A stretch of DNA of 64,000 bases from assembly GCA_902524345.1 (NCBI GenBank), contig CABZCX010000001.1, positions 377,001-441,000 on the forward strand. Reading direction: 5' to 3'. This DNA is from an uncultured Pelagibacteraceae bacterium. GTDB taxonomy: Bacteria; Pseudomonadota; Alphaproteobacteria; Pelagibacterales; Pelagibacteraceae. Position numbers and translations under genes: made by a program. Positions 1 to 64,000 of this stretch are shown piece after piece (position 1 is the first letter of the stretch; every line of letters starts with the position of its first letter). The notes below the pieces were generated by a model. The model had not been told where the DNA came from and ran no database searches. It worked only from the letters and a program-made list of their open reading frames with translations.

Positions 1-417
1 GACGTAAAAGATTGTAACTCGGATGTTATAAAAGATGTAATGGCTGAAATAAAAAATAACACTTTTAAAATTGATAAAAATGACTTAGATAAAATCAAAA
101 AGAATTTTATATCTGAAATGCTTGATGAAAACGAAACTGTTGAAATGATAAAAACTATCAATGATGAACATCAGATGGTAGTTGATCCGCATACCGCAGT
201 GGGTATTGGTGCTGTGCGAAAATTGAGATTGGAAAAAAATTGTGTTGTATTATCAACTGCACATCCATGTAAATTTCCAAAAGCAATAGAAGATGCAATT
301 TCAAAAACTGAAAATTTACCAGATAGTCTGAAATACGTTAATGACAGAAAAGAAAAATTTGAACTTCTATCAAATGATATTGAAAAAGTTAAAAAATATG
401 TGATGAATTCAATATGA
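1..417 (+). CDS. thrC: Threonine synthase, C-terminal part (5' end outside window)
   Basis: The frame is open from base 1, so the gene begins upstream of the window and only about 138 C-terminal residues are seen. Threonine synthase is the PLP enzyme that converts O-phosphohomoserine to threonine. The visible part carries the family's C-terminal signature: a DPHTAVG stretch followed by LSTAHPCKFP (family consensus L-S-T-A-H-P-A-K-F-P). An internal ATG at 40 is not a real start. The stop overlaps the next gene's ATG by 4 bp (ATGA). A homoserine kinase gene (thrB) lies nearby on the other strand. Confidence 0.9.
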   Translation, partial: DVKDCNSDVIKDVMAEIKNNTFKIDKNDLDKIKKNFISEMLDENETVEMIKTINDEHQMVVDPHTAVGIGAVRKLRLEKNCVVLSTAHPCKFPKAIEDAISKTENLPDSLKYVNDRKEKFELLSNDIEKVKKYVMNSI

Positions 418-902
418 AACTTAAAATAAAAGACCAACTACCAGACACAGAAGTTTTTCAACTTGTTGATGGAGAACCACAAAAAAACAAATTAAGAGAA
501 ATTATTGGTAATGGTAAAATTATTTTGTTTGGTTTACCTGGGGCATTTACATCAACTTGCTCTAAACTTCATCTTCCAGGCTTTGTGGCAAATGCAGATA
601 AAATTAAAGCAAAAGGAATAGAACAAATATTTTGTCTATCTGTCAACGATCCTTATGTAATGAATGGTTGGGGAGAGATAAATAATACTACAGGTAAAAT
701 AAAAATGTTATCTGATCCTTATTTGTTATTCACAAAAGCAATTGGTGCAGAAGTTGATCGTAATGCAAAAGGAATGGGGATTAGATCAAATCGTTATTTA
801 ATAGTAATTGAAAATTTCACAGTTGTTAATATTCACGAAGAAAAAGAGACTAAAGAGTGTGGTTTAACTTCCGCGGAAAATTTATTAAATAATTTACTAT
901 AA
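414..902 (+). CDS. Peroxiredoxin (Prx5/AhpE-like redoxin family)
   Basis: The 162-residue protein fits a Prx5-type thiol peroxidase that reduces hydrogen peroxide and organic hydroperoxides in the cytoplasm. The peroxidatic motif PGAFTSTCSKLHLPG lies near residues 43-57, with the catalytic Cys in the T-x-x-C context. FCLSVNDPYVMNGWG, typical of the subfamily, follows. The start overlaps the thrC stop by 4 bp, so translation is probably coupled. A hairpin lies just after the stop. The electron donor cannot be read from the sequence. Confidence 0.9.
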   Translation: MKLKIKDQLPDTEVFQLVDGEPQKNKLREIIGNGKIILFGLPGAFTSTCSKLHLPGFVANADKIKAKGIEQIFCLSVNDPYVMNGWGEINNTTGKIKMLSDPYLLFTKAIGAEVDRNAKGMGIRSNRYLIVIENFTVVNIHEEKETKECGLTSAENLLNNLL

Positions 903-905
903 GTT

Positions 906-924
906 ATGCGCTTTCCAAGCGCAT
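906..924. terminator. Hairpin between convergent genes, possible bidirectional terminator
   Basis: ATGCGCTT and AAGCGCAT form a perfect 8-bp stem around a 3-base loop. It sits in the 25-bp gap between the peroxiredoxin gene (+) and rnhA (-), whose ends converge here. There is no strong T-tract on either side, so termination is inferred from position and stem quality. Confidence 0.5.
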
Positions 925-927
925 GCT

Positions 928-1350
928 TTAATTGTTTGCTGCCGATCTTGCAAGTAAATCTACTTCATTATTTAACTCATCAGTAGAATGTGCTTTTACC
1001 CAATTCCAACTTATTTCAAATTCATTATTTAAAAGATCTAACTCTAACCAAAGTTCTTTATTTTTTACATCTTGTTTGTTTGCTGTTTTCCATCCATTTT
1101 TTTTCCAATTGTGAACCCATTCTGTTATTCCAGATTTCACGTACTTGGAATCTGTAAAAATTTGAACTTTACTACCTTTTGGAATTTTTTTAAGAGCTTG
1201 TATAGGCGCTAACAATTCCATCTGATTATTCGTAGTATCTTTTTTATTTCCTTTTATTTCAATTTTTTTTCCATCATCTAATATTATTGCCGCCCAACCA
1301 CCTCTACCTGGGTTTTCTATACAAGAACCGTCTGTGTATATCTTAATCAT
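928..1350 (-). CDS. rnhA: Ribonuclease HI
   Basis: RNase HI degrades the RNA strand of RNA-DNA hybrids. The 140-residue product has the catalytic carboxylates in the right order: IYTDGSC at the N-terminus (Asp), NNQMELLAP (Glu), IFTDSKYV (Asp), and the C-terminal KAHS...NNEVDLLAR (His loop and last Asp). The length is normal for a single-domain enzyme. Its ATG shares one base with the thrB stop, and it is the last gene of the minus-strand chain from crtI. Confidence 0.95.
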   Translation of the reverse strand: MIKIYTDGSCIENPGRGGWAAIILDDGKKIEIKGNKKDTTNNQMELLAPIQALKKIPKGSKVQIFTDSKYVKSGITEWVHNWKKNGWKTANKQDVKNKELWLELDLLNNEFEISWNWVKAHSTDELNNEVDLLARSAANN

Positions 1351-2315
1351 TAACTTAAGTAATCTTTATAGGTTTTTAAATTATTATGTATTACTAATTT
1401 TTGATAATACTCTCTAGGATCTTTGATATTAATTAATGCTGTTTTAGGAGTATTTGTATAGTCATAAAGTCTGGTTAAAAAATATCTCATTGCCGCACCA
1501 CGGCATAGAATATTTATTGATCTCTTTTCTTTTTTAGTAATTTTTTTTACACTTTCGTAACCTTTGATTAAATTCTTGATCTTTCTTTTATTAATTCTAA
1601 ATCTTGATTTATTTTTATCAAAACATAAAGCATTTATGCAAATAGCAATCTCATACATAAAATAATCATTAGCTGCAAAATAAAAATCAATTATGCCAGA
1701 AAGTTTTTTACCTTTAAAAAAAATATTATCTATAAATAGATCTCCATGAATAATACCTTGAGGTAATTTTTTTGGCCATTTATCTTTTATATCTTTAAAA
1801 TTATCTTTTAAAAACTTTTCTAAGTTACTAAATTTTTGAGACTTAAATTTAATACTATTTAATAGAGGATTAAGATTTTTAATACCCATCGAGTTTTTTC
1901 TGTATAGTTTTAGCTTTTTTGTAGATAGGTGTATTTGCGCAATTGTTTTACCAATATCAAAACAATTCTTAAGATTAAGCTTTTTTTTATCTTTTCCGTC
2001 AAGAAAAGTTACGACACAAGATACTTTGTTTTTAACCTTGATTAGATAATTTCCTCGATTATTTTTAAGAGGTTTAGGGCAACTAATATTTAGATTACTT
2101 AATTGATCCATTAATTTCATAAAAAAAGGTATCTCTTTTTTCACAACTCTTTTTTCAAAAATTGTAAGAATAAACTTTTTATTTTTTGATCTGAGTAAAT
2201 AATTAGTGTTTTCAATACCTTGTTTTATTCCTTTAAAACTTTGAAAATTTTCAAAATTAAATTCTCTATTTATAGATTTTAAATCACTCCTATTAATCTT
2301 GGTATAGACAGCCAT
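1350..2315 (-). CDS. thrB: Homoserine kinase, APH-fold (ThrB type II)
   Basis: The 321-residue protein has an aminoglycoside phosphotransferase-like kinase fold. The catalytic loop is GIIHGDLFIDNIFF (HGDxxxxN), followed by SGIIDFYFAAND, the metal-binding Asp motif. This is the form of homoserine kinase that many alphaproteobacteria use, and it would supply O-phosphohomoserine to the threonine synthase at the window's left edge. It abuts ispH (stop at 2316) and overlaps rnhA by one base. A related small-molecule kinase is the alternative, but the thrC neighbourhood favours ThrB. Confidence 0.85.
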   Translation of the reverse strand: MAVYTKINRSDLKSINREFNFENFQSFKGIKQGIENTNYLLRSKNKKFILTIFEKRVVKKEIPFFMKLMDQLSNLNISCPKPLKNNRGNYLIKVKNKVSCVVTFLDGKDKKKLNLKNCFDIGKTIAQIHLSTKKLKLYRKNSMGIKNLNPLLNSIKFKSQKFSNLEKFLKDNFKDIKDKWPKKLPQGIIHGDLFIDNIFFKGKKLSGIIDFYFAANDYFMYEIAICINALCFDKNKSRFRINKRKIKNLIKGYESVKKITKKEKRSINILCRGAAMRYFLTRLYDYTNTPKTALINIKDPREYYQKLVIHNNLKTYKDYLS

Positions 2316-3266
2316 TTAATTTAATTTTTTAGGTACTTTGAAAACAACTTCTTCTCTGATTATTTCAACCTCGTCTATGGACACTGTAAATTTTTTTTTT
2401 AAACTCTCTATGAAATTTTCTACAAGAATTTCTGGTGCAGAGGCTCCGGAAGAAATCCCTACAGTATTAGATTTTTCAATTAAATCATAAGGTATTTCAC
2501 TTTGTGAGTGAATAAGATGAGCATTGTTACAACCTGATTTTTTTGCAACCTCAACAAGTCTCACTGAATTTGAGGAATTTCTACTTCCAATTACAAAAAA
2601 CACATCGCAATTTTTTGCAATATTTTTTACAGCCATCTGTCTATTTGTCGTTGCATAACATATATCTTCTTTATGTGGCTCTCTAATACCAGGAAATCTA
2701 TCTTTTAAAATACTAATTATACTTCTTGTATCATCTACTGATAAGGTTGTTTGAGTTACATAAGCTAATTTTTTTTCTTTAAATTCATATTTTTTTGCTT
2801 CATCTTCATCTTGAATAAGATCTATCGAACCTACTGGTAATTGTCCCATTGTTCCAACAACTTCAGGATGGTTCTGGTGTCCAATCAAAATTAAGTGATA
2901 ACCTGATTTGTGAAGATTTTCAGCTTCGCGATGAACTTTCGACACTAAAGGACAAGTAGCATCCACATATGTCATTTTGTAACTTTCAGCTTCATAGGGA
3001 ACTTTTTTCGGAACCCCGTGCGCAGAAAAAATTACAGGTCTAGTTTTATCTTTAATTTCTTCAAGCTCCTCAACAAATATAGCCCCTTTCTTTTTTAAAT
3101 CGTCAACTACAAATTTATTATGAACAATTTCATGTCGAACGTAAACTGGCACACCGTATTTTTTAATGGCTTTTTCAACAATTTCAATAGCTCTCTCTAC
3201 ACCTGCACAAAATCCTCTTGGCGCAGATAGTAAAATTTTTATTTCTTTATTTTTCATTTTTTTCAA
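2316..3266 (-). CDS. ispH: 4-hydroxy-3-methylbut-2-enyl diphosphate reductase
   Basis: IspH is the [4Fe-4S] enzyme that forms IPP and DMAPP in the last step of the MEP isoprenoid pathway. The three cluster cysteines are recognisable in PRGFCAGVERA, DATCPLVSKVH and ICYATTNRQ. At 316 residues it is full length. The start could be either of two close ATGs (3266 or 3257). It overlaps the end of blh by up to 20 bp and directly follows the carotenoid genes. It would therefore supply the C5 precursors used by the pathway encoded just upstream. Confidence 0.95.
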   Translation of the reverse strand: MKKMKNKEIKILLSAPRGFCAGVERAIEIVEKAIKKYGVPVYVRHEIVHNKFVVDDLKKKGAIFVEELEEIKDKTRPVIFSAHGVPKKVPYEAESYKMTYVDATCPLVSKVHREAENLHKSGYHLILIGHQNHPEVVGTMGQLPVGSIDLIQDEDEAKKYEFKEKKLAYVTQTTLSVDDTRSIISILKDRFPGIREPHKEDICYATTNRQMAVKNIAKNCDVFFVIGSRNSSNSVRLVEVAKKSGCNNAHLIHSQSEIPYDLIEKSNTVGISSGASAPEILVENFIESLKKKFTVSIDEVEIIREEVVFKVPKKLN

Positions 3267-4182
3267 TCAAATATTCGAGCAATATATGCGGAAAAGTTAA
3301 AGACGCCAAACCTATAAATATTAATTTCAAAATTGCACTGTCTAAATTGTAATTATTATTTAAAAAATAAAGACCTATTAAACAAAAAATACTAGTTAGG
3401 ATAGTTAAAGGGGTAGCTTTTTTAATAAAAACTAAAAGTCCATTCTTTAAACTTTCTTGATCAAGTTCAGTCATTAATGAAATACTATGTCTTATAGAAT
3501 GTAAAAAACAAAAATAAATTGTGAAGGCTATTAAAGGAGAGAAATGCATATTAATGATTATTATCGAGAAGTAATCAAAAAAAATTGTAAATTTCTTTAA
3601 CTCAAATTTTTGGAAAAATAAAATAATGCTAGATAATGCGCTTAACACAATCCCAATTATCAAAAAATTATTATTTTCGATCACATTTAAACTTTGATAA
3701 AACGACTCATTTTCGATTAATAGTAATTTGAATATAGAAACGGTTTCATTAAAATTAAAATACAGTGGTGCCAATATTACTAAAGATCCTTTAAGAAAAA
3801 ATAAAAATTGATTTAAATATGAATTATTATCAATTAGAAATTGAGTATCTTCTTTTCCAAAATGAAATGAGGCAACAATTAAAAAAGCAATAAGCACTAC
3901 TGTTGGTAAAAGTACCCAAAGAATTATAATTGTTACTGCCAGCAGAAAATAGGATGTATAAAAAGTAATTATATTATTTATTTGGAAAATTTTTAGAAGC
4001 TTCCTTCCCTTTATATGATCCAAAGAACCATGTGATACACCAATTATTAAAATTAATAATAAACAAATTAATGGAGAAATACTTAGATTGTAAGCTTTTA
4101 TAAACGGTAGAGAAACAATATTACAAAATAAAAAAAAAATAAAAGAATGTTTAAAGTTAATTTTCTTAATCTGTATAGTCAT
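3247..4182 (-). CDS. blh: Brp/Blh-type beta-carotene 15,15'-dioxygenase
   Basis: Blh is an integral membrane, iron-dependent enzyme that cleaves beta-carotene into two retinal molecules, the rhodopsin chromophore. The protein (about 311 residues) is almost wholly hydrophobic with several membrane spans. It carries the family's His motifs GVSHGSLDH, SFHFGKED and HSIRHS. The ATG at 4182 is preferred over an upstream TTG. It follows crtY with no usable gap. Retinal production implies a rhodopsin elsewhere in the genome; none is in this window. Confidence 0.92.
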   Translation of the reverse strand: MTIQIKKINFKHSFIFFLFCNIVSLPFIKAYNLSISPLICLLLILIIGVSHGSLDHIKGRKLLKIFQINNIITFYTSYFLLAVTIIILWVLLPTVVLIAFLIVASFHFGKEDTQFLIDNNSYLNQFLFFLKGSLVILAPLYFNFNETVSIFKLLLIENESFYQSLNVIENNNFLIIGIVLSALSSIILFFQKFELKKFTIFFDYFSIIIINMHFSPLIAFTIYFCFLHSIRHSISLMTELDQESLKNGLLVFIKKATPLTILTSIFCLIGLYFLNNNYNLDSAILKLIFIGLASLTFPHILLEYLIEKNEK

Positions 4183-4188
4183 TATCAA

Positions 4189-5256
4189 TTAGTCAAATAA
4201 AGCTTTAATAAATATCAATTTTGGCATTTTAAAAATTATACTTAAATCTTCTAAAAAATTACTTTTATTTGATAGAAATTTTATAACAGTCTTTGGTGAA
4301 GTCTTAAACATCTTAAAAAATACATCAGACATTTTTTCAGGATTTTTTTTAAGAACGCGTAAAAAAATTTCATCCAAAAATTTGTATTTTCTATCTATTT
4401 CAAATTTTTTAGCATTTGAAATATTATCAATATTCTCTCTAATATACTTGCTGTGTTCTTGTATATTTAAAAAAGTATATCCAGTGCTTAATCTTGTCAT
4501 TCCACCAGCTGTTCCAATATTAATTTTATTTTTTTCGTTTTTATTTAATGGATAAAACAAGGGTATTGCTCCCTCTTCTTTATATGTAATTTCATAATTT
4601 TTAATTTTCAAATTATTTTTAATGTAATTGTTGATTTGATTTTCATAATCTTTTTGTGAATTGTCATTCATTTTTGATAACCAAGTTGTTTCTACTAAAG
4701 CTCTATTTTTTGCGTATGGTAATGTATAAAAAAAATGTACGCTTTCTCTTTGTTCACAATCAAAATCCATAAGGTTAAAAATTTTTTCGTCGAAAATATC
4801 GTTCTCTGTTTTTATTTCTACACCACAAAAATGTTGCCAAAGATTTAGATGGTTTTTTTTGATATTTGGCACACTATTAAAAACCAAAGAATTTTGCGTA
4901 TTAATCTCTTCTATATTTTTAAAAAAGAAAATATTTTCATTTTTTTTTAGTTTGTTTTTAATTTTTTCATAAAATAAACCACTATCAATACTTTGATATG
5001 GAAAATTTTTACATTCTAAATAATTTGTTTTACCTGGTATGTTAACTGAAAAATTATCCCAATTTTTTTTTACACAATCGTCAAAATTGTGAGGTGCTAC
5101 TTTCCAAAAAGACCAAGTCTTATCTCGTTTATATTCCTTCCTTGGTTCAATAATTGCTAAAGTTTTATCTTTTAATTTTTCATGAATTTCTAACTCATAA
5201 GCAAGAGATAATCCTGCACAACCACCACCTATAATTACATAATCAAATTCTTTCAT
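4189..5256 (-). CDS. crtY: Lycopene beta-cyclase (CrtY type)
   Basis: The 355-residue flavoprotein begins with a Rossmann dinucleotide-binding motif (DYVIIGGGCAGLSLA) and contains the CrtY-type segments SFWKVAPHNF and GTAGGMTRLSTGYTF. It would cyclise both ends of lycopene to give beta-carotene, the substrate of the next gene's product. It overlaps crtB by 14 bp and abuts blh, consistent with one transcript. The pathway assignment rests on motifs plus position. Confidence 0.9.
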   Translation of the reverse strand: MKEFDYVIIGGGCAGLSLAYELEIHEKLKDKTLAIIEPRKEYKRDKTWSFWKVAPHNFDDCVKKNWDNFSVNIPGKTNYLECKNFPYQSIDSGLFYEKIKNKLKKNENIFFFKNIEEINTQNSLVFNSVPNIKKNHLNLWQHFCGVEIKTENDIFDEKIFNLMDFDCEQRESVHFFYTLPYAKNRALVETTWLSKMNDNSQKDYENQINNYIKNNLKIKNYEITYKEEGAIPLFYPLNKNEKNKINIGTAGGMTRLSTGYTFLNIQEHSKYIRENIDNISNAKKFEIDRKYKFLDEIFLRVLKKNPEKMSDVFFKMFKTSPKTVIKFLSNKSNFLEDLSIIFKMPKLIFIKALFD

Positions 5257-6094
5257 TTAAATTTATTTCCTCATTTATCAGAATGTGATCATGTTGAATT
5301 TGATCTTCGTTTTTATTAATTAAAAATAAACTGATTAAGTCAAAAATTGACAGAAAAGTCTCCAATACTTTTTCAATGTTTGAGACATAAATCTTCCCTG
5401 ATCTTAGGTAGTTCTCTAAGTTTTTTTTTTTTAAAATTTTATATCCTATTTTTCTATACACTCTTCTAGCAACTAATATAGAAAAACGGAAACTTATTGG
5501 TATGCTTTTTATTGCATAAAAAGAATCTTGATAATATCGGTTCGCAAGATTGACAGTAGAGGAGATCTTTTCAAAATTTTCCTCAATATAAAATCTATTA
5601 TTTTTTGAGTCTTCTAAGACATCTCTAGATATATTTGTTAATTGCATTGCTATTCCTAAATCAATAGCTGACTTGAGAGAATTTTTTTTTGTTACATTTA
5701 AAATTTTTGCCATCATTAAACCTACAGTCCCAGCTACTCTATATGAATAAATTAATAAGTCTTTTTTTGAATTTATTTCAACTTTTTCTTTAATATCTGA
5801 TCTAATACCAGCCAATAAATCTTGAACTATTTTTATGGATATGTTGAATTCCTCCATGATACCCCACATATTCTTTATAATAAGGTTGTCAAATTTTTTT
5901 TGATTAAATTCATTTTCAAATTCAGCAAATTTTTTTTCTTTGACCTCTATCTCGTCATTATCGTCTGCAATATTGTCTGCAACTCTACAAAAATCATATA
6001 ATACAGAACATTTTTTAAGTGTTTCCCTTGGTAAAAAAAAACCGGCCCAGCTAAATGACTTAGCATAAACAGACAAGTAACTTTTATCAGACAT
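5243..6094 (-). CDS. crtB: Phytoene synthase
   Basis: The 283-residue protein belongs to the squalene/phytoene synthase family, which joins two geranylgeranyl diphosphates to phytoene. The two Asp-rich metal-binding regions are visible: CRVADNIADDND near residue 40 and TNISRDVLEDSKNNRFYI near residue 155. Start and stop codons interlock with crtI (shared base at 6094) and crtY. No geranylgeranyl diphosphate synthase (crtE) is in the window, so its substrate must come from a gene elsewhere. Confidence 0.92.
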   Translation of the reverse strand: MSDKSYLSVYAKSFSWAGFFLPRETLKKCSVLYDFCRVADNIADDNDEIEVKEKKFAEFENEFNQKKFDNLIIKNMWGIMEEFNISIKIVQDLLAGIRSDIKEKVEINSKKDLLIYSYRVAGTVGLMMAKILNVTKKNSLKSAIDLGIAMQLTNISRDVLEDSKNNRFYIEENFEKISSTVNLANRYYQDSFYAIKSIPISFRFSILVARRVYRKIGYKILKKKNLENYLRSGKIYVSNIEKVLETFLSIFDLISLFLINKNEDQIQHDHILINEEINLNERI

Positions 6095-7554
6095 TATAAA
6101 ATTTTATCTAATACTTTAGCTGAGGATAGAACGCCAGGCACACCAGCCCCTGGATGTGTTCCAGCTCCAACAAAATAAAGTCCATCGTATATTTCAGATT
6201 TATTATGAAATCTAAAATAAGCAGATTGTGTAAATTTTGGTTGAATTGAGAAGCCCGATCCATATTTTGTATTTAAGTCTTTCTCAAAATAGTCTGGTGT
6301 CAAATAAAAATCTTCAACAATATTTTCTCTTAAGTTTGGCATAAGATCTTTTTCCATTTTTTCAATTACTAAATTTTTCATCTTTTCTCCCTGAATAGAC
6401 CAATTAATTTTAGATTGATTATTGGGAACTGGAACAAGAACGTAAAAACAATCTTGTCCAGCAGGAGCCATAGTTTTATCAGTAGCAGAGGGTCTATGAA
6501 GATAATAACTTATATCATCATTTAATTTTTTATTCTCAAATATGTCATCAAGATGTTCTTTATACTTATTTCCAAATTTTATTGTGTGATGTTCAACGTT
6601 TTGGTAAGTTTTTTTTGTTCCAAAATAATATACAAATAATCCCATAGAGTATTCCATCCTTCCCCTTTTCCATTTGAACATCATTGAATTTTTTGTGTTT
6701 CCATTAAGCAACTTTTCGTAAACTGCAGGTGGATCGGCATTGCAAATAACATTATCAGCTAAAATATTAGTATCATTATCAAGTCTGACACCAGTTATTT
6801 TATTTCCATTTGAAATAATTTTTTCTACTTCATGGCCCTTTATAATTTTAATATCAACTTCGTTCATTAGTTTCTCAAAACCTTTAATAATATTACCTGT
6901 CCCACCCATCGAGTAATGAATTCCCCATTTTTTCTCTAAATATAAAATTAGTCCATAAATAGAAGTAGTTGTAAAAGGATTTCCCCCAACTAAAAGAGGA
7001 TGCATGCTTAAAATTCTTCTTAGTTTTTCATTTTTTATAAAAGATGAAACTAATGAATAAACTGATTTATAACTTTTAAGTTTTAGAAGTGAAGGAAGTT
7101 GCCGCATCATAAAAAAAGGTTTATCAAAAGGAACGTCCGCAAGTTCTAAAAAACCCTTGTCAAAAATTTTTTTTGTAAAACTTACTAATTTTTCATATCC
7201 CTCAACATCATCTTTACTAATTTCTGCAATTTGTTTTTTCATTTCAGTTTCATCACCTGAGTAGTTAAATTTTGAGTTATCTTCAAAAATAAATTGATAC
7301 CAAATTTTAAGAGGGGAAAGTTCTATGTAATTTTTTGGGTCTTTTTTAAATAATTTGAATAATTCATCAATTAAATAGGGTGCAGTAATAACGGTGGGTC
7401 CACCATCGTAAGTGAAACCATTTTTTTTAAAAACTCTTGCTCTCCCACCAAGATCAGGATGTTTTTCAACTAATGTTACTTGATGACCCTTAGCTTTTAA
7501 TCTTAGAGCTGCAGCAATACCACCAAAACCCGAGCCAATCACAATAGAATTCAT
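6094..7554 (-). CDS. crtI: Phytoene desaturase
   Basis: CrtI is an FAD-dependent enzyme that converts phytoene to lycopene. The 486-residue protein starts with VIGSGFGGIAAALRL and the following GGRARVF, both FAD-binding. It ends with the carotenoid-desaturase signature FVGAGTHPGAGVPGVLSSAKV. It is the first gene of the crtI-crtB-crtY-blh-ispH-thrB-rnhA chain. Only 41 bp separate it from atpF upstream; an AT-rich TATAAA in that gap might be a promoter, but read-through from the ATP synthase genes is equally possible. Confidence 0.94.
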   Translation of the reverse strand: MNSIVIGSGFGGIAAALRLKAKGHQVTLVEKHPDLGGRARVFKKNGFTYDGGPTVITAPYLIDELFKLFKKDPKNYIELSPLKIWYQFIFEDNSKFNYSGDETEMKKQIAEISKDDVEGYEKLVSFTKKIFDKGFLELADVPFDKPFFMMRQLPSLLKLKSYKSVYSLVSSFIKNEKLRRILSMHPLLVGGNPFTTTSIYGLILYLEKKWGIHYSMGGTGNIIKGFEKLMNEVDIKIIKGHEVEKIISNGNKITGVRLDNDTNILADNVICNADPPAVYEKLLNGNTKNSMMFKWKRGRMEYSMGLFVYYFGTKKTYQNVEHHTIKFGNKYKEHLDDIFENKKLNDDISYYLHRPSATDKTMAPAGQDCFYVLVPVPNNQSKINWSIQGEKMKNLVIEKMEKDLMPNLRENIVEDFYLTPDYFEKDLNTKYGSGFSIQPKFTQSAYFRFHNKSEIYDGLYFVGAGTHPGAGVPGVLSSAKVLDKIL

Positions 7555-7595
7555 CTTGATAATTTTATAGTTTTTTTAAAAAAATTGTAAGAAAA

Positions 7596-8093
7596 TTATG
7601 AATTAATTTTTTTTAATTCTTCTTTAGTCTCTTCTAAATTTTTTTGAAATAAATTATCGAGTTTAGACTTATCAACGGATGTGGTAATAATCTTTTTAAC
7701 AGAGTCTACTGCGATTTTTACTGATGCATCCTTTATTTCTTTAATCGCTGCCTCTTTCATTTGGACTATTTTGTTTTCAGCAGACGCTTTTTTTATTTCT
7801 GAAGATTTATGAAATTTTTCATTTAGTTCTATTATTAATTTATCACTATCTTTTTTAGCCTGTTCCAAAATTTCATTTTTTACGGATTGTGCAGTATTAA
7901 GTTTATTTTGAGCGCTAATTAATAAATTTTTTGCTTCCTTTCTAAGCTTTTCGCTTTCATCAATCTCATTCTTTATATCAGTAATTAGTTTATTAAGAAT
8001 TTCATTTACTTTCTGTGGTACCTTTAAATAAACAAGTGCACCAAAAAAGATGAAAAAGGAAACGGCTACCCAGAATGTTGAATCAATTACCAT
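7596..8093 (-). CDS. atpF: F0F1 ATP synthase subunit b
   Basis: This is the peripheral stalk subunit, with one N-terminal membrane span (FWVAVSFFIFFGALVYL) followed by a long charged helix (about 130 residues) as in all b subunits. Three in-frame starts exist. The ATG at 8093 is chosen because it places the membrane span right after the N-terminus and has a GGAAG ribosome site 8 bases upstream. An ATG at 8108 is the alternative. It overlaps the b' gene by 11 bp. Confidence 0.9.
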   Translation of the reverse strand: MVIDSTFWVAVSFFIFFGALVYLKVPQKVNEILNKLITDIKNEIDESEKLRKEAKNLLISAQNKLNTAQSVKNEILEQAKKDSDKLIIELNEKFHKSSEIKKASAENKIVQMKEAAIKEIKDASVKIAVDSVKKIITTSVDKSKLDNLFQKNLEETKEELKKINS

Positions 8094-8673
8094 AATATTT
8101 GCTTCCATTTTTTTTGAAAAGATCATCAACAATAGCTGAAATACTACTGTTATTTATTTCGGCTCCTATTAAATTTTTGAGTATTTCTGAAGATGTCTCA
8201 ATCGCAATTTTATTTATTTTTTGAGGAGCACTTTTTCTGAGCTGATCAATCTCATTTTCAGCTTTTTTTATTTCTTCATCAATTTGTTTTTCTAATAAAT
8301 CTCTTTTAACATTAATTGTCTTTAATGTTTTTTCTCTAGTATCATTAAAAAAATTTTTCGACTCAAGCTTACTTTTTGAAATTATATCATCATATTCTTT
8401 GAGTTTTAATTCACTGTCTTTTCTCTGGTTATCCGCAGCCTCAATGTTTTCTTGTATTTGAGATTTTCTTAATTCCAGGTTTGCACTAATCTTTGGTAAT
8501 ATAAGATTTGATAAAACGATATACAAAGTACCAAAAACCAATGTAAGCCAAAAAACCTGAGAAATCCAAAATTCAGGATCTAATTGAGGCATACCACCAC
8601 TTTCAGCTGCAAAAACCTCTTTTGAAAAAAAGAGGTATAAAAATATTAACTGAAAAAAAAATTTTTTAATCAT
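8083..8673 (-). CDS. atpF2: F0F1 ATP synthase subunit b' (second stalk subunit)
   Basis: The 196-residue protein has a hydrophobic leader (residues 3-22) and then QLDPEFWISQVFWLTLVFGTLYIVL, a second hydrophobic segment typical of b' subunits of alphaproteobacteria and phototrophs, followed by a long coiled-coil helix. With b it would form a heterodimeric stator. The ATG at 8673 is preferred over the TTG one codon upstream. It lies two bases after the atpE gap and overlaps atpF. Confidence 0.9.
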   Translation of the reverse strand: MIKKFFFQLIFLYLFFSKEVFAAESGGMPQLDPEFWISQVFWLTLVFGTLYIVLSNLILPKISANLELRKSQIQENIEAADNQRKDSELKLKEYDDIISKSKLESKNFFNDTREKTLKTINVKRDLLEKQIDEEIKKAENEIDQLRKSAPQKINKIAIETSSEILKNLIGAEINNSSISAIVDDLFKKNGSKYYGN

Positions 8674-8678
8674 CAAAT

Positions 8679-8906
8679 TTAAAATGCAAATAGAATGATT
8701 AATGCAACTACAAGACCAAACAATCCAGTTGCTTCCGCTAGAGCAAATCCTAAAAGCAAGTTAGGAAATTGTTTTTGTGCCGCAGAAGGGTTTCTCATTG
8801 CACCAGAAAGATAATTTCCAAAAATTATCCCGATTCCGACACCGGCACCAGCTAAAGCGATTGCCGCTAAACCTGCTCCGATCATTTTTGCTGCTTCTAA
8901 TTCCAT
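8679..8906 (-). CDS. atpE: F0F1 ATP synthase subunit c
   Basis: The 75-residue proteolipid forms the rotor ring. It shows two membrane helices: the glycine-rich first (AGAGVGIGIIFG) and the second carrying the proton-binding carboxylate Glu58 in FALAEATGLFG. The polar loop RNPSA between the helices is the usual F1-contact loop. No extra sodium-ligand pattern is obvious, so a proton-driven enzyme is expected. It lies 18 bp after atpB, with a GAGG-like ribosome site in front. Confidence 0.95.
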   Translation of the reverse strand: MELEAAKMIGAGLAAIALAGAGVGIGIIFGNYLSGAMRNPSAAQKQFPNLLLGFALAEATGLFGLVVALIILFAF

Positions 8907-8924
8907 TATATCCTCCTTTGTAAG

Positions 8925-9659
8925 TTAATGGTGTAAATTTAATGCATCATTTAAGTAAATGCATGTTAAAATTGCAAAAACATAAGCTTGAAGAAAAGCA
9001 ACCAAGATCTCCAAACCAGTTAATGCAACAGAAAATGTTAAAGGAAGCCATCCTCCAACTATTCCAAGGCTTATAACAAAGCCCCCGAAAACTTTCATCA
9101 TTGTGTGACCTGCCATCATATTAGCAAAAAGTCTGACTGATAAACTAATAGGTCTACTTAGATATGAGATTATTTCAATGACAACTATCAAAGGCAATAA
9201 AACAATAGGAACTCCGCTTGGTACAAAAAGTTTTAAATAACCAAATCCATGTTTTATAAAACCAATAATTGTTACACCGATGAATATGAATGCAGCTAAA
9301 ACAAATGTTACTATTATATGACTAGTGACTGTGAAGGTATAAGGTATCATTCCAAACATGTTGCAAAAAAGAACAAACATAAATAATGAAAATATAAATG
9401 CAAAATAAGGTTTTGCCTTAGATCCTGCTGTATCGCTGATCATTTTAGATACGAAAGTGTAACTTAATTCTGCTAATAGTTGAATCTTATTAGGTAGCAT
9501 AGAATTTTTTTTAGCCCCTAAATTAAAAATCAGGAGAATTGCAAGAGAACTGACTACCATAAACAAACTTGCATTTGTGAATGAGATATCAAACGCTCCG
9601 ATTTTTATTTCTGGCCCAATTCTGTAAACTTCGAATTGAGTCATTGGATTTGCTGCCAT
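8925..9659 (-). CDS. atpB: F0F1 ATP synthase subunit a
   Basis: The 244-residue, multi-span membrane protein forms the proton half-channels next to the c ring. The essential Arg is in SRPISLSVRLFANMMAGH, and the C-terminal helix segment (LTGLEILVAFLQAYVFAIL) is typical. It lies in the F0 operon atpI-atpB-atpE-b'-b. The F1 genes are not in this window. Confidence 0.96.
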   Translation of the reverse strand: MAANPMTQFEVYRIGPEIKIGAFDISFTNASLFMVVSSLAILLIFNLGAKKNSMLPNKIQLLAELSYTFVSKMISDTAGSKAKPYFAFIFSLFMFVLFCNMFGMIPYTFTVTSHIIVTFVLAAFIFIGVTIIGFIKHGFGYLKLFVPSGVPIVLLPLIVVIEIISYLSRPISLSVRLFANMMAGHTMMKVFGGFVISLGIVGGWLPLTFSVALTGLEILVAFLQAYVFAILTCIYLNDALNLHH

Positions 9660-9670
9660 AAGTCTTATAT

Positions 9671-9946
9671 TTATTTTTGCATATTTTTGGCAGATCTAAT
9701 CACATTCGTAATACCTGCGATTACACCTACAAAAAAAAAAATTAAAATTAACCATGGTTTAGTACCAAAGGTATTGTCTAAAATAAACCCAATAATTGTC
9801 CCTACGGCAACTGCAGATACTAATTCTGTACTTAGCTTAAAAGCTGAGCCAATAGGCGATGGATACTGCTTTTTGTTTCCATTATCTTTCTTTGAGAGCT
9901 TTTTTTTTGCAATTTCTAAGCGAGTTTTGAACTGATTTTTAGACAT
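9671..9946 (-). CDS. atpI: AtpI/AtpZ-like ATP synthase accessory protein
   Basis: The small 91-residue protein has a basic, soluble N-terminus and two membrane helices (about residues 36-57 and 62-82, the latter WLILIFFFVGVIAGITNVI). This is the usual form of AtpI in alphaproteobacteria, which helps assemble the c ring. The call rests on position directly before atpB and on the two-helix profile. Confidence 0.85.
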   Translation of the reverse strand: MSKNQFKTRLEIAKKKLSKKDNGNKKQYPSPIGSAFKLSTELVSAVAVGTIIGFILDNTFGTKPWLILIFFFVGVIAGITNVIRSAKNMQK

Positions 9947-9959
9947 CTGATTATTTTAA

Positions 9960-12356
9960 TCAAGCAACCATACTCTCTGCTTTTTGTAAATCAACTGCTA
10001 CCAGCTGACTTATTCCTTTTTCAGGCATGGTTACACCGTATAATCTATTCATTTTTGACATTGTCAATGCATGGTGAGTAACGATGATAAACTTTGTATT
10101 TGTTATTTTTGTAAGCTCATCTAATAAATTACAAAATCTTGTGACATTGGCGTCATCCAAAGGAGCATCTACTTCATCTAGTACACAAATAGGAGAAGGA
10201 TTAGTTAAAAAAACTGCAAAGATAAGTGATAGTGCAGTTAAAGCTTGTTCTCCACCCGATAATAGAGTTATTGATTGAAGTCTTTTTCCTGGTGGACTAA
10301 CCAACATTTCTAAACCTGCTTCTAGAGGGTCCTCTGAGTCAACGAGTTCAAGTTTTGCATTACCACCATTAAATAGTTTTGTATAAACTTCATTGAACTT
10401 TCTATTAACTTTTTCAAAGGCTTCAACCAATCTCTCTCTACCCTTTTGATTGAGTTCATTAATACTGTCTTTTAATTTTACAATTGCTGTCACTAAATCT
10501 GCCCGGTCAGACTCCATTTTTTTAATTTCAGTCTCATATTTATTAGTTTCTTCGTCTGCTTTTAAATTAACGGACCCTAATTTTTCTCTCTCCTGTTTTT
10601 TTTTATCCAATAAATCTTCTTGATTTACAGCGTCAGGTAATTCTTCGATACCATTTAAATTTGAATTCTCTAAGATATTTTCCTCAGTCAAATTAAGCTC
10701 AGAGGTAATTCGATCTATTAGATCATTTTTTCTTTTTATTAATCCCTCGACAGTTGCACCAGAACTTGCTTTTCTTTCTCTTATTTGTATAGATTGTTCT
10801 TGTATTTCATTAAGTTTTGTTCTGAGTGAGTCAATTTTTTCGTCAGTATCATTTATAATTTTTTCATTTTCCTCTTTTTCTTCCTCTGAATTTCTTAAAT
10901 TTTCTGAAATTTGTCCCTTTTTTTCTGCTTGTATTTTTGGTTGGTTATCAAGTATTTCTAATTGATTGGTTAGATTATTCTTTCTACTAGTTAATTCATT
11001 TACCATTTTTTCAGAATTTGAAAGTAAATTTTTCCAGCTTTCAATTTCTTTTTCAATTATTTTGATTCTCTCATTTCTTTTAACAGACTCTTTTTTGATA
11101 TTTTGATTTTTACTATAGCTATCAGCATATTTATCAATAGTTTTTTCAAGATCATTTAGAATATCCAATGCACTGTCATTTTGATTTGAACTTATTAAAG
11201 TTTTAATTTTTCCTATTTCATCTATTAAATTATTTTTTGCATTATCAAGATCCTCATTTGATTTTTTTTCTGTCTCAAAATATTTTGAATCAACTTCTAT
11301 TAGGTCACTTTTTTCCTCTTTGAGTCTTTTCTCATTAGAATTAGCATCTATAATAATTCCTTTTTCTCTGGAAACATCTTCATCAAGTGTTGTTAATGAC
11401 TTTTTAATATTCTCAATCTCTTCCTGAGTCCTAGTATTTTCTTTATCCAAACTCTGAAGTTCTAAATTCAATCTTTGGATTTTAGACAAATTTTCGATAT
11501 TTTTTTCTCTTAATGGAGTAACTTTTTCTGTTTCTAGTTTGATTAACTTTTCAATTTCTGAGATTCTTTCATTAAATCCACTAACCTCACCCTCGGCCTC
11601 TTTGTTTATCTCATTTTCAATTGTTATTTCTTTATCAATTTCTATTAATTTCAGATAGTAAAGACCAGCTTCAATTTTTTTTATTTCATCTGTTATGTTT
11701 TTATATTTTGATGCCTCCTCTGCTTGTTTTTGAAGATTTGCCAATTGTCTTTCTTGTTGTTTTCTCAATTCATCTGCTCTTTTAAGATTATTTTCAGCTG
11801 CACCCAATCTTAACTCAGCTTCATGTCGTCTTACATGAAGACCAGAAATACCGGCTGCCTCTTCGAGAATTGCTCTTCTATCAGTAGGTTTAGCCGTCAC
11901 TAGGGCTCCAATTCTACCTTGACTAATCATCGATGGTGAATGAGCTCCAGTGGATAAATCAGCAAAAAACATTTGAGAGTCTCTTGCTCTTACTTCTTTA
12001 TCATTGATGTAAAATTTGGACCCTTTATCTTTTTCAATTTTTCTTCTAACATTTATCTCATTAATTTCTCGATATTGAATAGGCCCCTCACCAGTATTAT
12101 TATTAACTGTTATAGAAACCTCAGCGATATTTTTAGATGGTTTATTAGAAGTGCCAGAAAAAATTACATCCTCCATTCCTGAGCCACGTAAACTTTTTGC
12201 GGATGTTTCGCCCATAACCCATCTAATGGACTCAACAATATTTGATTTTCCACAACCGTTAGGCCCAACTATACCAGTTAAACCATTTTCAATTAAGAAG
12301 TTGGTTTTATCAGCAAAAGACTTAAACCCATTTAATTGGATTTTTTTAAACTCCAT
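9960..12356 (-). CDS. smc: SMC chromosome segregation ATPase, short form without recognisable hinge
   Basis: SMC proteins organise and help segregate the chromosome. The N-terminal head has the SMC signature GFKSFADKT and Walker A GPNGCGKS (residues 31-38). The C-terminal head has LLSGGEQAL (698-706), Walker B CVLDEVD (724-730) and the D-loop. The protein is only 798 residues, against about 1150-1200 for usual bacterial SMC. Residues 165-640 are almost entirely charged coiled coil, and I cannot find a glycine-rich globular hinge. Both heads lie in one intact frame, so it is not a pseudogene. ScpA/ScpB genes are not in the window. It is followed 13 bp later by atpI. Confidence 0.9.
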   Translation of the reverse strand: MEFKKIQLNGFKSFADKTNFLIENGLTGIVGPNGCGKSNIVESIRWVMGETSAKSLRGSGMEDVIFSGTSNKPSKNIAEVSITVNNNTGEGPIQYREINEINVRRKIEKDKGSKFYINDKEVRARDSQMFFADLSTGAHSPSMISQGRIGALVTAKPTDRRAILEEAAGISGLHVRRHEAELRLGAAENNLKRADELRKQQERQLANLQKQAEEASKYKNITDEIKKIEAGLYYLKLIEIDKEITIENEINKEAEGEVSGFNERISEIEKLIKLETEKVTPLREKNIENLSKIQRLNLELQSLDKENTRTQEEIENIKKSLTTLDEDVSREKGIIIDANSNEKRLKEEKSDLIEVDSKYFETEKKSNEDLDNAKNNLIDEIGKIKTLISSNQNDSALDILNDLEKTIDKYADSYSKNQNIKKESVKRNERIKIIEKEIESWKNLLSNSEKMVNELTSRKNNLTNQLEILDNQPKIQAEKKGQISENLRNSEEEKEENEKIINDTDEKIDSLRTKLNEIQEQSIQIRERKASSGATVEGLIKRKNDLIDRITSELNLTEENILENSNLNGIEELPDAVNQEDLLDKKKQEREKLGSVNLKADEETNKYETEIKKMESDRADLVTAIVKLKDSINELNQKGRERLVEAFEKVNRKFNEVYTKLFNGGNAKLELVDSEDPLEAGLEMLVSPPGKRLQSITLLSGGEQALTALSLIFAVFLTNPSPICVLDEVDAPLDDANVTRFCNLLDELTKITNTKFIIVTHHALTMSKMNRLYGVTMPEKGISQLVAVDLQKAESMVA

Positions 12357-12364
12357 TAATTAGC

Positions 12365-12940
12365 TTATATCAGCTTTTCTAAAGATTTTTTTAAATTTTT
12401 ATAATTAAGAGTTTTCTCAAACTTTTTACCATTAATTATAATCGTAGGAGTAGAATTTATCTTAAATTTTTTAGTGCCTTCGATTCGATCATTTAAAACG
12501 AAATCTTCAATTTTTTTATCGCTTATACACTTTTCAAAATCTAAATTAAAATTTTTGTTTGCAACAAATTTTTCTAAGTTTTCATTAGCTTCCTCTATTG
12601 TTTTACCTTTAATCCAAGCCTGCTGATCAGAATATAAACTCATCATAACTTCTAAACTTTGATCTTGTTTACACTGTGAAATTTTGGATGCATTAAGAGC
12701 GATAATATCTAAGGGAAAGTGCCTGAATTCTATTTTTACCAAACCAGTATCGATAAATTCTTTTTTAAGTAATGGATAAATCTTGTTATGAAAATCTGCA
12801 CAAAAACTACAAGTCAGAGACTCGTAAGCAATAATTGTTATTTTGGCATCATCTTGTCCAGAAACAATACGATTAATTTCAGCATTTACCTTAATAGAAA
12901 ATCCTAAAATAAATAAAAGTAATATAATAGTCTTTTTCAT
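12365..12940 (-). CDS. DsbA-like thiol:disulfide oxidoreductase, periplasmic
   Basis: The 191-residue protein begins with a signal peptide (KKTIILLLFILGFSIKVNA). The thioredoxin-fold active site CSFC follows in YESLTCSFCADFH (about residues 44-56), and a cis-Pro loop lies at NSTPTIIING near residue 166. This is the DsbA/BdbD-like family that introduces or isomerises disulfides in exported proteins. It overlaps the preceding DciA-like gene by 4 bp and lies 8 bp before smc. The Cys-rich pilus proteins encoded in this window are possible substrates, but that is inference. Confidence 0.85.
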   Translation of the reverse strand: MKKTIILLLFILGFSIKVNAEINRIVSGQDDAKITIIAYESLTCSFCADFHNKIYPLLKKEFIDTGLVKIEFRHFPLDIIALNASKISQCKQDQSLEVMMSLYSDQQAWIKGKTIEEANENLEKFVANKNFNLDFEKCISDKKIEDFVLNDRIEGTKKFKINSTPTIIINGKKFEKTLNYKNLKKSLEKLI

Positions 12941-13425
12941 TTTTCTCTAAAAACTTTAGTAAGTTCAATTAGGGATTTTTTAATTTTTTCATTTTTAACA
13001 CTTTCAATTTTTTTGTGGTATGTTTTTCTTGTCACAGCATTTTTTTCTATTTTATTACTGATTACTTGTTTTCGTTCTTCCTCAAAGGTAGTTAATTTAA
13101 TTTTTTCAATTACTGTATTTCCAAAAAAACTATTTACTTTATTCATGATTTCTTTCTTTGAATATTCTAAATCTATCTCGTGACCTCTCCTTACCATGAT
13201 TAGCAACGTACTAACTCCAAATTTATTTGAATTTTTAAATGATTTTGGGAAACAAACTTTAAAGAGACTTTCTCCTACCAAAAATTTCCAATTATTTAGT
13301 ATTTCTGAAAAAATATGGCCTCTTTTGTTGATAACTTTTTTTATATTTGTTGGCAAGGTATCTTTAAAAGATCTTAAGCCTTGAATGGATCTTAATCTCT
13401 GCTTAGTATTATTTTTGAAATACAT
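12937..13425 (-). CDS. DUF721/DciA-like protein
   Basis: The 162-residue basic protein resembles the DUF721 family, whose founding member DciA loads the replicative helicase. The N-terminal half has the expected pattern of a helix, W-K-F-L-V-G and a strand-rich KH-like core (residues 45-110); the C-terminal tail is Lys/Glu-rich. Its ATG abuts the ATG of mutY on the other strand (CATATG at 13423-13428). Function is inferred from family resemblance only. Confidence 0.65.
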   Translation of the reverse strand: MYFKNNTKQRLRSIQGLRSFKDTLPTNIKKVINKRGHIFSEILNNWKFLVGESLFKVCFPKSFKNSNKFGVSTLLIMVRRGHEIDLEYSKKEIMNKVNSFFGNTVIEKIKLTTFEEERKQVISNKIEKNAVTRKTYHKKIESVKNEKIKKSLIELTKVFREK

Positions 13426-14406
13426 ATGACAGAAAAGATAATAACAAAAAAAGTTCTTAAATGGTATGATTTAAATAAAAGAAATTTACCATGGCGAAAA
13501 AAAGTGCCTTCATATAAAAAGCATTATTATACATTGGTAAGTGAGTTTATGTTACAACAAACGCAAGTTGTAACTGTTATTCCTTTTTTTAATAGATTTA
13601 TAAAAAAATTACCCACACTTGAGGACCTTGCTAAAGTTAAAGAAAATGAATTAATAAAATTATGGGAAGGTCTTGGATATTATTCAAGAGTAAGAAATTT
13701 GAAAAAAACTGCTAAAATTATAACTAGTAAATATCATGGAATAATTCCAAACAATTATGAGGATTTAATATCTTTACCTGGAGTCGGCAATTACACTGCT
13801 AATGCAATCTTAGCTATTGCCTTTAATAAATCCTATATTCCCTTAGATGGAAACATTGAAAGGGTTTTAAAAAGATATCTTTATTTAAAAAAAAATAAGG
13901 AAATTCAAAAAGATAATATAATAGAAAAAAAATCTATTTTTGGAATTTCATCAAGAGCAAGCGATTATGCACAAGCTTTAATGGAATTAGGTGCAATTAT
14001 TTGCAAACCTAAAAATCCTGAATGTAGTGGGTGTCCAATTTCAAAAAATTGTAAGTCTTTTAAGAAGAAAGACTTCGTTTTAACTAAAATTACAAAAAAG
14101 AATAAAGAAAAATATTTTATTCTTAAGGTTTATAAAAAAAATCAAAAATATTTATTAATTAAAAACACAAAATTTAGTTTTCTTAAAAATTTAGCAATTT
14201 TTCCAATGGAAGAGCTATCTAACCCGAAAAATTTTAATGAAAATCTTAATTTTAAAATGTCAAACATGAATATGAACATAAAAATTCAATATCTCAAAAA
14301 TGCAAAAAAATTTCCTTCATCTGACTGGTTTGATATAAGAAAATTAGATAATTATATGCTTCCGACATTTACTAAGAAAGTTGTTAAATATTTAGAAAAA
14401 AATTAA
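13426..14406 (+). CDS. mutY: A/G-specific adenine DNA glycosylase
   Basis: MutY removes adenine mispaired with 8-oxoguanine. The 326-residue protein has the FMLQQTQV motif, the helix-hairpin-helix LPGVGNYTANAIL followed by the catalytic Asp in PLDGNIERVL, and the [4Fe-4S] cysteines CKPKNPECSGCPISKNC. The C-terminal NUDIX-like domain (from about residue 225) is present but divergent and lysine-rich. The start is fixed by the abutting divergent gene. The stop shares a base with the next start (TAATG). Confidence 0.94.
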   Translation: MTEKIITKKVLKWYDLNKRNLPWRKKVPSYKKHYYTLVSEFMLQQTQVVTVIPFFNRFIKKLPTLEDLAKVKENELIKLWEGLGYYSRVRNLKKTAKIITSKYHGIIPNNYEDLISLPGVGNYTANAILAIAFNKSYIPLDGNIERVLKRYLYLKKNKEIQKDNIIEKKSIFGISSRASDYAQALMELGAIICKPKNPECSGCPISKNCKSFKKKDFVLTKITKKNKEKYFILKVYKKNQKYLLIKNTKFSFLKNLAIFPMEELSNPKNFNENLNFKMSNMNMNIKIQYLKNAKKFPSSDWFDIRKLDNYMLPTFTKKVVKYLEKN

Positions 14407-15551
14407 TGAAAAAAGTAGCTATAATTGGTGCTGGAATTTCAGGGCTATTTATTGCTAATTTATTTAAGAGAAATAAAAAGTATCAAGTAAATATTTTTGA
14501 GAGAAATAGCTTAATCAATTTAAAAGAAGGTTACGGTATTCAATTATCTGTTAACAGCATCAAACTATTAAATAAAATTCAGTTTGATAAATTAGAAAAT
14601 AGTGAAAAATGTAATCCAGATAAAATTAATTTTTACTCAGTTAAGAATTCTAATAAGATATGTGAGCTAAATATATCAGAATTTAATACTAAGAATTGTA
14701 AATATACTACTCTTAAAAGATCATCACTTATTAATTTTTTAAAGAAGGATTTAGAAAAAGAAATAAAATTTGACCACACTATTTCAAAGATAGAACAGCA
14801 AGATCAAATCGTTAAAATCTCTTTTGAAAATAATGAAATTCATGAATTTGATTATTTAATTATTTCAGATGGAGTCTTTTCAAAGAGTAAAAATCTGTTA
14901 TCAAAAAATCAAATTGAACCAAAATATAATGACACGTTAGCTATTAGAGGGATTATACCAAGTTCTTCAAACATGGCTGATAAAAAAAACATCTCATTGT
15001 TTTTAGGTTCAAATTTTCATTATGTTATTTATCCGGTATCTTCTAATGGCGATTTAAACTTTATAGCTATAATGAAATTCAAACTTTCAAGAGATGAGCA
15101 AAAAGATTTTTCGTTGTTTAAAGACGATAATTTTAAAAGAAAGATTCTAAAAAAGGTTCCGCACTTAAATAAGGAATTTTTTGACAATATTATTGATTTA
15201 AAGATATACCCAGTATTTGTAAGTCATGATTTTTTTAAGGTGAATAATAATAATATTCATCTAATAGGAGACGCTTTTTTCACTTTTTCACCATCATTTG
15301 CCCAAGGTGCATCGCAATCAATAGAGGGTGCATATGAATTATTTGAGAATATAGAGAATAATACTGAGAGTAACTTTTTTAAAAATAGAGTTGATAAAAT
15401 AAAGATGGTAAATAATCGCTCAAAATTTAATCAATTTGCTTTTCATTTATCTAATCCTTTAACAACATTATTAAGAAATATTTTTTTGAAAAGATTACTA
15501 AAAAATAAAAAGTTTTTAGAGGGCTATCTTGGGAAAATATATAAAAACTAA
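14406..15551 (+). CDS. FAD-dependent monooxygenase (UbiH/salicylate hydroxylase family)
   Basis: The 381-residue flavoprotein has an N-terminal GAGISGLFIA motif, a mid-protein ISDGVFSKSK (DG motif) and a C-terminal LIGDAFFTFSPSFAQGAS (GD motif), the set used by class A aromatic hydroxylases. The family includes ubiquinone-biosynthesis hydroxylases, but nothing visible fixes the substrate. It is coupled to mutY through TAATG and overlaps the ccrM end by 4 bp (convergent). The chromosomal partner of ubiK (32346) is one possible role. Confidence 0.75.
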   Translation: MKKVAIIGAGISGLFIANLFKRNKKYQVNIFERNSLINLKEGYGIQLSVNSIKLLNKIQFDKLENSEKCNPDKINFYSVKNSNKICELNISEFNTKNCKYTTLKRSSLINFLKKDLEKEIKFDHTISKIEQQDQIVKISFENNEIHEFDYLIISDGVFSKSKNLLSKNQIEPKYNDTLAIRGIIPSSSNMADKKNISLFLGSNFHYVIYPVSSNGDLNFIAIMKFKLSRDEQKDFSLFKDDNFKRKILKKVPHLNKEFFDNIIDLKIYPVFVSHDFFKVNNNNIHLIGDAFFTFSPSFAQGASQSIEGAYELFENIENNTESNFFKNRVDKIKMVNNRSKFNQFAFHLSNPLTTLLRNIFLKRLLKNKKFLEGYLGKIYKN

Positions 15552-16618
15552 CTATTAGAAATCAACCTTTGTCTTAAATGATCGATAGGAACTGCGTTTC
15601 CATTCAAGTTATAATGCCAATAGGTCCATCCATTGCAGCTTTCAGCACCCAAGATTGTAGCTGCTACTTTATGAATTGAGCCCTCAGTTTGGGCATGTTT
15701 GATACTGCCATCAGCCATAATTTTTGCACTGATTTTCTTTTTATTATCGAAAATAGTGGTGCCTGGCTTAATTATTCCTAATTCAACTAAAGAGCCAAAT
15801 GGTATTCTTGGTTTAGATCTGCCATTCTGTAGAGTATCTAAATAATCATCTTCTATAGGTTTAGTTTCTCTTAATCTTTTCTCAGCAGCTTTAAAGTAAG
15901 TCTTTTCTTTTTCAATTCCGTAATAATTTCTTCCTAATTTTTTAGCAACAGATGCTGTTGTTCCTGACCCTAAAAAAGGATCTAAAATTAAATCATCTTT
16001 ATTTGAAGTTGCTAGTAAAATTCTGTGAAGTAGAGCCTCAGGTTTCTGTGTAGAATGTACTTTTTTACCGTTCTTTTTTAATCTTTCAGAACCATTACAA
16101 ATTGGTAATTCCCAATTAGACCTCATTTGAAGATCATCATTTAAACATTTTAAAGATTGATAGTTAAAAGTATATTTTGATTTTTCAGATTTTGAAGCCC
16201 AAATTAAAGTTTCATGAGCATTTGTAAAACGTGTCCCTCTAAAATTTGGCATAGGATTTTTTTTATTCCAAATGACATCATTTAAAATCCAAAAACCTAA
16301 ATTTTGTATTGCTGTTCCAACTCTAAAAATATTATGATAACTACCAATTACCCAAATAGAACCATTCTTTTTTAAGATCCTTTTGCACTCTGTCAGCCAC
16401 AAATAAGTAAAGTCATCATACTTTTTAAAATTCTTAAATTTATCCCATTTATCATTTACTGCATTAACCTTTGTTCTATCAGGTCTTGTAAGTTCATTTT
16501 TTAATTGTAAATTATATGGCGGATCTGCAAAAATTAAATCAAAAGTTTCATCTGGAATTTTCTTTAATTCTCTCAGGCTATCACCATTAATTAATTTATT
16601 TTTGAAAATCGAGTTCAT
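15548..16618 (-). CDS. ccrM: CcrM-type adenine DNA methyltransferase (GANTC)
   Basis: The 356-residue beta-class N6-adenine methyltransferase has FADPPYNLQL (catalytic DPPY) near residue 30 and ILDPFLGSGTT (SAM-binding) near residue 215. A C-terminal RAMA-like extension (NGRSKPRIPFGSLVELG... onward) marks cell-cycle CcrM enzymes. CcrM methylates GANTC at the end of replication and so times gene expression in alphaproteobacteria. The upstream gap holds a good sigma70 promoter carrying three GANTC sites. No restriction gene is nearby, so it is a solitary methylase. Confidence 0.92.
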   Translation of the reverse strand: MNSIFKNKLINGDSLRELKKIPDETFDLIFADPPYNLQLKNELTRPDRTKVNAVNDKWDKFKNFKKYDDFTYLWLTECKRILKKNGSIWVIGSYHNIFRVGTAIQNLGFWILNDVIWNKKNPMPNFRGTRFTNAHETLIWASKSEKSKYTFNYQSLKCLNDDLQMRSNWELPICNGSERLKKNGKKVHSTQKPEALLHRILLATSNKDDLILDPFLGSGTTASVAKKLGRNYYGIEKEKTYFKAAEKRLRETKPIEDDYLDTLQNGRSKPRIPFGSLVELGIIKPGTTIFDNKKKISAKIMADGSIKHAQTEGSIHKVAATILGAESCNGWTYWHYNLNGNAVPIDHLRQRLISNS

Positions 16619-16630
16619 TTATAAAAATAA

Positions 16631-16683
16631 ATTAGACTCGAAAAAGATTCTTGGGTCAACCTATGATTGAATTATGAAGACTC
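16631..16683 (-). promoter_or_regulatory. ccrM promoter with three GANTC sites
   Basis: On the minus strand TTGACC (16654-16659) and TCTAAT (16631-16636) are separated by 17 bp, a near-consensus sigma70 promoter. Transcription should start about 3-7 bases before the ATG at 16618, giving an essentially leaderless mRNA with no Shine-Dalgarno site. GANTC sites lie at 16635-16639 (overlapping the -10), 16646-16650 (in the spacer) and 16679-16683 (upstream). Methylation of these by the gene's own product could control it. Confidence 0.7.
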
Positions 16684-16726
16684 AATTTGTGTATTTAATT
16701 TTAGAAATATCTATATCTAGTGTTTA

Positions 16727-17296
16727 TTACTTTGAGGTGTTTAATTTATTTAAAGGTGAAAAAGTCTTTCTGTGATGAACTGTGACCCCAAACTTTTTGA
16801 TAGCTCTTAAATGTTTTTTGGTACCATACCCATAATTTTCTCCCCATGAGTAACTTTTATATCTTATACCTAACTTTGAAATAAAATTATCACGAGCTAC
16901 TTTTGCAATAATTGATGCAGCAGAAATTGACGGTATTTTTTGATCTCCCTTGATTACAGATTTAAGTTTGTATTTTTCTATCTTTGGTAATTTATTTCCA
17001 TCAACTAAAATCATTGAGGGTTTTTTTTTCAATTTAAGGATTGCTCTTTTCATTGCCGTCAAACTAGCCTGTAAGATATTTTTTTTTTCAATCTCACTGA
17101 TCGATGCTTTTGCTATGGCCCATGTAGAATTTTTTTTGATATATTTAGCTAAAATTTCTCTCCTTTTTTTGGATAACTTCTTAGAGTCTTTTAATAGTTT
17201 TTTGTTTATCGAGTGATTTAAAACTACAGCCGCTGCATATACAGGTCCCACTAAACTTCCACGTCCAACCTCATCAACTCCAGCAATTAATTTCAT
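16727..17296 (-). CDS. rnhB: Ribonuclease HII
   Basis: RNase HII cuts RNA-DNA hybrids and removes single ribonucleotides. The 189-residue protein has the N-terminal GVDEVGRGSLVGPV motif (Asp-Glu-Gly-Arg-Gly), the second Asp in MILVDGN and the third in AKVARD, as in the family. It overlaps the uracil-DNA glycosylase stop by one base. The 108 bp after it contain the ccrM promoter. Confidence 0.95.
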   Translation of the reverse strand: MKLIAGVDEVGRGSLVGPVYAAAVVLNHSINKKLLKDSKKLSKKRREILAKYIKKNSTWAIAKASISEIEKKNILQASLTAMKRAILKLKKKPSMILVDGNKLPKIEKYKLKSVIKGDQKIPSISAASIIAKVARDNFISKLGIRYKSYSWGENYGYGTKKHLRAIKKFGVTVHHRKTFSPLNKLNTSK

Positions 17297-18015
17297 TAAA
17301 ACTTTATATTTAGATCTTGAATTTTTTGCTTAATCATTTTTAAGTCTTCCCAAGAATATTTCTTATTCTCTGGGAATCTAATTAAATATGATGGACTGTA
17401 ACTAATCATTAAGGGGACTGTTTTACTTCCTATAATTATTTCTTTCCATTTCCCTCTTTCATCTGAAATTTTACTCTTTAACCCAGTGACAGCCTCCATT
17501 GCAGTTCCACCCATTAAAATTAACATTTGTGGATTAATTATTGAAATATGTTCTTTCAAAAATTTAGAATATCTTTTTATATCACTAGTATTGGGTTTTC
17601 TTTCATCAGTTGTCTTATAGTTTATTGAATAAGTTAAATAAATATTATCCATTGATACATTTATAGCTAAGAGCATCTTTTCCAAAAGTTTTCCCACATC
17701 ACCTTGAAAAAGTAATCCAGACTCATCTTCTTCTTCACCAGGTGCATCGCCAATTAACATTATAGAACTGTTAATATTTCCACTACCAAATAAAAGATTT
17801 TTTGAAGCTTTCTTTAGATTGCAATCCTCAATTGTATTTATTAGATTTTTAAGACCAGAAAGCTTTTGTTTTTTTTGCGAGTTTGAATTAATCAGATTAC
17901 TTTTTAAATCTTTGTATCTATTTTGTGGCTCATTATTGAAGATAAAGTCTGTCTCAAACGTTTTAATGAAATCTTGCGTAAATTTAGTGTTTTGATTTAG
18001 GGGTTTTTTAGACAT
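17296..18015 (-). CDS. Uracil-DNA glycosylase, family 4
   Basis: The protein (about 239 residues from the ATG at 18015) is a family 4/5-like uracil-DNA glycosylase. It has MLIGDAPGEEEDESGLLFQGDVGKLL, the active-site GEAPGxxEDxxGxPFVG-type motif with A for the middle E, and later ISYSPSYLIRFPENK, the C-terminal substrate loop. The usual four [4Fe-4S] cysteines are not evident: there is a Cys in DCNLKKASK but few others, so the cluster may be absent. Starts upstream of 18015 would overlap the divergent gene and are rejected. Confidence 0.85.
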   Translation of the reverse strand: MSKKPLNQNTKFTQDFIKTFETDFIFNNEPQNRYKDLKSNLINSNSQKKQKLSGLKNLINTIEDCNLKKASKNLLFGSGNINSSIMLIGDAPGEEEDESGLLFQGDVGKLLEKMLLAINVSMDNIYLTYSINYKTTDERKPNTSDIKRYSKFLKEHISIINPQMLILMGGTAMEAVTGLKSKISDERGKWKEIIIGSKTVPLMISYSPSYLIRFPENKKYSWEDLKMIKQKIQDLNIKF

Positions 18016-18026
18016 AGAATAAACTA

Positions 18027-19715
18027 ATGTGTTTAAAAAAAGTTTTAACGGTAATAATACTAACAATATTCTATCAGACTCATCTTTATTCTAAAAGCAA
18101 TAGTTTCAATAATTTTAATCCAAAAAATTTATCAAATTATTTTTCTGGAATAGTTGCCTTCGAAAATAAAAAAAATTCTGAAGCATTAAATTTTTATAAT
18201 TCATCAAAAATATTGACTAATCAGCATGATCCATATCTAAAAAGATATGTAACAAGTTTAGTATTAGAAAATAAAGTTTCTCAAGCGATCAATATTATTA
18301 GGTTAAATAAAGAAAATGAAAATACGGAATTTTTTGATGCATATTTGTTATTAATTCTCGATAGTTTAAAACGTGGTAATTTTGATGATGCTTACGATCA
18401 GATTAATATAGTAACAGATTTTTTTAATGAAGAAAAATTAAAGTTAGCAGTTCTGAATATTTTAAAAGAATATATTTATGTTTTTAAAGAAAAAAATTAT
18501 TTTGAAAACAAGACAAGTTATGGAAATTTATCGAAAATTTCAGACGCTTTTCAAAAATGCTATTTAGATGACAAAAATACTGAAAATTATTTCCTAGAGG
18601 TAATTAATGAAAGTGATTCTGATTACTCAAGATACGTGTTTTTTTATGTCAGTTATTTAATTGAAAAAGGAAAAATTTCTACTGTTCGTAATATTTTATC
18701 AGAATATGATTATATTAATTCTAAATTATTAATATCCCAGTCTAAAAACTGGGTAGAGGATAGAAAATATGAAAAATTTACAAACATATTTTCATGCAAA
18801 AATCACAATGATGTAATTAGTGAGTTTTTATTTTTGGTCTCTAATCTTTATTCATCTCAAGACGATTTTGAAAAATCTAATTTTTATTTATATCTCTCAA
18901 ATTATTTAAATCCAAAGTTTATATATAATTTATCCTTAGTGGCCGAAAATTATTACTTCAATGAAGATTTCATTAAAGCCAAAAAAATTTTAAAAGGATT
19001 TGATAAAGAAGATAAAATTTATTATTGGTTCCGTATTAAAAAAGAGGCACAAATTAAAGCTGAGGAAGATAATAACAAAAAAAAATCAGTTGCTTTTATA
19101 ACGTCTGAATTCAATAAAATTAAAAAACATAATCATAAGATGATTTTTGATATAGCTAACTTTTATAAAAGTTCTAAAGATTATAAAAATGCAATAAAGT
19201 ATTATTCAAAAGTAATTGAAGATCTAGATGATAATAACATAATTAAGGCTGATGTACTTTACAGAAGGGGTGGAAGCTATGAGAGAATTGGTGAATATGA
19301 AAAATCAGATAAAGATTTGTTAATGTCTTTAGATATAGAGCCAAATGATGCATATGTTTTGAATTATTTAGCATATTCATGGCTTGAAAGAGATTATAAA
19401 ATAGATGAAGCATTAGATATGCTTAAAATAGCCTATGAGTTAGAAAGTAATGATCCATATATAATTGATTCAATTGGTTGGGCTTATTATTTAATAGAGG
19501 ATTATTCTAAAGCTGAAAAATTTTTGCAAAGAGCAGTGGAGTTAATGCCCGAAGATCCAATAGTAAATGATCACTATGGTGATATTTTATGGAAATTAGA
19601 CCAAAAAATACAAGCAAGATATTTTTGGAAAAATGTGCTTAAAATGAAAAAAGCAGAGAAAGAAATGAAAGATAAGATTAATCTTAAATTAATAGTAGGC
19701 ATAAATAAATCTTAA
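18027..19715 (+). CDS. Exported TPR-repeat protein
   Basis: The 562-residue protein has an N-terminal hydrophobic export signal (VLTVIILTIFYQTHLYS) and tetratricopeptide repeats. These are clearest from about residue 390 to 540, for example the stretches YVLNYLAYSWLERD, DPYIIDSIGWAYYLIED and AVELMPEDPIVNDHYGDI. TPR proteins of this form with an adjacent ispE occur in alphaproteobacteria; their role is unknown and probably envelope-related. It starts 11 bp from the divergent glycosylase gene and ends 3 bp before ispE. Confidence 0.8.
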   Translation: MCLKKVLTVIILTIFYQTHLYSKSNSFNNFNPKNLSNYFSGIVAFENKKNSEALNFYNSSKILTNQHDPYLKRYVTSLVLENKVSQAINIIRLNKENENTEFFDAYLLLILDSLKRGNFDDAYDQINIVTDFFNEEKLKLAVLNILKEYIYVFKEKNYFENKTSYGNLSKISDAFQKCYLDDKNTENYFLEVINESDSDYSRYVFFYVSYLIEKGKISTVRNILSEYDYINSKLLISQSKNWVEDRKYEKFTNIFSCKNHNDVISEFLFLVSNLYSSQDDFEKSNFYLYLSNYLNPKFIYNLSLVAENYYFNEDFIKAKKILKGFDKEDKIYYWFRIKKEAQIKAEEDNNKKKSVAFITSEFNKIKKHNHKMIFDIANFYKSSKDYKNAIKYYSKVIEDLDDNNIIKADVLYRRGGSYERIGEYEKSDKDLLMSLDIEPNDAYVLNYLAYSWLERDYKIDEALDMLKIAYELESNDPYIIDSIGWAYYLIEDYSKAEKFLQRAVELMPEDPIVNDHYGDILWKLDQKIQARYFWKNVLKMKKAEKEMKDKINLKLIVGINKS

Positions 19716-19718
19716 TCA

Positions 19719-20561
19719 ATGCGATTAAAGAAGATTAAGTCATATGCTAAAATTAATTTAGCACTAAATGTTCTAGGTAAATCTTCAAAGCTCCATAAAA
19801 TAGAAAGCCTGGTTGCTTTCATAAATATCTATGATCTGATACTGATAAAAAGAATTAATAAAAAAAACCATATTGTAAAATTTAAAGGAAAATTTTCAAA
19901 AAATATCAACTCAAACAATAGTGTCACTAAATTATTAAGAATACTTGATAAAAAAAAATTACTTCAAGAAAAATTTCATATCGAGATAGTCAAGAATGTA
20001 CCACAACAGTCTGGGTTAGGAGGGGGCTCAATGAATGCCGCTAGTATTCTTAATTATTTTATCAAGGAAAAAATATTCTCTTTAGATAAAGAAAAAATTC
20101 GTTCAATAGCTAGATATTTAGGATCAGATGTTATTTTAGGATTAACTAATGATTATCAAGTATTAACTTCTAAGAACCTGACTAAAAAATTCAAAAATTG
20201 CAAAAAATTATATACATTAGTTGTTAAACCTAATTTTGGTTGCTCGACAAAAGCTATTTACGCAGATGTAAGGAATTATGAGACTGCCAAATTTAATATT
20301 CCACGAAAAAAAATGTTTAATCTTAGTTTTTTAAAAAAAATGAGTAATTCTCTGGAAGAAATTGTCTTGGTTAAACACCCAATTTTGAAAAAAATTAAAA
20401 TTTACTTAACAAATTTGTATAATCCTGAGTTTGTAAGAATGACTGGCTCTGGATCAGCTTTTATTGCTTATTATAATTCTAAAAAAAAATGCGACAAAGC
20501 ACTTACACAATTTAATAAAGATTATACAAAATATTGGTGTATAAGCTCAAAAACTATATAA
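19719..20561 (+). CDS. ispE: 4-diphosphocytidyl-2-C-methyl-D-erythritol kinase
   Basis: IspE is the GHMP-family kinase of the MEP isoprenoid pathway. The 280-residue protein begins with SYAKINLALNVLG, has the glycine-rich ATP loop VPQQSGLGGGSMNAA near residue 90, and ends with RMTGSGSAFIAYY (third GHMP motif). It belongs to the same pathway as ispH at 2.3-3.3 kb, which feeds the carotenoid genes. Confidence 0.95.
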   Translation: MRLKKIKSYAKINLALNVLGKSSKLHKIESLVAFINIYDLILIKRINKKNHIVKFKGKFSKNINSNNSVTKLLRILDKKKLLQEKFHIEIVKNVPQQSGLGGGSMNAASILNYFIKEKIFSLDKEKIRSIARYLGSDVILGLTNDYQVLTSKNLTKKFKNCKKLYTLVVKPNFGCSTKAIYADVRNYETAKFNIPRKKMFNLSFLKKMSNSLEEIVLVKHPILKKIKIYLTNLYNPEFVRMTGSGSAFIAYYNSKKKCDKALTQFNKDYTKYWCISSKTI

Positions 20562-20594
20562 ATTTTATTTTTTTGTGTTATATCAATTTTATAT

Positions 20595-20668
20595 TGGGGC
20601 GTAGCCAAGCGGTAAGGCACGGGTTTTTGGTACCTGCATCCTAGGTTCGAATCCTAGCGCCCCAGCCA
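20595..20668 (+). tRNA. tRNA-Gln (anticodon TTG)
   Basis: A full cloverleaf can be drawn. The acceptor stem is TGGGGCG/CGCCCCA with discriminator G and an encoded CCA. The D-arm is GCC...GGC. The anticodon stem CGGGT/ACCTG encloses the loop TTTTGGT with anticodon TTG, and the T-arm is CTAGG TTCGAAT CCTAG. U1-A72 is usual for tRNA-Gln. The gene downstream starts only three bases after the CCA. Confidence 0.96.
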
Positions 20669-20671
20669 AAT

Positions 20672-21946
20672 ATGAAAAGTTTAATAGACAAATTTTTTTT
20701 CAGACAAAATAATCTAGATTCGATAAGTAATAGAATAAAAGACATATCAAAAAAAACTCCGGTGTCTAAAATATTTAATGCCATAAACTCTTATTCAGCT
20801 ACAAGTGAACTTAGATATGTTGGTGGTTGCATAAGAAAAGTTATAAATAATGAAATTTTTGATGATATTGATTTAGCAACAAATATAGCTCCAACAGAGG
20901 TTTGTTCTGCACTCAAAAAAAGCAACGTTGAATTCTATGAGAGTGGAATAGATCATGGAACAATAACAGCAATAATAGAAGATAGTAAATTTGAAATTAC
21001 AAGTTTAAGAGAAGATATTTTGACTGATGGTCGTCATGCAAAAGTTAAATTTTCTGATGATTGGAAAATTGATGCTTCGCGAAGAGATTTCACCATCAAT
21101 TCTATTTACTCAGATAAAGAGGGAAATTTATTTGATCCATATAACGGTTATGAGGATATTAAAAAGGGTAAAATTAATTTTATTGGTAACCCAGAAAAAA
21201 GAATAAAAGAGGACTACTTGAGAATATTGAGATATTTACGATTTTTTTTAAATTATTCTAAACAACCACATGATCCTAAAATTGTTAAAGTTTTAAAAAC
21301 GAATCTTGTTGGCATCGCAAACCTTTCGAAAGAAAGACTGATAGATGAACTAAGAAAGATTCTCAAACCAAATGTGTTAGAAAGTTTGTCAAAAGATAAA
21401 ATAATTTTAGAAATTTTAGTCTCAGTTTTTCCTCAACTAAAACACTTTAATATTTTTTCTAAACTAAATACTAATCTAAAGGATATGCTCTCCAAAATTG
21501 ATTTTATATTTATCATTTCATTATTAATCATCGATGAAACTGATAATGTGGAGTATTTTATTTATAAATTTAACCTATCTAAAAAGGACCAAAAAAGGAT
21601 TAGAGATATAAGCGATTTTTATAAAAAAGAAATAACTTCAAAAACTTTTACTGAAAAAAATTTAAATATGATATTCTATCATTCAGGCAAAGAGACAGTC
21701 TTGGATATTCTAAATTATAGGATATTAAAAACTAACAAATTAGATAAGAATATAGTGGCATTAGTTAGCAAATTTGAAATAAAATCGGTACCGACAATGC
21801 CATTTAAAGCAGATTTCTTAATGTCAAAATATGATATTCCAGAGGGAAAAATGTTAGGGGAAAAACTAAAACTTATTGAGAGTAAATGGATCGAAAATAA
21901 TTTTCAAATATCAGAACAACAGATTGAAAACATAATTAATAATTAA
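20672..21946 (+). CDS. cca: CCA tRNA nucleotidyltransferase / poly(A) polymerase family
   Basis: The 424-residue class II nucleotidyltransferase has the head-domain motif [11 protein letters not shown]...DDIDLATN (metal-binding DxD) and the [12 protein letters not shown] and [15 protein letters not shown] motifs. CCA-adding and poly(A) enzymes share these, and the motifs alone do not separate the two activities. The CCA-adding role is the default in alphaproteobacteria. The ATG lies 3 bp after the encoded CCA of tRNA-Gln, with no Shine-Dalgarno sequence. It overlaps greA's end by 4 bp. Confidence 0.88.
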
Positions 21947-22419
21947 ATATATTTAACATCTTTAATTTCAAAGTTTTTTTTACCAGCAGGAGTACTAATT
22001 TCAACTAGATCATTTTTATTTTTTCCAATAAGCCCTCTTCCTATTGGTGATTGATAGTAAATTAATTTACTTTTGAGGTCTGCTTCATCCTTTCCAACAA
22101 TCTTGTAATTTATTTTTTCACCTGTATCTAAATTTTCCAAAAAAACTGTTGATCCAAAAATAACTTTGCCATCATTATTCAATTTTGTAACATCAATAAT
22201 GTTTGCTCTCGCGATTATGTCATTAATTTCAGTAATTCTTCCCTCATTATGGGATTGTTCTTCTTTAGCAGCATGATACTCAGCATTTTCTTTTAAATCT
22301 CCATGTGAGCGTGCTTCAGCAATTGCAGCAACAATTTTAGGACGTTTTTTCTCTTTTAAAAAAATTAATTCCTCTTTAAGTTTATTTAAACCGTTTAAAG
22401 TAATTGGCTCTTTATCCAT
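21943..22419 (-). CDS. greA: Transcription elongation factor GreA
   Basis: GreA rescues backtracked RNA polymerase by stimulating transcript cleavage. From the ATG at 22419 the protein is 158 residues, the normal length. It has the N-terminal coiled coil with [15 protein letters not shown] (the acidic tip D/E region) and the C-terminal domain ending in [13 protein letters not shown]. Starts further upstream would run into hemF, whose stop is at 22421. Confidence 0.96.
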
Positions 22420-22420
22420 T

Positions 22421-23248
22421 TTATTTCCATTTTGCAATTGGCGGTAACGACATTAAAATACCCTCAACATTTCCACCTGTTTGCAATCCAAATTTTGTTC
22501 CTCTATCATAAAGCAAATTAAATTCTGTATACCTACCTCTTTTTATATATTGCATTTCCTTATCTTTTAAAGTCCATTTTTTTTTTAACTTCTTTTTTAT
22601 AATTTTTTTAAATATTAATTCAAATGTGGTACCGACCTCCCTGACAAATTTAAAATCTTTTTCAAAATCATTTTTTTTGTAGTCAAAAAAAATTCCCCCA
22701 ATCCCTCTTGCTTCTTTTCGGTGGGGTAAATAAAAATATTCGTCACACCATTTTTTGTATTTTGGATAATATTTTTTGTTATGACGATTACACATTTTTT
22801 TTAATATTTTGTGAAATTCCTTTCTCTCATTTTCATCTTTTTTGGATGGAGTGACATCCATACCCCCACCAAACCAATCATGAGATGTGCAAATATATCT
22901 GGTATTAAAATGCATCGCTGGAATTAGAGGGTTTTTCATATGCATTACTACAGAAATACCTGATGCCCAAAAATTCGGATTTTTCTCGGCACCTGGAATT
23001 TGTTTTTGAAAATGTTTTGGAAATTTCCCATAAACTTTTGAAAAATTTACGCCTACTTTATCAAATATTCTTCCATCTTTAAGTATTCTATATTCACCAC
23101 CACCTTCATCTTTATTTTGATTTCTTTTCCATGTTGTTGATTTAAATTTAATCTTATTTTTTTCTAGCTCACTTATGCTATGACATATTGAGTCTTGTAA
23201 AGTTTTAAACCAATTACTTGTTAAATCTTTTCTAATTTCTAAATCCAT
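22421..23248 (-). CDS. hemF: Oxygen-dependent coproporphyrinogen III oxidase
   Basis: HemF oxidatively decarboxylates coproporphyrinogen III in heme synthesis. The 275-residue protein has the family blocks [10 protein letters not shown]...[23 protein letters not shown] and [18 protein letters not shown]. It lies between trmL and greA with 1-base gaps, so the three are probably co-transcribed. Its product pathway supplies heme to the bc1 genes that start just beyond trmL on the other strand. Confidence 0.96.
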
Positions 23249-23249
23249 A

Positions 23250-23726
23250 TTAAATTAAATTTGTTTGTTTTAGGCTCTCAGCTAAAATAATAGCAACAGA
23301 TGAGGAGATATTTAGTGATCTTTTATTATTTTTCATAGGTATCTTTAATTTGTTTTTAATTAATCCATGTACTTTTTCTGGTACTCCAGCACTTTCCCTC
23401 CCAAATAAAATAGTATCATTCTTTTCAAACTTAAATTTAGTATATGAAATAGAAGCCTTGGTGGTCATTAATACAATTCTATGATTCTTTTTATCCTTAT
23501 AAAATCTATCGAAGCTTTGATAAAACTTAATCTCTTTATTATCCATATAATCCATTACAACCCTTTTAAATCTCTTATCATTTAACAAGAAGCCACATGG
23601 CTCTATAATTTCTAATTCTGCCCCAAGACATGCACAAGTTCTTATTATAGCTGCTGTATTTTGGGGTATATCAGGTTCAAATAAAGCAATTTTGGGACCC
23701 GAAAATATTAAACTATTATGTGTCAT
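23250..23726 (-). CDS. trmL: tRNA (cytidine(34)-2'-O)-methyltransferase
   Basis: The 158-residue SPOUT enzyme methylates the wobble position of tRNA-Leu. FEPDIPQNTAAIIRTCACLG, LFGRESAGVPE and the C-terminal RSLNISSSVAIILAE (SAM-binding trefoil knot) identify the TrmL subfamily. It is divergent from petA across a 92-bp gap that must hold promoters for both directions; I could not pick out a convincing consensus there. Confidence 0.92.
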   Translation of the reverse strand: MTHNSLIFSGPKIALFEPDIPQNTAAIIRTCACLGAELEIIEPCGFLLNDKRFKRVVMDYMDNKEIKFYQSFDRFYKDKKNHRIVLMTTKASISYTKFKFEKNDTILFGRESAGVPEKVHGLIKNKLKIPMKNNKRSLNISSSVAIILAESLKQTNLI

Positions 23727-23818
23727 TCTTTCAGTAGTAAATTGAGTATTTTATATTATATGAAACATATATTTAAGTAGAAAAAATCTATTTTGAGTAT
23801 ATTTAATTAAATTTAACA

Positions 23819-24328
23819 ATGTCTGAAAAAAAAACTGAGAGAAGAGATTTTTTATTCACAGCTACAGCCGCAGTCGGAGCTGTAGGGGTAGGGGCAACAG
23901 TTTGGCCGATGATAGATCAAATGAACCCAGACGCTTCAGTAAAGGCTCTAGCTAGTACAGAAGTAGATGTGAGCTCAATGAACCCAGGAAAAACTATTAC
24001 AGTTTTGTGGAGAGGTAAACCTGTTTTTATTAGACGAAGAACCCCAGAAGAAATTGATGAAGCAAGAGCTGTTAAATTAGATGATTTAAAACATCCAGAA
24101 AAAGATGAGGATAGAGCTAAAAATCCAGAGTGGCTTGTGATGCTTGGAGTATGCACGCATTTAGGATGTGTACCCTTAGACCAAAAAGGTGATTACAACG
24201 GTTGGTTCTGCCCTTGCCATGGATCTCATTACGATATTTCTGGAAGAATTAGAAAAGGACCAGCACCTACAAACATGGAAATTCCTAAATATGAATTTGT
24301 TAACGCTAATACCATTAAGATCGGATAA
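23819..24328 (+). CDS. petA: Ubiquinol-cytochrome c reductase, Rieske iron-sulfur subunit
   Basis: The 169-residue protein has an N-terminal twin-arginine-like segment ([20 protein letters not shown]) that serves as Tat signal and membrane anchor. The [2Fe-2S] boxes are CTHLGC and CPCHGSHYD. It passes electrons from ubiquinol to cytochrome c1. It is the first gene of petABC; petB starts 5 bp after its stop. Confidence 0.97.
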
Positions 24329-24333
24329 AAACT

Positions 24334-25602
24334 ATGAGTGATCACGAATATACACCTAAGTCAAATTTTGGAAAATGGTTCAACGATAGATTACCATTAT
24401 TAACTTTAGCAAACCATTTAACTGATTATCCAACACCTAAGAATTTAAATTATTGGTGGACATTTGGTGGTATTTTAACTTTTTGTTTAGTTACCCAAAT
24501 AGTTACAGGTTTAGTTCTTGCTATGCACTATATTGCTCATGCTGATATGGCATTTGATAGCGTGGAACATATAATGCGTGATGTGAATTATGGATGGTTA
24601 ATAAGATACATTCATGCAAATGGAGCATCAATGTTTTTTCTAGCTGTCTACATACATATATTTAGATCCTTGTTCTATGGATCTTATAAAGCTCCAAGAG
24701 AAATAATCTGGATTATAGGTATTATTATTTATTTACTAATGATGGCAGCAGCTTTTATGGGTTATGTACTTCCTTGGGGACAAATGAGTTTTTGGGGAGC
24801 AACTGTTATTACGAATTTGTTTAGCGCAATTCCATTAGTTGGTGAAGGTATTGTAACATGGTTATGGGGAGGGTATTCTGTTGATAACCCAACATTGACA
24901 AGATTTTTTACTCTTCATTATTTAATTCCTTTTTTAATTTTAGGTTTAGTTGTTCTTCATATTTGGGCATTACATGTTCCAGGTAATAATAATCCCATTG
25001 GTATAGATGTTAAAAAACCTTCTAAAGATACTGTCCCTTTTCATCCTTACATAGTTATAAAAGATGCTTTTGCTTTATTAATGTTCATGATTGTTTTTGC
25101 TTTTTTTGTTTTTTATACACCAAATATTTTAGGTCATGCAGATAACTATATAGAAGCAAATCCACTTGTTACACCCGCTCATATTGTTCCCGAATGGTAC
25201 CTTTTACCATTTTACGCAATTTTAAGATCTGTACCTGATAAATTAATGGGTGTGATAGCAATGCTATCAGCTATTTTTATCTTAGCAGCCTTACCTTGGT
25301 TGGATACTTCAAAAATAAGATCAGCAGTATTTAGACCTTTGTACAGACAATTTTATTGGATCCTCGTAGCTGATGTTTTAATTTTAGGATACGTGGGAGC
25401 AATGCCCGCTGAAGGTTTATATTTGCTTATTGCTAGAGTAGCGACCGCGTACTATTTTTTACATTTTTTAGTCATTTTACCTATTTTAGGCTTTAGGGAG
25501 AGAACATTACCAGTTCCATTAAGCATTACAGAACCAGTTTTAGGTGGCTCTTCAAACTTAGCAGCCGCCAGAGATGATAGTAGGTTAGAAAAGTTAAAGT
25601 GA
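24334..25602 (+). CDS. petB: Cytochrome b of the bc1 complex
   Basis: The 422-residue integral membrane protein carries the two b hemes and both quinone sites. Visible landmarks are paired heme His residues in [17 protein letters not shown] and HIWALH, and the Qo-site PEWY motif in [19 protein letters not shown]. The length matches full-length bacterial cytochrome b. Its stop overlaps the petC start by 4 bp. Confidence 0.97.
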
Positions 25603-26378
25603 AAAAATTCTTAAAATTATTTTTTTACATATTCTTTTTAATCCCTTTTTTGCCCCAGGTATATGCTGCAGAAAAGGTCGAATACTTGACCACTGATTGG
25701 AGTTTTAAAGGATTATTTGGCAAGTTTGACCGCTCAGCTTTACAGAGAGGTTACCATGTTTATACCGAAGTATGTTCCTCTTGTCATTCTATGAAATACT
25801 TAAGTTATAGAAATTTAGCCCAAGAAGGTGGTCCCGAATTTACTGAAGCTGAGGCCAAAGCAATCGCAGCCTCTTTTGAGGTAACAGATGGTCCCAACTC
25901 TGATGGAGAGATGTTCACAAGACCTGGAAAATTGTCAGATAAATTCGTGATGCCTTACGAAAATGTAAAAGCAGCCCAAGCTGCTAATGGAGGGGCTTAT
26001 CCACCTGATATGTCCGTGCTAGTGAAAGCAAGGGGTGGTGGAGTAGATTATATTTACTCATTACTGCAAGGGTATGAAGATCCACCAGCAGGAGTTACTT
26101 TGGATGATGGAGTTTACTACAATAAATATATGTACGGTAATAAAATAAAAATGGCTAATCAATTATCTGATGGGTTAATTGAGTATTCAGATGGTACAAA
26201 GGCCACAGTTGAACAGATGTCAAAAGATGTTACTACTTTTCTGATGTGGTCAGCTGAACCTCATTTAGAGTCAAGACATAAAATGGGATTTAAAGCAATC
26301 GTATACTTAATTATTCTTACAATTTTAGTTTACTTTAGTATGAAAAGAATTTGGTCACGTATTGAAACGAAAGTTTAG
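25599..26378 (+). CDS. petC: Cytochrome c1 of the bc1 complex
   Basis: The 259-residue protein has a signal peptide ([19 protein letters not shown]), a covalent heme motif CSSCH near residue 60 and one C-terminal membrane anchor ([17 protein letters not shown]). It starts with GTG that overlaps the petB stop (GTGA). The 3' end overlaps ychF on the opposite strand by 24 bp. Confidence 0.96.
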
Positions 26379-27428
26379 AATATCTCCATCTTGAACAATA
26401 TAATCTTTACCTTCTAATCTCAGTTTACCATTAGTTTTTGAGTTCACCCAACCTTCATTGCTAATAAAATCGTCATATGAAACCGTTTCAGCTCTTATAA
26501 ATCCTTTTTCAAAATCTGAATGAATTTCACCTGCTGCCTTAGGCGCAGTACTATTCATCTGAATAGTCCATGCTCTAGTTTCTTCTGGACCAGACGTAAA
26601 GTAAGTTTCTAATCCTAGAATATTATAAGCTTTTTGTATTAATAGGCTTAACCCTGTGCTCTTTAAACCAATCATATCCATATAGTTTTTTCTTTCATCA
26701 ACATCTAATTCGTTAATTTGATTTTCTATATCAGCGGATATAACTAATGTGTTTTCTTGGCCAAATTTATCTATAAAAGATTTTGAGTAATTGTTACCAC
26801 TCTGAACACTTTTTTCATCAACATTACATACAAATATTTTAGGTTTGATAGATAACAGTCCACTTTGATTTAATAGTTTTTTATCAAATTGGTTTTTTAA
26901 TATAGAAATATCCCTATCATTATTAATACAATCTAAAGCATTCTCAAGAATTTCAATTATTGACTTGTCAACATTTTTTTTATTGTTCTTTTCGAGCCTT
27001 TTTTGTATCGACTCAAGGTCAGCAAGCATCATTTCTGTTTCAATAATTTCTAGATCTCTTACTGGATCTACAGTTGAATTAACATTTTGTATATCACTAG
27101 AGTCAAAGCATCTTATCATATGAATGATTGCATCAACTTCTCTTATGTGAGCAAGAAATTTATTTCCAAGACCTTCACCCTTTGAAGCACCTTTGACTAA
27201 TCCTGCGATATCAACAAATGAGATTGTTGTATTAATGACTTTTTTAGATTTAGAGATTTTTGCTAAACTATTAAGCCTATTATCAGGTACAGCAACAATA
27301 CCGACATTAGGATCAATCGTACAAAACGGAAAATTTGCAGCTTGTGCTTTATTTGAATTTGTTAAAGCATTAAATAATGTGGATTTACCAACATTTGGCA
27401 AACCAACAATTCCGCATTTCAAGCTCAT
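26355..27428 (-). CDS. ychF: Ribosome-associated GTPase/ATPase YchF
   Basis: The 357-residue Obg-family protein has the P-loop GLPNVGKSTLFNALT at the N-terminus, FVDIAGLVKGASKGEGLGN (switch region) and a C-terminal TGS domain ending in [11 protein letters not shown]. The NKxD position reads NVDE, as expected for YchF, which prefers ATP. It shares one base with the pth stop, and its 3' end overlaps petC. Confidence 0.96.
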   Translation of the reverse strand: MSLKCGIVGLPNVGKSTLFNALTNSNKAQAANFPFCTIDPNVGIVAVPDNRLNSLAKISKSKKVINTTISFVDIAGLVKGASKGEGLGNKFLAHIREVDAIIHMIRCFDSSDIQNVNSTVDPVRDLEIIETEMMLADLESIQKRLEKNNKKNVDKSIIEILENALDCINNDRDISILKNQFDKKLLNQSGLLSIKPKIFVCNVDEKSVQSGNNYSKSFIDKFGQENTLVISADIENQINELDVDERKNYMDMIGLKSTGLSLLIQKAYNILGLETYFTSGPEETRAWTIQMNSTAPKAAGEIHSDFEKGFIRAETVSYDDFISNEGWVNSKTNGKLRLEGKDYIVQDGDILNFRFNT

Positions 27429-27988
27429 TATTTATTATTAACAGTACTTGAGAATAGATCTAATTTTTTTTCTACCAAAATAGAAATTGATTCAGTAATG
27501 CTCTTTGAAATTTTTTCAATTCCAACTGTTTCATCTTCATTAAAATTTTGTAAAACATAATCCGCAACCTCAATGCCGTTCTCAGGTTTTCCAATACCTA
27601 TCCTAACTCTTGAATAATCTTTGCCGATGAATTTATCGATTGAGGCAATTCCGTTATGACCTGCACTTGATCCACCAAATTTTACTTTAATTTTTCCAAG
27701 TTCAACATCAAGATCATCATGAAAAACTATCACGTCTTCAGCATCAATTTTAAAATATTCTATTAATTCTCTTATGCAAATGCCTGAATTGTTCATGAAT
27801 GTTAGGGGTTTAATTGCGTAAATTTTCTTATTGTTAATATTCCCAGTCGTAAGAAGACCTTTAAATTTTGGCTTTTGTTTAGAAAGACTAAATTCTTTAT
27901 TAATGTTATCTATAATTTTAAAACCAACATTGTGACGGTTATTTTCGCTATCTGGAGTTGGATTACCTAAACCTACAAACAAAAGCAT
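27428..27988 (-). CDS. pth: Peptidyl-tRNA hydrolase
   Basis: Pth recycles peptidyl-tRNAs released during translation. The 186-residue protein has FVGLGNPTPDSENNRHNVGF (with the catalytic His), PLTFMNNSG, FHDDLDVELGKIKVKFGGSSAGHNG and the downstream RVRIGIGKP, all family signatures. It belongs to the common rplY-pth-ychF operon. Confidence 0.97.
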   Translation of the reverse strand: MLLFVGLGNPTPDSENNRHNVGFKIIDNINKEFSLSKQKPKFKGLLTTGNINNKKIYAIKPLTFMNNSGICIRELIEYFKIDAEDVIVFHDDLDVELGKIKVKFGGSSAGHNGIASIDKFIGKDYSRVRIGIGKPENGIEVADYVLQNFNEDETVGIEKISKSITESISILVEKKLDLFSSTVNNK

Positions 27989-28022
27989 AAATTATTGAGA
28001 AGTTATATCCAATTTAAATAGA

Positions 28023-28748
28023 TTATTTTTTTTCTTCTGAAGGTTTTTTGTCAGCAGTTTTTTTATCGTCAGCATCTTTTTTTTCACCTTCAGCTGGTGT
28101 TTTTTCACCATCAGCTGCTGCTTCTGATCCCTCTGCTCCTGGTTCACCTTCAGTTGTTTCAGCCTCAGCTGGTTTTTCAGGTTCTTTCATTACAGTCGGC
28201 GCTGCTAAGGTTGCGATTACAAAATCTCTTCCTTGAATTGTAGGAGTTATCTCATTATCTAATTTTACAGACGATATTTTAAAACTTTCACCAATATCTA
28301 CATTATTTAAGTCAATTGTAATATTGTCAGGAATTTTTTCACTTGGACACTTTAATTCAATTTTTCTTCTAACAATATTTAGTACGCCACCTCTTTTAAG
28401 TCCTGGTGATTTTTCATGATTGATAAAGTTTACTGGAACTTCAATTTTAATTTTAACACCAGGTAAAATTCTCAAAAAATCAACATGAGTTGGTTCATCA
28501 CTTAAAATATGATATTTTACTTCTCTTGGTAAAACATTAATATTTTTACCACCAACATTTAGAGCTATAATATTGGATAAAAAATTTTCTTTCTCGATTA
28601 AGTACTTAAGCTTTTTTTTTGAAATAGAAACTTTTTGATTTTCATCTTTACCACCATAAACAATTCCAGGAACTTCTCCACTTTTTCTAATAGCATTTAA
28701 TTCGCCTTTAGTCTTGTTATCTCTGATGTTAGCTTCTAATGAATTCAT
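28023..28748 (-). CDS. rplY: 50S ribosomal protein L25 (Ctc form) with acidic low-complexity tail
   Basis: L25 binds 5S rRNA. The N-terminal domain (RKSGEVPGIVYGGKDE) and the C-terminal Ctc domain (HVDFLRILPGVKIKIEVPV) are present. From about residue 190 the 241-residue protein ends in a roughly 50-residue tail made almost only of Ala, Glu, Gly, Pro, Asp and Lys. The encoding DNA is locally much richer in G and C than its surroundings. It heads rplY-pth-ychF. Confidence 0.93.
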   Translation of the reverse strand: MNSLEANIRDNKTKGELNAIRKSGEVPGIVYGGKDENQKVSISKKKLKYLIEKENFLSNIIALNVGGKNINVLPREVKYHILSDEPTHVDFLRILPGVKIKIEVPVNFINHEKSPGLKRGGVLNIVRRKIELKCPSEKIPDNITIDLNNVDIGESFKISSVKLDNEITPTIQGRDFVIATLAAPTVMKEPEKPAEAETTEGEPGAEGSEAAADGEKTPAEGEKKDADDKKTADKKPSEEKK

Positions 28749-28791
28749 AAATCACAGGTTTTTAACTCATGTTGATAAATAATCAAGGTAA

Positions 28792-29724
28792 TTATTTAAA
28801 TAAATCTGAAACTGAAGTTGAATTAGAAATTCTTTTAATTGCCTCACCCATAAGGCCAGAAATTGGTAAAACTTCTATGTTTTTTACATTTTTTGTTCTT
28901 TCAGAATTATCAATTGTATCGGTTATTACTAAATTTTTGATTACAGATTTTTTGATTTTTTTTACAGCATCTCCACTCAATACTCCATGTGTAATATAAA
29001 CAAATACATCTTTTGCACCTCTATTTTTTAGGGCCTTAGCTGCATTGACTATAGTTCCACCAGAGTCAATTATGTCATCGACAAGAATACAAGTTTTACC
29101 TTTAACATCACCAATTATATTCATTACTTGAGATTGGCCTGGCTTAGGTCTCCTTTTATCAACTATTGCAAGTCCAACATTTAAAATTTTTCCAAGCGCT
29201 CTGGCTCTTTCTGTCCCTCCAACATCTGGTGCAACACAGATTATATTTTTACTTTTAATCTTTTTTTTAATGTGTCGTGCAAATATTGGAGTTGCAAAAA
29301 GATTATCTACAGGGATATCAAAAAAACCTTGAATCTGACCAGCATGTAGATCAACTGTTACGACTCTGTCTGCTCCAGCTTGAGTAATTAAATTTGAAAC
29401 AAGCTTTGCTGATATAGATGTTCTCGGTACAACTTTTCTATCTTGTCTTGCATAACCAAAATAAGGAATTACAGCGGTAATATTTTTTGCTGATGATCTT
29501 TTTAAAGCATCAATACATAACAGTAATTCCATTAAATTATCATTAGCTGGTGAAGAAATTGATTGAATTATAAAGATGCTATTTCCTCTTATGTTTTCAT
29601 TTATTTCAATGTAAATTTCACCATCTGCAAACTTTCTTATACTGGAATTGACAAGTTTAGATTTTAAATACTTAGCGATATTTTTACTTAGAATTTTATT
29701 GCTATTTCCAGTTAATAATTTCAT
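28792..29724 (-). CDS. prs: Ribose-phosphate pyrophosphokinase
   Basis: Prs makes PRPP for nucleotides, histidine and tryptophan. The 310-residue protein has [30 protein letters not shown] and the PRPP-binding loop [14 protein letters not shown]. The length is typical. It lies 8 bp after pgeF on the minus strand. Confidence 0.97.
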
Positions 29725-29732
29725 GAAAAAAC

Positions 29733-30491
29733 TTAATTAATCATAATTATTGAAATATTTCTACCATAATCATTAAGATTTAATTTTAAAGATCTTCTTG
29801 CACTGAAAAAATTATTTTTTTTATCAAACGTATCAATTTTAATCATATCAATTTTATTGATTTTTTGGGATTTAAGTTGAGTTTTGACATAATTTGGTAG
29901 GTCAAAATAAATTAACTTTTTTTTATTTTTAAAGAAAATTTTGTTTTTTTTGTGTTTTTTAATAAATTTTTTTTTAAAGTCAGCTTTTACTTCGTAGTTT
30001 TTTTGAGCAATTGATGGACCAATTGCTCCAATAATATTTTTTGGATTACAGCCTTTTTTAGTCATAAAATTGATAACGGTTTTAATTATGCCTTTATATG
30101 CACCCTTCCAACCAGCATGTATAGCCGCGATAATTTTTTTTTTATAGTCATATAATAACACTGGCACGCAATCAGCTGTCAATACAGCTATTGGAAGTTT
30201 TTTTTGGTCAGTTAAAATTGCATCAGCTTTAATCTTTTTTTTTAATTTAGAATTTTTATTAAGAAAAACCAACTTATTGCTATGCACTTGATGTACTAAA
30301 TAAATATTTTTTGTTTTTTTTCCTATTTTATTTTTGACAATTTTTAAATTTTTTAAAATGTTATTTTTTTTATCAAGAGAACCGGCGCCGCAATTAAGGC
30401 TTTTATATATTCCCTTTGATTTACCTCCATTCTTATTAAAAAAACCATGACTTATATTTTTATTTTTTAATAATTTTTGAGAAGTGATCAG
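29733..30491 (-). CDS. pgeF: Peptidoglycan editing factor PgeF/YfiH (laccase-fold), probable CTG start
   Basis: The DUF152 fold is recognised by the metal ligands [16 protein letters not shown] and AIHAGWKG, plus the N-terminal HGFFNKNGG...[13 protein letters not shown] at 30287 would remove the N-terminal third, including those conserved blocks and the first ligand. The frame stays open to a TAG at 30501-30503, with no ATG, GTG or TTG in between. CTG at 30489-30491, with AGGA placed 7 bases upstream, is the best start and gives 252 residues, the usual length. It lies 1 bp after the midA stop. Family members edit D/L-Ser errors in muropeptides or oxidise purine nucleosides. Confidence 0.8.
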
Positions 30492-30492
30492 A

Positions 30493-31536
30493 TCAAAATC
30501 CTAAATTAAAATTGTTATTTTGGTTTTTTATTAACATAACTTTAAACAATTTTCCCATTTGTTTTTCGTCTGTTAGCCTTTTTAATCTGTAGTAAATATC
30601 TACTTTTTTTAAAAAGTTTTGATTTTTTGCAATCATCTCAGCTCTTTGATGGATACCCATTTTTGTGAGAAATTCTTTTTGTGTTGTTAAACTATGCTTT
30701 AATCCACCAATTTTTTTGATTGTTTTTTCAAATAAACGGAAATTGATATTATGTGTAATATCAGAACTTCCAATTTTAGCTAAAACGTCTGAATATTCGT
30801 GTTTATATAATGCTTGTAAAGTATTTTTCATTTTATCTTCAGTATATCCATAATCTATGATTAAAATTCCTCCAGATCTTACTTTAATTATCTTTGAAAT
30901 TTGTTTCAGGTAATTAATACCCAGCTCTGAATATTCTATAAAATTTTGATTTTTAGATATCTTAAAATTAATCTTTTTTTCGTAACTTTTCATATTAATC
31001 TTTTTTTCTGAGAAAAAAGATTTTTCTTTGTTTAAACTAACAAATTTTTCAAACCATAAATTACCTTTTTTTTGGAATTGTTTAATTGCAAGTGCATCAA
31101 AAAACTCATTTGCAACAAATATACTAGGAATTTTTTTAATTTTTTTTAAATCGTTAATCCAATTTATATTTGAATTTAATAACTCTTTTTTTTGTATCTT
31201 CTTTAAAGTAGGGCTAATTTCAAGAATTATCAATCTACAGGATTTGAAAAATGATGGGAACTTTTTGAAACTTTCTATGAGAATTTTCATCATTGCAGCG
31301 TTTCCCGCACCAAGTTCGATTAAGTTAAATTCTTTTGGTGACCCTATACTTTTCCAAAAACTTACAACCCAAATAGCAATCATTTCAGAAAATAATCTCG
31401 ATACATTAGGAGCTGTAATAAAATCTCCTTTTTTGCCAAATGGATTTTTTTTTATGTAGTACCCAGACTTTTTATTATACATTGAGATACTGATAAACTT
31501 GTCTAGAGGTAGGTTAACTATTTTGTCTGTTTTCAT
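30493..31536 (-). CDS. SAM-dependent methyltransferase, MidA/NDUFAF7 family
   Basis: The 347-residue protein matches COG1565. It has GDFITAPNVSRLFSEMIAIW, the SAM motif IELGAGNAAMMKILIES, FVANEFFDALAIKQF and IIDYGYTE. The mitochondrial homologue NDUFAF7 methylates an arginine of a complex I subunit, so a role in respiratory complex I assembly is a reasonable inference. It overlaps the end of lgt by 23 bp and is followed by pgeF. Confidence 0.88.
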   Translation of the reverse strand: MKTDKIVNLPLDKFISISMYNKKSGYYIKKNPFGKKGDFITAPNVSRLFSEMIAIWVVSFWKSIGSPKEFNLIELGAGNAAMMKILIESFKKFPSFFKSCRLIILEISPTLKKIQKKELLNSNINWINDLKKIKKIPSIFVANEFFDALAIKQFQKKGNLWFEKFVSLNKEKSFFSEKKINMKSYEKKINFKISKNQNFIEYSELGINYLKQISKIIKVRSGGILIIDYGYTEDKMKNTLQALYKHEYSDVLAKIGSSDITHNINFRLFEKTIKKIGGLKHSLTTQKEFLTKMGIHQRAEMIAKNQNFLKKVDIYYRLKRLTDEKQMGKLFKVMLIKNQNNNFNLGF

Positions 31537-32296
31537 ATTTAGAGATTGATAAATAACATCCGATTATTAAAAAAAAGATACTTATAAGTTGTCCCATAGT
31601 CAGATTGAATAATAAATAACCCAGTTGGTCATCAGGAACTCTTAAAAACTCAATTGTAAATCTAAAAATTGAGTAAAAAACTAAAAATATACCAGAGATA
31701 AAACCAGGTCTTTTGGAGAAACTCTTATTTTTAAAATATATTAGAATTAAAAATAGTACAATACCCTCAAAAAATGCTTCATATAACTGAGTAGGATGTC
31801 GAAATAAATTATCTATTTGTATAAATTGGACTGCCCAAGCAACATTAGTTTCGATACCATAAAGTTCTGAATTAATAAAATTTGCTATTCTACCAAAAAA
31901 AATACCTATGGGCGCAACAAGAGATACAATATCTAAATAGCTAAATGAACTTTGTGAATTTTTGTTTGCAAAAAAATAAGTTGCAATTACGATCCCTATA
32001 ACTCCTCCGTGAAATGACATACCACCTTGCCAAATCTTAAAAATATCTAATAAATTGTCTACGTAAAATCCAAGGTTATAAAATATAACATATCCTAATC
32101 TGCCACCAATAATTAAACCTAAAATTAAATAAGTTATGTAATCATCAAATTTTTCACTTATTTTTGGTTCAGAAATAAAAAATTTTTTACTTAAAAACCA
32201 CCCTACTAAAATACCAACGATATAAGCTAAAGAATACCACCTTATTTCGAGCGAAAAAATTTGAATAGCGACTGGGTCAAAATTATTGATAAACAT
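31514..32296 (-). CDS. lgt: Prolipoprotein diacylglyceryl transferase
   Basis: Lgt transfers diacylglycerol to the lipobox Cys of prolipoproteins in the inner membrane. The 260-residue multi-span protein shows GGRLGYVIFYN, GGMSFHGGVIG, FGRIANFINSELYG (catalytic Arg and Asn region) and RHPTQLYEA. It is divergent from ubiK with a 49-bp gap. Confidence 0.95.
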   Translation of the reverse strand: MFINNFDPVAIQIFSLEIRWYSLAYIVGILVGWFLSKKFFISEPKISEKFDDYITYLILGLIIGGRLGYVIFYNLGFYVDNLLDIFKIWQGGMSFHGGVIGIVIATYFFANKNSQSSFSYLDIVSLVAPIGIFFGRIANFINSELYGIETNVAWAVQFIQIDNLFRHPTQLYEAFFEGIVLFLILIYFKNKSFSKRPGFISGIFLVFYSIFRFTIEFLRVPDDQLGYLLFNLTMGQLISIFFLIIGCYLSISKYENRQNS

Positions 32297-32345
32297 TTCA
32301 AATAATAATTATAATTTAAACTATAATAAGTTATTATATAAATAT

Positions 32346-32597
32346 ATGAAAAACTCAAAATTTGTAATCGATAGATTTGCCAAGTTAATTGAGCAAGGTA
32401 TAGTTTCTTCAAAAGATATTACGTCAGAGATACTCTCAATTTTAAAATCAAAAAGAGATGAATTGGTTTTTAAACTTAAATTAACTAGCAAAGATGAGTT
32501 TGAAATTCTTTCTAAAAGAGTTGAAATTTTAGAAAATAAAATTAAAAAGATTAAATTAAAGAAAAATTCTAAATCTATACGGGTAAAAAAACTTTAA
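32346..32597 (+). CDS. ubiK: UbiK-like accessory factor (BMFP family)
   Basis: The 83-residue protein from the ATG at 32346 has an N-terminal amphipathic part (RFAKLIEQG) and a C-terminal coiled coil (DEFEILSKRVEILENKIKKI). This is the BMFP/UbiK layout, in which the protein helps aerobic ubiquinone synthesis at the membrane. An earlier in-frame start at 32286 would add only low-complexity Asn/Tyr residues and overlap lgt, so it is rejected. The 3' end overlaps the histidine kinase gene by 23 bp. Confidence 0.75.
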   Translation: MKNSKFVIDRFAKLIEQGIVSSKDITSEILSILKSKRDELVFKLKLTSKDEFEILSKRVEILENKIKKIKLKKNSKSIRVKKL

Positions 32598-33894
32598 CGC
32601 TTAAACCATTCATCTTAGATTTATCTAATTTAATATTACCTCCATGGGATTTTATTATATCCGAAGCTATTGATAATCCCAATCCAACGCTAGATTTTGA
32701 GTCTGCCCTGCCTTTATTAATTTTATAAAATGGTTTAAATACATTTTCATACTCAGTTTTTGGAATACCCGGACCATCATCTTCAATTTTAATGAAAAGA
32801 TTATTGTTATTTTTGTTTAGCTCTATATTAACTTTTTTAGCATATTTAATTGCATTATTTAGAAGGTTATTTATACAGCGAGAAATTAAATTTTTTCTTC
32901 CATTAAAATAAACTCTTGGCATAAGTTCTAATGAAATATTATCGTTATCGTATTTTTCTATAATTTCGTTGATCAGATCTGTTAAATTGAACATTTCATC
33001 TTTTTCGGCAAAAGATGAACTTGTAAATTGAAGATACTCATTTAGCATTTTTTCCATTTCATCAACATCCTCTGTTAATTTTGTTGAAAGTTCTTTATCT
33101 TTTATAAAAGTTATTTGTAATTTCATTCTTGTTAGTGGAGTTCTTAAATCATGACTAATTCCTGATAACATTTCAGATCTTTGATTTAGATGTCTTATTA
33201 TTCTTTTTCTCATTTTATCGAACTCATAACCTGCACGTCTAATCTCTGAGGCACCTGATGGTTTAAATTCATCAATTTCTTCACCTTTGCCAAATTTTTC
33301 TGCAGCTCTAGCGAGATTAGTTATAGGCCTTGTTTGATTTTTTAAAAAAATTAGAGATATTAAAACCATTATCAAAGCTGGAACAGTTATCCAAAGCGCA
33401 AATATTCTTGCTGATGAACTCGTAACTCTATCTCTTGGTACAAGAAATTTGATATAACCACTTTCATATTTAATTCTAATATCGATCAACTCTTTATAAT
33501 TGGTCGTATCAAACCAAAAATTATCTAATTTAAACCTAGATTTCAGCTCACGTCTTAAAGTTCGATCTATTGGACTAAACCATCTATCGGTATAGGCAAA
33601 ATCAAACTTTTCATCTTTTACGAATTCAAAATTTAAATCTTGGTAAATAGAAAAAAGATTATTTATTTCATCTTTATCGTAGCTTTCATTTTTATAAAAT
33701 TCAAGAAGTGTACTCATTTCGTTTACTAACGCTCTGGTCATACCTTTAGTTGTTTTGATCCATAAGCTGTCAAAAAAAACAATTGTTACAACAAGCTGTA
33801 ACACTAGAACTGGAACTGCCACAATAAGTAGTGCTCTATAAAACAAACTTTTTGGAAGAATATTTTTGATAATTTTATTTAATCCATAAAACAT
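32575..33894 (-). CDS. EnvZ-like sensor histidine kinase
   Basis: The 439-residue protein has two membrane spans (about residues 19-41 and 168-188) with a periplasmic loop between them, then a HAMP segment. The phospho-acceptor box is GISHDLRTPLTRMK (His near residue 246), with the N box NLLNNAIKYA, DDGPGIP and GLGLSIASDI. It overlaps the OmpR-like gene by 20 bp and would phosphorylate it. The signal it senses is not evident. Confidence 0.93.
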   Translation of the reverse strand: MFYGLNKIIKNILPKSLFYRALLIVAVPVLVLQLVVTIVFFDSLWIKTTKGMTRALVNEMSTLLEFYKNESYDKDEINNLFSIYQDLNFEFVKDEKFDFAYTDRWFSPIDRTLRRELKSRFKLDNFWFDTTNYKELIDIRIKYESGYIKFLVPRDRVTSSSARIFALWITVPALIMVLISLIFLKNQTRPITNLARAAEKFGKGEEIDEFKPSGASEIRRAGYEFDKMRKRIIRHLNQRSEMLSGISHDLRTPLTRMKLQITFIKDKELSTKLTEDVDEMEKMLNEYLQFTSSSFAEKDEMFNLTDLINEIIEKYDNDNISLELMPRVYFNGRKNLISRCINNLLNNAIKYAKKVNIELNKNNNNLFIKIEDDGPGIPKTEYENVFKPFYKINKGRADSKSSVGLGLSIASDIIKSHGGNIKLDKSKMNGLSVKVFLPV

Positions 33895-34552
33895 ACCCAG
33901 CTCCTCTCATAGTTTGCAAAAATTTAGGATTTTTTGGATCATCCTCAATTTTTTTTCTCAATCTAGTAATGATTACGTCTATAGATCTCTCTTTATCTAA
34001 ATTAATTAGTATACCAATATTTTCTCTAGAAAAAGTCTTGCCTGGATTATTAATCATTTTTTCTAATATAACTTTTTCAGTATTATTAATCTTAAATTCC
34101 TTATCATTCTTTAAAATCACAAGTTTATTAAGATCAATTTTTATTTTATCAAATTCAATTACTCTTTTTTGACTAACTTTTTTTGTCTTATTTAGGATAT
34201 TTTTAATTCTTAAAATTAATTCTCTGGGTTCAAAAGGTTTAGGCAAATAATCATCAGCTCCTATTTCTAAACCCTCAATTCTTTCACTTGGTTCACCTTT
34301 GGCAGTCAATAAAATAATTGGAGTCTCTAACTTTTTTTTATTTTCTTGAATAAATTCTAATCCACTTTTACCTGGCATCATTATATCTAATATTATTAAA
34401 TCAAACTTTATTAATTCTATTTTTTTTTTAGCATCTTCTGCATTTTCTGCCGTAGATATTAAAAAATTGTTTTCATTTAGATACTTTTTTACTAAAGATC
34501 TTATTCCATCATCGTCATCTACAACCAATATATGAGCAATAAAATTATCCAT
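33875..34552 (-). CDS. OmpR-family response regulator (PetR-like)
   Basis: The 225-residue protein has a receiver domain (VDDDDGIR, phospho-Asp in LIILDIMMPGKSG, Lys in LPKPFEPREL) and a C-terminal winged helix (RSIDVIITRLRKKIEDDPKNPKFLQTMRGAGYVLW). A MarR gene immediately upstream and an EnvZ-like kinase downstream resemble the alphaproteobacterial petP-petR cluster. In Rhodobacter that cluster is linked to petABC; here petABC is about 8 kb away. A PetR role is inference. Confidence 0.93.
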   Translation of the reverse strand: MDNFIAHILVVDDDDGIRSLVKKYLNENNFLISTAENAEDAKKKIELIKFDLIILDIMMPGKSGLEFIQENKKKLETPIILLTAKGEPSERIEGLEIGADDYLPKPFEPRELILRIKNILNKTKKVSQKRVIEFDKIKIDLNKLVILKNDKEFKINNTEKVILEKMINNPGKTFSRENIGILINLDKERSIDVIITRLRKKIEDDPKNPKFLQTMRGAGYVLWIK

Positions 34553-34982
34553 TGATGATTTTTTTTAAGACTTTATCAAAATTAATTACCTCTTCAGAAC
34601 TTGAGTCTAAAAGGGCGTTATAAATTCTTTTTTTTTGTAATAAAAATATTTCCTCAAAAATTTTTTTACCTTTTTCATTTAAATAAACATGTTTAATTCT
34701 TGTATCTAAATCATCTTTTTTAAAAACAATAATCTCAAGTTTTATTAAATCTTTTAATACCCTATTTAAACTCTGTTTTGTTACTTTAAGTTTTTTGAGT
34801 AATTTAGAAATTGAAATACCCTCATACATTGATAGTAAATGTATAACTTTTTGGTGAGCTAAACCAATTGAGTACTTATCCAGAATTTTCTTTGAGTCTG
34901 AAAAGGTTTCTCTATAGCCTACAAATAATTTCTCAATCAGATCTTTTAATTGGTCGTCTTTTAGATACAAAAGTTCTTTCAT
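34545..34982 (-). CDS. MarR-family transcriptional regulator (PetP-like)
   Basis: From the ATG at 34982 this is a 145-residue winged-helix protein. The DNA-binding region is ISKLLKKLKVTKQSLNRVLKDL (residues 58-79), and the wing follows as DDLDTRIKHVYLNEKG. Upstream starts would extend into the ilvE promoter and encode a Leu/Ile-rich stretch, so they are rejected. It overlaps the OmpR-like gene by 8 bp and is divergent from ilvE, so it may regulate that gene or itself. Confidence 0.85.
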   Translation of the reverse strand: MKELLYLKDDQLKDLIEKLFVGYRETFSDSKKILDKYSIGLAHQKVIHLLSMYEGISISKLLKKLKVTKQSLNRVLKDLIKLEIIVFKKDDLDTRIKHVYLNEKGKKIFEEIFLLQKKRIYNALLDSSSEEVINFDKVLKKIING

Positions 34983-34997
34983 AATAGGTAAGTTATA

Positions 34998-35026
34998 TTG
35001 ACATATTAAAGATACAAAGATATTTT
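34998..35026 (+). promoter_or_regulatory. Sigma70 promoter of ilvE
   Basis: TTGACA at 34998-35003 and TATTTT at 35021-35026 are separated by 17 bp. Transcription would start near 35033, leaving a short leader before the ATG at 35048. The -35 box lies 16 bp from the divergent marR-like start, so a MarR protein bound here could affect both genes. Confidence 0.6.
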
Positions 35027-35047
35027 TTAAAAATAAATATTTCATAC

Positions 35048-35929
35048 ATGATACCTTACGATAAAAGATCAGGAAAAATATGGTACAATGGCGGTTTAGT
35101 AGATTGGTCAGACGTTAAATTGCACGTTTTAAGTCATGGTTTACATTATGCGAGTTGTGTTTTTGAGGGAGAGCGTGTTTATGATGGTTCAATCTTTAAA
35201 CTAGAGGAGCACACATCAAGATTATTTTATTCAGCAAAAAGAATGGGTTTTGAAATTCCTTATACAGAAGATGAAATCAATTCTGCTAGTAAAAAAATAA
35301 TAGCAACACAAAAGGTTGAAAATGGTTATGTCAGACCAGTTGCTTGGCGAGGAAGTGAAATGATGGCTATATCTGCCCAGCATACAAAAATTCATGTCGC
35401 AATAGCAACTTGGGAGTGGGGATCTTATTTCGATCCAAAGCTTAAAGTAGAAGGTATAAAATTAAATATATCCAAGTGGCGAAGACCCGCACCAGATACT
35501 ATACCTTGGGATACAAAAGCATCAGGACTTTATATGATCTGCACTCTTTCAAAGCATGAAGCTGAAAAACAAGGATATACAGACTCATTGATGTTAGATT
35601 ATGAGGGAAATGTTGCCGAAGCGACTGGTGCAAATATATTTTTTAAAGATAAAAATGGAGAGCTACATACTCCAATACCTGACTCATTTTTAGATGGTAT
35701 TACAAGAAGAACTGTAATTGAGATTGCAAAATCTAAGAATATAAAAGTTCACGAAAGAAAAATAAATCCAAATGAACTTCCAAATTTTGCAGGATGTTTC
35801 TTAACTGGTACAGCTGCAGAGGTAACCCCAGTATCTTGCATCGCTGAAAACCAATACAAAGTTTGTGATATGATAATTAATCTTAATGAGAGCTATCAAA
35901 CTTTAGTAAAGAAGAAAAAAGCAGCCTAA
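35048..35929 (+). CDS. ilvE: Branched-chain amino acid aminotransferase
   Basis: The 293-residue fold-IV PLP enzyme catalyses the last step of Leu, Ile and Val synthesis. It shows HVLSHGLHYASCVFEGERVY, the PLP-Lys region in WDTKASGLYMICTLSKHEA, DSLMLDYEGNVAEATGANIFF and GCFLTGTAAEVTPV. It has its own promoter and overlaps pgsA's end by 4 bp (convergent). Confidence 0.95.
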   Translation: MIPYDKRSGKIWYNGGLVDWSDVKLHVLSHGLHYASCVFEGERVYDGSIFKLEEHTSRLFYSAKRMGFEIPYTEDEINSASKKIIATQKVENGYVRPVAWRGSEMMAISAQHTKIHVAIATWEWGSYFDPKLKVEGIKLNISKWRRPAPDTIPWDTKASGLYMICTLSKHEAEKQGYTDSLMLDYEGNVAEATGANIFFKDKNGELHTPIPDSFLDGITRRTVIEIAKSKNIKVHERKINPNELPNFAGCFLTGTAAEVTPVSCIAENQYKVCDMIINLNESYQTLVKKKKAA

Positions 35930-36510
35930 TCCTTATTATCCTCTGAAATTGCATGATCAATTCCTTTCCGCATATATTCATACCCAGTAAAAAGTGTTAA
36001 AGCTGCGGAGAGCCATAACAAAACGATTCCGATTGTTTGAGCATTATAATCTTGAAAATTTATAATTTTATTTCCAGTATCACCTGAAAGTAAAAGAGCA
36101 ATAGAAACCATTTGTAAGACAGTTTTCAATTTAGCTAAATTTGAAACAGGAAGTTTAATTTTTCCTTTAGCTAAAAATTCTCTTAGACCAGAAACTAATA
36201 TTTCACGTGTTAGAATTATTATAGCTGCAATAACTTCATAATTTCGAATAGTCCCATCCATTACTAAAAGAATAAGAGCTGCAGCGACAATTATCTTGTC
36301 AGCGATTGGGTCTAATAACTCACCCAGCTTAGATTCCTCTCCAAGCAATCTGGCCAACATACCATCTAAAAAATCAGTAAATGATGCGACTAAAAAAAGA
36401 ATTAATGCAGTAAAGTCACCATAAAAACCAGGAAGGTAAAATGCTAAAACAAAAAATGGAACAATCAAAATTCTTCCAATGGTCAATATATTAGGTATTT
36501 TCTTAAGCAT
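35926..36510 (-). CDS. pgsA: CDP-diacylglycerol-glycerol-3-phosphate phosphatidyltransferase
   Basis: PgsA makes phosphatidylglycerophosphate, the precursor of phosphatidylglycerol. The 194-residue membrane protein carries the CDP-alcohol phosphotransferase motif with spaced acidic residues in ASFTDFLDGMLARLLGEE...LGELLDPIADK (pattern DG-AR-G-D-D). It follows uvrC by 8 bp on the minus strand. Confidence 0.93.
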   Translation of the reverse strand: MLKKIPNILTIGRILIVPFFVLAFYLPGFYGDFTALILFLVASFTDFLDGMLARLLGEESKLGELLDPIADKIIVAAALILLVMDGTIRNYEVIAAIIILTREILVSGLREFLAKGKIKLPVSNLAKLKTVLQMVSIALLLSGDTGNKIINFQDYNAQTIGIVLLWLSAALTLFTGYEYMRKGIDHAISEDNKD

Positions 36511-36518
36511 TTTTACTT

Positions 36519-38354
36519 TTATTCATGAAAAAAGTTATATATCTTTTTAGCAACTTTTTCTTCTACACCATCAACAGATTTAATTTCATCAAGACTTGCA
36601 GATTCAACTGCTCTCGCAGAGCCAAAATGATTAAGCAATGCTCTTTTTCTTATCATTCCAATACCATCTATTTGATCCAAAAGGGACTTATTTAAACCCT
36701 TTTTTCGTTTAGCTCTATGGGCACTTACTGCAAATCTGTGAGATTCATCTCTGATTCTTTGGAGAAAAAAAAGGGTAGGATCATTTTTTTCAAATTTATA
36801 TTCTTTACCATTATGAAAAAATGTCTCGTTTCCACTATTTCTTAATTTCCCCTTGGCTATCGCAATAATGGGAATATCATGAAGTCCTAACTCATTTAAA
36901 CTTTCTCTTGCAACTGAATATTGGCCTTTTCCACCATCTATTAAAACTAAATCAGGAAAAGTAAGGAAATTATCTTTTTCTTGGACAGCTCTTTTAAACC
37001 TTCTTGTTAAAACTTCTTTCATCATTCCATAGTCATCTTGTTCATTTTTTTTTATTTTTATATTAAATTTTCTATATCTTTTTTTGACAAACCCTTCATC
37101 GCCATAAGCAATTAAAGCACCAACGCTATTTGTTCCCTGAATATGACTATTATCGTAAACTTCTATGAGATTGATATTTGTTTCTAAATTAAATTTATTA
37201 GCTACCGAGTCGAATAACTCTCTATTATTTTGGCTCTCGTATAGTTTTCTATTAAGACTATCTTTTGCATTTTTAATAGCTTGGTTAATTACTTTTAATT
37301 TTGCTCCTTTTTTTGCTACAGAAATAACTATCTGTTTATTTTCTTTTTGGGATAAAGTTTTTTCAATTAAAGTTTTTTCTTTTATTTCCTCAGATAAAAT
37401 TATTGAGGAAGGAACACTTTTATTTTCATAAAATTGAGAAATGAAAGAATTTAAAATGTTACTTAATTTTTCATCAGGATCATGTTTTGGGAAAAAGGAC
37501 TGATTACCCCAATTTTGTTTTGACCTGTAAAAAAATACTTGAATGCAAGTTTTACCAGACTCCTTATAGCCAGCAATTACATCTGCCTCTACAAGATTAG
37601 CTTCATTTATTCTCTGAGATGATTGAATTATATTTAAAGACTTTATTCTATCTCTAAGAATTACTGCTTTTTCAAAATCTAAATCCTCACTAGCCTTTTC
37701 CATTTGATCTGATAAATTTTTTTGAATTCTTCTCGACTTACCAGAAACAAACTCAATCGCGTCCTTTACTGTTTGTTGATAATCCTCTTTTTTTATATAA
37801 TCAACACATGGAGCAGAACATCTTTTGATTTGATATAAAATACAAGGTCTCTCTCTATTTTTAAAAACAGTATCATCACAAACTCTCAAATGAAAAATTT
37901 TTTGTATCATTTTAATGGTCCAATTTGCAGAACCGGCGGAGGCAAAAGGGCCAAAATAAAATCCCTCTTTAGTTTTCTTTCCTCTATGTCTTTTAATTTG
38001 GGGCCATTTATCTTTATTGCCAATAAATATGAATGGAAAAGATTTATCATCTCTTAAAAGTATGTTGAATTTAGGTTTATATTTTTTAATTAAATTTGCC
38101 TCTAAAAGTAGAGCTTCACTTTCGTTAGATGTTGTTGTGACCTCAAGTTTCCTTGTTTGGGACAACATTCTTTCTGTTCGAATAATGTGATTTTTTTCGG
38201 AGATATAACTTTTTAATCTATTGGGTAAATTTTTAGCTTTTCCAACATAAAGAATTTCTTCTTTTTCATTCAACATTCGGTAAACGCCAGGTAGTTTTGG
38301 AATTAATGAAAGTTCTTTTTTAATAACTTCTTTTCCAATTTCAGAGCTTATCAT
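36519..38354 (-). CDS. uvrC: Excinuclease ABC subunit C
   Basis: UvrC makes both incisions in nucleotide excision repair. It has the GIY-YIG nuclease ([20 protein letters not shown]), a UVR motif ([17 protein letters not shown]), the RNase H-like endonuclease ([27 protein letters not shown]) and a C-terminal helix-hairpin-helix ([18 protein letters not shown]). The ATG at 38354 gives 611 residues; one at 38384 is possible. It overlaps folB by 14 bp. Confidence 0.95.
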
Positions 38355-38766
38355 GACTTCTTTTTTTTGAAATTTGAATTCCAACAGATGAGCAATTTTT
38401 TAAGATTTCTAGTTTCTCAATTTTTAAAGTTATTTTACCTATTCTCTGGTCTTTAAATAGTTCATCAAATACAGCCTCAGCCAATGTCTCTAAAAAATTA
38501 TAATGTTTCTTTTTTACTAAGTTCTTTATTAATTTTACCACCGTGCCATAGTTTACAATTGATTTAATATCCTTATCATTAGTTGGTTTTTTGTCTTCAT
38601 AATCTATTTCTAAGCTAAATTTTATTTTTTGTGCTTTAACTTTCTCAAAATCATAATAACCAAGTTTTAAATCTAAAATTAGTTCGTTGATTAAAATTTT
38701 TTTTTCGTAATTAAAAAGAGATTTTGTTTTATTAATCTTAACAATTTTAAAATTATTTTTTGCCAT
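38341..38766 (-). CDS. folB: Dihydroneopterin aldolase
   Basis: The 141-residue protein has the FolB core: [26 protein letters not shown] (residues 29-54), [11 protein letters not shown] and [13 protein letters not shown] with the catalytic Glu. FolB acts in folate synthesis. An SDR resembling pteridine reductase is encoded two genes upstream, which fits a pterin theme inside this uvr operon. Confidence 0.85.
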
Positions 38767-38769
38767 CAG

Positions 38770-39678
38770 CTAAATTCTTGATTTAATATAATTTTTTATT
38801 TCTGAATTATAATACTGGAAACAAGTACCTTGGTCCATATTATGCCCTTTCTTGATAGGATCTGTCTGATTTTTTCCCTTCTTTTTACATTTTTTCCCAT
38901 TAATTTTAAAATCATCTGAGATAACTATTCTTTTCATGCCAGGTATATCTTCCAGCCAGTCTGATAGTAATCCCTCATAATTATCTTTTGGATGGGTGAA
39001 GGCTAGTAGCGGTACTTTCAAATTTTTAATTTCATCATTAAATTTTTCTCTAACTTTATATGGTCCGGGTCTTTTTTTTTTGAATTTTTCTAAAGCTTTA
39101 TCAGCTCCTAGTTTTTTAACTTTATATTGTTTTGTAAGCTGGCCAAAACATGCTTGCATATATGCTATTCCACCAGCCGCTTCATTTGGATGTCTCGAAA
39201 AAAAAAGTAAAGTTGTAAGACCTCCGCAAGAATGTCCAGTAACAAAAATTTGATTTTTTGGAACGCCTAAAGAATTTAGTTGTTTTACTAATTGCAAATT
39301 AGCCTCAACCCTTTTGTCTATTTTTGTTTTTCCTACATATGGTTTATCTTTTGATATCCACCATTTTAATGGCATATCACCTTTTATTTTATGAGTACAA
39401 AGATTATAAACCATAATTTCTTTTCCATTTATTCTTTCGCCAACAAGTGAACCTTGATTTCTAATTTGCCCATAATCGGTACAAGAGTTGCTTGCGCCAT
39501 CAAAAGTATTTTGACCATGGTTGTAAATTAAAATAATTTTTTCTTCAGGGTTATCTATTTTTGATAAAGCTGATACTGATAATTTTTTCGATAAAAATCC
39601 ACTTTTGTTTATATTATGATCATTAGCATAAACAGTTGTTGCGAGGAATAGCGAGACAGTAAAAAATAAATATCTCAT
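38770..39678 (-). CDS. Secreted alpha/beta hydrolase, function unknown
   Basis: The 302-residue protein has a signal peptide (YLFFTVSLFLATTVYA), an early IILIYNHGQNTF segment (oxyanion region), the nucleophile elbow VTGHSCGGLTTL with Ser, and PLLAFTHPKDNYEG (candidate Asp). Three or more Cys pairs would fit a periplasmic disulfide-containing enzyme. The substrate cannot be read. It overlaps the SDR gene by 4 bp and ends 3 bp before folB. Confidence 0.7.
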   Translation of the reverse strand: MRYLFFTVSLFLATTVYANDHNINKSGFLSKKLSVSALSKIDNPEEKIILIYNHGQNTFDGASNSCTDYGQIRNQGSLVGERINGKEIMVYNLCTHKIKGDMPLKWWISKDKPYVGKTKIDKRVEANLQLVKQLNSLGVPKNQIFVTGHSCGGLTTLLFFSRHPNEAAGGIAYMQACFGQLTKQYKVKKLGADKALEKFKKKRPGPYKVREKFNDEIKNLKVPLLAFTHPKDNYEGLLSDWLEDIPGMKRIVISDDFKINGKKCKKKGKNQTDPIKKGHNMDQGTCFQYYNSEIKNYIKSRI

Positions 39679-40411
39679 TCTTTGCTACCTATAACATCGG
39701 GAGTTTGCCAATTCAAATTTTGACCACTATCAATTGCCAAAACTTGACCTGTAATAGAGCTATTTTCAATAAAAAATTTTACAGCTTTACATATTTCCTT
39801 AACATCCACTTGTTGTTTTAATGGTGTTGCTAAATATTGTTTTTTAAAATGTTTATCTGATTGTCTTTTATTCTTTAATGTGGGACCAGGTGCTATACCG
39901 TTTACACGTATTTTTGGCGCAAGACTCATGGCGCTAGTTTTTGTTAATGTATAAAGTCCACTTTTACTTAGCGTATAAGAGAAGAAAAATGGAGTTAGTT
40001 TAAAAACTCTTTGGTCAATAATATTTATGATGTTGTTATTTTTGCCCCTAGTATTCTTTGAAAACTCTTTTGACAAAAGAGCAGGGGCTTTAAGATTTGT
40101 TGAAAGATGCTTCTCCCAACTTTTTGAGTTAAAATTTTCTAATTTGTCATTCTCAAATATTGAGGCATTATTAATTAAGCAATCAAAAAATTTCATTTTG
40201 GATTTTGAAAATTTGATAATTTTTAAGATATCCTTTTCTTTGCTTAGGTTACCTTTAATTAAATTTACAATTGTTCCATATTTTTGCAATTTCCTCTTTA
40301 ATTTCTCTGCCTTGGATTTTGATTTATAGTAATGGATAATTATTTCTATATTCGGGCCAGATAATTCTTCAGCTATTGCAGCGCCAATTCTAGTTGCCCC
40401 TCCAGTGATTA

Positions 40412-40430
<19 letters not shown>
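39675..40430 (-). CDS. Short-chain dehydrogenase, pteridine reductase-like
   Basis: The 251-residue NAD(P)-dependent SDR has the cofactor loop [15 protein letters not shown] (the Arg after the Gly-rich loop is typical of PTR1/FolM), NNASIF, the catalytic [11 protein letters not shown] (Y-x-x-x-K) and NGIAPGPT. Its GTG start lies inside the uvrB 3' end (19-bp overlap). FolM-type dihydrofolate or dihydromonapterin reduction is suggested by the motif and by the nearby folB, but it is not proven. Confidence 0.75.
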
Positions 40431-43813
<3,383 letters not shown>

Positions 43814-43815
43814 TT

Positions 43816-44763
43816 TTATCTTTGATTTAAAATTTTTTTTGCTGGGAGAGTTTTTTTGATCCAAGATTTTGGAATAGAGTTTAATCCTTTTAATGCTGTA
43901 AAATACGCACCAATAAAATTTGCTCTAGAGCAATTACATCCACCAGCCTTAATTGTTTTTAAAATAGCATCTTTGTAGTTTTTTGAGTTTATTATTGCAT
44001 GTATTGAACTATTAAATGTTCCAGGATAGCTGCATGCCATACCAAGTTTTTTGACAACAGATGGGTGAGAACTTGATTTTAATTTTTTAATTTTGATTAT
44101 GTCATTAATGATAGTCTTATAATTGGAATCTTTTCTAAATTTTTTGACAAATTCATTTATTGGATTTCGCGCTCCTTTAAGAGCTAAGTCTATTATATGA
44201 AATTTAGCTAAGGCATACTTATAACTTATTTTTGAAACGGTTACGGTTGAGATTATTTTCTTTAAACTTTTCAAATCAAAACCATAAAGAAAATAGGGAA
44301 GGCTTGCACAAAAACCATCAGACTCATTGACTTTAACTCCACCCGTTATTTTTTTTTTTAATTTAATATTTCTAATAGTTTCTATTACATTTTGATGTAT
44401 CCAGGGTCCTTTAACTATGCCACGCCAGTCTTTAACTTTTTTATATTTTGATCTAAGCCCTAGATTCCTCCAATAAATACTTCCGGGGCCGAAATTTTTA
44501 AGAATATTTTTTTTAAAACGCTCATTAATATTGTCGTGGCCTTCTATCAATGTTTTAAACATGACTTGACCTATTTCATTATACCCTGAAACTTTGCCAG
44601 TTTTTATGTTGTAAAAAGGACTTTTATTTTCTTTTAAGAAGGAGAAGTCTTTTTTTCCTTTTATATAAGTATAAAGCTTTTTTTGATTGTACACCCAGTG
44701 CAAAGGTCTTGCAGCAGCATCAGCTACAGTTGCACCTAAAAAAACATGTAAATTATTTTTCAC
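43816..44763 (-). CDS. ADP-ribosylglycohydrolase-like protein (crystallin J1 type) with altered metal site
   Basis: The 315-residue protein resembles the ADP-ribosylglycohydrolase/J1-crystallin group, with LGATVADAAARPLHWVY at the N-terminus and AGGCNCSRANFIGAYFTAL at the C-terminus. In active enzymes the C-terminal motif is usually GGDxD or GGDN. Here the first Asp is replaced by Cys (GGCNC), so the two-magnesium site is probably changed or lost. It starts with GTG, 1 bp after the trxB stop. Function unknown. Confidence 0.7.
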   Translation of the reverse strand: MKNNLHVFLGATVADAAARPLHWVYNQKKLYTYIKGKKDFSFLKENKSPFYNIKTGKVSGYNEIGQVMFKTLIEGHDNINERFKKNILKNFGPGSIYWRNLGLRSKYKKVKDWRGIVKGPWIHQNVIETIRNIKLKKKITGGVKVNESDGFCASLPYFLYGFDLKSLKKIISTVTVSKISYKYALAKFHIIDLALKGARNPINEFVKKFRKDSNYKTIINDIIKIKKLKSSSHPSVVKKLGMACSYPGTFNSSIHAIINSKNYKDAILKTIKAGGCNCSRANFIGAYFTALKGLNSIPKSWIKKTLPAKKILNQR

Positions 44764-44764
44764 T

Positions 44765-45709
44765 TTAATGTGATAAAAATTTTTCAGCTTCCAAAGCCGC
44801 CATACAACCCATTCCTGCTGCAGTTACTGCTTGTCTAAATGTTTTATCTTTAACATCGCCGGCTGCATAAACACCAGGAATATTTGTTTCTGTTGAATCT
44901 GGTTTAGTAATTAAATAACCTTCTTTATCCATAGTAAGTTGATCTTTAAATAATTGAGTAGCGGGATCATGACCGATGGCAATAAAAACTCCATCTAATT
45001 TAATTTCTTCAATTTTGTTAGTTTTTACATTTTTTACTTTAATTCCTTTAACATTCTTAGGGTCTTGGTCTCCGACAATATCTTCTACGACTGAGTCCCA
45101 GATAATTTCAATTTTTTTGTTCTCCATTAATTTTTTTTGAAGCATTTTTTCTGCTCTTAAACTGTCTCTTCTGTGAATTAATTTTACTTTTGAAGCAAAT
45201 TTTGTCAGAAACATTGCTTCTTCAACAGCTGCATTACCACCACCTACAACTGCAACCTCTTTGTCTTTAAAGAAAAATCCATCACAAGTGGCACATGCCG
45301 AAACGCCAAACCCTCTAAATTCTTGTTCAGATTTTAAGTTTAACCATCTTGCTTGAGCACCAGTTGAGATGATGATGCTATCTGCAGTGTATTTTTGACC
45401 GGTATCACCGATCGCTTCAAAAGGAGAAGTTTTTAAATTCACTGAACTAATATGATCTTCTATCATTTCAGTTCCAACTGCTTTAGCTTGTTCTTTCATT
45501 TGATCCATCAACCATGGACCTTGTATAACATCGGCAAAACCAGGATAATTTTCAACGTCTGTAGTTGTGGTGAGCTGTCCTCCAGGTTCTGAGCCATAAA
45601 CCAAGATAGGGTTAAGCATTGCTCTTGCCGCATAAACTGCTGCAGTGTATCCGGCTGGACCAGATCCAATTATTAACACTTTTGTGTGTTTAGTTGGATT
45701 TTGACTCAT
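44765..45709 (-). CDS. trxB: Thioredoxin reductase
   Basis: The 314-residue flavoprotein has GSGPAGYTAAVYAARA (FAD), the redox-active CATCDG, VVGGGNAAVEEAMFL (NADPH) and the C-terminal GVYAAGDVKDKTFRQAVTAA. It would keep thioredoxin, and indirectly peroxiredoxins such as the one at 414-902, reduced. It is divergent from the ELM1-like gene by 21 bp. Confidence 0.96.
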   Translation of the reverse strand: MSQNPTKHTKVLIIGSGPAGYTAAVYAARAMLNPILVYGSEPGGQLTTTTDVENYPGFADVIQGPWLMDQMKEQAKAVGTEMIEDHISSVNLKTSPFEAIGDTGQKYTADSIIISTGAQARWLNLKSEQEFRGFGVSACATCDGFFFKDKEVAVVGGGNAAVEEAMFLTKFASKVKLIHRRDSLRAEKMLQKKLMENKKIEIIWDSVVEDIVGDQDPKNVKGIKVKNVKTNKIEEIKLDGVFIAIGHDPATQLFKDQLTMDKEGYLITKPDSTETNIPGVYAAGDVKDKTFRQAVTAAGMGCMAALEAEKFLSH

Positions 45710-45730
45710 ATGAAAGCTATATAGTGATAA

Positions 45731-46681
45731 ATGACTAAATTAAAAGGTTTATTATTGACCGAAGGTATGCATGGCATGATTAGTCAGGTCGAAGGACTAG
45801 CCAAAGCTTTAGATATTGATTTTATACACGAAAAAATTGAACTTAATAATTTTTGGAAACTTATTCCACCAAAAATAACTCCAATACATAGTTTTGTATT
45901 TAAAAACAAAATTGATAATGATTTAAATATTGTTATTTCTTGTGGCAGAAAAAGCGTAATTCCATCACTTTTTTTAAAAAAAAAATTTAAGGATAAAATT
46001 ATTAATATTCATATCCAAGATCCAAAGGTTTCGTTATCTAAGTTTGATTTTGTAGTAGCTCCTGAACATGATGGTTTGATAGGAGAAAATGTTATTTCTA
46101 GCAAAGGAGCTATTCATTATTTAACAGAGAAAGAATTAGATGAAAATATTTCTTATTTGAAGCCTAGAATTAATAAAGAAAAAATAGTTACTCTAATAGT
46201 CGGAGGACCTAATAAATACTATGATTATAAGGAAACAGAAATAGAGAAAATTTTTTATAAGATTAAACAAAACTTTTTAAATAATGGATATCAGTTGATA
46301 TTAATTCCCTCAATGCGAACTCCTAAAAAGATAATTGAAAAAGCAAAAAATTATTTTGATGATAACCAAGTCGTCATTACTGATATTGATAAAAAAGCAT
46401 ACCTATCATCCTTGAGACTTGCAGATCATATAGTTGTTACTTGTGACTCTACATCTATGATTTCTGAAGCAGCAATTACTGGTAAACCGATTTATGTAGC
46501 ACATATGCCACACGTTAAAAATAACGATAGATTTAAAAAATTTTTTGAAATGTTTAAAGAGCTTAATATTATTAGAGATCTAAATCATAAAGTAGATCAT
46601 TGGAAATATGAAAAACTTAATGAAACTGATAGAATATCAGGATATATAAAGAGCAAAATAAAAAACTATGACATTTCTTAG
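45731..46681 (+). CDS. ELM1-like (DUF1022) protein
   Basis: The 316-residue protein matches the mitochondrial-fission ELM1/DUF1022 family of alphaproteobacteria and plants. It has LLLTEGMHGMISQVEGLAKAL at the N-terminus and a GT-B-like C-terminal half (LIVGGPNKYYD, HIVVTCDSTSMISEAAITGKPIYVAH). The fold suggests a glycosyltransferase-like enzyme, but no activity is established for the bacterial members. It overlaps the next gene by 14 bp. Confidence 0.85.
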   Translation: MTKLKGLLLTEGMHGMISQVEGLAKALDIDFIHEKIELNNFWKLIPPKITPIHSFVFKNKIDNDLNIVISCGRKSVIPSLFLKKKFKDKIINIHIQDPKVSLSKFDFVVAPEHDGLIGENVISSKGAIHYLTEKELDENISYLKPRINKEKIVTLIVGGPNKYYDYKETEIEKIFYKIKQNFLNNGYQLILIPSMRTPKKIIEKAKNYFDDNQVVITDIDKKAYLSSLRLADHIVVTCDSTSMISEAAITGKPIYVAHMPHVKNNDRFKKFFEMFKELNIIRDLNHKVDHWKYEKLNETDRISGYIKSKIKNYDIS

Positions 46682-47330
46682 TTCGATTTTAAAACAATCA
46701 AAAAAGTATGATTTCCCATTTGATCATTGGGAATATAATAATGCTTTAAGCGATGAAACGATTCAAGAAATAATTACTGCTGATATACCGGATGTTAGTA
46801 AACATAATTTAACTTATGATGGTACTAGAGCAATCGATGGTGGAGCAGCAGAATTTAGGGAAGGAATAGCATCTGGAGGTAAGGCGATAAAATTTAGATG
46901 TTTTGTAACAAAAGAAAATTCATCAAAATTTCCAAATTTAGTAAAATTCATTAACGAATTACAATCCAAAGAGACCTATGAGGCTATTTCAAAAATGATT
47001 AGCAAAGATCTATCTAACTCTTACGTTAGAGTAGAAGTAATTTGTGATCGTGAAGGTTTTTGGTTGAAACCGCATTGTGATATCAAAGAAAAACTTATGT
47101 CAGGATTAATTTTTGTTAATAAAGAAGGCGAGTCGGAAGATTTGGGGACTGATTTTTACAACGATAAATTAGAGAAAGTGAAAACAGTTCCTTATAAACA
47201 TAATTATGGCTATCTTTTTTCCAGCGGACCGAATACCTGGCATGGAATGGAAAAAAAAAAGATTATTAAAGAGAGAAGATGTATCCAAGTAAACTATGTT
47301 ACATTTAAAACTGACTGGAGAGTTGATTAA
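46668..47330 (+). CDS. 2-oxoglutarate/Fe(II)-dependent oxygenase-like protein
   Basis: The 220-residue protein has the cupin-type iron triad and 2OG Arg in order: LKPHCDIKEKLMSGLIF (HxD) and NTWHGMEKKKIIKERRCIQVNYV (distal His, then Arg). This is typical of small 2OG oxygenases. The substrate is unknown. It overlaps the ELM1-like gene and probably shares its transcript, so the two may act together. Confidence 0.7.
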   Translation: MTFLSSILKQSKKYDFPFDHWEYNNALSDETIQEIITADIPDVSKHNLTYDGTRAIDGGAAEFREGIASGGKAIKFRCFVTKENSSKFPNLVKFINELQSKETYEAISKMISKDLSNSYVRVEVICDREGFWLKPHCDIKEKLMSGLIFVNKEGESEDLGTDFYNDKLEKVKTVPYKHNYGYLFSSGPNTWHGMEKKKIIKERRCIQVNYVTFKTDWRVD

Positions 47331-47361
47331 TTAATAATTAATCATTTTAAAAATTATTGTC

Positions 47362-47601
47362 TTACAAAAGGCAGGAGTACGATCCTAATATAAGCAGTGC
47401 AAAAAAAGTAAAGCAAATACCAAAAACAGTTTTTACTTGGTCACCGTCATGATCTGGATTATTTTTATTATAAAGCTTCCAGAATCCTTTATCGGTATTT
47501 GCACTTGAAAAGTTGTCTAAACTTTTCTCAATGTAATGACCAATATCAGATTGATTAATTGTATTTTCAACTTGGTTTGCTTTTAAATTTTCAGTACTCA
47601 T
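47362..47601 (-). CDS. Small unknown protein with C-terminal membrane segment
   Basis: The 79-residue protein has a polar N-terminal half (residues 1-58, rich in Asn, Asp and Lys) and a single C-terminal hydrophobic stretch (VFGICFTFFALLILGSYSCLL), so it is probably tail-anchored in the membrane. Its ATG shares a base with the stop of a 49-residue ORF upstream (TAATG), which suggests co-translation. I do not recognise the family. Confidence 0.55.
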   Translation of the reverse strand: MSTENLKANQVENTINQSDIGHYIEKSLDNFSSANTDKGFWKLYNKNNPDHDGDQVKTVFGICFTFFALLILGSYSCLL

Positions 47602-47750
47602 TAATCTATAAAAGGTAATTCAAATTTTTTTAGGAGTCTATCGTATTTGATGAGATAAAAAGGTAAGTAACCCATTTTGACCTTACTATCTGAAGTTGTA
47701 TAATAAAATTTTTGGAATTTTTGAACTTTTATTGAATGATTTTTAATCAT
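47601..47750 (-). CDS. 49-residue unknown ORF, coupled to the small membrane protein gene
   Basis: ATG at 47748-47750 opens a 49-codon frame ending in TAA at 47601-47603, which overlaps the next ATG (TAATG). The product is basic and aromatic-rich (MIKNHSIKVQKFQKFYYTTS... ending FELPFID). A TATAAT-containing palindrome lies just upstream. The support is the frame, coupling and promoter; no family is recognised. It could be a small regulator or simply a leader. Confidence 0.45.
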   Translation of the reverse strand: MIKNHSIKVQKFQKFYYTTSDSKVKMGYLPFYLIKYDRLLKKFELPFID

Positions 47751-47770
47751 AGTAAATTTTACTTTTAAAG

Positions 47771-47787
47771 TGATATAATTATATAAT
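47771..47787. promoter_or_regulatory. Divergent promoter region of pilT and the small-ORF pair
   Basis: On the plus strand TGATATAAT (47771-47779) is an extended -10 element, followed by a second TATAAT at 47782-47787. The overlapping ATTATATAAT is palindromic, so a -10 box can also be read on the minus strand toward the ORF starting at 47750. No good -35 is visible, in keeping with an extended -10. pilT starts at 47806. Confidence 0.5.
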
Positions 47788-47805
47788 TACTTATAAATAT
47801 TTTTT

Positions 47806-48819
47806 ATGTTTGAAAAACTAGAAGAACTCGCAAAAAATAATAAAAAGATTTCCGATTTTCATATTAGAAGTGGCTGGCCTTTAGCCTACCGTCAAACCGG
47901 TGAAATTCATAAAATTCAAGAGGTTGTAGTTAAAGCTCAGGATCTTCAAGATTTATTATCAACAAACTGTAATGAAATTGAAATGAATAGATTTAAGGAT
48001 ACTCATGAATTAGATTCCTCAGTAACTTTGAGTGGACTAAGATTTAGAGCAAACTTTTACAAAACTATTCATGGTCCTGCTGCAGTATTAAGAAGAGTTG
48101 AGAGTGTAATTCCGACGATGGATCAATTTGATCTACCACCTGTTCTTTATGATATTATTGATATGCACAAAGGTTTGGTCTTGGTGACTGGTCCAACCGG
48201 TTCGGGTAAGTCAACAACCCTTGCGGCAATAGTGAACGAAATTAATAAGACAAGAACCTCAAACATTATAACGGTTGAAGACCCAGTTGAGTTTATTCAT
48301 AAAGATATAAAGAGTATCGTTTCTCATAGAGAGGTTGGAAAACAAACTCAATCTTTTGCTAGTGCATTAAAAGCCGCATTGAGAGAAGATCCAGATGTTA
48401 TATTAGTTGGAGAGATGAGAGATCTTGAAACAGTTTCACTTGCTTTAACTGCAGCTGAGACAGGTCACCTTGTTTTTGGAACTTTGCACACAAGCGGTGC
48501 CCCAAGTACCATAAACAGAATCATAGACGTATTTCCGCCAGAACAACAAGCGCAGATTAGAGCTCAAATTTCTACATCTTTAAAAATGGTTGTAACCCAA
48601 AGACTTCTTAAAACAAAAGACGGGCAAGGTCGTTGTGGTGCCTTTGAGGTAATGAAATGTACAGCACCAATTCAAAACTTAATACGAGAGTCTAAAATCC
48701 ACCAAATACCAAGCATCATGCAGACCGCCGTCAAGGAAGGAATGATTACAATGACAAAATCTTTAGAGGAACTTGTCAAAGCAGGTAAAATTGATGCATC
48801 AGCTGGTAGAGAACAATAA
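47806..48819 (+). CDS. pilT: Type IV pilus retraction ATPase PilT
   Basis: The 337-residue secretion ATPase has Walker A GPTGSGKSTT (about residues 130-139), the Asp box ITVEDPVEF, Walker B ALREDPDVILVGEMRDLET, the His box ETGHLVFGTLHTSGA and the PilT-specific IQNLIRESK. It would depolymerise pili and power twitching or DNA uptake. It heads a long run of pilus genes, and the next gene begins inside its last 26 bp. The assembly ATPase PilB is not in the window. Confidence 0.95.
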   Translation: MFEKLEELAKNNKKISDFHIRSGWPLAYRQTGEIHKIQEVVVKAQDLQDLLSTNCNEIEMNRFKDTHELDSSVTLSGLRFRANFYKTIHGPAAVLRRVESVIPTMDQFDLPPVLYDIIDMHKGLVLVTGPTGSGKSTTLAAIVNEINKTRTSNIITVEDPVEFIHKDIKSIVSHREVGKQTQSFASALKAALREDPDVILVGEMRDLETVSLALTAAETGHLVFGTLHTSGAPSTINRIIDVFPPEQQAQIRAQISTSLKMVVTQRLLKTKDGQGRCGAFEVMKCTAPIQNLIRESKIHQIPSIMQTAVKEGMITMTKSLEELVKAGKIDASAGREQ

Positions 48820-49477
48820 AGGTTTTACAACTTTAGAAGTTATAGTTGTGCTATGTATTGTGGGTATACTATCAGCTATTTCTTTCCCACGAATATTAGA
48901 CTGGAATAAAGCTAGAGCAGTCCAATCAGATGTCCTCAAAGCATTTAATGTATTTGATAATATAAACTCACAAGTACAAAGGGGACTTTACGCTTTTGTT
49001 CAAGTTTACATAATTTATGAAGACTCAGAAGATACCGGTACTGCTCTTACAATTACATCAAGAGGAATAACAGCAGATACATTAGGTGACAGAATTACTT
49101 CAGGAGCTTTTAGAAACGCATCTGAAAGGTGCTCCAGAGATGCAGCTGACTGGGATCATGATGGTACCATATCTGATAGGCCCGAGGTGTCCAGTGTGGT
49201 TTTAAATAACCTTCAAACAACTTTAGCCGATGAAGATGAGGTAGGGGTATGTTTTTCAAAAGATGGGAGATGGTATAGTACAACCGATGAATTAGACGGA
49301 GAAAATTCTTTAGAATTATTTGGAACCGGAGGTATTTGTGATAGACACTTATCTCCTAGGGACGAAATGGATATACGTAGAGGTCCTCAATGTGATTATC
49401 GTATTATTTGGTCAAGATTTGGTAATATTAAAGTTGAAAAATGGGCTGAAGTAAAAGGAGATTGGGTTACTCAATAG
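48794..49477 (+). CDS. Minor pilin, FimT/FimU-like
   Basis: From the ATG at 48794 the protein is 227 residues. It begins with a short leader and the prepilin peptidase site NKG/FTTLEV, with Glu at +5, followed by the hydrophobic helix VIVVLCIVGILSAISFP. The globular part is acidic with several Cys. Start choice is set by the leader length (about 10 residues). Minor pilins of this class prime pilus assembly with PilV, PilW and PilX. Confidence 0.85.
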   Translation: MHQLVENNKGFTTLEVIVVLCIVGILSAISFPRILDWNKARAVQSDVLKAFNVFDNINSQVQRGLYAFVQVYIIYEDSEDTGTALTITSRGITADTLGDRITSGAFRNASERCSRDAADWDHDGTISDRPEVSSVVLNNLQTTLADEDEVGVCFSKDGRWYSTTDELDGENSLELFGTGGICDRHLSPRDEMDIRRGPQCDYRIIWSRFGNIKVEKWAEVKGDWVTQ

Positions 49478-49478
49478 A

Positions 49479-50216
49479 ATGAAAAATAACAAAGAAAAAG
49501 GGATGAGTATATTAGAGGCAATTGTTGCAAGCGTAATAGTTGGCATTGGTTTCATAGGAATTTTTCAAATGGTTGGCTATGCAGTAAATTCTATTGATGT
49601 TTCAGGAGAGAGGTCAAAAGCTGGACATTTAGTAGGAATGATTGCAGAGGGAGTACTTGGTTACAAAGATACTTATGTAGGAGTAAGTGAAAATGATGAA
49701 CAGGCTTTGATTTTTGAAGATGGTAAAGCATATATGCCTTCAGAGGCAGATCGAAAAGCGTGCGCAAAATTTGTACAATTTTATACCAATTTGGATTTTG
49801 AAGAATCTGGGGATACTAATGCTTGTGGATCAGATACTAAGCTTAATAATATAACCAATATTATAAATACGGATAAATGCTCTACAGAAGAAAGGTTGCC
49901 TCTTTATAAAAAAGATGAAGCATCAATTTGGGGAGGAAAAAGTGCTGCTTCAAACCAAATACTAAAGTGGCAGGCAATTTTAAATCAAGATCAATTAATA
50001 AAATGTAAAACCGAAAAAGATACAAAGTCGATTAAGATGTTTGATATGTGTCGTTGGGCCTCAAACAAATGTACATATACTAATAATAACATATTTGATG
50101 ATCGAATGTATGTTGGAAGAATTCAATTCAATTTAAACGGTGGAAAGAAAAGAAGATTTTTATATTTCCAAGCAGACTATGAACCCAAATATCGAGCTAG
50201 AGGAGCTGGAGAATGA
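49479..50216 (+). CDS. pilV: Minor pilin PilV-like
   Basis: The 245-residue protein has the cleavage site EKG/MSILEA (Glu at +5) and the PilV-like helix IVASVIVGIGFIGIFQM. Six or more Cys are spread through the C-terminal domain and suggest disulfides formed in the periplasm. It overlaps pilW by 4 bp (ATGA). Assignment to PilV is by the N-terminal pattern and gene order. Confidence 0.82.
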   Translation: MKNNKEKGMSILEAIVASVIVGIGFIGIFQMVGYAVNSIDVSGERSKAGHLVGMIAEGVLGYKDTYVGVSENDEQALIFEDGKAYMPSEADRKACAKFVQFYTNLDFEESGDTNACGSDTKLNNITNIINTDKCSTEERLPLYKKDEASIWGGKSAASNQILKWQAILNQDQLIKCKTEKDTKSIKMFDMCRWASNKCTYTNNNIFDDRMYVGRIQFNLNGGKKRRFLYFQADYEPKYRARGAGE

Positions 50217-51196
50217 TAAGAACTCATGAAAACGCAGGGGTAAGTTTGATAGAGATGCTTATAGGTATCGTCATATCCGCAATAATAATTGGTGCAATGT
50301 ACACCACTTATTCAGTAATAAACCAAACTTACTCTAGGGTAACGGATGTTGCTGGTATTAGTAAGTCAGGAAGAGATATAGTTTCCATGATAATGAGAGA
50401 CGTAAGGATGGCCGGTTTTAAATATTACTATGGTTACAATGCTGAGAATGAAGCAAGACCTGAAGGAGAGAGAATTCCAAGAATTGATTATCTACGATTT
50501 GTTCCAGGTGATACTGCTGCTGAAGAAAGTATAAGCCATGCACCAGTTGTTATTTATAGAAATAGACTTGGAGATGCAACTAGACTATCAGATGCAGACC
50601 CTGTTGTTCCTGGATATGATATAATTGATGAAAAAATAAATGAAGTTTGTTGTGATCAAATCCATATTGTTTATGGAGATTTTGATGCAAATGCTGATGT
50701 TGGAGGCGGGGAACAATTTTATACAAGATATAAGATCTCTTATTTTGCCCATGCTATGGAAAAAGATAATGACAGATTTTATGGAGTTTTCAGATCAAAG
50801 AAATATTGGAGACAGGCTTTAGATGATCCAGAAGGAGGAGAGTGGGTCGTCAATAATTGTCCTCCAGATAACGATTGTTACTCTGGTCAGTTAGTTAGAG
50901 AATATTTATCCGACATGTCATTTGTTGCTATGGATAAATTTGGTCGAGTAGTGGATGCAGATCCAAAAGATCCTGAAAATATTTATGATATTCGATCGGT
51001 TGATATGACTTTAACATTTAGATCAGCTTCAAAATCTGGATTTTTTAAAAATCTTAGAGAGGGAACAAAAAGACAAATTTTATCTCTCGGAAGAGAAGCT
51101 ACAGAATTTACTGGTGAAGATGCTGCTTTCAAAAGAGATCCAATTTTTTTAACAGTGCATACAAGAAACTTAGGTGGAATAGGAATGGCTAACTAA
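50213..51196 (+). CDS. pilW: Minor pilin PilW-like
   Basis: The 327-residue protein has the site ENAG/VSLIEM with Glu at +5 and the helix LIGIVISAIIIGAMYTTY. Then follows SGRDIVSMIMRDVRMAGFKYYY, which matches the PilW family (R-D-I-R-M-A-G-F/Y). It is long, as PilW proteins are. The stop shares a base with the pilX start. Confidence 0.87.
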   Translation: MIRTHENAGVSLIEMLIGIVISAIIIGAMYTTYSVINQTYSRVTDVAGISKSGRDIVSMIMRDVRMAGFKYYYGYNAENEARPEGERIPRIDYLRFVPGDTAAEESISHAPVVIYRNRLGDATRLSDADPVVPGYDIIDEKINEVCCDQIHIVYGDFDANADVGGGEQFYTRYKISYFAHAMEKDNDRFYGVFRSKKYWRQALDDPEGGEWVVNNCPPDNDCYSGQLVREYLSDMSFVAMDKFGRVVDADPKDPENIYDIRSVDMTLTFRSASKSGFFKNLREGTKRQILSLGREATEFTGEDAAFKRDPIFLTVHTRNLGGIGMAN

Positions 51197-52092
51197 TGAA
51201 TAGTAATAAAGAAAAAGGATTTGCATTAGTTTTATCAATTATACTTTTAATAGTAATGTCTTTAATGGGCGGTTCGTTAATAGTTATTTCATCAGGGGAT
51301 CATCAAAGTAACAACAGTAGTGATCAGTACCAGCAAACTTTTTATGTGGCCGAAGCTGGTCTTTTAGAGGGAGAGAAATGGATCTTGGATAAATATCTTG
51401 GACCTTGGATGAATAGCATGCCCAGTGACAATGATGTCCTCGGAGATCCTCCTGCAGAACCTGGTCCATTAGCAGTCTGGAATGTTAAAAATGAGATATG
51501 GCAGGATACAAAAACTGAGTACGCGAGCAAATCAGAAAATGGTTTCTTCAGACATACATTTATACGAGGACCAGCTCAAAATGATACAGAAGTTGCTAAA
51601 GATAGCTCACAATGCTTAATGAGTTTTAAAAACCTCGATACAAATGATGAGGGCAATGTCTCAATTATTGGAAAGGGCCAACTTCCAGTTGAAAAAAGTT
51701 TTTTGGATATCGTTGGACCACTTCTATGCACAGGGTCAAATGCAGAATGTTTAGATCCTAATAGCACAAGTTTTAACACTGATGATGAAGTAGTTAATGA
51801 AAGTGGAGATAGTCCTGAGGATTTTGAAGAAAAAGAAAAATTTATTAGGGCAGAATTTAATTTCTTAAAAAGATTTGCTTATGAATATTTTATCGTAAAT
51901 GTGGGGGCAGCCGCATATAGAAACGATGGATCGAGTATTGCAACAGATGTAAGTAATGTTGACTCACAAGGAACAGCATATAAAATATATTCCTGTGGGA
52001 TTCTTTATGGGCCAGGAGGCAGAGGAGAATACCATAATGGAGATGTTGAAATTTTAATACCTTTAGAAAGTATTGTGGTAATGCCGACATAA
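51196..52092 (+). CDS. pilX: Minor pilin PilX-like
   Basis: The 298-residue protein begins KEKG/FALVLSIILLIVMSLMGGS. The absence of Glu at +5 is the hallmark of PilX/GspK. TFYVAEAGLLEGEKW (consensus A-x-x-A-A-E-A-G-L) follows. Like GspK it should cap the tip complex formed with PilV, PilW and the FimT/U pilin. It is followed 4 bp later by an unknown secreted protein, then PilY1. Confidence 0.85.
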   Translation: MNSNKEKGFALVLSIILLIVMSLMGGSLIVISSGDHQSNNSSDQYQQTFYVAEAGLLEGEKWILDKYLGPWMNSMPSDNDVLGDPPAEPGPLAVWNVKNEIWQDTKTEYASKSENGFFRHTFIRGPAQNDTEVAKDSSQCLMSFKNLDTNDEGNVSIIGKGQLPVEKSFLDIVGPLLCTGSNAECLDPNSTSFNTDDEVVNESGDSPEDFEEKEKFIRAEFNFLKRFAYEYFIVNVGAAAYRNDGSSIATDVSNVDSQGTAYKIYSCGILYGPGGRGEYHNGDVEILIPLESIVVMPT

Positions 52093-52096
52093 AATT

Positions 52097-52633
52097 ATGA
52101 GAAGAAATATATTTTTAATAACTTTATTTTTACTAACTTTTCTAAAATTTAATCCTGTTTATTCAGAGGAATGTGATCTAGAATTTGAAATTGGAGAGAG
52201 TTTTTCAAGTGTCACTGAGATGTTAGGTGAGCCTGATATAGATAAGAATATTGAATTAATAGATATGAATCCTAGTGCTGAAAAAACAAATTATTGGTTT
52301 GCAACAACGAATTTTAAAAATTGGTGTCCAGATCATCATCCAGAGGAAACTGAAATTAGAATTCACTCTCTAGGTGGAGAAACTGTTATTGGTTATGAGT
52401 TAATTCTTAATAATAATATATCTAAGATAGATGATAAAAAATCTTTTCTCTTTTATTATATTCAAGAAAATTATGGAGAAGAAGCCAAAGAAGTTTTTGA
52501 TCCGAAATGGCTTGGACATATTAGTTGGGAGAAGGATAATAAGAAATATTATTATAGTAAAACTTTAAGATTTGATGTTTTGGTCGAGGAAGAATTAATA
52601 ATTACAACTAATGAATATAGGCAGTATTGGTAA
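52097..52633 (+). CDS. Unknown secreted protein inside the minor-pilin operon
   Basis: The 178-residue protein has a signal peptide (RNIFLITLFLLTFLKFNPVYS) and a mature part of about 155 residues with two Cys (CDLEF at the start, NWCPDHH near residue 80), so one disulfide is possible. It has no prepilin motif. It is locked into the operon: 4 bp after pilX and TAATG-coupled to pilY1. I do not recognise a family. A periplasmic or outer-membrane helper of the tip complex is inferred from position only. Confidence 0.6.
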   Translation: MRRNIFLITLFLLTFLKFNPVYSEECDLEFEIGESFSSVTEMLGEPDIDKNIELIDMNPSAEKTNYWFATTNFKNWCPDHHPEETEIRIHSLGGETVIGYELILNNNISKIDDKKSFLFYYIQENYGEEAKEVFDPKWLGHISWEKDNKKYYYSKTLRFDVLVEEELIITTNEYRQYW

Positions 52634-55600
52634 TGTTTAAAATGGACTCAATAAAAAGATTATTTTTCTATCTATTAGCATTAGTTATGATGTTTAATCA
52701 AAATGCTTTTTCAAAGTCATTACCACCCGGTTCAGGCACGGGAGATGTTAAAGCAAATATATTAATTCTTCTTGACACATCAGCTAGTATGAACGGAAAC
52801 CCTTTTGGTGGTGCAGCAATTTATAATCCAAATGATTTAATTTTGCTTAATGATGGTGATGTAATGGTTGGGCAAGCCAGAGGAGCGATTATAAAATTTG
52901 ATTACGACACAGAGGATTTTGATCCAACATTTGTTGATCCTGACGGCGATGGCAAGGGAGATAGGCTATTCCAAGGATCAAACAGTATGCCCTCGTGTGA
53001 ATTAGAGACTGGCAGACAAGATAGCAGAGTAAGAACTGTTCGTGAAATGGACAAATCATCAGATGTAAATGGAGTTACACCAGCAGGTAAAGAAGTTATT
53101 TATTCAATTTCGTATGATTATGAGTCTGTTGTAGCTATAGATGCCGCTGGCAATTGCGTAGAGGTTATTAGTAGTACTGAACTTGGGAAAATGTCTACTG
53201 GAAGATTTGATAAATTGTATCCACTAGGTTTGGATATTAAAACTATTGATAGCCAAGACCATTTAATTGTAACGGGTCATCAAGAAGTCTGCCTTGATGA
53301 AAGAAGGGTAGGAAAGAAAAAAAGAAAGAGATGGGTTTGTTTTAGATATGGTCAAGAAGAATTTGTTTTTTCAAGAAATCTCTCGACTGGTAACCAATTG
53401 CTTTGTCCTATTAATAGTCTCAATTCAACATTCAGAACCCACTTAAGATCTACAAGTTCAATTTCTATGGATAGTGGAAACAATCTTTACTACGTTGTTA
53501 GCGGAGAAATTTATAAAATTTCAATTTCATCTGATGGCGTAAACTTTTGTCCAAATCTTGAAGCGCCTACACGTTTTCAGAGAAATGTTAATGGCAATGT
53601 TTACAATCTAGTTGCGAAAATGAGTATTGATCCACAAGATGAAAGTATTATCTATGCAACAAGTAACACTAGCCACACACTGCAAAAATTATCAATTAAC
53701 TCATCGAACATAACTACTACAACAACTGTTGGGGGGTTCGGTCCAACAGCGTCCACAGCATCAAATATTCTCTTTAATATACCTATGGGTCTTCATGTGT
53801 CCAATGACAGAGTTTGGGTTGGTAATGCGAAAAATTCAATTCAAGAATTTGATATAAGTGGAGGGTCCATGACTTGGGTTGACGAATTGGGAACTAAAAT
53901 AGTAAGTAGAGCTGAAGGAGCCAAGAGGGCAATTAAAGCAGTTGTTAACGACAGTTCATTAACTAGTGGAGCGTATTTTGGTTATGGATATTGGAACGCT
54001 GGAACAAGAGCAAACGGAAGAGGAGCTAAGGGAAAATGGTTACCGTTTACAGAATATTCTTGTCACAACATGTGTCCCAAGGCAAAAAAATTTCAAAGGT
54101 GCAATGATTATTGTGATTATTACCGGGGGTGGTCTAACGCTGCCCAACATCCTTTAGGTAAATCTGTCCAATGCGATGACAACTCTTGTATACCTGTAGG
54201 AATTGGACCAAATACATCTAATCGAATAGTTGAAGCTGTTGATAGAATGAAAACAAGATTTGGAACAGATGGTACTGCATTTTCTCAACTTGCTTACGAG
54301 TATATGTTAGACCCAAACATTGGAATAACTAAAGACGGTCCAGAGTGTCAACTTAACTACGTTATTGTAATAGGTGATGGTATGTGGCAACACCACGACC
54401 TGGCTTTGAGACAAATTAGAGATTTAAGAATTGATAGTGCAGCAGCGGGGGTAAACAAAGATCGGTTTGGAAATGCAAAAGGAGTTAAGACGATTTTTAT
54501 AGCCTATGGTGGAGGAATAAAAGATAGAGGAGACGAGCAATTTCAAGAAGCAGCAAAAGCTGGTAGTTGTGATGATCCTAATTTTGGTACATCAGCTCAA
54601 ACTGATCCAGAATGTAGACAAAGAATTATTGCAGAAAATCCAAAAGAGTTAGTTACAAAATTAAAAAGTGAGATAGAGAGAATCATTGCTAGTAGGCTCT
54701 CATTTTCTGCTCCAGCCATAACTGCTACCGTGCAAGAAGGTGGAGATTTGTTTCAGGGACAATTTTCATTAGCACAAGGACAACAGTGGATAGGACATTT
54801 AATGAGAAAGGGCGTTACGCCAGACGGTTTTGTTATTCATGACGACCCTGCAAATAATTGGGACGCAGCAAAAATACTAGCACAAAGAGATATATCTAAA
54901 AGAAAAATTTGGACCCCTCTGCAGGGTGTAAGTTACGTAGATAGTGGCTGGAACAACTGGGTTGAAGGAAACAGTTCTGAAATTAATAAATTATTTCAAA
55001 TTTTAGGAAACACTGTTACCGATTATCATAAAACGGGTTCTACTTGTCCAGGACCAGATGGAAATGATGATGATATAAAAGGTTTGATTAATTTCGTCAG
55101 AGGTGCGGATTACTTTCTATACAATACAGGTGACGACAGATGTTCTGGAAAAGGAGCTAAGAGAGAAAATATTCTTGGCGACATATATCATTCTCAGATA
55201 GTTGAGGTTGGACCTCCAGGCGCAAACACAAACTACACAGCCACAAATCAAGAAGCATACTATAGACAAAAAAATGGTTATGCTGGTTTTGCTTCTAGTT
55301 TAAGCCAAAGGCAAAGAGTTCTTTATGTAGGAGCTAATGATGGAATGTTGCACGCGTTTGATGCTAAAAACGGAGAGGAGCTTTGGGGTTTTGTTCCACC
55401 GTTCATTGCTGGAAAGTTACCAGAGATGGTAAATGATAACCTAGATCAAGCAATTGGTAATGGAAAAGGCGGTACGAATGCAATATTTGCAGTTGATGGT
55501 TCACCAGTTGTACATGACATGTTTATTAAAGCTGTGAAACCTGATGGGCAGCCAGAGGCAACAAAATCTTGGCGTACTATATTAATGATTCCTTACGGAA

Positions 55601-57489
55601 GAGGTGGTGCAGGATATTCTATTTTAGATGTGACAGAGCCATTAGAACCAATTCATGTATTCTCTGTTTACAATGATTTTGTTCGAAGTAAAGTTATGAT
55701 AGCTCTAAGTGATGGTACAATAATTAACAGTGAAGACTCACCAGCTCCAGCATTAGATTATACAGGTGGAAGTTTGAATATTAATGACTCAGAGGAAGCT
55801 AAAAACGCTAAATTTAATATTGAACAAGCTAGAAATGCTGACTTAGCTACTGATAGCACTGGTAATGATTATACTGAAAGAGATAAGATTAGAGATTGTG
55901 TGACCGACAGTAATTTTTACTCGGGTGGTACAGCCGCTTGTTACAAAGGCAGAGTTTGGAGATTTCCATATATTATGCCGCAAGAATTTATTGATGACCC
56001 ATCAACTTTACCTGTTCAAAAAGTTATAGATGGAACTGTTACATCATTAACCGTAGATACGATTGTACAAGAAGCATCATTAGCAACAATTACATTTAGA
56101 GAGGAACTAGTAATTAATCTGAGTGAAGATGACGGTTCTCTAGCATCCGATGATGAGACAACTTTCTTTACTGTTAAAATTCCTAATATAGGAACTGAAA
56201 ACCCAGTATATGATTATAGTAAGATGGGTGAAACTTGGGCAACGCCAAGAATATTCAGACTTCCAGTTGAAAGAGAAGAATCTATAGATAGTGACAGATA
56301 TGTTGCAGTAATGCCCGCTGGATTTGGTAGAGTTGGTGGTGTTGGTTCAGCTGTATATGTAATAGATTTAGAGTCCATGAGTGAGCAAAGTGGAGGCCAA
56401 TACCCTGGGAAAATAGCTAGCGGAGGGAATGGGTTAATCGATTTAGTTGATATCGATAATTCATTTGAAAGTGCTTATGGAGGTACGTTAAACGATCTTC
56501 CTAATTCAGTATTGGGCGACCCAGTTGTAATTACTCCAGATACTTTTAGAGGTGCGAAATGGCGGGGAGCAATGGTTTATGTAAACGATTATGAAGGGAA
56601 AATTTCAAAAATTAACTTAACTAATGAACTGACTTCTAAAGGCTCTAATCCGGCGCCAATAGAATTATATGATTATACTACTTTATTTTCTCTAAATACA
56701 AACGAGGAGAACGGCAGAGTTAGTTTTTTTGGAATGGACGCTGCTTTTGGAATGGATACTAAAAACTTATATTTGTTTGGAGCCACTGGGGACTTTAATG
56801 ACATCGCGCGGAGATCAAGAGGAATGGATAACATCTTATATGGAATAAGAGATTTTGATTTTCCAAATTTTAGAATGGTTAATTCTGGAGGTGTTGGGTC
56901 TTTAACAGAGGCTATGAATGCAAGAAAGATTGATGCAGAAGACGGATATACTTTAAGTCCAAATTGTGTAAATACTGCTGACGAAACAATGGATCAGGGA
57001 GATTGTCCTGCGATATCTAAGGACGCCTGGGTATTTAAATTAGATAAGCCATTTGACAAAAGACAAGACGAGTCTTTAGTCACTGATACAGGAGCTCCAA
57101 ATTTAACGCAAAATTTATATCACAAAGCTACCGCATCACCCACTGTGTTTAAGGGCACGGTTTATTATCCTGTTTATCAACCACCAGAGGGCGGAAAGTG
57201 TAATGTCGGAAACGCTTATGTCTGTGCCGCTGATGATGAATGTGGAATTAATACCTCAGAAGAAATTGGACGAGCAAGCAGACAGATGGATGCAAATGCA
57301 GGCTTTGATGAAAAGACAGGTTGTTATTATTTACAACCTGGTGTTCTTTCGAAGTTAGAAGTGTTTGCAGATAAACTTTTTGCAAACATTACAACAGATA
57401 GTGAAGACCAAGAAGATACACTTATATCTTTACTTTCTAATGACGGAGCAATCTCAGTGTTCAGAGGAAATTGGCGAGAAAATTATTAG
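52633..57489 (+). CDS. pilY1: PilY1-like pilus tip adhesin with split VWA domain
   Basis: The 1618-residue secreted protein has a signal peptide (residues 5-26). The MIDAS motif DTSAS is at 48-52. About 355 residues of a repeat-rich, propeller-like insert follow, with a DPDGDGKGD calcium-type loop near residue 110. VWA elements then resume (RAEGAKRAIKAVV from 426, VIVIGDG at 577). The conserved PilY1 C-terminal beta-propeller includes YVGANDGMLHAFD (898-910). PilY1 sits at the pilus tip with the minor pilins and controls adhesion and retraction. ATG 52633 is chosen because it is TAATG-coupled to the preceding gene. Its end overlaps the prepilin peptidase gene by 4 bp. Confidence 0.88.
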   Translation: MFKMDSIKRLFFYLLALVMMFNQNAFSKSLPPGSGTGDVKANILILLDTSASMNGNPFGGAAIYNPNDLILLNDGDVMVGQARGAIIKFDYDTEDFDPTFVDPDGDGKGDRLFQGSNSMPSCELETGRQDSRVRTVREMDKSSDVNGVTPAGKEVIYSISYDYESVVAIDAAGNCVEVISSTELGKMSTGRFDKLYPLGLDIKTIDSQDHLIVTGHQEVCLDERRVGKKKRKRWVCFRYGQEEFVFSRNLSTGNQLLCPINSLNSTFRTHLRSTSSISMDSGNNLYYVVSGEIYKISISSDGVNFCPNLEAPTRFQRNVNGNVYNLVAKMSIDPQDESIIYATSNTSHTLQKLSINSSNITTTTTVGGFGPTASTASNILFNIPMGLHVSNDRVWVGNAKNSIQEFDISGGSMTWVDELGTKIVSRAEGAKRAIKAVVNDSSLTSGAYFGYGYWNAGTRANGRGAKGKWLPFTEYSCHNMCPKAKKFQRCNDYCDYYRGWSNAAQHPLGKSVQCDDNSCIPVGIGPNTSNRIVEAVDRMKTRFGTDGTAFSQLAYEYMLDPNIGITKDGPECQLNYVIVIGDGMWQHHDLALRQIRDLRIDSAAAGVNKDRFGNAKGVKTIFIAYGGGIKDRGDEQFQEAAKAGSCDDPNFGTSAQTDPECRQRIIAENPKELVTKLKSEIERIIASRLSFSAPAITATVQEGGDLFQGQFSLAQGQQWIGHLMRKGVTPDGFVIHDDPANNWDAAKILAQRDISKRKIWTPLQGVSYVDSGWNNWVEGNSSEINKLFQILGNTVTDYHKTGSTCPGPDGNDDDIKGLINFVRGADYFLYNTGDDRCSGKGAKRENILGDIYHSQIVEVGPPGANTNYTATNQEAYYRQKNGYAGFASSLSQRQRVLYVGANDGMLHAFDAKNGEELWGFVPPFIAGKLPEMVNDNLDQAIGNGKGGTNAIFAVDGSPVVHDMFIKAVKPDGQPEATKSWRTILMIPYGRGGAGYSILDVTEPLEPIHVFSVYNDFVRSKVMIALSDGTIINSEDSPAPALDYTGGSLNINDSEEAKNAKFNIEQARNADLATDSTGNDYTERDKIRDCVTDSNFYSGGTAACYKGRVWRFPYIMPQEFIDDPSTLPVQKVIDGTVTSLTVDTIVQEASLATITFREELVINLSEDDGSLASDDETTFFTVKIPNIGTENPVYDYSKMGETWATPRIFRLPVEREESIDSDRYVAVMPAGFGRVGGVGSAVYVIDLESMSEQSGGQYPGKIASGGNGLIDLVDIDNSFESAYGGTLNDLPNSVLGDPVVITPDTFRGAKWRGAMVYVNDYEGKISKINLTNELTSKGSNPAPIELYDYTTLFSLNTNEENGRVSFFGMDAAFGMDTKNLYLFGATGDFNDIARRSRGMDNILYGIRDFDFPNFRMVNSGGVGSLTEAMNARKIDAEDGYTLSPNCVNTADETMDQGDCPAISKDAWVFKLDKPFDKRQDESLVTDTGAPNLTQNLYHKATASPTVFKGTVYYPVYQPPEGGKCNVGNAYVCAADDECGINTSEEIGRASRQMDANAGFDEKTGCYYLQPGVLSKLEVFADKLFANITTDSEDQEDTLISLLSNDGAISVFRGNWRENY

Positions 57490-58250
57490 AACAAAAATAT
57501 TTTAAATTTATCAAAAAAAGAAATATAAACCACACAACCGATTATAATATACGGACCAAATGGAATTTGAGAGGACATTGTTTTTGATTTTTTAATTAGA
57601 GATGGTGTTACAATTAGAAGTGCTACAACAGAAGATATAAAAATTATAAAGGGAATACATATCCAGCCGAACCAAAAACCAATTGCAGAGAGTAACTTTG
57701 CATCCCCCAGTCCCATACCTTCTTTGTTCTTAAATTTTTTATAAGAAAGAATGATTAACCAAATGACCAAGTAACCCATAATTCCTCCAATAAGTGAGTT
57801 AAGATAAACAGGAAAGAGATTTGAGTCTAAATTTGGAGCAAACGATTTTGCAAAACCAATTATCATTAATGGAAAAGTAAGGCTGTTAGGGATTATAAAA
57901 TGATTTAAATCTATAAAAAATATGATTATAAAAAAAATACTTAACAAAGCTAACAACAGAGTTGTGATAGTTAAACCATAAATATGGTAAATTAGTAAAA
58001 AACTTAAGACACTGATTAATTCTACTATAAAATATCTTATATCTATTTTAACTTTGCAACTTCTACACTTTCCACCAAGTATAAAGAAAGACAATAGAGG
58101 AATGTTGTCAAACCAATTGATCTTGGTACTGCATTTTGGACAATATGATCTCTTAATTGCCATACTTTCATCATTTGGAAGCCTGTGTATACAAACGTTT
58201 GCGAAACTCCCCCATATACTTCCAAGGATAAATGTTATAATATAGAACAC
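57486..58250 (-). CDS. pilD: Prepilin peptidase / N-methyltransferase
   Basis: The 254-residue polytopic protein has an N-terminal GSIWGSFANVCIHRLP, the zinc tetracysteine CPKC...CRSC (methyltransferase domain) and the two catalytic Asp in FIDLNHFIIPNSLTFP and GMGLGDAKLLSAIG. It would process the minor pilins encoded nearby. It starts with GTG; an in-frame TAA lies two codons upstream, so no earlier start is possible. It is transcribed against the pilus operon. Confidence 0.95.
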   Translation of the reverse strand: MFYIITFILGSIWGSFANVCIHRLPNDESMAIKRSYCPKCSTKINWFDNIPLLSFFILGGKCRSCKVKIDIRYFIVELISVLSFLLIYHIYGLTITTLLLALLSIFFIIIFFIDLNHFIIPNSLTFPLMIIGFAKSFAPNLDSNLFPVYLNSLIGGIMGYLVIWLIILSYKKFKNKEGMGLGDAKLLSAIGFWFGWICIPFIIFISSVVALLIVTPSLIKKSKTMSSQIPFGPYIIIGCVVYISFFDKFKIFLF

Positions 58251-58281
58251 AGTTTAGAGTTTAATTTGAGAGGAAAATTCT

Positions 58282-58338
58282 ATGAGCCCATTAATGCAGT
58301 ATTGTACTAACATAATTGCATCAGTTAGGTGCAAATAG
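58282..58338 (+). CDS. Possible 18-residue leader peptide
   Basis: An ATG at 58282 preceded by GAGAGGA (8 bases away) opens an 18-codon frame that ends in TAG at 58336-58338, 11 bp before the next gene's ATG. The predicted peptide is MSPLMQYCTNIIASVRCK. The ribosome site is stronger than most in this window. It may be a translated leader; without comparative data it could be chance. Confidence 0.35.
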   Translation: MSPLMQYCTNIIASVRCK

Positions 58339-58349
58339 AAATTAGGCGC

Positions 58350-59699
58350 ATGAATAATGATTTCCATCAATTTCAAAATTATCAAAAAAATAACGAATAT
58401 CAATTTATAAATAACATGTTTTTTGGAGTAAAAAAAAAGGAAACGATCAAAATAGATGACACTAGCAGTAAAGATTTAGAGCTGGTAACTAAAATGAATC
58501 AAGAGTTTGCAATGTCTCTTGATTTAAAAGAAACACTTAATAACTCATTAGAATTAATTATAAAAAGAATTAATGCACAAGCAGCAAATATTTTTTTAAT
58601 AGATAAAAAAAATCAATCGTTCCAATGTATTGCTTCAAAACATCAAGCATATCTTGAAGATTTTGAAATCCCAATTACTCAAGGAGTTATGGGAAAAGCT
58701 GCAGTCATGAAAAAATGTATTAGAGTTGGTGATGTTAGAAAAGATATTAGAGAAATTGCAGAATTTTATTTCGATTTAGATAATAAAACAAATTTTACAA
58801 CTTATTCAGTTCTATGTTCCCCTTTAATTGTATCGGATGAATGTATTGGCGTTATTCATTGCTTAAATAAAAAAACTAACAATAAACTTTTTGAAGAGAA
58901 TGATAGAAAACTTTTAGAAACTTTGTCTGGTCCAGCTGCATTAGCAATAAACAATGCTAAGATGGCAAAAGATTTAGTTGATAAGAATAGAATGCAAAAA
59001 GAAATTGAAATTGTTGGTGAGATACAAAAAACTTTGTTGTCACAAAATAAAAAAGAAAACTTTCCTATAGCAGGAATAAACATCCCAGCAAAAGTTGTAT
59101 CAGGAGATTTTTATAATTTTTCTGATCTAGGTGATGGTAAATTTGGTTTTGGTGTTGCAGATGTATCTGGTAAAGGAATTAAATCTTCCCTTTTAATGTC
59201 AAAGGCTTCGAGTCTTTATCGATGCTTAAGTAAAACAATTTTTTCTGCTGCTGATTTATTAAACTTACTTAATTCTGAAATTTGTGAAACAGCTGCACGT
59301 GGAATGTTTGTAACAATGCTTATAGGTGTTTACGACAGTAATAAAAAAGAATTACTACTTGCTAACGCAGGACATGAACCACCACTAATTCATTCTAAAG
59401 ATGGAAAATTTACAAACTTTAGTGAAGCAGGTCCGCCTTTAGGAATTATGTCGAAGATTAAATACAAAGAGACAAAAATAAAATTTTCTGAAAGTTCGAT
59501 GTATGTATTCACTGATGGTATAACAGAAATGAAGGATCCTAAAGGTAACATGTTAGAGTCCGATGGTTTCAAAAATTATATTACAAAGTATCAACAAACA
59601 CCTAATCACGAAAGATTAAATAAAATTGTTGAGGATATAATTAAGTCTGGTCGTATTCAAAAAGATGATCTGACTATTGTTGTTGTAGACGGAGCATAA
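58350..59699 (+). CDS. GAF-SpoIIE (PP2C-type) serine phosphatase
   Basis: The protein (449 residues from ATG 58350; a GTG at 58329 is possible) has a GAF sensor domain (about residues 55-200, with MGKAAVMKKCIRVGDV and YSVLCSPLIV). A SpoIIE/RsbU phosphatase domain follows, with metal Asp residues in KVVSGDFYNF, GVADVSGKGIKSSL, ANAGHEPPL and VFTDGITEMKD. Such proteins dephosphorylate anti-sigma antagonists. No STAS antagonist or kinase partner is in the window. Position among pilus genes suggests control of piliation. Confidence 0.88.
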   Translation: MNNDFHQFQNYQKNNEYQFINNMFFGVKKKETIKIDDTSSKDLELVTKMNQEFAMSLDLKETLNNSLELIIKRINAQAANIFLIDKKNQSFQCIASKHQAYLEDFEIPITQGVMGKAAVMKKCIRVGDVRKDIREIAEFYFDLDNKTNFTTYSVLCSPLIVSDECIGVIHCLNKKTNNKLFEENDRKLLETLSGPAALAINNAKMAKDLVDKNRMQKEIEIVGEIQKTLLSQNKKENFPIAGINIPAKVVSGDFYNFSDLGDGKFGFGVADVSGKGIKSSLLMSKASSLYRCLSKTIFSAADLLNLLNSEICETAARGMFVTMLIGVYDSNKKELLLANAGHEPPLIHSKDGKFTNFSEAGPPLGIMSKIKYKETKIKFSESSMYVFTDGITEMKDPKGNMLESDGFKNYITKYQQTPNHERLNKIVEDIIKSGRIQKDDLTIVVVDGA

Positions 59700-59708
59700 T
59701 TTTCTTTT

Positions 59709-60011
59709 ATGTTTGCGATAAGTAAGACAATGGTCTTGTTTGCAATAATTATTTCTGCTCTTTTGTTTTGGGCGACGTCAAATGTTTGTAGATATAATTT
59801 TACAATTGAAAAAAAAACAAATCAGCTTAATATTATCTCTGAAGATATATTTCCAACTCTTCCACGAGCAAAAGTTTATTACTTTAGAGAATTAAATTGT
59901 AATAATGTTGATACCACTTGGAATTTTAACAGAATTATTAATAATCTTAACGCAATTACAGTTTTGATTTATCAAGAGTTAACTACAGATATAAGAGGAG
60001 AGCCTAATTAA
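59709..60011 (+). CDS. Small unknown membrane-anchored protein
   Basis: The 100-residue protein has one N-terminal hydrophobic segment (MVLFAIIISALLFWATSNV) and a polar C-terminal part with Cys at about residues 27 and 63. It starts 9 bp after the GAF-SpoIIE gene, so the two are likely co-transcribed. It is the last gene before the long repeat-bearing gap. The family is not recognised. Confidence 0.55.
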   Translation: MFAISKTMVLFAIIISALLFWATSNVCRYNFTIEKKTNQLNIISEDIFPTLPRAKVYYFRELNCNNVDTTWNFNRIINNLNAITVLIYQELTTDIRGEPN

Positions 60012-60107
60012 AATAAAAAAATGTGTTTTAAGAAAATTATTTTTAAAAATTATTTAAGAAATTCAATTATTATTTAATTTTCGCTTAAAAAGAGAAAAAA
60101 ACTATTT

Positions 60108-60140
60108 TTTTTTAAAAAAAAAGCTCAATTTTTAATTGAG
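60108..60140 (-). terminator. Intrinsic terminator reading on the minus strand
   Basis: CTCAATT (60124-60130) and AATTGAG (60134-60140) form a 7-bp stem with a 3-base loop. On the minus strand the stem is followed by a run of T (the A-tract at about 60113-60122 on the plus strand), the classic intrinsic terminator layout. On the plus strand the following bases are only weakly T-rich. No minus-strand gene lies to its right in this window. Confidence 0.45.
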
Positions 60141-60378
60141 TAGATAAATTTTTCATAAATTAAATATAGAATTTACAATTTTCGAGTGTAATGGAGTGAA
60201 AATATTAAACTCTAACACATAAATCTAAAACTCTAACACAAAAAATTCCAAATTTAGAATAATTTTACTTTTTGTTGATTTTATTGACTTTTTTAATAAA
60301 AAATTAAAATTGAATATTCTAACACAAAATAGAAATACTCTAACACAATTAAATATTTATGATTTGTGTTAGAGTTTA

Positions 60379-60396
60379 TTTAAATCTAGATTTAAA
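60379..60396. repeat. 18-bp perfect palindrome inside the array
   Basis: TTTAAATCTAGATTTAAA is self-complementary over 18 bp and lies between copies 5 and 6 of the array. It may be a further protein-binding site or a hairpin; palindromes built of A/T are frequent in AT-rich DNA, so significance is uncertain. Confidence 0.6.
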
Positions 60397-60483
60397 ATTT
60401 TATATTTATAAATTATTTTAATTTGTAAAAAATGTCTATTTTGTTGACTTTTTTACTATTTAGCTCATTTTGAACATATATTT

Positions 60484-60489
60484 TATAAT
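60484..60489 (+). promoter_or_regulatory. Candidate -10 box of the pilMN-pilO-pilP operon
   Basis: A perfect TATAAT lies 75 bp before the ATG at 60565. No consensus -35 is found at 17 bp (TAGCTC). TTGACT at 60444 is too far away (34 bp). The array copy at 60492-60501 covers the expected start of transcription, so a protein bound there would repress or otherwise control this promoter. Confidence 0.4.
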
Positions 60490-60564
60490 TTTGTGTTAGA
60501 CTAAAGTAATATTTTGTGTTAGAGATTCGTTAAATTGTGTTAGAGAAAAAATTTTAATTTGTAT

Positions 60565-62892
60565 ATGAACGATCAAGACGACGAAAAAAAAATTATTGAA
60601 GAGGAAAGGTCTCAGTCAGAAACTGAGAATCAATCTAAAGTTGATGAAAATAATCAACCTGAGGGTGTAGATAATCAAAAAAATGATCCTGTCTCTGACT
60701 CAAATCAAAATAATAACGAAAATAATGATCAAACACAAAATTTAGATACATCTAGTGAAAAAAAAGATGAAGATAATGGATCCTCACATGAGGTAATCCA
60801 TAAGAAAGACGGAAGGTTACATATTTATATCCGACAAGACAAATACAAAGGTGAATTAAAATCAAAAAATTGGGTTGGGAGACTTTATCATGATGGAAAA
60901 CAAAAAATTTCATCATCAGGAACTCCTAATTTGGAGGAAGCAATACCAATTTTAGAAAAATGGTTTGACGACGTTGTTGCGGGAAAAGAAAAAGAAAAAG
61001 AAATTCAAGAGCAACCTGTTAAAACTGAAGAAACATCTGTTCAACCGGAAACTTCAACTCAAATTGTTAATAAAGAACAAACGAGTCAAACAACTACGTT
61101 AACCGAACCTAAAATTGACGATTCTATTTTAAATCAATCAACAGAGGACGAACAAGAAAATAAAAAATCAAAATTTGCTTTTTTAGACAATATAAAAAAT
61201 ATTAAATTTAAAAAGCCAAGCTTCTTAGAAAAAAGTTCAGTTTCCAAACCATCACTCAAAACTAATGAACTTTCGAAAAAAGTTACTAGCTTTTTTAAAT
61301 CTAAAATTGGAAAGTCAGCAGTTAAAGGAGAGGAAATTGTTGGAGTTGAAATTACAAACAAAGAAATAAGATTAGCCCAAGTATCAACTAATAAATCAAA
61401 TCAATGGGTATTGGATAAATTTTATGCGCACCCAGTTGACTTACCAGATGACGCAAATGTTTTAGATAATGGAGAAAAATTAGGAGCAGAACTTACAATT
61501 GCATTACAAAAATCTAAAATCACAACTTTAAATGCTGCTATTGCTATACCTGTCACAAGCGCAATTATTAGAGTTGTAACAGCACCGTTGATGAAAGAAG
61601 AGGAATTGCAAAAAGCAATTGAAACTAATTCACTTTGGGAAAATTTAGTTCAGTTAACTGATAATTTAGACGATTATTCAATTTTCCATCAAGTTATTAA
61701 TAGAAACGAAAAAGCTAACACAATGGATATTTTGTTTGTTGCTTCAAAATTGGCTGACATAAATAATTATACCTCAATAATCAAGCAAAGTAATCTCAAC
61801 CCAGTTATAATTGATGTAAAATGTTTTGCATTAAAATCTGCTGTCGATCAAATTAATCAAATCTCCAATAAAGTTGACGATGTAAATCTTACTGCGGTTT
61901 TGGAATTTGGTTTAGATGAAAATTACTTAATGATTTTATACGACAATAATCCAATAATTACTGATATTTTTTTAAGAGGCCAAGATAGAAAAATATTATT
62001 AGAATCGCAGGATGTTGAAGAAAAAGAGGCATTAGTAAGAAGATTTTTAACTCAAGTAAAACAAGCTGTTCAAGATTTTGAGACCAAATATGAGAAAAGA
62101 ATAAGAAACATAAAAGTAGTCTCGGATTTAAAAAATGTTGAGGATTTTTTGTCAAGTTTTAGAAAGGGTTTATTAAATGTTGGCTTTAACTTATTTGATC
62201 CAATTGATGGATTGTTAATCCCTCAGCAAAATAAAGAAAAAGTAGATTTAATTAACAGATCATATCTATCGTCAGTTGTAGGTCTTGCTTTTAGAAAGTT
62301 GGATGTATTTGGCTATTATAAATTTGTTACCGCCGTTAAAAATATAAACTTACTTCCTAACAGAAAAGGCATGATTAAAGAAAAAAAGATGAAAGCTTTT
62401 TCAAGTTTTGCTTTCAAAGGTATAGCTGCTTCAGTAGCTGCAATATATATAATTCTTTTTGGCTTATCTTTCTGGAACATCCAATCATACAATAAAAAAC
62501 TAGTTAATTACAACACTGTCCTAAAAACTCATAAAGCTAAAATATCTGAACAAAAGAAAATTAAAAAAGAGTTAGCTATAATTTCAAATACCTTAAAATT
62601 GAGTAAAAGTTTAAAATCAAATAAGCAGAATAGTTATAGAGTTTTAGCTCAAATTGCTATGAGTGTTCCTAAAAGAATAAAATTTGCGTCAGTTGAATAC
62701 AATGGCAAAAATAAAGTAATTATAAAAGGTCAGGCTGCTACCGATCAAGACATTTTGAAGTTAATTAATAATTTAGGGGCGCAGCAGTTAGTTGTACAAG
62801 CATCATTAGGTAAAATGAATTACAAAGGTAAGGCTGGGGACTCTGCTGATATTAAAAAGAACTTTACAGTTTTTGTGGATGTTAAGGGATAA
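60565..62892 (+). CDS. PilM-PilN fusion protein of the type IV pilus inner-membrane platform
   Basis: The 775-residue protein has several parts. Residues 1-72 are an acidic, Gln/Asn-rich disordered part. Residues 82-138 are a small strand-strand-strand-helix domain (GRLHIYIRQ, NWVGRLYHDGK, LEEAIPILEKWFDDV), followed by another charged linker. A PilM-like actin fold runs from about 255 (IVGVEITNKEIRLAQV). The PilN part begins with NINLLP (593-598), then one membrane span (617-640) and a periplasmic ferredoxin-like domain. In most bacteria PilM and PilN are separate and PilN docks onto PilM through INLLP; here they are joined. A TTG at 60559 is rejected in favour of the ATG at 60565. pilO follows after 3 bp. 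Confidence 0.85.
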   Translation: MNDQDDEKKIIEEERSQSETENQSKVDENNQPEGVDNQKNDPVSDSNQNNNENNDQTQNLDTSSEKKDEDNGSSHEVIHKKDGRLHIYIRQDKYKGELKSKNWVGRLYHDGKQKISSSGTPNLEEAIPILEKWFDDVVAGKEKEKEIQEQPVKTEETSVQPETSTQIVNKEQTSQTTTLTEPKIDDSILNQSTEDEQENKKSKFAFLDNIKNIKFKKPSFLEKSSVSKPSLKTNELSKKVTSFFKSKIGKSAVKGEEIVGVEITNKEIRLAQVSTNKSNQWVLDKFYAHPVDLPDDANVLDNGEKLGAELTIALQKSKITTLNAAIAIPVTSAIIRVVTAPLMKEEELQKAIETNSLWENLVQLTDNLDDYSIFHQVINRNEKANTMDILFVASKLADINNYTSIIKQSNLNPVIIDVKCFALKSAVDQINQISNKVDDVNLTAVLEFGLDENYLMILYDNNPIITDIFLRGQDRKILLESQDVEEKEALVRRFLTQVKQAVQDFETKYEKRIRNIKVVSDLKNVEDFLSSFRKGLLNVGFNLFDPIDGLLIPQQNKEKVDLINRSYLSSVVGLAFRKLDVFGYYKFVTAVKNINLLPNRKGMIKEKKMKAFSSFAFKGIAASVAAIYIILFGLSFWNIQSYNKKLVNYNTVLKTHKAKISEQKKIKKELAIISNTLKLSKSLKSNKQNSYRVLAQIAMSVPKRIKFASVEYNGKNKVIIKGQAATDQDILKLINNLGAQQLVVQASLGKMNYKGKAGDSADIKKNFTVFVDVKG

Positions 62893-62895
62893 TTT

Positions 62896-63597
62896 ATGGA
62901 TTTAAAGAATATTAGTTTAGATTTAAAGAACATCAACCTAGAAAGTGTAAAAGCTAAAATTAAATCTATAGATAAAAAAATTCTAATTAAATTTGGTATT
63001 GGATTCTTATCAGTAATTGTTTTTTTAATTATTTATTACGCGGTTTTAAGCCCAATTGTTGAGAAGAAAAAAGCTCAGTTGGATAACATGCAAAAAAAAC
63101 AAGCTGAGATAACAAAGATGAACCAAGAAATTAAAGCTAGTAAAGCTAAAATAAAAAAACTTACTCCTCGATACGAGCAATATTCTACTTTATTTCACAG
63201 TAAAGCTGAGGTGGAAGGTCTTTATGAGACACTTAGTGAATTCGCTGGGATAAACAACTTAGTTATTTCAAAGATTGAAAAGGGCAAACCAAAGCCTATA
63301 ACAAAGGCATCAGCTATTGCCTCTACTGATACAAAGAAAAAGAAGAAAAAGAGAAAAAGAAAGAAGAAAGCTGACACCAGTGTTAAAAAAAATATTGCGT
63401 ATTACAGAATACCTGTAAATTTTCAAATAAAGGGCAATTTTCTTGGATATATTAAGTTTAAGAGACAAGTAGCTATGTCTCAAAAAATGTTAAATTTTGA
63501 CAAAGAAACAATTAAAGTGATAAAAGGGGATACAACCAGTACGGTAGCAGTAACTGGGGTATTAACAATAGTGGGTTTACCAGATGAATTTTTTTAG
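62896..63597 (+). CDS. pilO: Type IV pilus alignment protein PilO
   Basis: The 233-residue protein has a short cytoplasmic N-terminus, one membrane span (FGIGFLSVIVFLIIYYAVL, about residues 33-51), a coiled coil (EKKKAQLDNMQKKQAEI...) and a periplasmic domain. That domain begins with YSTLFHSKAEVEGLYETLSEFAGINNLVI, typical of PilO. A Lys/Arg-rich insert (KKKKKKRKRKKK) near residues 147-160 is unusual for a periplasmic domain. It would pair with the PilN part of the preceding protein. It overlaps the next gene by 14 bp. Confidence 0.85.
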   Translation: MDLKNISLDLKNINLESVKAKIKSIDKKILIKFGIGFLSVIVFLIIYYAVLSPIVEKKKAQLDNMQKKQAEITKMNQEIKASKAKIKKLTPRYEQYSTLFHSKAEVEGLYETLSEFAGINNLVISKIEKGKPKPITKASAIASTDTKKKKKKRKRKKKADTSVKKNIAYYRIPVNFQIKGNFLGYIKFKRQVAMSQKMLNFDKETIKVIKGDTTSTVAVTGVLTIVGLPDEFF

Positions 63598-64000
63598 ACT
63601 CATATTCTTGGTTTTAATAATTATTACTTTCTCACAGAAAGTAATGTCAAATAGTCACGATCAAAACATTGTTGAAAAAGCAAAAGAGATTAATAAACAA
63701 GTTAAAGAGAAGCAGGCATCACAACAAGAAAACATTAGTAAAGAAACAGGTCAAATTGTAGTAAAAGAAGAACCGTTGCCTTTAAATGATCCATTTGCTG
63801 GTGATGCGTCAACAGCTAGTGACATAGTAACAGAGGTAACACCTACATCAAGTGCAGTAAAACTAAGATCGTATAAACTCGTTGGATCATTTTCTGCTAA
63901 AGATAATAGTTTCATTACTTTAGTTGATGACAATGGTGAATTTATGACGGTAGAATTATTTGAAGAAGTCTTAAGTGGTGTGAAACTTGTTGACGTTAGT
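63584..64000 (+). CDS. pilP: PilP-like pilot/assembly protein, N-terminal part (3' end outside window)
   Basis: The ATG at 63584 opens a frame that is still open at the window's end (139 codons). It has an N-terminal export signal (FRLIFLVLIIITFSQKVMS), a charged linker, LPLNDPFAGD and a small beta domain (LRSYKLVGSFSAKDNSFITLV). This is the layout of PilP/GspC-HR proteins, which link PilN-PilO to the secretin. No lipobox Cys is seen at the signal end, unlike many PilP proteins. Position after pilO supports the call. Confidence 0.7.
   Translation, partial: MNFFRLIFLVLIIITFSQKVMSNSHDQNIVEKAKEINKQVKEKQASQQENISKETGQIVVKEEPLPLNDPFAGDASTASDIVTEVTPTSSAVKLRSYKLVGSFSAKDNSFITLVDDNGEFMTVELFEEVLSGVKLVDVS

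Follow-up and report, generated by a model that had tools for sequence, protein, structure and literature searches.

According to excerpts of two papers (PMC8138268, PMC2951348), tyrosine integrases with arm-binding domains use these domains to bind arm sites, and in the first of them the domains are described as three strands and a helix. There is also a precedent for regulation: integrase genes can be repressed by their own product via arm-type sites that overlap the promoter (PMC2951348, in excerpt), the autoregulated intS gene of KplE1 being the case most pertinent here. The locus considered below lies in a window of 64,000 nucleotides from an uncultured Pelagibacteraceae bacterium. Like the arm-binding domains of P4-like (DUF4102) and Tn916 integrases, the domain encoded at this locus has predicted strands and a helix, occurs at the N-terminus of integrases and goes with near-identical sites; it differs in having a pilus platform protein as its fusion partner and no recombinase domain beside it, and no Pfam family matches it. 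As for intS, as far as the excerpt of PMC2951348 describes it, arm-type-like sites lie upstream of the gene for the binding domain, and in one lineage within the promoter. Here, however, the gene encodes a membrane-anchored pilus protein, the array is larger (5-9 sites in the full-length loci) and neither an att core nor a recombinase was found. We take membrane-tethered factors of the ToxR/CadC type to share the general plan, a cytoplasmic DNA-binding domain on an inner-membrane protein, but the predicted DNA-binding fold is a different one at this locus and the portion in the membrane belongs to the structure of the pilus platform.

The array precedes a pilM-pilN fusion gene (Table 1). Between positions 60210 and 60545, eight copies of CTCTAACACA are packed into 336 bp, six of them exact and two with one mismatch, the first four in forward and the last four in reverse orientation. 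Three pairs are spaced by exactly 21 bp (60210/60231, 60317/60338 and 60515/60536) and 60492/60515 by 23 bp, and 19 bases separate the end of the array at 60545 from the pilMN ATG at 60565. A preliminary description, made from the letters of the stretch, had recorded this arrangement of copies, mismatches and 21-bp pairs and a distance of 20 bp to the ATG, and our coordinates bear it out. It was also right that the full motif occurs nowhere else in the window: ten matches at up to one mismatch were found against 2.9 expected, and the two outside the array both carry a single mismatch. The array had further been placed in the only long non-coding stretch; its gap of 553 bp is indeed the window's longest between ATG-started ORFs of at least 60 aa, but the runner-up, at 30066-30492, measures 427 bp.

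The array is not a chance product. In 3000 first-order Markov simulations of its own 566-bp region the mean count was 0.018 and the maximum 2, as opposed to the eight sites observed. It is also unique within the genome: in the 1.08-Mb assembly (90% complete) the sole other exact 10-mer lies inside a gene read as hisF, and one-mismatch copies, array included, number 30+31 against 24+28 for a reversed-pattern control. The frequent random occurrence that the preliminary description had considered is thus absent from the assembly. A genome-wide regulon with this motif was ruled out as well, there being no excess of sites elsewhere in the assembly.

Table 1. Features of the array and the pilMN locus, in coordinates of the window.
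Feature	Position	Strand	Remarks
GAF + SpoIIE-type phosphatase gene, upstream neighbour	58329..59699	+	Pfam
site 1	60210..60219	+	CTCTAACACA, exact
site 2	60231..60240	+	exact; 21 bp from site 1; 21-bp pair kept in relatives
AT-rich block TGTTGATTTTATTGACTTT	60273..60291		between sites 2 and 3; mostly kept across 19 aligned sequences
site 3	60317..60326	+	TTCTAACACA, 1 mismatch
site 4	60338..60347	+	exact; least conserved site among relatives
site 5	60365..60374	-	exact
site 6	60492..60501	-	GTCTAACACA, 1 mismatch; same-position G in many relatives
site 7	60515..60524	-	exact
site 8	60536..60545	-	exact; 19 bp upstream of pilMN ATG
pilM-pilN fusion gene	60565..62892	+	775 aa; PilM_2 E 6.9e-17, PilN E 7.3e-5
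arm-binding-like N-terminal domain	60784..61002	+	residues 74-146, flanked by polar low-complexity stretches
PilM core	61342..61956	+	residues 260-464, Pfam match
predicted transmembrane segment	62413..62475	+	about residues 617-637, hydropathy
PilN region	62638..62868	+	residues 692-768, Pfam match
next operon gene, PilO-like by position	62896..63597	+	T2SSM match below threshold only

The AT-rich block at 60273-60291 reads TTGATTTTATTGACTTTTTT and has a partial second copy at 60433-60450; a similar block was noticed by eye in class-2 loci, and the copy at 60273-60291 may be a DNA-bending site. The hexamer GATTCG (60524-60529 in the window) comes right after the last site but one in roughly half of the listed class-1 loci and stands immediately 5' of the ATG in several class-2 loci; it is perhaps near a transcript start.

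The array is conserved in Pelagibacteraceae, and so is much of its geometry. Our spacing survey was given 93 loci and used the 82 with at least four sites; in raw counts over these loci, many of which are closely related, 258 of the 280 same-strand neighbours no more than 60 bp apart are separated by 20-23 bp, and the remaining 22 by 11 (5), 19 (2), 29-32 (6) or 51-54 (9) bp. Opposite-strand neighbours in the same 82 loci stand 15-16, 25-27 or 35-36 bp apart, values that are about one helical turn from one another. The spacing looks like helical phasing, which would place the sites on one DNA face. The binding mode proposed in the preliminary description agrees with these spacings as far as specific, conserved and cooperative-looking sites on one face are concerned; looping between the two arms, which it also suggested, would be probable. 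Both spacing and orientation are kept in close relatives and other layouts appear in more distant lineages. Seven loci of other genera in the family (L226-L232) pair the domain with 8-9 sites, counted with a looser nine-base pattern allowing one mismatch, in layouts that are partly different.

The array clearly tracks the 73-residue N-terminal domain and not pilM itself. In the window's own genome and 60 relatives, 18 of the 61 genomes gave a PilM-N match; the array is present at all nine pilM loci that encode the domain and at none of the nine others, where the fetched locus has not one motif copy at up to one mismatch. Conservation upstream of pilM orthologs, as initially envisaged, therefore holds where the domain is present and fails at pilM loci that lack it. 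In a draw of 399 Pelagibacter genomes, many of them partial assemblies and the related ones not independent, the domain was found in 74 and a paired motif (two copies 9-14 bases apart) in 68, all 68 within the 74. The six domain-positive genomes without the pair are G303, a spurious match that is counted in the 74; G146, with the domain in an integrase alone; G174 and G235, which have five and four sites at other spacing; and G284 and G345, whose contigs end near or inside the gene. The PilM fusion itself occurs in about 72 of these 399 Pelagibacter genomes and, in other samples, in several genera. Inspected by eye, the paired-motif matches listed all lie beside the domain, the exception being G300, whose domain and pair stand at the ends of two contigs.

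A similar picture comes from the named loci, of which 181 were found and 80 examined. Sites number 5-9 in each of the 59 that extend at least 1400 bp upstream; among the 21 with less than 1400 bp, 17 have 2-8 sites and four have none, namely L132, which ends inside the gene, L152 and L162, with 202 and 37 bp upstream, and L153. In L153 (positions 1-540) an inverted phosphatase gene fragment is joined directly 5' of the domain, a junction that probably arose as a chimera during amplification for a single-cell assembly. The named gene relatives come nearly all from uncultured Pelagibacteraceae or Candidatus Pelagibacter, with one of the 80 in a record labelled as a gammaproteobacterial MAG. A wider domain search covered 71 genomes, with upstream regions read in a minority of them, and also returned G551 (a contig-end fragment), G096 (E 9e-4, in a 497-aa frame) and a second G117 match with stops.

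These co-occurrence counts are inflated by shared ancestry, as one gain and one loss explain them. In a PilM-core tree of 47 rows, from which L022 (core identical to L021) and L027 (24% identity) were left out, the domain appears in two deep branches. Six Pelagibacter rows that lack the domain group in a single nested clade (97/94), which lacks the array as well and adjoins L192, where both are present (joint support 99/100). The remaining row without the domain, L026, is a distant outgroup; the root rests on its very long branch, and its place drew a tool warning. A shorter tree had the same outcome, with 23 domain rows, 7 rows without it and two changes. The most economical history would have domain and array gained once and lost together once.

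That the array is missing wherever the domain is missing bears directly on the idea that a separate transcription factor, such as a LytTR-type response regulator, binds the array and that the PilM domain is unrelated. LytTR sites are typically 21-bp direct repeats, a habit that the roughly 21-bp direct repeats of the array match, and pilus genes are often under response regulators. We nevertheless regard this explanation as improbable, since in addition to the co-occurrence the array unit is one base away from the sites of certain integrases (see below) and sites are not in excess elsewhere in the genome. A LytTR regulator in particular was ruled out: a search for this one regulator family in the 90% complete genome gave no LytTR protein over the cut-off and a single sub-threshold match, which has stops.

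The domain occurs once in the genome and is under purifying selection (pS 0.61, pN 0.038; 120 pairs from 16 loci), much as is a PilM block (pS 0.71, pN 0.044). Outside pilus proteins, the nearest relatives that the host genomes yielded are the N-terminal parts of two tyrosine integrases, in G146 and G456. With the window PilM, the G146 integrase N-terminus shares 51% identity (E 4.5e-19), and judged from this alignment the domain is homologous to the N-terminus of a tyrosine recombinase. An AlphaFold model (pLDDT 87.4) places strands at residues 12-21, 24-36 and 39-44, a helix at 50-72 and a short extra strand at 4-7; the predicted fold, a three-stranded sheet with a C-terminal helix, is arm-binding-like. 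In a structure comparison of 993 aligned chains, the top three were integrase arm-binding domains (3rmp, 3jtz and 3ju0, Z 5.5-5.9), a weak match in that Z is below 8, an unrelated mitoribosomal protein follows in fourth place at Z 5.3 and rows within 1 are tied; AP2 domains scored about 4. Foldseek against the PDB gave nothing at E <=0.001, a profile search of PDB sequences found no match, Pfam assigned the 73 residues to no family, PHROGs returned only families of unknown function (best phrog_17986, E 6e-4) and annotated phage genomes yielded a lone weak match to a tape-measure gene (E 0.4). Because the structural matches are weak, the arm-binding identity rests mainly on the homology to the integrase N-terminus. 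A PilM fused to such a DNA-binding-like domain is not described in the titles and abstract openings of the best-ranked papers on PilM with a DNA-binding domain, SAR11 pili and pelagiphage integrases, nor in those on domesticated arm-binding domains, AP2-integrase domains and tycheposons in relation to SAR11.

The domain also occurs in IMG/VR phage-like contigs (L110-L114, for example L112:1828-2175), on small proteins (about 113-116 aa) whose C-terminal segment is hydrophobic; the three that were aligned are 40-46% identical. There is no exact TCTWACACA site in the 5.3-8.2 kb fetched for these contigs, and the domain may have another use there.

The two integrases provide the link between the domain and the sequence of the sites. 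That of G146 has 423 aa and a Phage_integrase match (E 9.7e-8, Pfam run on this protein), and that of G456 is 69% identical to it. As a query against 329 genomes, the G146 integrase gave 67 matches, 65 of them confined to its first 137 residues, and integrases with the domain were found in only these two genomes; the same query found no match in annotated phage genomes, and the IMG/VR scan with the full integrase confirmed nothing. Each integrase gene has as neighbours a tRNA-Leu(caa) gene and a stretch resembling a truncated tRNA-Leu. In L109 (7982-10229) and L225 the element comprises the tyrosine integrase, the adjoining tRNA-Leu, a resolvase-type serine recombinase and, on the far side, the truncated tRNA-Leu-like stretch, and it resembles the tRNA-carrying islands of other marine bacteria.

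We scanned 600 bp per integrase gene (200 bp before and 400 bp after) for the array unit ACTCTAACACAA, which was not derived from these elements. At up to two mismatches the flanks contain 4 and 5 copies, compared with simulated means of 0.09 and 0.12 (counts that none of the 2000 simulations run for either gene reached); with one mismatch at most they contain 1 and 2 (5 and 0 of 2000 simulations), and the reversed pattern gave 0 and 1. The main form in the flanks is ACTCTTACACAA, a unit chosen after viewing them, which occurs three times per element at up to one mismatch and differs from ACTCTAACACAA at one central base. Because near-identical sites flank homologous integrases, the array is best understood as a group of arm-type sites, the comparison covering two integrases. 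The preliminary description knew of no regulator for the motif; the likeness to arm sites escaped it, as did the probable binder, the N-terminal domain of the adjacent PilM-N fusion.

We do not call the array an attachment site because Pfam found no recombinase domain in the pilMN protein and six neighbouring ORFs and because no tRNA gene lies near it, the only one in the window being tRNA-Gln at 20595; a role as attP or integration site was rejected for the same reasons. Nor was anything found in favor of a phase-variation site, as had been proposed at first, these seven proteins being free of recombinase domains. Another conceivable role is defence against the tRNA-Leu element, as a decoy or in immunity, with the array or the PilM domain in competition with the integrase over arm-type sites; alternatively, the array could be an attP relic. 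The element does have near-identical sites and a homologous domain, and G456 carries both the integrase and a fused-PilM-sized ORF with the domain. That genome equally shows that the fusion does not exclude the element, however, and the element is rare (2 of 329 genomes) when set against a fusion spread over several genera; together with the one-base difference between the sites and the lack of a recombinase domain and nearby tRNA gene, this makes either version very improbable.

In one sister lineage of related loci, 7 of 8 scanned loci (L090, L091, L093, L226, L228, L229 and L230) contain a near-consensus promoter, TTGACA-N17-TATT(A/G)T, with TGTGTTAGAA in the spacer, and L232 of the same lineage is without it. 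As read from these sequences, the spacer site occupies a repressor-type (operator) position in that lineage. The 16 further loci scanned (seven from other lineages and nine of class 1, including the window) have no such promoter, for an overall count of 7 of 24, and matches to a sigma-70-like pattern are no more frequent in the window than chance predicts; the overlap with a presumed promoter that had been described for the window is seen in the sister lineage only. In the seven loci the domain is at the extreme N-terminus, as in integrases, with the sites directly upstream, and this arrangement suggests that sites and domain were captured together.

The PilM-N chain of the window combines the DNA-binding-like domain (residues 74-146) with a hydrophobic segment (about 617-637). 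The usual PilM/PilN layout, which we assume to apply here, would put the N-terminal domain in the cytoplasm. We lean towards the view that the array is an arm-type-site operator, bound by the PilM-N domain, that shuts down or tunes the pilMN operon. Binding of the array by the domain, repression by that binding, looping of the halves and an assembly-state signal are what we infer, and they could fit together as follows: (i) PilM would have acquired an integrase arm-binding domain, probably along with arm-type sites; (ii) PilM-N would be anchored in the inner membrane, with the domain held in the cytoplasm on long flexible linkers; (iii) several PilM-N copies in the platform, or free PilM-N prior to assembly, would bind the phased sites cooperatively; (iv) the two oppositely oriented halves of the array would probably loop; (v) bound PilM-N would damp transcription of the pilMN operon and (vi) the proportion of free versus assembled PilM-N might serve as the signal. 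Negative feedback is the most likely mode of control, and a membrane-tethered pilus platform probably senses or controls its own operon in many SAR11. More tentatively, with our opinion close to evenly balanced, we propose that the pilus platform is a site-specific DNA-binding machine that keeps its own operon at the base of the pilus, whereby the state of assembly would feed back directly on transcription without a separate regulator.

Several of these features would also suit a mainly physical role, in which the domain binds the array and docks the pil locus at the inner-membrane platform (transertion-like coupling, positioning or segregation). The domain sits on a membrane protein with polar low-complexity linkers, the phased sites are many and fall into inverted halves, array and domain are each single-copy in the genome, the relatives on phage contigs likewise join the domain to a hydrophobic C-terminal segment and, outside one lineage, no promoter was found under the sites. 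In that one lineage, however, the promoter-spacer site of 7 of the 8 scanned loci is in an operator position, and one clade dispenses with domain and array altogether. We consider docking as the main role unlikely, and prefer an operator bound by the PilM-N domain.

With regard to the surroundings, the GAF/SpoIIE phosphatase gene at 58329-59699 adjoins a prepilin peptidase gene. The phosphatase is possibly a partner-switching regulator, and a genome of this kind has few regulators. We do not tie it to the array because relatives keep the array beside other neighbours: an MFS-type gene in L192, a divergent gene read as a pilT-type ATPase in L090, L093, L229 and L232, and the end of a gene read as pilY1 in L096, L098, L104 and L231 (for the pilT-type genes a Pfam T2SSE match was obtained in L019 and L192 only, the others being assigned by reading). 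What varies is the upstream side; the array keeps its place at pilM.

SAR11 cells are very abundant in the ocean and have few regulators. If our reading of the locus is true, a structural pilus protein with its own operator-binding domain would make a one-protein regulatory circuit, and DNA recognition from a mobile element would have been recruited to run a cell-surface machine. It would also offer a directly testable handle on the timing of pilus production in SAR11.
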